Positions 1 to 27,553 of a DNA stretch of 27,553 nt are shown here, one piece after another. Numbering within the stretch: position 1 is the first letter of the stretch; each line of letters begins with the position of its first letter. This stretch comes from a virus. The notes under the pieces are model-generated. The model was not told the DNA's origin. It did not search any database and was given only the letters and a program-made list of their open reading frames with translations. Position numbers and translations under genes: made by a program. The stretch is from positions 1 to 27,553 of the IMG/VR virus record IMGVR_UViG_3300032053_000415, one strand, 5' to 3'.

Positions 1-75
1 GAATTGCTTTTAAATTAACATAAACACTAATAAGTAAGTGAATTATTAATAATTTATATTTAATAAGAGATAATT

Positions 76-426
76 ATGAAACAGAGTTTTTTTAAAAAAT
101 ACATAAAAGAAAAGATTCGCAGGGTTAATGATACAGCTAAACTGCGTTACATGAGTGTTAAAGAAGCAACAACACTTGCCAAAACTGAGGTGGATGTCAG
201 GCTTGCTGGTATGAATGAATTCAGAGAAGCATTAAAAGATAATAACAATTCTTTTATATATAGAAATGAATACCAAATACAAATAGATAAATTAAATGAT
301 GACATACAAAGTTTAAAAGAAACTCGTGCAAATACTGAAGGTAAAGCCTCAATGACAAGTGTTTATATTAGTTATGCTATAGCAATAATTGCATTAACAA
401 TTTCAATTATAAGGATTTTTATTTAA
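76..426 (+). CDS. Small C-terminally membrane-anchored phage protein
   Basis: Codes for 116 residues. The N-terminus is basic, residues about 62-90 are polar and helix-prone (possible coiled coil), and residues about 94-115 form one hydrophobic segment ending at the C-terminus, so it looks like a tail-anchored membrane protein. The stretch around residues 38-52 (VDVRLAGMNEFREAL) resembles a type I have seen in many phage proteins of unknown function that combine a coiled coil with a C-terminal membrane helix. No enzymatic motif is visible. Its last 8 bases overlap the end of the convergent cREC gene. No good copy of the late-promoter motif precedes it; the leader is simply A/T-rich and lacks a Shine-Dalgarno sequence. 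A role in lysis (holin or spanin-like) is possible but not shown by the sequence. Confidence 0.7.
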   Translation: MKQSFFKKYIKEKIRRVNDTAKLRYMSVKEATTLAKTEVDVRLAGMNEFREALKDNNNSFIYRNEYQIQIDKLNDDIQSLKETRANTEGKASMTSVYISYAIAIIALTISIIRIFI

Positions 427-1429
427 AATGATGCGGGAAGTACTTATTATAAGTATCAAATAATGATTTAATATTAAGACTTCCAGCAGGATTCATTGAA
501 TGTATAAGAATTGTTGCTGGAAGTTCTTTTTTATTGTCAATACAATAATTAATTAACCATTTAGCACAATCATAACCAGTTTTTTCATTAATAATTGGTA
601 TGAAAAAGTTTTTTGTATAATTTTTATTTGTAATATGTTCAATTTTACTTTTTTTTGTAATTTTTCTATTCTCATATTTCCAAATAAAACCACCAGCATA
701 TTTTCTTTCACCCCTTGCACATTTTGCAATATTTCCAAAAAATATTTTTAATTGCCTTCCAGCTTCATTAACTGAACCATATACATCAATTAAATTTTCA
801 TTTTTATCATATTGAGATACAGATTTACTATTTTTATGATTTTCGCCATATGCAGAAAAATCTCTTTCAAGTTCTCGATGTGAGTGCATAACATTTTCTG
901 AATTAGTGCACCATTCTAAATTGTCAATATTATTATTCCATCTATTTCCATCTTTATGATTAACATATTTTTTATTAGGATTTATACCATAAAAAGATTC
1001 ACACATAATTATGTGAATTGCTTTTCTACAATCATTTCCATTATTTTTCAACATCACAATTAAACCAGAAATATTTTTATTGGGCGTGAGTATATTATTA
1101 CCAGAAGTTCCTTTACATTTTTTTATTCTCTTAATTCTTCCCCAATTAGATACTTTATATATACCAACATATTCATCAATGTCTTTCCAAATCTCAATTT
1201 CTTGTCCTAAATCATGGTCAAATGAAATCATGCAAGGTATTCCCTTTTCTTCAATGGTTTTAACAAACTCCTCATAATTACGAACAATCACCCAATCTTC
1301 ACAATAATAAACCGTTTTATAATTATTTAACCAAACGCCACTTGTTGTAATATGGTGCTTGTTTAATTCCATAAACAGAAGAGAATCTTTTGGATATCTC
1401 CAATCATCAAGATATAAATTATAACCCAT
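419..1429 (-). CDS. cREC-like receiver domain protein interrupted by a NUMOD4-HNH-NUMOD1 insertion
   Basis: Codes for 336 residues in one frame. Residues 1-77 (YLDDWRYP near the start, then PCMISFDHDLG) and residues about 275-336 (EKTGYDCAKWLINYC, then HSMNPAG) are the two halves of a small receiver-like domain, the cyclic-phosphate-processing receiver (cREC) type seen in large phages; its role in RNA end processing is only a published prediction. Between them lies about 190 residues of a homing-endonuclease architecture: NUMOD4 (EIWKDIDEYVGIYKVSNWGR, 79-98), HNH_3 (VNHKDGNRWNNNIDNLEW, 156-173) and NUMOD1 (201-250). The reading frame is open across both junctions, so the product may be a fusion. 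No intein splice residues are present at the borders. Without the insert the protein would be about 145 residues. A host-type promoter lies just upstream, unlike the late-promoter genes. Confidence 0.85.
   Translation of the reverse strand: MGYNLYLDDWRYPKDSLLFMELNKHHITTSGVWLNNYKTVYYCEDWVIVRNYEEFVKTIEEKGIPCMISFDHDLGQEIEIWKDIDEYVGIYKVSNWGRIKRIKKCKGTSGNNILTPNKNISGLIVMLKNNGNDCRKAIHIIMCESFYGINPNKKYVNHKDGNRWNNNIDNLEWCTNSENVMHSHRELERDFSAYGENHKNSKSVSQYDKNENLIDVYGSVNEAGRQLKIFFGNIAKCARGERKYAGGFIWKYENRKITKKSKIEHITNKNYTKNFFIPIINEKTGYDCAKWLINYCIDNKKELPATILIHSMNPAGSLNIKSLFDTYNKYFPHHFK
620..1198 (-). mobile_element. In-frame NUMOD4-HNH-NUMOD1 homing endonuclease module inside the cREC gene
   Basis: The module covers residues about 78-270 of the host ORF. 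It starts directly after the conserved DHDLGQE of the receiver domain and ends before NEKTGYDCAKW. The domain order NUMOD4, HNH, NUMOD1 is that of free-standing and intron-borne phage homing endonucleases of about 190 residues. Almost all of the insert is coding, so there is no room for a group I intron core. The left border carries no Cys/Ser/Thr and the right border no His-Asn pair, so intein splicing is not supported. Borders are estimated from domain content only. Confidence 0.7.
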
Positions 1430-1448
1430 ATTTTCAATTTATTTTTAA

Positions 1449-1478
1449 CAAAGATAAGAATAATTATGAAATAACAAA
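1449..1478 (-). promoter_or_regulatory. Bacteroidota-type housekeeping promoter for the cREC-HNH gene
   Basis: Read on the minus strand there is TTTG (1475-1478), an 18-base spacer, and TATCTTTG (1449-1456), which fits the Bacteroidota -33 TTTG / -7 TAnnTTTG consensus. Transcription would begin about 1442, roughly 12 bases before the start codon. The phage motif AGTATTTATA is absent here, which suggests early expression by unmodified host RNA polymerase. Confidence 0.65.
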
Positions 1479-1489
1479 GAATCTTTTTG

Positions 1490-1562
1490 TTTCCCCCGCA
1501 GGGGTCGAACCTGCAGTCATCGGAATCAAAGTCCGATATGTTAGCCATTACACCAGAGGGAA
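1490..1562 (-). tRNA. tRNA-Gln (anticodon TTG)
   Basis: On the minus strand the acceptor TTCCCTC pairs with GGGGGAA, the anticodon stem TCGGA/TCCGA closes the loop CTTTGAT with anticodon TTG, and the T-stem GCAGG/CCTGC closes TTCGACC. Reads CAA codons. CCA is not encoded. This is the last gene of the minus-strand tRNA cluster. Confidence 0.93.
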
Positions 1563-1577
1563 ATAAGGGTGATATTA

Positions 1578-1610
1578 TGCAATAAGGGTTGAATTTCGGT
1601 ACTTATTGCA
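1578..1610. repeat. 9-bp perfect inverted repeat between tRNA genes
   Basis: TGCAATAAG (1578-1586) and CTTATTGCA (1602-1610) are perfect inverted copies around a 15-base loop. The hairpin lies between the Gln-TTG and Leu-like tRNAs and may be a processing or stability element; there is no T-run to make it a terminator. Confidence 0.5.
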
Positions 1611-1624
1611 CAATTTCACTTTTG

Positions 1625-1733
1625 TGGTCTTCACAGGTCTCGAACCTGCAATGAAGTTATTCTGTTCTATTGGAACACATGTTATTACCTTCGCCCCCTT
1701 AAAGGGTATGTCTTCCAATTCCATCAGAAGACC
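1625..1733 (-). tRNA. Aberrant tRNA-Leu-like gene (probable anticodon TAA), 109 nt
   Basis: The acceptor stem is perfect (GGTCTTC/GAAGACC), the T-arm is good (GCAGG-TTCGAGA-CCTGT), and the D-arm ATGGAATTGGAAGACAT is of the class II leucine type. The anticodon region is irregular: only CCC/GGG firmly closes the loop TTTAAGG, which would give anticodon TAA, and about 2 bases are missing compared with a normal Leu tRNA. The variable region is far too long (about 44 bases) and contains GAAG...CTTC enclosing a GTTC-CAATA-GAAC hairpin. It may be a functional variant, a tRNA with a short insertion, or a decaying gene. Confidence 0.5.
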
Positions 1734-1738
1734 ATTTG

Positions 1739-1811
1739 TTGTCTCAGCAGGAGTCGAACCTGCACTCTTTTGATTCAGAGTCAAACATGTTAGTCATTAC
1801 ACCATGAGACA
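1739..1811 (-). tRNA. tRNA-Gln (anticodon CTG)
   Basis: The acceptor stem TGTCTCA/TGAGACA is perfect, the anticodon stem TTTGA/TCAAA closes CTCTGAA with anticodon CTG, and the T-stem GCAGG/CCTGC closes TTCGACT. Reads CAG. The D-arm is closely similar to that of the other Gln tRNA at the end of the cluster, which suggests the two are duplicates with diverged anticodons. CCA is not encoded. Confidence 0.93.
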
Positions 1812-1815
1812 ATTT

Positions 1816-1851
1816 TCCGTACTTTGGCGTATTTCTACTCCGTACTTTGGC
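1816..1851. repeat. Two exact 13-bp direct repeats
   Basis: TCCGTACTTTGGC occurs at 1816-1828 and again at 1839-1851, a period of 23 bases. Both copies sit directly upstream (in minus-strand terms) of tRNA-Gln(CTG). They contain no tRNA features and could be a protein-binding or processing site; function unknown. Confidence 0.55.
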
Positions 1852-1854
1852 ATT

Positions 1855-1885
1855 TTGTCGTAAATTACGCAACAATTTGCGACAA
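1855..1885. repeat. 12-bp stem-loop in the tRNA cluster
   Basis: TTGTCGTAAATT (1855-1866) and AATTTGCGACAA (1874-1885) pair over 12 positions with one G-T wobble around the loop ACGCAAC. No T-run follows, so it is not a classical terminator. The rest of the 1812-1956 gap holds a weaker GAACG/CGTTC hairpin and no convincing gene. Confidence 0.55.
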
Positions 1886-1956
1886 GATTTTTAAAGAACG
1901 CCTTAACGTTCAGAGATTTGTAATGTTTATTTTGCAGACCCCCCTTGGCGTTTTAT

Positions 1957-2031
1957 TGGGGTATAAGGACGGTACTGACCCGTCTTCTCTTGGTCCACAG
2001 CCAAGCACATCACCTTAATGCTTCAAATACC
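1957..2031 (-). tRNA. tRNA-His (anticodon GTG), CCA possibly encoded
   Basis: The anticodon stem CTTGG/CCAAG closes CTGTGGA with anticodon GTG, and the T-stem GACGG/CCGTC is perfect. The D-arm pairs GCAT with ATGT. The acceptor begins GGTAT, matches ATACC at the 3' end and includes the extra G-1:C73 pair typical of tRNA-His, followed by CCA in the genome, unlike its neighbours. Oddities: two T-T mismatches low in the acceptor stem and the T-loop GTCAGTA instead of TTCRANY. It could be a divergent but working tRNA. Confidence 0.6.
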
Positions 2032-2038
2032 ATATTGG

Positions 2039-2124
2039 TCGGGATGGCAGGACTCGAACCTGCGATGACTTTCGTTCCCTCATGTTCCCAAAACACGCAT
2101 GCTAACCAACTACACCACATCCCG
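2039..2124 (-). tRNA. tRNA-Pro (anticodon TGG) with long variable region
   Basis: The acceptor stem CGGGATG/CATCCCG is perfect, the D-loop contains GTTGG, the anticodon stem CGTGT/ACATG closes TTTGGGA with anticodon TGG, and the T-arm is GCAGG-TTCGAGT-CCTGC. At 86 nt it carries a 17-base variable region where proline tRNAs normally have about 5. The extra bases form at most a weak AC-GAAA-GT stem. Confidence 0.8.
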
Positions 2125-2163
2125 AAAAAACTTTAATTTCACTATTTCAAAGAACAAAACTTG

Positions 2164-2238
2164 TAGCATGGACGAGGCTCGAACTCGCATAATTCCTGTT
2201 TCCGATACAGGTCGTCTTCCAATTGACTTCACCACGCT
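2164..2238 (-). tRNA. tRNA-Pro (anticodon CGG)
   Basis: The acceptor stem AGCGTGG/CCATGCT (one G-T), anticodon stem CCTGT/ACAGG closing ATCGGAA (anticodon CGG), a 5-base variable loop and T-arm GCGAG-TTCGAGC-CTCGT give a complete cloverleaf. It reads CCG and is the first gene of the cluster. A strong terminator lies only 8 bases upstream, so expression of the cluster needs read-through or an unrecognised promoter. Confidence 0.85.
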
Positions 2239-2246
2239 GTCTAAAA

Positions 2247-2275
2247 CAAAAAAACCCCACTCTTGCGAATGGGGT
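2247..2275 (-). terminator. Rho-independent terminator (minus strand)
   Basis: On the minus strand ACCCCATTC-GCAA-GAGTGGGGT forms a 9-bp stem (one T-G) with a GNRA tetraloop, followed by seven T. It ends the short unit that starts near 2397 and sits immediately before the tRNA cluster. Confidence 0.85.
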
Positions 2276-2305
2276 CATTTAACCTAAAAACTTCTAATAA
2301 AAAAT

Positions 2306-2374
2306 TCAGGCATAGTTTCCCCATTCCAATTTTTGTGGATGCTGTTGGGGTTGTATGTTTACTAAATTTTTCAT
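2306..2374 (-). CDS. Possible 22-residue microprotein
   Basis: An ATG 23 bases after the probable transcription start opens a 22-codon frame beginning MKNLVNIQPQQ and ending EWGNYA, stop TGA. It lies between a host-type promoter (2404-2434) and a strong terminator (2247-2275) and is the longest frame of that unit. A second nine-codon frame starts at the overlapping ATG near its end. The peptide resembles nothing I recognise. The transcript may equally be a noncoding RNA. Confidence 0.25.
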   Translation of the reverse strand: MKNLVNIQPQQHPQKLEWGNYA

Positions 2375-2403
2375 AACTCAAATTGTTTAACTAAAACTCA
2401 ATA

Positions 2404-2434
2404 CAAATATATACATTAAAATCATAAATACAAA
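2404..2434 (-). promoter_or_regulatory. Host-type promoter overlapping a late-type motif
   Basis: On the minus strand TTTG (2431-2434), 19 bases, then TATATTTG (2404-2411) match the Bacteroidota promoter. Within the spacer region TGTATTTATG (2423-2432) also resembles the phage motif AGTATTTATA. It drives the short unit ending at the terminator at 2247. Confidence 0.6.
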
Positions 2435-2478
2435 CATTCTACGAAAAAAAATTAAAAATGTTACAAAAAAATCAAAAA

Positions 2479-2805
2479 TTATTTATAACCCAATTTTTCC
2501 ATTGCTCTTCTTACCGAAGTTTGTGCCTGAGATATACTAAGTGGTTTTTTTTGCGGATTAAAACCAGTTGTTGTAAACCATATTGTAAATCCATCTTCAA
2601 ATTCTTGTGGAGTATCGATACGTAAATTAGCGGTTTGCATTGCTGGTGATTTTTGACTTATCTTTTGAAGATTAGTAACATCAGACGATACTGTTCTAGC
2701 ACCAGCTTGTGCTGGTGTAGGTTGTGGAGTAAGAATTTCATTAACTTTAAATTCTGGATTTAATTTTTCCATTACCTCAAATAGTCTCTGCTTATTATCA
2801 AACAT
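2479..2805 (-). CDS. Small virion-associated candidate with capsid-targeting-like leader
   Basis: Codes for 108 residues. Residues 5-23 (KQRLFEVMEKLNPEFKVNE) share the leader found in the proteins starting at 7504, 8744 and 9239. The leader ends in a sequence resembling the LxE cleavage sites of T4-type prohead proteases (here VNE at 21-23). The next part is Pro/Ala/Gln-rich and flexible; the C-terminal part (EDGFTIWFTTTGFNPQKKPLS) is compact but unrecognised. The late-promoter motif AGTATTTATG lies 13 bases before the start codon and supports this start. By inference it is an internal head protein cut during capsid maturation; its biochemical role is unknown. Confidence 0.75.
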   Translation of the reverse strand: MFDNKQRLFEVMEKLNPEFKVNEILTPQPTPAQAGARTVSSDVTNLQKISQKSPAMQTANLRIDTPQEFEDGFTIWFTTTGFNPQKKPLSISQAQTSVRRAMEKLGYK

Positions 2806-2818
2806 AGTAATTATTTCC

Positions 2819-2828
2819 CATAAATACT
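2819..2828 (-). promoter_or_regulatory. Late-promoter motif AGTATTTATG
   Basis: Minus-strand copy of the recurrent motif, with the start codon of the 2479-2805 gene 13 bases downstream. Confidence 0.65.
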
Positions 2829-2878
2829 TATATAAAATGGTATGTTAGAATTGATTCAAAATATTTATTTTTTTATTA

Positions 2879-2939
2879 TTGTTTTTATTAAAATAATTGT
2901 ATTTTTGTCTGACTTTTTTAAACATTCTTTATATTTATA
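2879..2939 (+). promoter_or_regulatory. Possible dual promoter before the aminomutase gene
   Basis: TTG (2879-2881), 18 bases and TATTTTTG (2900-2907) approximate the Bacteroidota promoter. TATATTTATA (2930-2939) is a variant of the phage motif 15 bases before the start codon. Either or both could act. Confidence 0.45.
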
Positions 2940-2954
2940 CGAAACAAAAATTTA

Positions 2955-4160
2955 ATGAACGAACAGATTTTACAAGTATCTCAAACAGAGTCAGAAAACC
3001 CTGATGACTACCCTGCGGGTCGCAAGGAAGAATCCTTGCTTGAAAAAATTAAACTCAAATTATTTATTGACGAGAACTTCAAAGGAACTACTTTTGAAGA
3101 ATGGTATGATTGGAAATGGCAAATCAAAAACAGTATTACCAGCACAAAACAATTAATTCAATTATTAGGTAGAAAGAAAAATGGTACTATTATAGATATG
3201 CCAATAAATCATTTACCTTTCAGAATAACACCATATTATGTTTATTTATTGGATACATTATCAAATGACCATCCACTATATAAGACTATCATCCCTACAA
3301 TTAACGAATTAAACTCAATTGAGGGTGAAAAAGAAGACCCACTTGATGAACAGAAATATTCACCTGTTCCAAATATTGTTCATAGGTATCCCGATAGAGC
3401 ATTGTTCTTGGTAACTGGCTTTTGTAGTTTATATTGTCGTTACTGCACAAGAAGTCATATGGTTTCTAAAAGAACCGATATTAAAGTATCTAACTTAGAG
3501 TGGGAACAGGGTTTCCAGTATATTGAAACTCATCCTGAAATCAGGGACGTTATAGTATCGGGTGGTGACCCGTTGACATTAAGAGACGACCAGATTGAAT
3601 ACATACTCAGTAGATTGCGTAGTATTGAACATGTAGAGATTATACGTATTGGAACTAAAGTGCCTGTGGTATTACCTATGCGCATAACACCTGAATTAAT
3701 GGATATTGTAAAGAAATACCATCCAGTGTATATGAGCATACATTTTACACATCCAGATGAGCTTAGTGCCGATGTGCAGAAAGCGTGTAATATGTTAGCG
3801 GATTCTGGTATTCCATTAGGTTCACAGAGTGTATTATTGAGAGGTATTAATGATAATGTAGAAACATTTAGAAAGCTTAATAAAGGTTTACTTAAAATCA
3901 GAGTAAAACCTTATTACATATATCAAATGGATAAAATTAATGGTGCTAAACATTTTGAAACAACAATTGAAAAAGGTATTGAAATAATACATGGATTAAG
4001 AGGATGGACTTCGGGGTATGCTGTACCACAGTTTATTGTTGATAGTGATATTGGTAAAATGCCTGTAAATCCTAATTATATTGATAATATATCTGAAAAT
4101 ACTGTAACATTTAAAAATTATAAAGGAAAAATTGTAACACAGTATAGAAATTATGAATAA
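2955..4160 (+). CDS. kamA: Lysine 2,3-aminomutase-like radical SAM/PLP enzyme
   Basis: Codes for 401 residues, close to the 400-470 of the family. C157, C161 and C164 in GFCSLYCRYC are the CxxxCxxC ligands of the radical-SAM 4Fe-4S cluster. SGGDP (202-206) is the SAM-contacting GGD motif. In family terms K368 in IVDSDIGKMP should be the PLP-bearing lysine, and D326 (YIYQMD) and D363 (IVDSD) correspond to the two aspartates that hold the lysine side chain in KamA. This favours conversion of L-lysine to beta-lysine over the glutamate enzyme. EpmB (the enzyme of EF-P modification) is a shorter relative. The neighbouring genes show no lysine fermentation or EF-P partner, so it reads as an auxiliary metabolic gene. 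Placed alone between promoters and a convergent short unit. Confidence 0.88.
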   Translation: MNEQILQVSQTESENPDDYPAGRKEESLLEKIKLKLFIDENFKGTTFEEWYDWKWQIKNSITSTKQLIQLLGRKKNGTIIDMPINHLPFRITPYYVYLLDTLSNDHPLYKTIIPTINELNSIEGEKEDPLDEQKYSPVPNIVHRYPDRALFLVTGFCSLYCRYCTRSHMVSKRTDIKVSNLEWEQGFQYIETHPEIRDVIVSGGDPLTLRDDQIEYILSRLRSIEHVEIIRIGTKVPVVLPMRITPELMDIVKKYHPVYMSIHFTHPDELSADVQKACNMLADSGIPLGSQSVLLRGINDNVETFRKLNKGLLKIRVKPYYIYQMDKINGAKHFETTIEKGIEIIHGLRGWTSGYAVPQFIVDSDIGKMPVNPNYIDNISENTVTFKNYKGKIVTQYRNYE

Positions 4161-4263
4161 TAATAAATCATTTAATTCGAAGAGATGTCTATCATGTACT
4201 CAGTGGTAAATGTAAATCACACAAGAGTTGGCATTTTGAATACATAAATTAATTATCCAATAT

Positions 4264-4299
4264 AAAAAAAGATTGCACCATCAAAATAATGGTGCAATC
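4264..4299 (-). terminator. Rho-independent terminator (minus strand)
   Basis: GATTGCACCAT (4271-4281) pairs perfectly with ATGGTGCAATC (4289-4299) around CAAAATA. The seven A at 4264-4270 give a T-run on the minus strand only. Confidence 0.85.
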
Positions 4300-4414
4300 C
4301 CAATCATCTTAGTCAAGTCTTAAAATTTCACATAACCACTGTCTGGCTATAAAATTTCAAAAATCACCCTGATTTTTTTCAGACATAACTTAATTCTAAA
4401 TTAAGCAATGATTC
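4264..4414 (-). ncRNA. Candidate short transcript between a late promoter and a terminator
   Basis: A perfect AGTATTTATA (4421-4430, minus strand) and the terminator at 4264-4299 bound about 150 bases. The first ATG frame (4386-4357) has only nine codons before a TGA; in-frame continuation past it would give 25 codons ending in TAA. This is either a noncoding RNA, a microprotein message, or the remnant of a small gene. The rest of the gap 4161-4516 holds nothing else recognisable. Confidence 0.4.
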
Positions 4415-4420
4415 TTCTTA

Positions 4421-4430
4421 TATAAATACT
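4421..4430 (-). promoter_or_regulatory. Late-promoter motif AGTATTTATA
   Basis: Exact consensus on the minus strand with no ORF of useful size downstream; it defines the short unit ending at 4264. Confidence 0.6.
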
Positions 4431-4493
4431 GTGAATATAGATTTAAAATGTAATATGTTTAATTAAAATTATTAAATTTTATGTGAAATAATA

Positions 4494-4503
4494 AGTATTT
4501 ATT
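4494..4503 (+). promoter_or_regulatory. Late-promoter motif AGTATTTATT
   Basis: Located 13 bases before the start codon of the 4517-5128 gene. Confidence 0.65.
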
Positions 4504-4516
4504 AAAAATGAATTAA

Positions 4517-5128
4517 ATGCCAAAACAAGATTTAATAAAAATCATTAACGAAGAACTTTCAAATTTTGATTTTTTGGGTAACGAAGAGTTTCTTAAAGAA
4601 CAAGAAAATATTGATTTATTAAAAAACGAAGATTTACAAAAGCAATTTATTTGTGATTCGCTTTTAAATAAAAAAACTAAAATAAAAGTTATAGAAATCA
4701 CAGATTCCAGAATCAGTGGCAATTGGGATGAAATCCATTCTGAAGATGCTGACAGTCTTACAATCGAATATTTCCTTAATATTGAATATAAATATGACTT
4801 GGAGCAAGAGCCAATTATGTTTGGATTAAATTTTTATAGCGATGATGTTAGAATTAATGTATATGGTACGCATGATGCAGGAAGCTGGGCAAATTATATC
4901 GAACCTTCGGGAGAATCTTGGTTTGATGGCTTTGCATGGGATGATATTGCAGTTACATTAACTACACCAGATGGTGATGAAATTAAATTTGTTGCATTTG
5001 AAAAAGCACCACCAAGAATTAAAAACTTATTTATTAGGGAATATACTGAAGACTTTATTACTAGTGAAACTCTGGAAATCAGAACTGGAGAAATGAAAGA
5101 TAAAATTCAGAATGTTTCATATTGTTAA
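4517..5128 (+). CDS. Hypothetical acidic phage protein
   Basis: Codes for 203 residues and I do not recognise its family. The protein is acidic and soluble, with a helical N-terminal 60 residues (DLIKIINEELSNFDFLGNEE) and then alternating strand-like segments rich in Asp, Tyr and Trp (INVYGTHDAGSWANYIEP, GFAWDDIAVTLTTPDGDEI), which suggests a beta-rich fold. No membrane segment, signal peptide or catalytic motif is apparent. The start is fixed by the upstream promoter motif and because the preceding ATG (4508) is followed by AAT TAA. It converges on the minus-strand zinc-ribbon gene three bases beyond its stop. Confidence 0.75.
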   Translation: MPKQDLIKIINEELSNFDFLGNEEFLKEQENIDLLKNEDLQKQFICDSLLNKKTKIKVIEITDSRISGNWDEIHSEDADSLTIEYFLNIEYKYDLEQEPIMFGLNFYSDDVRINVYGTHDAGSWANYIEPSGESWFDGFAWDDIAVTLTTPDGDEIKFVAFEKAPPRIKNLFIREYTEDFITSETLEIRTGEMKDKIQNVSYC

Positions 5129-5131
5129 TTC

Positions 5132-5335
5132 TTACCATTTTTTATCTCTACAATGTGATTTAGGACTTTTCGTCTTAGCTGGCATGTAGCAACCACATAG
5201 TTTACAATAATTTTTTTTATTTAACTTATCACAATCAATACAAATTGCTATTCGTTTTTTAGCAATTTCTTCTATTTTGGGGTTTGGAAATGTAAAATTC
5301 TTCCACCCCACATAAATTTCCGATAATTTGCTCAT
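5132..5335 (-). CDS. Small zinc-ribbon phage protein
   Basis: Codes for 67 residues from the ATG at 5335 (MSKLSEIYVG). This start is preferred because it lies 4 bases after the TAA of the upstream gene; a further upstream in-frame ATG at 5362 would sit inside that gene. C32/C35 (CIDC) and C44/C47/C49 (CKLCGC), plus C62, form a zinc-ribbon pattern. Proteins of this size with CxxC...CxxCGC and a C-terminal Cys...KW are common in tailed phages; their function is unknown. It is probably co-transcribed with and translationally coupled to the LamG-like virion gene. Confidence 0.8.
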   Translation of the reverse strand: MSKLSEIYVGWKNFTFPNPKIEEIAKKRIAICIDCDKLNKKNYCKLCGCYMPAKTKSPKSHCRDKKW

Positions 5336-5339
5336 GGTC

Positions 5340-7415
5340 TTAACGATAGATAATTCTTCCACCTTTACTTACAAGCATATTTGGTTTTGTTTTCGCTTCC
5401 ATTAATGCATTGTGTAGTATTTCGGGAGCAGTAAATGCTTTATCATAAATTCTTAGTTTTTGAATTCCACCAATAAATCCTGAATTAAAATTTTGTTCTA
5501 TTGTTAAATTGTTTTTTCTTTGGTCTTTTACTAGTATATCGGCAGCATTATATGTAAAATCTTTCACATATAATGTACCACCAGTATTGAATGTACTATC
5601 AGTTTCAATTAAAATTCCTAAATATATTTCATTTTTCCCCGAATTATCAGTTGTTTTAAAGGTACTGTTTATTGGTAACCAACCATCACCACTAATTAAT
5701 AATAAATTATCATTAACCAAATAATATATACTATTACCGTAACCAACAATTAATGAGTTCTCTGGTGTAACTGGAAGTCCTGACACTCCGTAATATAGTG
5801 TACCATTAAGACTGTATTGATATTCTTCACCAGCACCCCAAGGATGTAAACTACCATATTGTGGTAGTAAACTTAATATATATTCTTGAGTTAATGGATA
5901 AACATATTCACTATCTTTTATAATATTTATATCAACAGTATCACTAAACATTAATAAAGATATTTTATTGACACTACCACCATTAAAGAAATTATCATTA
6001 TATATTTGTAAATCAGCAACATAATTTCGATTTGATAATGTGGTAATTGGTTGATTGAATTTTATAAAATATTTTGATGTTCCTGTTGTTCCAGTAGTAC
6101 CAGTATAGTTAATGCGCATTACAGTAAGTGGATGTTCAATACTTGAATCGCAATCATCAACATATTTAAATGTTGTGCTGTCAGCACTTAATGATAATCC
6201 AGCCAAATATGTATTACCTGTTGGTGCAGTATAACATTCTGTAGAAATTGGGTCTGCTTCAACAAAGAATTTTGTGTTTATATAATTAGTGTCTTGACCA
6301 TTATATAATATATATGTTTGATAATCATAATGCCAAGATTCTTTTAAGCCAAAACTACCACCACCCCAACTGATTGAGTATGGAACGCCTAATTGTTTTT
6401 CTTTATCATTGCCGAATGACTTAAAATAAAATTCTGGAAATTCTTTGATAATCCAAAGTGCACGACCATTAACATAAAAAATTAATTTTCCTGTTCTTTG
6501 TGGTGCACAATTTAATAAGTCGTAGTCTGTAATTGTATCTATTGGTGTAAATACCAATGCAATTAATGTAAAACCAGTTGCATTAATTATTGTAGGTGAT
6601 GCATTAGTAACAATAAGTCCATCAGCATTTATATATTTGTATGCCAGTCTTCTGTCTTGAGTTAATTCAAATGCAATTACATTATTTTTTATATTGTTAA
6701 TTGGTTGTGTTTCTGAATATACTATTTTCTTGTTATTTTCTGGTGAACTAAATCCACTTTTAAGTACTTGTGTTTCTATGAAAGAATCTAAGTAATTATT
6801 TAAACTTGTTGTTACACCAGTAATTGCAGTACCACCAGTTGAAGTACTACCTGTGATAGTTTCACCACTAAAATATGAGTTGTATTTATCTTCTGCACGT
6901 GCGCCCATCATGTAAAATATTCCTTGTGAGTTTGGGTATAAATATAATAGTGTTTCGATTGTTATACCATTATTATATCTTGCAGGTAGTAATTCATAAT
7001 TATAATTATTTAATTTGAAAAATCCTTGAAGATAACCACCATTGAGTTCAAAATGGTTTCCACTTGTGCCTGTTGTAGTTATACCACTTATTGGTAAAAA
7101 TTGTGTGGTTACAGTTACTCCACTTGTTTGACCAGTTGTTGGATTTTGAACTACATTATATCCAACTCTATACATTGAAAACAAGTTATCTTGTGGTGTT
7201 AATGTGATTCCACTCCACATAATATTGGTTCTACCATTATCAAAAGCAGTCAAACCGAAATCGATTAAATTAATGTTATCTGAAATCGCACCCGACCATT
7301 TGGTTAAACTAAACGAAGTTAAACCTGAGTTCAAATTCCATGATTTAATATTGGTTAGGTCAATATGTATTGCCAGATTGCTGGTAATTATATCATTTAG
7401 GCATTCTAAATTCAT
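5340..7415 (-). CDS. Large LamG-like virion protein (tail or fibre candidate)
   Basis: Codes for 691 residues from the ATG at 7415 (MNLECLNDIITSN). The frame is open to an ATG at 7451, but the promoter motif AGTATTTATTA (7433-7443) lies between the two ATGs, so the downstream one is chosen. The composition is rich in Thr, Gly, Asn and Tyr with TGTTGT stretches, typical of beta-structured virion proteins. The segment with KLIFYVNGRALWIIKEFPEF and PYSISWGGGSFGL, and the C-terminal NSGFIGGIQKLRIYDKAFTA, resemble the concanavalin/LamG-like modules of large phage structural proteins. By inference it is a surface or tail-fibre component, possibly binding host glycans. No chaperone gene or receptor tip is obvious. 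Confidence 0.72.
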   Translation of the reverse strand: MNLECLNDIITSNLAIHIDLTNIKSWNLNSGLTSFSLTKWSGAISDNINLIDFGLTAFDNGRTNIMWSGITLTPQDNLFSMYRVGYNVVQNPTTGQTSGVTVTTQFLPISGITTTGTSGNHFELNGGYLQGFFKLNNYNYELLPARYNNGITIETLLYLYPNSQGIFYMMGARAEDKYNSYFSGETITGSTSTGGTAITGVTTSLNNYLDSFIETQVLKSGFSSPENNKKIVYSETQPINNIKNNVIAFELTQDRRLAYKYINADGLIVTNASPTIINATGFTLIALVFTPIDTITDYDLLNCAPQRTGKLIFYVNGRALWIIKEFPEFYFKSFGNDKEKQLGVPYSISWGGGSFGLKESWHYDYQTYILYNGQDTNYINTKFFVEADPISTECYTAPTGNTYLAGLSLSADSTTFKYVDDCDSSIEHPLTVMRINYTGTTGTTGTSKYFIKFNQPITTLSNRNYVADLQIYNDNFFNGGSVNKISLLMFSDTVDINIIKDSEYVYPLTQEYILSLLPQYGSLHPWGAGEEYQYSLNGTLYYGVSGLPVTPENSLIVGYGNSIYYLVNDNLLLISGDGWLPINSTFKTTDNSGKNEIYLGILIETDSTFNTGGTLYVKDFTYNAADILVKDQRKNNLTIEQNFNSGFIGGIQKLRIYDKAFTAPEILHNALMEAKTKPNMLVSKGGRIIYR

Positions 7416-7432
7416 TTTATGTTGGAATTTAA

Positions 7433-7475
7433 TAATAAATACTAAACCCATTTGAATATAATTGAGTATTTATTA
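7433..7475. promoter_or_regulatory. Divergent late promoters forming an 11-bp inverted repeat
   Basis: TAATAAATACT (7433-7443, read as AGTATTTATTA on the minus strand) and AGTATTTATTA (7465-7475, plus strand) are perfect inverted copies. They face the LamG-like gene on the left and the GP88-like gene on the right. Between the plus copy and the GP88 start there is an 11-codon frame (7479-7511) that overlaps the GP88 start codon. Confidence 0.7.
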
Positions 7476-7503
7476 AAAATGATAAAATTAATACATTATT
7501 ATA

Positions 7504-8706
7504 ATGATTAAGAACTCAAGACAACGATTATTCGAAATGATGGAAAGGGTTGGTGGTTTACCAGAATTATCGTTAAAAGAAGAACAATTATCTGAAGTTG
7601 ATTGGGAGGGTGATTTTAAAGACGTTGAACCTGTTTCTTGTTGGAATGTTGAGGAATTAAAGGAATATTTAAATAAAATACTTGCAAATTATGTATTACC
7701 ATCACATAAAAGAAAAAAACCCGATTTAATTATCCATAATAAAGCAATTAAAAAAAATATTGAAGGTGATATTGATGTTCAAGCATTTATTGATGATATT
7801 ATGGTTGAACCCAAAGAAATTATAAGTGGTGGAAATTCAAAAATGTTAAAATCAGCAACTGATGACTTTTATACTGTAACTATCGGATTACCTGCATTTA
7901 GAGGATTAATATATGATTATGATAATAAAGATTTTAAGGTTCTAAGTACTTGCCCCGGGGCTGGCACATGTATTAAACCTTGTTATGCTAGAAAAGGCAA
8001 TTATGTTCGTTTAACAAATATCTTTTTAAAACAGACCAGAATTCTAAATCTGTTAATGAATAATCCTCAAAAGTTTAAAGATAATTTAAAAAATGAAATT
8101 ATTGCATTATATAAAAAGGGAAATGATAAAGAAATGCGTTTTAGGTGGAATGATTCTGGTGATTTTTTTTCGAAAAAATATTTTAATATTGGTTTGGAGA
8201 TAATGAAAGAATTAAAGGACGAAGGTTTTGTCGTTAAATCATATGCACATACAAAAGTTGCGGATATTTATAATCAAAATCGTCTTCCTGCTGATTTTTC
8301 AAATTTATCACTAGCTAATAATAGACCTGATTTTGTAATTAGTTTTTCAACTGATGCAAAACCAAGTGAGCGTGAAAAGGTTAATTTAACGGGTGCGAAA
8401 ACATCAGAAATTATGTTTAATGATTTCAAAGACTTATTTAAAAAAGATGAAAAGGGTAATAAACTTGCGGTAGATTCTCACGATAAACTTATTTTTAAAG
8501 ATAAAAATGGTATGGATATTCTAAAACAAAGAGTTTCAAAAATGTTTGGTGTACCTAATGATGGCACATTATTATCACACGATGAAATGATGAATACTCC
8601 AGAAGTAGATAGACCAACATATAACGTAATTGTTCAATCAAAAGGAGAGACGGATATATCAACACAAAGACCTGATGTGTTAAGAACATTTTTCTTAGTA
8701 CATTAA
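7504..8706 (+). CDS. GP88-domain-like phage protein with capsid-targeting-like leader
   Basis: Codes for 400 residues. Residues 6-26 (RQRLFEMMERV...SLKE) match the leader shared with the 2479, 8744 and 9239 proteins, with LKE (24-26) and LSE (29-31) as possible prohead-protease sites. The core has the cysteine pattern C150-PGAGT-C156-IKP-C160-YARKG followed by a region with FRWNDSGDFF (helical and charged), which I associate with the phage 'gene product 88' (GP88) family of unknown biochemical function. Those cysteines suggest a metal or Fe-S site but not the canonical radical-SAM CxxxCxxC. If the leader is real, this protein is loaded into the head and could enter the cell with the DNA. It is preceded by its own promoter motif. 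Confidence 0.75.
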   Translation: MIKNSRQRLFEMMERVGGLPELSLKEEQLSEVDWEGDFKDVEPVSCWNVEELKEYLNKILANYVLPSHKRKKPDLIIHNKAIKKNIEGDIDVQAFIDDIMVEPKEIISGGNSKMLKSATDDFYTVTIGLPAFRGLIYDYDNKDFKVLSTCPGAGTCIKPCYARKGNYVRLTNIFLKQTRILNLLMNNPQKFKDNLKNEIIALYKKGNDKEMRFRWNDSGDFFSKKYFNIGLEIMKELKDEGFVVKSYAHTKVADIYNQNRLPADFSNLSLANNRPDFVISFSTDAKPSEREKVNLTGAKTSEIMFNDFKDLFKKDEKGNKLAVDSHDKLIFKDKNGMDILKQRVSKMFGVPNDGTLLSHDEMMNTPEVDRPTYNVIVQSKGETDISTQRPDVLRTFFLVH

Positions 8707-8719
8707 TTCAAAATAAATT

Positions 8720-8729
8720 AGTATTTATA
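8720..8729 (+). promoter_or_regulatory. Late-promoter motif AGTATTTATA
   Basis: Exact consensus 14 bases before the 8744 start codon; probably drives the 8744-10895 gene run, whose inner genes lack the motif. Confidence 0.65.
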
Positions 8730-8743
8730 TAAAATTTGATATT

Positions 8744-9214
8744 ATGAAAAGAAATGACAAACAAAGATTATTCGAAGTTATGGGTAGACTCGATAAAACA
8801 TTCAAACCAAAATTAAATGAGGGTTTCGAAGAAATTGAAGCAACAGATGATGTTGCATTACCTGCTGAAACTGGTGAAGAAACCACAGAACAAACTCCAG
8901 AAGAAAAACTTCAAGAATTAACAGCAAAAGTTGATGAACTTTATGCTATGCTTCATGGTGAAGCAGAAGAAGATGAAGTTCCTGCTGAAACTGGTGAAGT
9001 AGCTCCCGAAAATCTTCAAGAATGGAATTTTGATAAGGGCAAAGGTGCTAAAAAATTCGAAAAAAAGGAAGATAAAGAATCTGAGGAACACGAAGAATCT
9101 GAATCTCATGAAGAAGAAGAAAAGGAACATAAAGAAAAAAAAGAATTGGACGAAGTAAAACCCAATACAGGAAAAAAAGTGCCAGTAGCTGCAATTGCAA
9201 AAGTTGGTAAATAA
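8744..9214 (+). CDS. Highly charged internal-head or core candidate
   Basis: Codes for 156 residues. The leader KQRLFEVMGRLDKTFKPKLNE (6-26) is the clearest copy of the shared N-terminal sequence and ends in LNE, a good T4-type prohead-protease site. The rest is low complexity: two PAETGE copies (near residues 46 and 84), then a run rich in Glu, Lys and His (about 103-140), ending in a basic tail (KKVPVAAIAKVGK). Such composition is usual for prohead-core or DNA-associated internal head proteins, not enzymes. First gene of an operon with 9239, 9831 and 10647. Confidence 0.72.
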   Translation: MKRNDKQRLFEVMGRLDKTFKPKLNEGFEEIEATDDVALPAETGEETTEQTPEEKLQELTAKVDELYAMLHGEAEEDEVPAETGEVAPENLQEWNFDKGKGAKKFEKKEDKESEEHEESESHEEEEKEHKEKKELDEVKPNTGKKVPVAAIAKVGK

Positions 9215-9238
9215 ATTTTCTTTAATTTTCAATTAAAA

Positions 9239-9829
9239 ATGAAAAAAGTATTAAAAGATACTAAGACATTACTATTTGAGAATATGGTAAAGTTGAATCC
9301 TGATTTTAAATTAACTGAGGGAATTAGTGAAACTTATGGTGTACCTGACCCATTTGGAACTAATAAAGCTAAACCAGTTAATGAAGATGATAAATGGATT
9401 CAAGATGATGTTAAATTATATCAAATTAAAACAGAAAAATTAAAAGCGTTCATGGACGAATTAATTAAAATGCAGGAATTTGATGTAATTGATACGCTTT
9501 ATAGATTATTGATTGAAAGGAAACATAAGACGATTGGAAGTCTTGTAAATGAAATAAAATTAGTTGAAGGACAACAGAATGACACTTATTTTGAAACACT
9601 ATCTGATGCAATTAATGCTGTTAGAGAAAAGGTTGCAAAAAAAGGATTTACACTTGATGAAGATGAGGTGTGGACATATTTTGGTACTGGCGGTGTTAGT
9701 TATGGACAAACCAAAAGGGCAAACATTCCATTATTGAAAGATGGTATTCCTGACAAAAGAAGAAGCGTTATGATTATTCTTTATAGAATGGAAAGTGGTA
9801 CATATGAATTAACATCATATATTAATTAA
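9239..9829 (+). CDS. Hypothetical protein with capsid-targeting-like leader
   Basis: Codes for 196 residues. Residues 9-27 (KTLLFENMVKLNPDFKLTE) are a diverged copy of the shared leader, ending in LTE. The remainder appears to be a folded, mainly helical protein: KLKAFMDELIKMQEFD, then DAINAVREKVAKKGFTLDEDEVW and a C-terminal strand region. I do not recognise the family. It lies 24 bases after the preceding gene with no promoter motif and is followed after one base by the nucleotidyltransferase gene, so it is expressed from the operon promoter. By inference it is packaged into the head and processed. Confidence 0.72.
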   Translation: MKKVLKDTKTLLFENMVKLNPDFKLTEGISETYGVPDPFGTNKAKPVNEDDKWIQDDVKLYQIKTEKLKAFMDELIKMQEFDVIDTLYRLLIERKHKTIGSLVNEIKLVEGQQNDTYFETLSDAINAVREKVAKKGFTLDEDEVWTYFGTGGVSYGQTKRANIPLLKDGIPDKRRSVMIILYRMESGTYELTSYIN

Positions 9830-9830
9830 A

Positions 9831-10643
9831 ATGATAGAGAATAAGAAAAATCCACGTGCGTGGTCAGGTAGATATTGGAAGGGTCACAACATTTCGGACG
9901 TACTGAAAGAGGTTGTTGAACCCGACAATGTTGATGTGTCATCAATTCAAATGCATGATACATTAAACCCTATTGTCTGGGAATCTGATGAGAAACTTAA
10001 ATCTGAAATAAGAAAGACATTATTAATGAATGCAAAGAGGTTTATTGAATTTTGTGATGTGGAGAATCTTAAATATAACGACATTATATTAACAGGTAGT
10101 TTGGCAAATTATAATTATAACGAAAATTCTGATTTAGATGTCCATATTATTCTTGATTTTAATCAAATTTCTGAGAATAAAGAATTTGTGGGTGATTTTT
10201 TTAAATTAAAAAAAGCGTTATGGACAGAAAGACTTTCAATTCAGATAAAGGGACATGATGTTGAAATGTATTTTCAGGATAGTGAAGAACCACATCATTC
10301 ATCTGGTACATATTCTTTAATTAAAAATGAGTGGATTAGAAAACCAATCAAAAAAATTGTTAATATTGATTCAGCAGACGTTCAATTGAAGTCCGCAGAC
10401 ATTATGAATGCGATTGATGACTTAGAAACTAATAAGGATGAAAAGAGTTTTTTAAAAAAGCACGAACAACTTAAAGAAAAAATTAAAAAATATAGACAAA
10501 CAGGACTTGATAAAAGTGGTGAATTTTCAGTTGAAAATATTGTATTTAAGGTTTTAAGAAATACAGGATATTTAGAAAAAATGGTTGAGCTTAAGAATGA
10601 TTATCTTACTAATGAATTAAGTTTAAATGAATTTATGAATTAA
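9831..10643 (+). CDS. Pol-beta-superfamily nucleotidyltransferase
   Basis: Codes for 270 residues. GS (89-90) followed by SDLDVH (100-105) is the GS...DxD signature of the Pol-beta nucleotidyltransferase fold, and GHDVEMYFQD (141-150) supplies the third acidic strand (D143/E145). The active site therefore looks complete: D101, D103 and D143. The following EEPHHSSGTYSLIKNEW matches a nucleotidyltransferase type I recall from T4-like phages, where the substrate is not known. The C-terminal half is helical and lysine-rich. No HEPN partner gene is adjacent, which argues against a MNT-HEPN toxin pair. Its start follows the previous stop by a single base, indicating translational coupling. The substrate (nucleotide, RNA or protein) cannot be told from sequence. 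Confidence 0.85.
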   Translation: MIENKKNPRAWSGRYWKGHNISDVLKEVVEPDNVDVSSIQMHDTLNPIVWESDEKLKSEIRKTLLMNAKRFIEFCDVENLKYNDIILTGSLANYNYNENSDLDVHIILDFNQISENKEFVGDFFKLKKALWTERLSIQIKGHDVEMYFQDSEEPHHSSGTYSLIKNEWIRKPIKKIVNIDSADVQLKSADIMNAIDDLETNKDEKSFLKKHEQLKEKIKKYRQTGLDKSGEFSVENIVFKVLRNTGYLEKMVELKNDYLTNELSLNEFMN

Positions 10644-10646
10644 GTT

Positions 10647-10895
10647 ATGAAAAGATTTATAGTAACTACAAAGCAATTAAAAGAATATGTTGAAAGGAAA
10701 AAATCCGAAAAAATATTCTATGATATAATGGAAGGTTTACATAAAAATGTGAAATATTTAAATGAAAACGTTTCACAAAAAAAAGCAAACCAGTCGGTTA
10801 TTGATGATTACAAAAGAAAGAATTTAATTACGCCAAAAATAAACGAAATGCTGATTAATAATAAAATTGTGAATGAAAAAGGTGAAATAATCTAA
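10647..10895 (+). CDS. Small hypothetical protein with leader-like segment
   Basis: Codes for 82 residues, basic and helical. Residues 21-40 (EKIFYDIMEGLHKNVKYLNE) align with the shared leader, including the aromatic and Met positions and the final LNE, but are preceded by 20 extra residues (MKRFIVTTKQLKEYV...). If the site is used, about half the protein would be removed on cleavage. The start is 3 bases after the nucleotidyltransferase stop, so it belongs to the same operon. Function unknown. Confidence 0.65.
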   Translation: MKRFIVTTKQLKEYVERKKSEKIFYDIMEGLHKNVKYLNENVSQKKANQSVIDDYKRKNLITPKINEMLINNKIVNEKGEII

Positions 10896-10921
10896 TTATT
10901 CAATTTTTTTGCTCTTAATTA

Positions 10922-10931
10922 AGTATTTATA
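10922..10931 (+). promoter_or_regulatory. Late-promoter motif AGTATTTATA
   Basis: Exact consensus 41 bases before the 10973 start codon, the longest leader in the set. Confidence 0.65.
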
Positions 10932-10972
10932 AAAAAATATAAGTAAATAATAAGTAAGTAAACAATATTCAA

Positions 10973-12925
10973 ATGAAAAAACATACATCGGAAGAAGCAT
11001 ATTACGAAAGACTAAGGAATTTAGCTCAGAGTAATAAAACTTCAGTCAAAGAATCTCGTACTTTGGGTACTTTAATTGATTACAAGAGAGCAGCAGATGG
11101 CGTTGCTTATGGTATTATTAAAGAACAACATCGCTATTTTGTTAAAAAAGCAGGTATTAAACCAGACCCAAATGTTGCAGATTTTGCATATATTGGTGGA
11201 TTGGCAAATATTACTGATTTTCAATACAAATCATTAAGCGAAGCTGATAAACAAAGAAATATGATGTTTCATACTATCAATGAAGCTGTTACATCAAAGC
11301 CAAGTAAAACTGGTAGCAAAAAAAGACTTAATGAAGACAAGGCAAGTCAAGAAATTGATAATGCAGAAAATAAATTGGGCGACTTAGATGCAGCTACTGC
11401 AAGTGCAGAAGTTCCAGCAGAAATGCCAGCACCAGAAGGTGGTGCAGAAATGGCAGCAGGATTAGATGCAATGCCAGCACCAGAAGCAGGTGCAGAAATG
11501 CCACCACCAGAAGCAGGTGCAGATGGTGTTGATGCTGAAGTTGCTCCAGAAGGTGGTGATGCTGTTCCAGAAGCAGGTGTAGACCCAGAAGCTGACCCAA
11601 CCGCAGATGCAGAAGGTGGTGAAGTTGCTCCAGAAGGTGGTGAAGAAGGAAAAGATGAAGCTACAAAAGAAATTGAAAAAACTCTTGGTAAATTAGCTAA
11701 TACATTAAGAAAAACGGAATTAGAACCATCACAAGTTAAATCATATGTTAACACATATCTTGCAGCATTCAAAGATAAATTCCCAGATATTGATATTGAA
11801 GATAGAAAAGCTATGGCTGAAAAAATTACCAAAGTTGTTCCTCCAGAAGATATTGAAGATTTAGGACAAAATGTTGAAGATACTGAAGGTGCTGGAGTTC
11901 CCGAACCAGAAATGGCTGAGGGTGAGTGTTCAGAGTGTGGCACTTTTGCTAAATATGCAGAATCAAGAGGATATAACGCAGACTCGATTAGAGAATGTGG
12001 TGAAGAAGAAGTTGGTAATTTAGTAAGTGGGTATGCAAACGCACATAATGACGGTCAGAATGATGGTGACCTTGATGGTGTTGCATTGGTAGTTAAAATA
12101 GTTAATCCTGAAATCTTAAATTCATTAAGAAGCGATTATGGTCACGAAGATTATGCAAATAAACTTGAACCAGTTGTTAATGGAATGAATGAAAGCAGTG
12201 AAGAAGATAATATTGCAAAACTTAATGAACTTTTCGGTGGATTAAGAAATTTAGGTAAAGCTGCTAGTCAAGCAATTGGTGGTGGACTTAAATCTGCTGG
12301 TCAGGCAATTGGTAATAAGGTTAGTGAAGGTGCACAGGCAGTTGCAGGTGCAGCAAAAGATGTTTATAAAGCAGGTGCTGGTGGGCAAGCAAACTTAAGT
12401 AAATTTAGAACAGCAGAAGGTACAGACCCTGCAAATGTTGAAACACAACCAAATCTTGAGGTACAACCAATTGAAGAAATAAAAGTAGCTCAAAAAGCTG
12501 GTAAAAAACTTAGTGCAACTGCACCAGTAAAACCAATCACAGAAGAAGAAGAAGTAGAAGGTGAAGAAATTGAAAGTGATGAAATAGCTATTAAAGACGA
12601 TGCTGGTGAAGCTGCAGAAGAAAAAACAGATAATTTCTTTTCTCCAGAATCACAGAGTCTTGGTGTGGGTACAATTAAACCAGATGGTGCTCCTACAACT
12701 GGTGTTGATATTACAATCAGTCCTGACAAGGAAGTTAATATTTCAATGAATGAGAGCGAAAAAAAATTAAGAAAGTATATTCGTAATAGACTTGAAGAAA
12801 AAGCTGGTTTAAGAAAGCCAGTATTAACTGAAAGTAAAAAATCTGCAACATTAAAAAAACTTGATGGTGTTATTGATAAACAATTTCAACTGTATGAAAG
12901 TGTTATGTTAAAAAAACAAAAATAA
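10973..12925 (+). CDS. Large acidic low-complexity phage protein
   Basis: Codes for 650 residues of unrecognised family. Residues 1-120 are helical and charged. Residues about 146-226 are an Ala/Pro/Glu/Gly repeat tract built from units such as PAPEAGAEM and VAPEGGD. A folded middle part follows (ATKEIEKTLGKLANTLRKTE, then one CSECG motif at about 319 and ADSIRECGEEEVG). Residues about 410-475 are Gly/Ala-rich (GGLRNLGKAASQAIGGGLKS). A second acidic linker leads to a basic helical C-terminus (EKKLRKYIRNRLEEKAGLRK). The mix of disordered acidic linkers and helices suggests a virion or prohead structural component. A good terminator follows the stop immediately. Confidence 0.75.
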   Translation: MKKHTSEEAYYERLRNLAQSNKTSVKESRTLGTLIDYKRAADGVAYGIIKEQHRYFVKKAGIKPDPNVADFAYIGGLANITDFQYKSLSEADKQRNMMFHTINEAVTSKPSKTGSKKRLNEDKASQEIDNAENKLGDLDAATASAEVPAEMPAPEGGAEMAAGLDAMPAPEAGAEMPPPEAGADGVDAEVAPEGGDAVPEAGVDPEADPTADAEGGEVAPEGGEEGKDEATKEIEKTLGKLANTLRKTELEPSQVKSYVNTYLAAFKDKFPDIDIEDRKAMAEKITKVVPPEDIEDLGQNVEDTEGAGVPEPEMAEGECSECGTFAKYAESRGYNADSIRECGEEEVGNLVSGYANAHNDGQNDGDLDGVALVVKIVNPEILNSLRSDYGHEDYANKLEPVVNGMNESSEEDNIAKLNELFGGLRNLGKAASQAIGGGLKSAGQAIGNKVSEGAQAVAGAAKDVYKAGAGGQANLSKFRTAEGTDPANVETQPNLEVQPIEEIKVAQKAGKKLSATAPVKPITEEEEVEGEEIESDEIAIKDDAGEAAEEKTDNFFSPESQSLGVGTIKPDGAPTTGVDITISPDKEVNISMNESEKKLRKYIRNRLEEKAGLRKPVLTESKKSATLKKLDGVIDKQFQLYESVMLKKQK

Positions 12926-12932
12926 TAAAATG

Positions 12933-12960
12933 AAAAACCCGAAGAAATTCGGGTTTTTTT
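12933..12960 (+). terminator. Rho-independent terminator
   Basis: AAAAACCCGAA (12933-12943) pairs with TTCGGGTTTTT (12948-12958) around a GAAA tetraloop, ending in seven T. Placed 8 bases after the stop codon of the 10973 gene. Confidence 0.9.
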
Positions 12961-13004
12961 GTAACATTTTATTATCTTTGTCGTATAATTGTTTTTTGAA
13001 CTAA

Positions 13005-13014
13005 CATATTTATA
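13005..13014 (+). promoter_or_regulatory. Late-promoter motif variant CATATTTATA
   Basis: Ends only 5 bases before the ATG at 13020, so a transcript starting at the usual distance would be leaderless or nearly so. Confidence 0.5.
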
Positions 13015-13019
13015 CTAAT

Positions 13020-13436
13020 ATGGTACATCGAACATTTGAAAATTTAAAATTTAAAAGAACTTATATTGGGGGTTCAAAACAACGTGAACTTGAAATTTTT
13101 TCGAAGATTCAAGGCAACAGTAATGATAATTCAGATTGTGATTGGCTGGAATATAGAAGAATTATAACTCAATATTGTGATGACCAGCTTAATGTTATTC
13201 TGAGTTGGGTTTTTATTATGGAGAGATTAAGTATTATATTCCTAATAATTGCACTTATTGTAATGTTCATCAATACACACATATCATTTTCAATTCTTTT
13301 TATATCATTAATTTCTCGTGGATTATTTATTTATTTTAAAAACAAAGGAAGAAAAAAATTATTTGATTATAATTTTTCGCTTAACATTATTTTAAGTGAA
13401 ATTAAAAAACTTGGTTTTGAACTCAATAAAAATTAA
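13020..13436 (+). CDS. Small two-helix membrane protein
   Basis: Codes for 138 residues. Residues about 70-85 (LSIIFLIIALIVMFI) and 88-106 (ISFSILFISLISRGLFIYF) are two membrane helices joined by a very short turn, so both termini should face the same side. The N-terminal 65 residues are polar with the segment DCDWLEYRRIITQYCDDQ; the C-terminus is basic (KNKGRKKLF), consistent with cytoplasmic ends. The family is unrecognised. The hairpin topology is compatible with a holin-like or membrane-remodelling role, but position before the packaging genes gives no direct support. Confidence 0.7.
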   Translation: MVHRTFENLKFKRTYIGGSKQRELEIFSKIQGNSNDNSDCDWLEYRRIITQYCDDQLNVILSWVFIMERLSIIFLIIALIVMFINTHISFSILFISLISRGLFIYFKNKGRKKLFDYNFSLNIILSEIKKLGFELNKN

Positions 13437-13467
13437 AAACTTTGATGTTTTTCCTTTTTATTCTATT

Positions 13468-13477
13468 AGTATTTATT
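13468..13477 (+). promoter_or_regulatory. Late-promoter motif AGTATTTATT
   Basis: Located 13 bases before the 13491 start codon. Confidence 0.65.
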
Positions 13478-13490
13478 GTAAAATTATGAT

Positions 13491-13976
13491 ATGGACTACG
13501 ATGACAACAAATTAAAACTAATTTTTATTTTGAAGATTGGTTATAATACAAAAGGGGAAGGATTATATGAATTTATTTTCTCTTTAGACCCCACAAATAT
13601 CGATGTTGAAGGTTGGTGTTGGGATTTAAGTCCTGCTTGTGATAACGCAATGCCACCAACAGAAAATTATATCAATGCAATTTTCAATCTAAAAACAAGT
13701 TCCTTTGATTTATTCTGTTTATGTGATGCTGTTGATAGAGAATATATGCATGGCTATCACACAATTCATGCTTTGGCATATGAAACAGAAAAACAAACAC
13801 CAGAGGGCGAAAATTTGGGTGATTATGAAAAGATGTTTGAAAATGGTGGTGATGATGTGCCATTATTGGTATTTCATTATGGTATGTCCTTAGCAAAAGT
13901 TAAAGATTTATTAAACGCAAGAAAAATTATCTTAAAGAATAATGAATTTGTTGAAACTTCTTCAATAAGGTTTTAG
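13491..13976 (+). CDS. Conserved-looking hypothetical phage protein
   Basis: Codes for 161 residues, acidic and aromatic-rich, with distinctive stretches WCWDLSPACDNAMPP (43-57), SSFDLFCLCDAVDREYMHGY and HTIHALAYE. I do not know its function, but the unusual Trp/Cys/His content suggests a compact fold, possibly binding metal. There are no membrane segments. It is the only gene in the window ending in TAG rather than TAA, and that TAG is part of the next promoter motif (AGTATTTATA at 13975). It has its own promoter and no partner gene. Confidence 0.72.
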   Translation: MDYDDNKLKLIFILKIGYNTKGEGLYEFIFSLDPTNIDVEGWCWDLSPACDNAMPPTENYINAIFNLKTSSFDLFCLCDAVDREYMHGYHTIHALAYETEKQTPEGENLGDYEKMFENGGDDVPLLVFHYGMSLAKVKDLLNARKIILKNNEFVETSSIRF

Positions 13977-13984
13977 TATTTATA
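13975..13984 (+). promoter_or_regulatory. Late-promoter motif AGTATTTATA overlapping a stop codon
   Basis: Exact consensus whose first bases are the TAG stop of the preceding gene. No ORF follows before the terminator at 14101, so it appears dedicated to a short RNA. Confidence 0.6.
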
Positions 13985-13990
13985 GTTGCC

Positions 13991-14101
13991 CATCTTACCA
14001 TATTTGGAAGAAGGGGTTTCGAGGTCACGATAACTCAAGAAAGTTACCTTGCCTTGCGGTTTTAAAATAGTTCATCTTACCATTTGGAAGAAAGAAATCG
14101 A
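13991..14101 (+). repeat. Imperfect direct repeat inside the candidate RNA
   Basis: Copy 1 (13991-14022) and copy 2 (14073-14101) share CATCTTACCAT, then TTGGAAGAA, then a purine run ending TCGA. Copy 1 has two extra bases in the hairpin loop. Confidence 0.7.
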
Positions 14102-14141
14102 AACACGCTGCATCAAGATATGTGGCGTGTTTTGTTATTTT
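14101..14141 (+). terminator. Rho-independent terminator before terL
   Basis: AAACACGCTGCAT (14101-14113) pairs with ATGTGGCGTGTTT (14120-14132) around CAAGAT, with two G-T wobbles, followed by TGTTATTTT. It isolates the short RNA from the terminase transcript. Confidence 0.8.
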
Positions 14142-14173
14142 ATATTTATAAGTATTTATTGGAAATATTTATA
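14141..14173 (+). promoter_or_regulatory. Triple late-promoter motif before terL
   Basis: TATATTTATA (14141-14150), AGTATTTATT (14151-14160) and AATATTTATA (14164-14173) lie head to tail. The middle one matches best and leaves a 14-base leader; the last ends one base before the ATG. Confidence 0.65.
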
Positions 14174-14174
14174 A

Positions 14175-16223
14175 ATGTCCGAAGATATTAATAAAATTAG
14201 TAAGGAAGAAGAAATATTTCCAGAACACATTCCCATAATTCCGTTTGACGTTCAAAAGGAAAGAGAAAAAGAGGAAGCCAGAAAATTAGCAAAGGAATTA
14301 AGAAAGAAAGCTGGAAATATTGAACCGATTATTGTTACTAAAGCGGGTATTGTAAAAAAAGCAAGTGAATTAACTAAATTAGAACAAGAAGATGAAATTG
14401 TTCGTTGCGGACTGAACCCAATTTATTTTATTGAAACATATTTAACTATTTTCGACCAAACCCAAGGTAAAGCAGGTTTAATAGTTCCTTTTAAATTATT
14501 TGAATTTCAAAAAGAATTAATTCAAGAATATCAAAAAAATCGATTTGTTGTTGCTAATAAATATCGTCAGGCTGGTGTTTCAACAACTACTTGCGCATTT
14601 ATTGCTTGGTATGTTATGTTTAATCGTAATAGACAGGTTGCTATTGTAGCAGATAAATTAGAAACCGCACGTGATGAATTAATGAGTGATGTTGTTGAAT
14701 TTATTGAAGGTTGTCCTGTGTGGCTTAGACCTAAGACTGGTAGAAATACTGAAAAAAATTTAAAAGATACTCAGAAATTAAAAATCTACGATAATGATTC
14801 AAGATTAGGAGCATTTGCTTCTAAAACATTACGTGGTATGACACCAACATTGTTGTTCTGGGATGAAACAGCATGGGCAGAAAAAGGTGATAAATTCTGG
14901 ACATCTGCACAACCCACCTTACAGACTGGTGGTGCTGCAATTATGGTAAGTACGCCAAGTGGGTTAGATGCTGTATTCTATAAAACCTTCATGGGTGCAA
15001 GAAATGAAGAAAACAATTTTAAAGCTGTTGAACTATGGTGGTATAACGACCCAAGATATAATAAAGGTTTATGTTGGTTAAAGAATAAAGGCAAAACGAC
15101 TGAAATAAGAATTGTTGATGATAATTGGGGCAATGAGCAGCGAATTAAAATGATGGATGATGGTTGGGAAGCCAGTTCACCTTGGTTTGAAGACCAAATT
15201 AAGAATGCAAATGGTGATATGCGAAAAATTGCACAAGAATTACTATGTAGTTTTTTGGGGTCTGGTGATAATTTTATTGCAGAAGAATATCTTAAACGTA
15301 TTCAAGAAGATGAAGTCCTACCACCAATTCGTCAAGAATATATTGATAATAATGTATGGATTTGGGAAGACCCAAAAGTAGGTGAAGAATATATAATGGC
15401 GTTAGATGCGTCACCGGGTCATGGAGAAGATAATTCAACGATAAATATTCTTAAAACTATTGAGATAATTGAAGAAAAAATTGTGACTAAGGGTGAAAAA
15501 GTAAAAAAGGTTAAAATAAAAAGACATAAAGTCGAACAGGTTCTTGAATATTATGGTAAAGTAACACCACAAATGCTTTCTGAAATTGCATATCAATATG
15601 GTAAACGATATAATAATGCATATTGTGTTGTTGATATAACTGGTGGTTATGGGGTTCAAAGTGTTGAAAAACTTCTGGAATTTGGTTATGATAATGTTCA
15701 TTATGCAGAAATAACACATAAACCTTCAAGAGATAGATTGCAGGGTTATATTAAAAAGGGTCAAAAAGTTATGCCAGATGGTACAGTAATAAATGTGGAT
15801 TTAATTCCCGGTTTCTTTATCGGCAACAACAGACCTTCAGTTGTACTTGAAATGCAAAGAGCAATTCATTTAGAAGATGTTATTATTAGGTCAATTAGAT
15901 TATTAAATGAATTAAAAACATTTGTCACGGTTGCTGGAAATCGTGTTGCAGACCACAAACGTAGCTTCCATGACGACAGTATTATGGGATTATCAATTGG
16001 TTTATATGTATTGAATTTCGATATGGTGAGATTTAAACAAAGCAAAGGTATAATTGAAAAAATGCTTAATGCAATTATTACCAACAATGATATTTCTGAA
16101 ATTGGAAAAAAACGTGATTTTAAGAACAAACCAATGATTTCGCCAAATAGTGTATCACCATTAAATCCATATCAGGCAAATGCGTGGTTATTTGATGGAA
16201 TAAAAGAGAAAAAGAAAAATTAA
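14175..16223 (+). CDS. terL: Terminase large subunit (gp17-like packaging ATPase/nuclease)
   Basis: Codes for 682 residues, slightly longer than T4 gp17 (610). Residues 1-75 are a charged N-terminal extension. The ATPase domain has a Walker A-type RQAGVSTT (131-138), Walker B LLFWDE (226-231, E231 catalytic) and the coupling motif STPSG (259-263). The RNase H-like nuclease has its acidic residues at D411 (MALDASPG), D487 (CVVDITGG) and D600/D601 (FHDDSIMG). It cuts concatemeric DNA and drives it through the portal, which is encoded next. All catalytic residues are present. A 25-residue lysine-rich insertion (KIVTKGEKVKKVKIKRHKVE, about 435-454) sits between the first two nuclease acids. No terminase small subunit is recognisable in the window. 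Confidence 0.96.
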   Translation: MSEDINKISKEEEIFPEHIPIIPFDVQKEREKEEARKLAKELRKKAGNIEPIIVTKAGIVKKASELTKLEQEDEIVRCGLNPIYFIETYLTIFDQTQGKAGLIVPFKLFEFQKELIQEYQKNRFVVANKYRQAGVSTTTCAFIAWYVMFNRNRQVAIVADKLETARDELMSDVVEFIEGCPVWLRPKTGRNTEKNLKDTQKLKIYDNDSRLGAFASKTLRGMTPTLLFWDETAWAEKGDKFWTSAQPTLQTGGAAIMVSTPSGLDAVFYKTFMGARNEENNFKAVELWWYNDPRYNKGLCWLKNKGKTTEIRIVDDNWGNEQRIKMMDDGWEASSPWFEDQIKNANGDMRKIAQELLCSFLGSGDNFIAEEYLKRIQEDEVLPPIRQEYIDNNVWIWEDPKVGEEYIMALDASPGHGEDNSTINILKTIEIIEEKIVTKGEKVKKVKIKRHKVEQVLEYYGKVTPQMLSEIAYQYGKRYNNAYCVVDITGGYGVQSVEKLLEFGYDNVHYAEITHKPSRDRLQGYIKKGQKVMPDGTVINVDLIPGFFIGNNRPSVVLEMQRAIHLEDVIIRSIRLLNELKTFVTVAGNRVADHKRSFHDDSIMGLSIGLYVLNFDMVRFKQSKGIIEKMLNAIITNNDISEIGKKRDFKNKPMISPNSVSPLNPYQANAWLFDGIKEKKKN

Positions 16224-16225
16224 AT

Positions 16226-16270
16226 TGTATTTATATTTAGAGACTTTTCAAAAAAATCTAAGTATTTATA
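16226..16270 (+). promoter_or_regulatory. Two tandem late-promoter motifs before the portal gene
   Basis: TGTATTTATA (16226-16235) and AGTATTTATA (16261-16270). The second is the exact consensus and leaves a 22-base A-rich leader without a Shine-Dalgarno sequence. Confidence 0.65.
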
Positions 16271-16292
16271 AAAAAATATAAAAAATTATAAA

Positions 16293-18320
16293 ATGGCTGG
16301 CGAAAAAGAAAATAAAGGAACTATATACCAACAACTTAATAAAATGTTGAATCTTGATGGCTTCGGTTTTCAAGATGTACAACCAATAGTACAACAATCT
16401 GTATCACAACCACAAGAAAAAGCAAAGATTGTTATTAAAGGTAATACTCCAGAAGAAATACACAAAAAGGGTTTGGAATTGGAGCAAAAAAAAGAACTTC
16501 AAAACAAATTTTTTAGAACAACTGATAGGGGTTTTCAAAAAGCTTTGCAATATGAGGCAGCAAGATTACCTGCATACATTGACTATGAGGGTATGGAATA
16601 CTACCCAATTATTAGTAGTGCATTAGATTTATTCATGGAAGAAGCAACAACCATTGGTTTAAATGGTAAAATGCTTAATGTTTATTCAAACAAAGAAAGA
16701 ATAAAATACTTACTTGAAGAATTTTTCTACGACATTATTAATGTGAATGTTAACCTACCTTTTTGGGTAAGAAATGTTTGTAAATATGGTGATAATTTCG
16801 TCCTACTTTATGGTGAACGTAAAAAAGGTATCACACATGTAAAACAACTTGTTAATTACGAAATTGAAAGATTTGAAAGAATTCAAAATGGTAAACCATT
16901 AGTTAGGTTTAAAGAAAGAATGACTGGTGATGAATTTAATGTGTTCGAAATTGCACATTTTAGATTACTTGGGGACGACAAATACCTACCTTATGGAAAT
17001 TCAATTTTAAATAAAGTACGTAGAGTATTTAGACAATTGGTTATGGCTGAAGATGCTATGTTAACTTACCGTATTATTCGTGCTGGTGAAAAGAAAGTCT
17101 TTAAAATTGACGTTGGTAATATTGATGAAGATGATATTGAAGAATATATCTATAAAGTAGCAACTAAGTTCAAAAAAACATCACAAGTAAATCCAAATGA
17201 CGGACAAATTGATTATCGTTTTAATATTCTTGGTAATGACGAAGATTATTTCTTACCAGTGAGAAATGCAAATACACAAACTGGTATCGATACACTCCCC
17301 GGTGCTCAGAACCTTGATGCAATTCAGGATATAGAGTATCTTCGTGATAATTTATTCGTGGGTCTGGGTGTTCCAAAACCATTTTTGAGTTTCCAAGACG
17401 CAGCAGGTGCTGGAAAAAACATGGCACAATACGACATTAGATTTTCAAAGAAAATTAACCGTATTCAGCAAGCAATGATTCAGGAACTTAATAAAATGGC
17501 AATGATTCATTTGTATTTATTAGGTTATAGTGGTGAAGACCTTAAGAGTTTCACATTAAGTCTTACAAATCCTTCAACACAAGCAGAATTATTGAAATCT
17601 GAATTAATGCGTGATAAAGCACAGACTTATACTGAATTAACTCGTGCAGAAGGTGGTATTGCAGCAATGTCACATACAACAGCAAAACGTAAAGTATTCA
17701 ACATGAGTGATAAAGAAATTGTTGATGATTTAAAACAACAAAAAATGGAAAAAGCTGTTATGCAAGAACTTGCAGACACGCCAGTTACAATTAAAAAGAC
17801 AGGATTATTTACTGATATTGATAAGAGATATGGCGAACCAGTTGAAGGTATGCCAATTAGTGGTGGAACAGAAGGCGGTATGCCACCTGCTGGTGGTGCT
17901 GGTGCTCCTCCAATGGGTGGTGCTGGTGCTCCCCCACCAATGGGTGGTGGTGCTCCTCCAATGGGTGGTGGTGAAGGTGGTATGCCACCAATAGGTGGTG
18001 GTGCTCCTGCTGGTGGTGAAGGTGGATTGCCACCAATGATAGAAAATAAACGATTTACTGAAGAAGAATACGACAAACATGTTGAAAAACTTGTATATGG
18101 TAGTACTCAAGAATCTGAACGTAAAAATGAAATAATAAACAGAGGAATTATTCAGGAAAATAATGAAATTAATGATAAATTAAATAAGAATGCATTGGAA
18201 ATGGTTGATGAAATTAATGGTTTATTAGAAAACACCGAAAGCATTAATACCGTGCAAAAAATTAATGAATCACAAGACGTTGAAATTGAGGATATTGAAA
18301 ATATTGACTTATCAACATAA
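16293..18320 (+). CDS. Portal protein (gp20-like)
   Basis: Codes for 675 residues, about 150 more than T4 gp20. YYPIISSALDLFMEEATT (about 99-116), the following NVNLPFWVRNVCKYGDNFVLLYGERK and the segment PYGNSILNKVRRVFRQLVMAEDAMLTYRIIRAGEKKVF (230-267) are characteristic of T4-type portals, as is GLGVPKPFLSFQDAAGAGKN. The dodecameric portal nucleates prohead assembly and anchors the terminase. The C-terminal part carries an unusual Gly/Pro/Met/Ala tract of MPPxGG and APPMGG units (about 523-580), flanked by a helical acidic tail. That tract is absent from T4 gp20 and probably disordered. Position directly after terL fits T4-like order. Confidence 0.92.
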   Translation: MAGEKENKGTIYQQLNKMLNLDGFGFQDVQPIVQQSVSQPQEKAKIVIKGNTPEEIHKKGLELEQKKELQNKFFRTTDRGFQKALQYEAARLPAYIDYEGMEYYPIISSALDLFMEEATTIGLNGKMLNVYSNKERIKYLLEEFFYDIINVNVNLPFWVRNVCKYGDNFVLLYGERKKGITHVKQLVNYEIERFERIQNGKPLVRFKERMTGDEFNVFEIAHFRLLGDDKYLPYGNSILNKVRRVFRQLVMAEDAMLTYRIIRAGEKKVFKIDVGNIDEDDIEEYIYKVATKFKKTSQVNPNDGQIDYRFNILGNDEDYFLPVRNANTQTGIDTLPGAQNLDAIQDIEYLRDNLFVGLGVPKPFLSFQDAAGAGKNMAQYDIRFSKKINRIQQAMIQELNKMAMIHLYLLGYSGEDLKSFTLSLTNPSTQAELLKSELMRDKAQTYTELTRAEGGIAAMSHTTAKRKVFNMSDKEIVDDLKQQKMEKAVMQELADTPVTIKKTGLFTDIDKRYGEPVEGMPISGGTEGGMPPAGGAGAPPMGGAGAPPPMGGGAPPMGGGEGGMPPIGGGAPAGGEGGLPPMIENKRFTEEEYDKHVEKLVYGSTQESERKNEIINRGIIQENNEINDKLNKNALEMVDEINGLLENTESINTVQKINESQDVEIEDIENIDLST

Positions 18321-18372
18321 TTTGGCTGTGTTACTAATATATTATATTGAGTAAACGTTTATAATTAATTGC

Positions 18373-18382
18373 AGTATTTATA
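18373..18382 (+). promoter_or_regulatory. Late-promoter motif AGTATTTATA
   Basis: Exact consensus 19 bases before the 18402 start codon. Confidence 0.65.
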
Positions 18383-18401
18383 ATAAATCGAATTATATCA
18401 T

Positions 18402-19184
18402 ATGAAAAACGCCAACATTGGAACTGCTAATTTAGTAATTTCTAAAAAGTTGAAAGAGTCATATTTTAATGACAATTTGCTTGAAGAGTCAAAGAAGTTA
18501 ACTACCGACTTTTTCAATGTGGTGAAAAATTCACCCATTCTACAATTAGAATTCAAGGTCTTTAGTAATTTAGAAAATAAACATATTGATAATGAATTGG
18601 TTGCTACACGTTATATTGATAATAACATTAAGTTGTTTGATGTATATACGATTGCTGAAATTGATGCAGAAAGAGAAAAATTAAATGAATTTATTCAGGG
18701 TGGCAGTATTGTTGCAGGTCTTGAAAAAGCAGTGTTATATAATGCTATTGATTGTCTCATAACTGAATCACTTAACGACTATGATAAGATTGATGTGGAT
18801 GCGGTTCATGAATCATTTACACTTGTTTTAAATCATATAAAAGAACCAAAGAAAAAAGAATTGTTTGAGAATGTCGATGTTAAACCAATTGACGAAGATG
18901 TTATTGAAATTGCTGTTGATAAATTCAATGAAAAATATGAATCATTAAATGAAGAAGATAAAAATTTACTTAAAATACTTATTAAATCCAGTGATGAAGA
19001 AAAACAAGTACTTCTCGAAACTTATAAAACTGAAAGTCTTACAATATTAGAAGGTGTAACAAAAGATAGTGCAAAAGATAGTATTGCAAAAGCTATTCAG
19101 AAAATTAAAGAAATGGTATATAAAAAAGAAAATGTTGATGATAATATTATCAGTTTACATGAACTGAAAAAAGAATTGTTATAA
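18402..19184 (+). CDS. Probable prohead-core or head-associated protein
   Basis: Codes for 260 residues, almost entirely helical and highly charged (many Lys, Glu, Asp), with no enzymatic motif. It contains several LxE/IxE triplets. I do not recognise it by sequence. The position between portal and prohead protease is that of the T4 core proteins gp67 and gp68, and the composition is right for an assembly or scaffold component, so that role is inferred from synteny. It has its own promoter motif and ends at a terminator shared with the convergent hydrolase gene. Confidence 0.7.
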   Translation: MKNANIGTANLVISKKLKESYFNDNLLEESKKLTTDFFNVVKNSPILQLEFKVFSNLENKHIDNELVATRYIDNNIKLFDVYTIAEIDAEREKLNEFIQGGSIVAGLEKAVLYNAIDCLITESLNDYDKIDVDAVHESFTLVLNHIKEPKKKELFENVDVKPIDEDVIEIAVDKFNEKYESLNEEDKNLLKILIKSSDEEKQVLLETYKTESLTILEGVTKDSAKDSIAKAIQKIKEMVYKKENVDDNIISLHELKKELL

Positions 19185-19187
19185 ATT

Positions 19188-19215
19188 AAAAAGGCATCAA
19201 ATGATGCCTTTTTTT
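19188..19215. terminator. Bidirectional terminator between convergent genes
   Basis: AAAAAGGCATC (19188-19198) pairs with GATGCCTTTTT (19203-19213) around a 4-base loop. A-runs and T-runs on both flanks let it work on either strand, serving the 18402 gene and the 19217-25292 unit. Confidence 0.85.
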
Positions 19216-19216
19216 A

Positions 19217-20638
19217 TTATGCATATAAATTATTTTTTAATGCATTAAAATCCGCAACAGTATATTTGTGTTGATAATCAACTTGCCAGTTAGGATTATA
19301 AATTGTTAATTTTTTTTCATTAATACCTATCTTTTTTAATGAAACATGAATCCAACTTGGTTTTATTGCATCACCCTTTTCCCAAATTAATTGGTCAAAT
19401 AGAAGATTATTTGCAATATAATAAAATAATGCAGAATTATTATTGTCAGTTTGAATGTCAATTGCTTCACCAATTCTATGTTGTGAATTTTCTGTACCAT
19501 CAACATCATAGTTTAAATATGCACCTCTATATGCTGATGTTATATAAATTTTAGAACCATTGAATTTACAAAGTGGGTCATAAATTTTTTTCGCAATATT
19601 TATAAGATTATTTAGAATATTTTCTGTTGGAGTATTATCATAATTCTTTCTTTCGGGATGTTGTGGATTCTTTATTGCATTCATTGAAATTGAATCGTAA
19701 TATGTCATATATTCAGAAATATTATAATCTTTTGGATATGGAAAACCAACAATATAATACTTACCATAAGCTGTTGGTGTAGTACCATTATTTTCGCTTT
19801 CAGCAACCTCAGCATTATATTTGATAAAATTTTCTTTCATCCTTACTTTATCTTCATAACCAAAATATCCGTGTTTTGAACTATTTTCTTTATCACCTAA
19901 AATCTCAAAGATATTAAATACGTATTCTATTCCTTTTTCTTCATAATCATTACCATACTTATCTTTTGCAGCTTGAATTGACCTACTATATGAGGGATAT
20001 ACAAGTTCATTTCCAAGATTATATCCAAATAAAGCACTACTGGCAATTCCTTTAGAATTTTTTGAAATGAATTTCATGTAACAATATTGTGCTTTAATCA
20101 TAATTTCTGGATTGTCAATTATATTCTGATGTAATACTGGTCTATTTATTTTACCCTCTCCCATATCAACATCATATGTGTTTGCATTAGTTACATTACC
20201 AGTCCAGTTTTTAGTAATTGCAGTAATTTCATTTGCAGTAAATCTATATAATTCTTTTTCGGCATATGTATTATTTACAATAATATTATAAATATCTTCT
20301 GATTTGATTTGACTAATTCCTGATGCAGTACTATCTGTTAAATACCACCATACCTTATATGAAGATTCGATATAAGCCTGTGCTGCAATAATATTTGCAT
20401 CCATTTGAAATATATCACCATATTTATTATACCAATCAATTAATGCAATACCCAATGCTTTATTATCACTAATGGCAATGCCATTATATTTGGCATGTGA
20501 ATACCAAGTTTTACCAGTATCTGGTGGTTGACAATATGGTAGCTTACCATTAGTACCGTCAAGTAATGACCTACCATTTTCTTTACATACATCAGTAATA
20601 AAGTTTTTACCCAAATTAGTTAAATTAATATAAGCCAT
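19217..20638 (-). CDS. Bifunctional cell-wall hydrolase: transglycosylase-like plus M15 peptidase
   Basis: Codes for 473 residues. The N-terminal part (about 75-245) has the lysozyme-fold transglycosylase signature: E91 in QAYIESSYK, followed by TASGISQIK, which should cut glycan strands. The C-terminal part (about 300-437) is an M15-type D-Ala-D-Ala peptidase: SAYRGAYLN, then SQHRIGEAIDI with zinc ligands H387 and D394, and SWIHVS with H431. There is no signal peptide or membrane segment. It directly follows the hub-like gene with one base between stop and start and shares its promoter. That pairing suggests a tail-borne lysin acting at DNA entry, analogous to T4 gp5, though it could also serve as the endolysin for release. 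Confidence 0.85.
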   Translation of the reverse strand: MAYINLTNLGKNFITDVCKENGRSLLDGTNGKLPYCQPPDTGKTWYSHAKYNGIAISDNKALGIALIDWYNKYGDIFQMDANIIAAQAYIESSYKVWWYLTDSTASGISQIKSEDIYNIIVNNTYAEKELYRFTANEITAITKNWTGNVTNANTYDVDMGEGKINRPVLHQNIIDNPEIMIKAQYCYMKFISKNSKGIASSALFGYNLGNELVYPSYSRSIQAAKDKYGNDYEEKGIEYVFNIFEILGDKENSSKHGYFGYEDKVRMKENFIKYNAEVAESENNGTTPTAYGKYYIVGFPYPKDYNISEYMTYYDSISMNAIKNPQHPERKNYDNTPTENILNNLINIAKKIYDPLCKFNGSKIYITSAYRGAYLNYDVDGTENSQHRIGEAIDIQTDNNNSALFYYIANNLLFDQLIWEKGDAIKPSWIHVSLKKIGINEKKLTIYNPNWQVDYQHKYTVADFNALKNNLYA

Positions 20639-20639
20639 T

Positions 20640-23600
20640 TTATTCTATTTTTAATTCATACATTGAGTTGTGTTCTGTTCTTTTATCATCGGAAAGTAAA
20701 ACTGCTTTAACAATCTCACCACCAGAAGATGAACCAAATTTAAATCCAGCAATTGATGCAGAGCTTGTTACTCTTGGTATTGGATATTTCAATAATTTTG
20801 TTCCAGAAAAACTTGTTGTCATTTTGTTTGCTTCAATATTATGCTCAACACTTAATATAATATACGCACCATTAAATAGTGGTACATTTTCTAATTGAAA
20901 ATATTGTGTTGGTTGAATCATAGCATTGCCCAATCCTGTTACTGTTGCCTTATATGACCTATTTTCATATAAATTATATAAATTCTGACCTTTCGGTATT
21001 GGTGCATTCTCTTTATTATCACCAGCTAATCTTGATAATATTTGAATACTTTCGTTTGTTTCTGGATATTCTTTACTATCTATTTTAATTCCAGTAAACA
21101 TTGATTGATTTTGTTCACCAAACCTAACCCTAAATGCACGTACTTGTCTCCAAGGAAATTTGTCATTATTACTTGTTTGATTATCGTCTTCACCTCCCTT
21201 ATTTTGCGTTGGTGGTTTTGTAAAAAAATCGCTAACTCCCGGGGCATCAAGATTTGTAATACCGTCATTCTCAAATTCGTTATTTTTTGATACAGAAAGA
21301 TAGTTTGATGAACCACCAATGTACATACATACAAAGGCACTACTAATTGTTTGGTCAATATTTGTTGATATTTTAAAACATGTTTCCCAATCACTTTCAT
21401 TATTTCCAATTTTCATAAAATTTTGTAATGGAAAGAATTCAAAACCATTTAATGATAATAATTGTGATAATGCGGTGAATATGGTTATGTTAGGGTCTTC
21501 TAACATTTGTATAAGAATTTCTGCATTAATGATAGTATCACCAATTGGATTCATCGCTCTATCGACAAAAGCAAATGAATCAATTAGTTTCTTACCATCT
21601 AAATTGAATGGGTAACCTATGCCCAATTTAGTATTATTTCCAGTCAACCATTTATCGTTTATATTTTTTAAAGAGTAATATGTTTGTGTTATAATATCTA
21701 CATCTCCCAATATTTTCTTTTGTGCTTCCAGTTTTTTCTTTTGTTCTTCTTTCTTTTTATCAATTTCATCATTTAATTTTCTAAAAAACTGTGTGAAATA
21801 GCTGTCGTTAATTGTTTTTATTTTTGTGTTGGTATTTCCGCTTGCAAGTGAAGTATATCCACTTGAATATGTTGTCATACCCGACATTTTAAATGTAATC
21901 TGACTATAATTTATAATATTTTTTCTTGTAACTAAATATTTAAGTATTGTCTCATAATAAGAAGCTTTTCCATCCATATTAGATAACATAAATAAATCAC
22001 TTTCAACTAAAGGATTTAAATAAAAATTATAAGCTAATTTTTTATTATAAAATCTAGGATAATTTGTATTATTATAATTTTCTGTGGTTTCTTTTTTTAC
22101 CAATTCATATAAAAGTTTTAATGATTGTTGTAATGAAAGATAATCACCATTTTTATAAAATGTACGGAATGCTGTTTTGAACACTTCTTTATCCTTTACC
22201 CCTATATAGTTTTTAATGTCATGTAAGTCAGCAAGAACATAATATCCCATATTTCCAAAAATACTTCCAATACCATCACCAGTTGTTCCAGTAAAGAAAT
22301 TTAAAATTTGGTTCTCCCAAGGTGTATTATCATCATCGCCTTCAATTGCATCAATTAGTGCACCAATATATGATGGTAAAAAATTAGGAACTTCCACAGC
22401 AGCAGGTGTATTAAACACAATATCATTTAAATCTGAAGGATATTTATTAAAAGGACTTAAAGTATATCCAAAATTTGATAGTAATATCAATGCACCTAAT
22501 GTTGACCCACTTTTTATTATTTTATCGTATATTAGGTCATCTTTACATTGATTTGATTTGTTATCGAGAGGGTAGAGAGAACCTAATTCATCAACCCATA
22601 TATTTGCAATATCATAACCAATCTTTAATTTTGCTTTATCCCTAGTATTGTCTACATTAAATGTATTATTTCCACTTGCGTATGCAATTTTTTGATTTTT
22701 TGGAAAGCCATCATCAAATAAACCATCTTTATAATTTGTGTTAGTTAAATATCTTGATTTAAGTGAAGTATCATTGTAAATACTATTATTATCTTTTATG
22801 TCTTTAATATAAATTACATTTTCCATTGTGAATTCATAAAAAGATTCGATTGGATTTCCCTCAAAAATACTATCCCAAAATTTCAATTTAACTTCACTAT
22901 TGAACCTATCAATAGGTTTTGATGATTTATTATCGGTTGGCATTGTTTGTATTTCAATTGTTGGTAAATATAAATTAACACCTTCAAATGCTGGATTACC
23001 TTTATTCACATATACTAAACCAGTTTGATTATCATTCAAATTAGTATTTGCTTCTATTGGAGTGATTGAGAAATATTTGGGGTCATCTGTGTGGAAATTA
23101 TATAAATCAATAGTACCATTTGCATAAGTATCAGTAATGTTTTGAATTTTATTATAGAAAACATTAACACCTTGAGCAAGAAATGGTTTTATTTCTTCTT
23201 TCACCCTCATATCATTTTTTGTTGCTACAAGTGCTGATGCTAAGTTTACTGCTTCCGATTCTGCATATAGATTTACATATGCTTTATGTACTGTATTTTT
23301 TTCATCAGTGTTGTAAAAATCATCAGCAATTGTACCTTGTGATAAAATATAAAATCTCTTCAATATTATTTTATAAATTTGTGTTAAAAAATCATCTGTA
23401 AGACCAATATATGGACTTGCAGGGTTAGCTCCACCAAGTGTTGAATCATATGGTGAAATTGGTATCCATTTATGTGTACCATCGTCATTTTGTTCATCCC
23501 TTAAATTATATTGTTCAGCTAAAGCAGCTTGGTCGGGGAATGAATCAATAAATTCTTGTACAAGATTTAGTTCAGGAAAACTTGTTTTTTTACTAAGTTC

Positions 23601-25292
23601 AATTGGTGCTATTCTCTCTTCTTTATTTCCACCAAATACTGGCTTACTAGCAATTAATAATGGAAAAGCAAATATTTTTAATTTACCTTTAACATCATCA
23701 CTATCATTAGCAGCAATAATATTTATTGCATCTCGTGTATTATGTTCAGTTTCTGCATCCCATGCGGTTTTTCTTAGAATATCAAAAAATTTGTCAACAT
23801 CATCTAATATAATTTTAAATATATTATATATTGATGGTGACATTCCCAATCTCTGAGAAACCATATTATTAATTTTTATGCTGAGACTATCTTGAAGTTC
23901 TACTTGTTGTTTTTCTAATATTGCTTTCTTTTTATATAATTTATAATAGTAATTAGTGATATCAATTCCAATATATTGTGTTTTGTTTTCTATTTTTGAT
24001 GTAAGATTATAATTATTAAAAAATGATTCTGCATTTGGTATATCTGTTTCATTTGCTATTAATGGGGTGGTATTTTTAACTAAAATAGTGCGATAATTAT
24101 TAAAATTAGCTTTTGTATCTAAATCTTTTCCTGAAACAGTATAAAATGATAAAGTTTGTGCCAGTGGTATTGGTGTTGGAATTGGTACTGGCGATGGAGT
24201 CATTGTTGGTGTTGTTGGTGGTTTATCTTCACTTCCTACTTCACATACAATCCATAACCTATCTTTTATTGTATTTTCAGTTCCTGTTAAATTTTGGTTT
24301 TTAATTGTAGCATCATATTCACTTAAAGAATTAATTATTCTAATTATATCAGAATTAGATGATTTCATTGGATAAATGTCGAGTGGTTTACTTTTTATAA
24401 TTAAAAGTGGTTTACCTTTATTATTCAATATTTCATTTTCATTATATGCTTGCAATGCTTTAATCGCAACATTAATATTTTCAATTTCAGTATTAACAGT
24501 ATCTAATTTAAGACTTTCAGTATCTGTTTTTAATTTATCAGAAACTGCTGAATATAAATTCTTTAGTTTTAATATTAATTCATATGTATTTTTTGGTGCG
24601 ATATTTGTTTCTGGGTTCATTGAAGTTGTGTTTCTCATCATTGCGATATTCACAACATATCTCAATAAAATATCGCTTAGTGGTGCAAATGTCATTGCAA
24701 CAAATTGTGCATCAATAACAAAATTACCATTTTCTGCTTGAAATTCAGAAGTATATTTAACTAGATGTAATTGATATGTTAATGATTTACCATAATATCC
24801 TTTAACTGTTAAATTAAATGTTGGTGGTGGAAAATCAAATAATACTCTATATGGAGAATCTTTTTGGTTAAAAAATGCCAATCCTCTTATATCAACAAAC
24901 TGAATATTAACTTGTGGAACAAATGATGAATTAATTACTATTTTAATATTACTTATACCAAAACCCTCATATTGCATACGAGTTCCAGTACTACCATCAT
25001 AATAATTTGTGGTAAAGTTCAGATAATTTGGATTATCGGTACTATTGTCTTGATTATTACCCATCAAATTTATTGGCTTTGATGTAGTATTACTTCCTTT
25101 ACCATTGATAATAACACTTCTTCCTTTGCTTTCTGCAGTTAATTCAGCAAATATGTACATATCTTGATATTGTGGTATTCCATTTATGAATGGTATTCCA
25201 CTTTCTCTTCCAGTATTAATATTTACCGAATTGGGTTCTATAAGTAATACATTACCGTTTGCAACAACAATTTTATCAAAACTATATGCCAT
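20640..25292 (-). CDS. Giant baseplate-hub-like tail protein
   Basis: Codes for 1550 residues, the largest product here. The N-terminal 230 residues include GISNIKIVINSSFVPQVN and DSPYRVLFDFPPPTFNLTVK, a strand-rich region resembling phage baseplate proteins. A Pro/Thr tract (TPTMTPSPVPIPTPIP, about 360-380) and a charged coiled-coil segment (KKKEEQKKKLEAQKK, about 1175-1190) interrupt the middle. The C-terminal region (about 1440-1500: SYKATVTGLGNAMIQPTQYF, then NVPLFNGAYIILSVEHNI) resembles the hub fold of gp27/gpD-type proteins, where it makes the central tube-like ring. The adjacent co-transcribed gene is a cell-wall hydrolase, matching the hub-lysozyme pairing. Whole-protein homology cannot be judged by eye. 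Confidence 0.65.
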   Translation of the reverse strand: MAYSFDKIVVANGNVLLIEPNSVNINTGRESGIPFINGIPQYQDMYIFAELTAESKGRSVIINGKGSNTTSKPINLMGNNQDNSTDNPNYLNFTTNYYDGSTGTRMQYEGFGISNIKIVINSSFVPQVNIQFVDIRGLAFFNQKDSPYRVLFDFPPPTFNLTVKGYYGKSLTYQLHLVKYTSEFQAENGNFVIDAQFVAMTFAPLSDILLRYVVNIAMMRNTTSMNPETNIAPKNTYELILKLKNLYSAVSDKLKTDTESLKLDTVNTEIENINVAIKALQAYNENEILNNKGKPLLIIKSKPLDIYPMKSSNSDIIRIINSLSEYDATIKNQNLTGTENTIKDRLWIVCEVGSEDKPPTTPTMTPSPVPIPTPIPLAQTLSFYTVSGKDLDTKANFNNYRTILVKNTTPLIANETDIPNAESFFNNYNLTSKIENKTQYIGIDITNYYYKLYKKKAILEKQQVELQDSLSIKINNMVSQRLGMSPSIYNIFKIILDDVDKFFDILRKTAWDAETEHNTRDAINIIAANDSDDVKGKLKIFAFPLLIASKPVFGGNKEERIAPIELSKKTSFPELNLVQEFIDSFPDQAALAEQYNLRDEQNDDGTHKWIPISPYDSTLGGANPASPYIGLTDDFLTQIYKIILKRFYILSQGTIADDFYNTDEKNTVHKAYVNLYAESEAVNLASALVATKNDMRVKEEIKPFLAQGVNVFYNKIQNITDTYANGTIDLYNFHTDDPKYFSITPIEANTNLNDNQTGLVYVNKGNPAFEGVNLYLPTIEIQTMPTDNKSSKPIDRFNSEVKLKFWDSIFEGNPIESFYEFTMENVIYIKDIKDNNSIYNDTSLKSRYLTNTNYKDGLFDDGFPKNQKIAYASGNNTFNVDNTRDKAKLKIGYDIANIWVDELGSLYPLDNKSNQCKDDLIYDKIIKSGSTLGALILLSNFGYTLSPFNKYPSDLNDIVFNTPAAVEVPNFLPSYIGALIDAIEGDDDNTPWENQILNFFTGTTGDGIGSIFGNMGYYVLADLHDIKNYIGVKDKEVFKTAFRTFYKNGDYLSLQQSLKLLYELVKKETTENYNNTNYPRFYNKKLAYNFYLNPLVESDLFMLSNMDGKASYYETILKYLVTRKNIINYSQITFKMSGMTTYSSGYTSLASGNTNTKIKTINDSYFTQFFRKLNDEIDKKKEEQKKKLEAQKKILGDVDIITQTYYSLKNINDKWLTGNNTKLGIGYPFNLDGKKLIDSFAFVDRAMNPIGDTIINAEILIQMLEDPNITIFTALSQLLSLNGFEFFPLQNFMKIGNNESDWETCFKISTNIDQTISSAFVCMYIGGSSNYLSVSKNNEFENDGITNLDAPGVSDFFTKPPTQNKGGEDDNQTSNNDKFPWRQVRAFRVRFGEQNQSMFTGIKIDSKEYPETNESIQILSRLAGDNKENAPIPKGQNLYNLYENRSYKATVTGLGNAMIQPTQYFQLENVPLFNGAYIILSVEHNIEANKMTTSFSGTKLLKYPIPRVTSSASIAGFKFGSSSGGEIVKAVLLSDDKRTEHNSMYELKIE

Positions 25293-25307
25293 TCTTTAGA
25301 TTTTTAA

Positions 25308-25317
25308 TATAAATACA
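25308..25317 (-). promoter_or_regulatory. Late-promoter motif TGTATTTATA for the hub-hydrolase unit
   Basis: Minus-strand copy 15 bases before the start codon of the 1550-residue gene. No motif precedes the hydrolase gene, so both genes depend on this site. Confidence 0.65.
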
Positions 25318-25364
25318 TAATGGCGAAAAATATAAAAATTAATAAAGTCAAATGAATTATTTTG

Positions 25365-25454
25365 ACTATTTATATAGAATAACATTTATAATATAGTAGA
25401 AATTCTTGAGTCGGCTTGAACAGTTTATCAAATTAATAATGCAAACTATTTATA
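25365..25454 (+). promoter_or_regulatory. Two tandem late-promoter motifs before the protease gene
   Basis: ACTATTTATA occurs at 25365-25374 and 25445-25454, each followed by TA. The second is 15 bases from the ATG. The C at position 2 replaces the usual G. The 70 bases between them hold no ORF. Confidence 0.6.
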
Positions 25455-25469
25455 TAAAAGAAATTTCGT

Positions 25470-27374
25470 ATGAGTAAAATATTACAAAGGGGTGAAACGG
25501 GTTTTGGGATTTTGATTGAGTCGGATGCAGGATACATTAGTAGTGATATTAATAAAGATATCCTTAACGAAAATTTTGAATTAAAACCAAACGAACCAGT
25601 ATTAGTTAATTGTATTCTACAAAAATGGGGTGTTAAGAATAAAAATGGTCGTATATACCCTAAAGACGTTTTAATCCCACAAGTACAAATATATCAAGAG
25701 TTAGTAAACACAAATAGTGCTGTAAGTGAGGCAGACCATCCTGACTGCGTAAATGCTTCAGAATCAATGATTTGTACAAAAAATGGGTGGAAATGGATTA
25801 AAGATATTTCTGATGATGAAGAAATATTGACGATAAACACAAACACAAATCAAATAGAAATTCAAAAAATAGAAAAGAAAATATATTTACCATATAAGGG
25901 TAAGATGTATAAATTTTCTGGACAAAATATTGATTTAACTGTTACTGGTAATCATAGATTTTTAGTTGAAAATAAGAGGGGTGAGAGAACATATGTGTTT
26001 GCTAAAGATATTTATGACAATAAAAATAATGTTTTATCATCGGGTCAACATAAAATATTAAAAACGGGAGATTGGACTGGAACACGTTCTGAATATTTCA
26101 CACTAAACGGTGTTGATAAAACCGACCTAAGTTTTAATTTAAAACACGAATTAATTGATAGATATACTAAATCAATTGATATCAAATCAGAGGATTGGTA
26201 TGCTTTTATGGGTATTTATCTGTCTGAAGGGCATTGTACTGGAGCAAAAACTAATCAATATAAATCTAATGGATATAATGTTGTTATTACTCAAGTAAAA
26301 TTAGAAACAAAAAATAAAATTGTTGATTTATTAAATCGAATGCCTTTTGATTATTGGATTGATGAGCATGATAATGGAAAATGCCAATATCATATAAATG
26401 ATGCAAGACTTTATAATTATTTATATCCATTAGGATATTCATATAACAAATATATTCCAACAGATTTAAAACAAACATCAATTGATTTATTACAAATATT
26501 TTTTGACTGGTTTATGCTTGGTGATGGACGAAGTGTTAAATCAAAACATGTTAATTGGTCAAATAAAGAGTCTGTGTTTACCATTTCAGAACAACTAATT
26601 AATGACCTACATGAAATATTAATTAAAATTGGTGGAAATGGAAATATTACAACATATCAACCCAAAGATAGATATTTGAATGATTATATAATGGTGAAGA
26701 AAAAAGTCGTTTTATCTGATGGAACTACCGAATATATATCTGAGGAAATTAAAACCCCAAGATTGGTAAAAGCAGAAAATAGTCATTTACAGTATAATTT
26801 AAACATATCAAAAAGAAAAAATATTTGGTTAGATAAAAGAAGTATTAAAGTTGAAGAAATTGATTTTAACGGAGATATCGCTTGTGTTAGAGTGGCAAAC
26901 GGTAACTTTATGGTTAAAGTAAATGGAAAATCACATTGGACTGGTAATTCGTCAATTATCTCGCTTCAAAATATCTCACATATGATTACTAAAATGTGGT
27001 GGGGTAAGGGTGAACAAGAAAATGTATTATATGGTCAATTGAAGTTGATTGTCAGTCCCGGTTACATTAAATATGGGGTGATTTCTGTAGTTGGTGATAA
27101 GATTGTATTGTACTTGCAGAATAAAATTAAATTAGGTGTTTCAAGTCGTGGAGTTGGTACACTTAAAGAAATTAATGGTGAAAATCTTGTTCAGAATGAT
27201 TTTGAATTAATTGGTTTTGACTTAGTTGCAACACCAAGCACCCCGGGAGCATTTTTATTTCCAGTTAAACGTGGTGATATTAATTTTGGTGAAAATTATA
27301 TAAATAAAGATGGTATACTTCTTAAGGAAGAAGAGGGAAAGATAATTACAGCACTTAATAAATTCTTATTATAA
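25470..27374 (+). CDS. Prohead protease (gp21-like) containing an intein
   Basis: Codes for 634 residues, of which 93-493 are an intein; the spliced product would be 233 residues, close to T4 gp21 (212). N-extein: GVKNKNGRIYPKDVL (54-68) and SEADHPD (86-92), whose H90 is the expected catalytic His of the herpesvirus-assemblin-like fold. C-extein: SSIISLQNISHMITKMWW and KLGVSSRGVGTL, where S558 or S559 is the expected nucleophile, then FDLVATPSTPGAF. This enzyme cleaves core, scaffold and capsid proteins at LxE-type sites during head maturation. It is the likely processing enzyme for the leaders seen at 2479, 7504, 8744, 9239 and perhaps 10647. Activity must await protein splicing, since the intein separates His from Ser. 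Confidence 0.92.
   Translation: MSKILQRGETGFGILIESDAGYISSDINKDILNENFELKPNEPVLVNCILQKWGVKNKNGRIYPKDVLIPQVQIYQELVNTNSAVSEADHPDCVNASESMICTKNGWKWIKDISDDEEILTINTNTNQIEIQKIEKKIYLPYKGKMYKFSGQNIDLTVTGNHRFLVENKRGERTYVFAKDIYDNKNNVLSSGQHKILKTGDWTGTRSEYFTLNGVDKTDLSFNLKHELIDRYTKSIDIKSEDWYAFMGIYLSEGHCTGAKTNQYKSNGYNVVITQVKLETKNKIVDLLNRMPFDYWIDEHDNGKCQYHINDARLYNYLYPLGYSYNKYIPTDLKQTSIDLLQIFFDWFMLGDGRSVKSKHVNWSNKESVFTISEQLINDLHEILIKIGGNGNITTYQPKDRYLNDYIMVKKKVVLSDGTTEYISEEIKTPRLVKAENSHLQYNLNISKRKNIWLDKRSIKVEEIDFNGDIACVRVANGNFMVKVNGKSHWTGNSSIISLQNISHMITKMWWGKGEQENVLYGQLKLIVSPGYIKYGVISVVGDKIVLYLQNKIKLGVSSRGVGTLKEINGENLVQNDFELIGFDLVATPSTPGAFLFPVKRGDINFGENYINKDGILLKEEEGKIITALNKFLL
25746..26948 (+). mobile_element. 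LAGLIDADG intein in the prohead protease
   Basis: 401 residues, C93 to N493 of the precursor, flanked by HPD and the +1 residue S494. Splicing block A is CVNASESMICTKNGW; block B is TVTGNHRFL (TxxH, H162); block F is GDIACVRVANGNFMV; block G is HWTGN followed by S. The penultimate residue is Gly, not the usual His, which is known from a few active inteins. AFMGIYLSEG (245-254) and FFDWFMLGDG (344-353) are the two LAGLIDADG helices, each ending in an acidic residue, so the homing endonuclease looks intact. Confidence 0.93.
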
Positions 27375-27461
27375 AAGGTGGTAAAAGATTGATATAAACT
27401 TTTTCATTTGAGAGAAATTTATGTTGTTTTTATTAAAAATTACACTTTTTCATAATGAGAA

Positions 27462-27471
27462 TGTATTTATA
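27462..27471 (+). promoter_or_regulatory. Late-promoter motif TGTATTTATA
   Basis: Located 36 bases before the ATG at 27508. Confidence 0.6.
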
Positions 27472-27507
27472 TAAAAATTATAGTATTAGATACGACAATT
27501 TAAGTAT

Positions 27508-27553
27508 ATGACAAACGATAAAAAATCATCAATAATTAAAGAAGCTTTAACTG
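27508..27553 (+). CDS. 5' end of the next gene (scaffold position), truncated by the window
   Basis: ATG opens a frame of 15 complete codons (MTNDKKSSIIKEALT) running off the window end. The late-promoter motif upstream supports it. In T4 the gene after the protease is the scaffold gp22, and the charged helical start is compatible with that, but 15 residues cannot establish it. The 130 bases between the protease stop and this ATG hold only the promoter. Confidence 0.5.
   Translation, partial: MTNDKKSSIIKEALT

What the first reader, a model, noticed from the sequence alone, without database searches (positions are those of the whole stretch)
419..1429. Homing-endonuclease module inserted in frame inside a receiver-like domain
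Both halves of the cREC domain are intact and the NUMOD4-HNH-NUMOD1 block lies exactly after the conserved DHDLG motif, with the frame open across both borders. It is not a recognisable intein (no splice residues) and the insert is too fully coding for a group I intron. A domain that tolerates a 190-residue endonuclease as a loop, or an uncharacterised splicing route, would be unusual.
Basis: partly seen in the sequence, partly recalled or inferred. Interest (0 to 1): 0.6.

Follow-up and report, generated by a model that had tools for sequence, protein, structure and literature searches.

The report
Homing endonuclease nested inside phage enzyme
A phage gene for a small enzyme (predicted to process cyclic phosphates) carries a complete DNA-cutting "selfish" endonuclease in one of its surface loops, read through without any sign of RNA or protein splicing; relatives show the same gene invaded repeatedly and in two different loops, so it looks like a mobile element that survives by being tolerated rather than by being cut out.

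Summary
The minus-strand ORF 1429..419 encodes 336 aa: a cREC domain (PF20274) split after FDHDL, with a complete I-HmuI-like NUMOD4-HNH-NUMOD1 endonuclease plus a short tail (about window 596-1201) in between. The insert is not native. About 60 distinct uninterrupted cRECs have only a 5-31 residue variable loop there. One (L018) is an empty allele at the syntenic locus, 83-89% identical in DNA up to both borders. The fused frame is conserved in five further diverged site-A lineages (aligned identity 45-68%), with purifying selection on all three segments. Fused hosts do not form one clade (AU p = 2.5e-5). A related HNH sits in a second loop of cREC in L248/L339-L341.

No intron signal appears (Rfam, folding), whereas a control, the SPO1 I-HmuI intron, is detected. 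No Hint domain or intein splice residues appear, whereas the window's own prohead-protease intein is detected. AlphaFold places both domains confidently with a flexible C-side linker. Best reading: an in-frame homing endonuclease tolerated as a loop-inserted domain and spreading among cREC genes. The kind has a precedent (a lone LAGLIDADG in a phage methylase); HNH-in-cREC, repeated and at two sites, is a new variant. Homing, lack of splicing and cREC activity are inferred, not shown.

The parts
419..1429 (-). fused cREC-HNH ORF, 336 aa, stop included
   Evidence: same frame open in L001, L002-L006, L008, L007, L009, L247
1205..1429 (-). cREC N-terminal half, residues 1-75 (LDD...FDHDL; beta1 to beta3)
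   Evidence: Pfam PF20274 profile 1-46; AlphaFold strands 4-7, 46-49, 67-70
596..1201 (-). inserted unit, about residues 77-278
   Evidence: blastn with the syntenic empty allele L018 stops at 1211 and resumes at 595; loop is 5-31 aa in uninterrupted homologues
1076..1195 (-). NUMOD4, residues 79-118
   Evidence: PF07463 E=6.3e-8
887..1021 (-). HNH_3 nuclease motif, residues 137-181; I-HmuI H75/N87/N96 align with H158/N170/N179
   Evidence: PF13392 E=8.9e-15; 1u3e alignment; residues invariant in fused set
680..826 (-). NUMOD1 / I-HmuI-like DNA-binding helix-turn-helix, residues 202-250
   Evidence: PF07453 and PF22083
590..670 (-). tail after NUMOD1, residues 254-280, ending FFIP; low-confidence linker; shared by inserts at sites A and B
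422..586 (-). cREC C-terminal half, residues 282-336 (EKTGYDCAKWL...HSMNP...)
   Evidence: second cREC_REC stretch; 89% DNA identity with empty allele L018 over window 437-595; AlphaFold helix 285-298, strand 306-309, helix 314-330

Best explanation
An I-HmuI-type NUMOD4-HNH-NUMOD1 homing endonuclease has lodged in frame in the loop between strand 3 and helix 3 of a phage cREC domain. It is translated as an internal domain of one 336-residue protein. It is not removed by RNA or protein splicing; it persists because the loop is naturally variable and because two peptide joints let both domains fold side by side. As a nuclease it would nick or cut cREC genes lacking the insert near the conserved FDHDL and EKTGxxCAKWL codons, and repair copies the insert into them (homing). 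Shown here: the domain architecture, the empty alleles, repeated occurrence in unrelated cREC lineages, a second insertion loop in a related phage group, selection on both parts, and absence of known splicing signals. Inferred: nuclease activity, target site, absence of splicing in vivo, and retained cREC activity.
For: Empty versus occupied alleles: about 60 distinct uninterrupted viral cRECs plus Chryseobacterium ones have a 5-31 aa loop at this place; L018 is the syntenic empty allele, with 89% and 83% DNA identity on the two sides of the insert. Repeated presence: six diverged site-A fusions; on the cREC tree site-A presence needs 6 changes, one fused clade is rejected (AU p=2.5e-5), and so is a clade of the window+L001+L002+L007 hosts (p=1.1e-5). 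Second site: L248, L339, L340 and L341 carry a related HNH, with the same FFIPD tail, after the WLVEHC helix while their site-A loop is uninterrupted. Selection: computable dN/dS 0.10-0.49 in N half, insert and C half, with synonymous sites near saturation. The nuclease is complete: phmmer to I-HmuI (1u3e) 81-253 vs 3-171, E=8e-9; Foldseek E=1.8e-10, with receiver domains as weak further hits. Both domains are predicted well (mean pLDDT 85; linker about 50). Not an intron: no Rfam match while SPO1's I-HmuI intron gives RF00028 at E=0.001 outside its ORF; folding z=+0.66. Not an intein: no Hint match and no conserved splice residues. No conserved in-frame start near the NUMOD4 start, so the nuclease is apparently made as a fusion.
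Against: Among identical residues, codons in the insert are not more alike than in the host after allowing for composition, so recent transfer is not shown by divergence; scattered losses through recombination with empty alleles could contribute. The host tree has only 123 columns and many open forks. The two-site argument rests on one phage group (98% identical contigs), and its AlphaFold model is poor (pLDDT 65). A novel splicing route cannot be excluded by sequence. Cleavage of the empty allele is untested.
Confidence: 0.75

Rival explanations
1. Domesticated two-domain effector: the cREC-HNH fusion is kept because the receiver-like domain now controls or targets the nuclease, for example as a weapon against co-infecting phages or host DNA.
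For: Purifying selection on both parts over large divergence with intact frames; catalytic residues of both domains invariant; repeated occurrence in this one host family among the relatives fetched.
Against: Patchy presence with close empty alleles at the same locus, polyphyly and a second insertion loop look like a mobile element rather than a maintained architecture; the insert is a standard homing endonuclease with no extra domain.
Confidence: 0.12
2. Uncharacterised or highly derived splicing (RNA or protein) removes the insert, restoring a roughly 130-residue cREC.
For: The insert begins just after FDHDL and ends just before the conserved EKTG segment, and I-HmuI, its nearest solved relative, is intron-borne.
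Against: No intron core in Rfam while the SPO1 control is found; no stable fold (z=+0.66); coding constraint across the whole insert; no Hint domain or conserved nucleophile/Asn at the borders; flanking residues differ between lineages.
Confidence: 0.08
3. The insertion inactivates cREC and the gene is now only a carrier for the endonuclease.
For: The common ADEHY stretch after DHDL is lost in fused proteins.
Against: Both cREC halves stay under purifying selection with invariant catalytic residues in six fused lineages, and the HY residues are also missing in some uninterrupted cRECs such as L153.
Confidence: 0.05

Closest known systems
Lone LAGLIDADG endonuclease inserted in frame in actinophage DNA methylases (Taj_79; Gosselin et al. 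2023, PMC9957025)
   Same: In-frame homing endonuclease inside a phage enzyme, no detectable intein or intron, predicted to fold as its own domain beside the host
   Different: LAGLIDADG rather than HNH; methylase host; divergence mostly follows the host (vertical), whereas here fused hosts are polyphyletic and two loops are used
ShiLan domain, hidden HNH in a phage methylase (Arsenault et al. 2025, PMC11855218)
   Same: Mobile HNH inside a phage enzyme gene, host frame open, no splicing signals
   Different: There the HNH is read out of frame with the host; here HNH and host share one frame and one polypeptide
I-HmuI of Bacillus phage SPO1 (PDB 1u3e)
   Same: The insert matches it nearly end to end, with H75/N87/N96 equivalents present
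   Different: I-HmuI is a free-standing ORF inside a group I intron of DNA polymerase with the intron core outside the ORF; here there is no intron and no own start codon
cREC domain proteins (PF20274; PMC7824862, PMC9503650)
   Same: Both halves, all signature residues
   Different: No HNH insert is mentioned in the passages read, and the uninterrupted members examined here lack one; the function of cREC itself is only predicted
Cas9 (HNH inside RuvC), from general knowledge
   Same: HNH nuclease as an insertion domain in another enzyme fold
   Different: Cas9 is a stable RNA-guided effector; this is patchily distributed and looks like a homing element

Membership tests
cREC (PF20274) | receiver-like fold with paired acidic residues, DHDL and the Lys/HSxNP segment | tested here: met
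   Pfam E=1.3e-19 in two stretches; invariant D8 D9 D71 K290 S311; weak receiver-domain Foldseek hits
cREC (PF20274) | cyclic-phosphate processing activity | not testable with these tools
   Activity is predicted only in the literature (PMC9503650)
HNH homing endonuclease of the I-HmuI type | NUMOD4 + HNH + NUMOD1 modules with catalytic His/Asn | tested here: met
   Pfam, 1u3e alignment, Foldseek E=1.8e-10
HNH homing endonuclease of the I-HmuI type | cleaves the allele lacking the insert and is copied into it | not testable with these tools
   Only indirect: empty alleles and polyphyly
Intein | Hint splicing domain with N-terminal Cys/Ser and C-terminal Asn + Cys/Ser/Thr | tested here: not met
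   No Intein_splicing match in any fused protein, no such residues at the borders; the control intein in the same window is detected
Group I intron | catalytic core RNA and an ORF not continuous with both exons | tested here: not met
   No Rfam match versus control L405; frame continuous through both borders in six site-A lineages
ShiLan-type hidden HNH | HNH encoded out of frame with the host | tested here: not met
   HNH is in the host frame
In-frame lone homing endonuclease domain (Taj_79 type) | endonuclease in host frame, no splicing element, folds as a separate domain | tested here: met
   absence of splicing in vivo not tested

The most novel reading that the evidence does not exclude
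A class of homing elements that needs no splicing at all: HNH nucleases that repeatedly enter variable loops of a small phage enzyme and spread among its alleles as tolerated internal domains, possibly with nuclease and receiver-like domain influencing each other.
Probability: 0.35. Interest if true: 0.7.

Novelty: new variant of a known kind. Interest (0 to 1): 0.52.

Why it matters
Homing endonucleases are usually thought to need an intron or intein to hide in if they enter a coding sequence. This gene family offers occupied and empty alleles at a syntenic locus, six diverged occupied site-A lineages and a second insertion loop, so it can be tested directly whether a mobile nuclease can persist simply by being tolerated as a protein loop, and whether the host enzyme (whose cREC activity is itself unproven) still works. 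It also marks a cREC loop that accepts a 200-residue domain, useful for protein engineering.

Tried and rejected
(1) PhiCrAssBcn phages appeared to cover 88% of the query, but the extension runs through a stop codon and out of frame; they hold a free-standing HNH without cREC. Those were the only phage records covering at least 80% of the query, so no fusion was found in the 50,697 annotated phage records. (2) L328, found by a DNA pattern, is an unrelated ORF with a chance match. (3) In-frame insertion of close HNH relatives into other host genes: the fetched ORFs were listed for N- or C-terminal extensions; no other clear host was seen, only cREC. (4) Evidence that the insert is younger than its host from codon identity: not significant once composition is considered. 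(5) A separately translated HNH from an internal start: no conserved start codon. (6) A stable RNA structure in the insert: z=+0.66. (7) Plasmid collection: no record covering 80% of the query; the hits listed are HNH/NUMOD4 proteins.

Full report
What is there. The minus-strand ORF 1429..419 (336 aa) is open from an ATG to a stop. Pfam finds one cREC domain in two pieces and, between them, NUMOD4, HNH_3 and NUMOD1 / I-HmuI NUMOD-like. phmmer against solved structures returns a single hit, I-HmuI (1u3e), aligned almost end to end (query 81-253, chain 3-171, E=8e-9), and counting along that alignment I-HmuI H75, N87 and N96 fall on H158, N170 and N179, which are invariant in the five fused proteins aligned. 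That these are I-HmuI active-site residues is from general knowledge.

Borders and empty alleles. In about 60 distinct uninterrupted viral cRECs and in Chryseobacterium chromosomes the stretch between FDHDL and (E)KTG is a variable loop of 5-31 residues, never longer among those examined. L018 holds an uninterrupted cREC in a neighbourhood that matches the window's (shared tRNA region and the genes around window 4.2-5.3 kb). Its DNA matches the window at 89% over 437-595 and 83% over 1211-1294, and the match stops on both sides of the insert. In fused proteins the native loop is replaced: the frequent ADEHY motif is absent.

Relatives with the insert. Full-length, in-frame fusions occur in L001, L002 (with identical contigs L003-L006 and L008), L007, L009 and L247. 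In L248 and its near-copies L339-L341 the site-A loop is an uninterrupted native one, while a related HNH unit sits further on, after the KEKTGLDCARWLVEHC helix and before the HSHNPVG strand. Inserts at both sites share a tail ending FFIP(D) that is absent from the free-standing relatives aligned, which suggests the tail belongs to the mobile unit.

Evolution. On a cREC-only tree the site-A hosts are scattered among uninterrupted ones: L009 with L140, L002 with L105, L001 with L103/L104, L247 with L125. Six changes are needed, and the AU test rejects one clade of all six (p=2.5e-5) and also of window+L001+L002+L007 (p=1.1e-5); a window+L018 pairing is not rejected (p=0.26). Pairwise dN/dS, where computable, is 0.10-0.49 in the N half, the insert and the C half, so both proteins are under purifying selection. 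A codon-identity comparison did not show the insert to be younger than the host, so the timing of transfers is open and losses through recombination with empty alleles may contribute.

Splicing. Rfam at gathering threshold or relaxed E-value shows no intron in the window gene or in the related loci. As a positive control the SPO1 I-HmuI intron (L405) gives RF00028 at E=0.001, and its core lies upstream of the HNH ORF. The insert RNA is no more stable than shuffles (z=+0.66). No fused protein has a Hint domain and the border residues are not those of inteins, while an intein-like insert in the prohead protease of this same window is picked up by the same scan. No in-frame start codon near the beginning of the nuclease is conserved, so the nuclease is presumably made as part of the fusion.

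Structure. AlphaFold2 on a 39-sequence alignment gives mean pLDDT 85. The receiver-like elements (strands 4-7, 46-49, 67-70; helix 285-298; strand 306-309; helix 314-330) and the HNH module are mostly near or above 90, and the C-side linker around 261-280 is near 50. Foldseek finds I-HmuI (E=1.8e-10) and, weakly, response-regulator receiver domains. This fits two domains joined by loops. The model of the site-B protein is poor (pLDDT 65) and is not used as evidence.

Comparison with what is known. The closest precedent is the lone LAGLIDADG in frame in actinophage methylases (PMC9957025); the ShiLan element (PMC11855218) is similar but out of frame. The cREC function is a literature prediction (PMC7824862, PMC9503650). 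No annotated phage record carries a full fusion at the sensitivity used: the only records covering at least 80% of the query were crAss-like phages with a spurious extension. The phenomenon is therefore a new variant of a rarely described kind, made stronger by recurrence, two sites and a syntenic empty allele.

Verdict. Function as a homing endonuclease, lack of splicing in vivo and cREC activity remain inferred.

Noticed in passing
25470-27374 (+): Prohead protease (Peptidase_S77, two stretches) interrupted by an intein-like segment (Intein_splicing E=1e-6 below the curated cut-off, weak LAGLIDADG_3), apparently from CVNASESMICT to HWTGN|S.
   Followed up: partly
1299-1363 (-): The window's cREC N half carries about 16 extra residues (HHITTSGVWLNNYKT region) that the fused and uninterrupted relatives lack; AlphaFold confidence is low there.
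   Followed up: no
L248:4001-5089; L339-L341: A related HNH unit sits in a second loop of cREC (between helix 3 and strand 4) in near-identical contigs from three metagenomes.
   Followed up: partly
1489-2124 (-): Three tRNA genes (Gln-TTG, Gln-CTG, Pro-TGG) lie next to the fused gene; related loci L001, L002, L007 also carry several tRNAs and L018 matches part of the tRNA stretch; L002 also has a tmRNA.
   Followed up: no
14175-16223 (+): Large terminase with only about 26-27% identity to the nearest annotated phages (Microcystis and Flavobacterium phages), so the phage group looks poorly represented in annotated collections.
   Followed up: no
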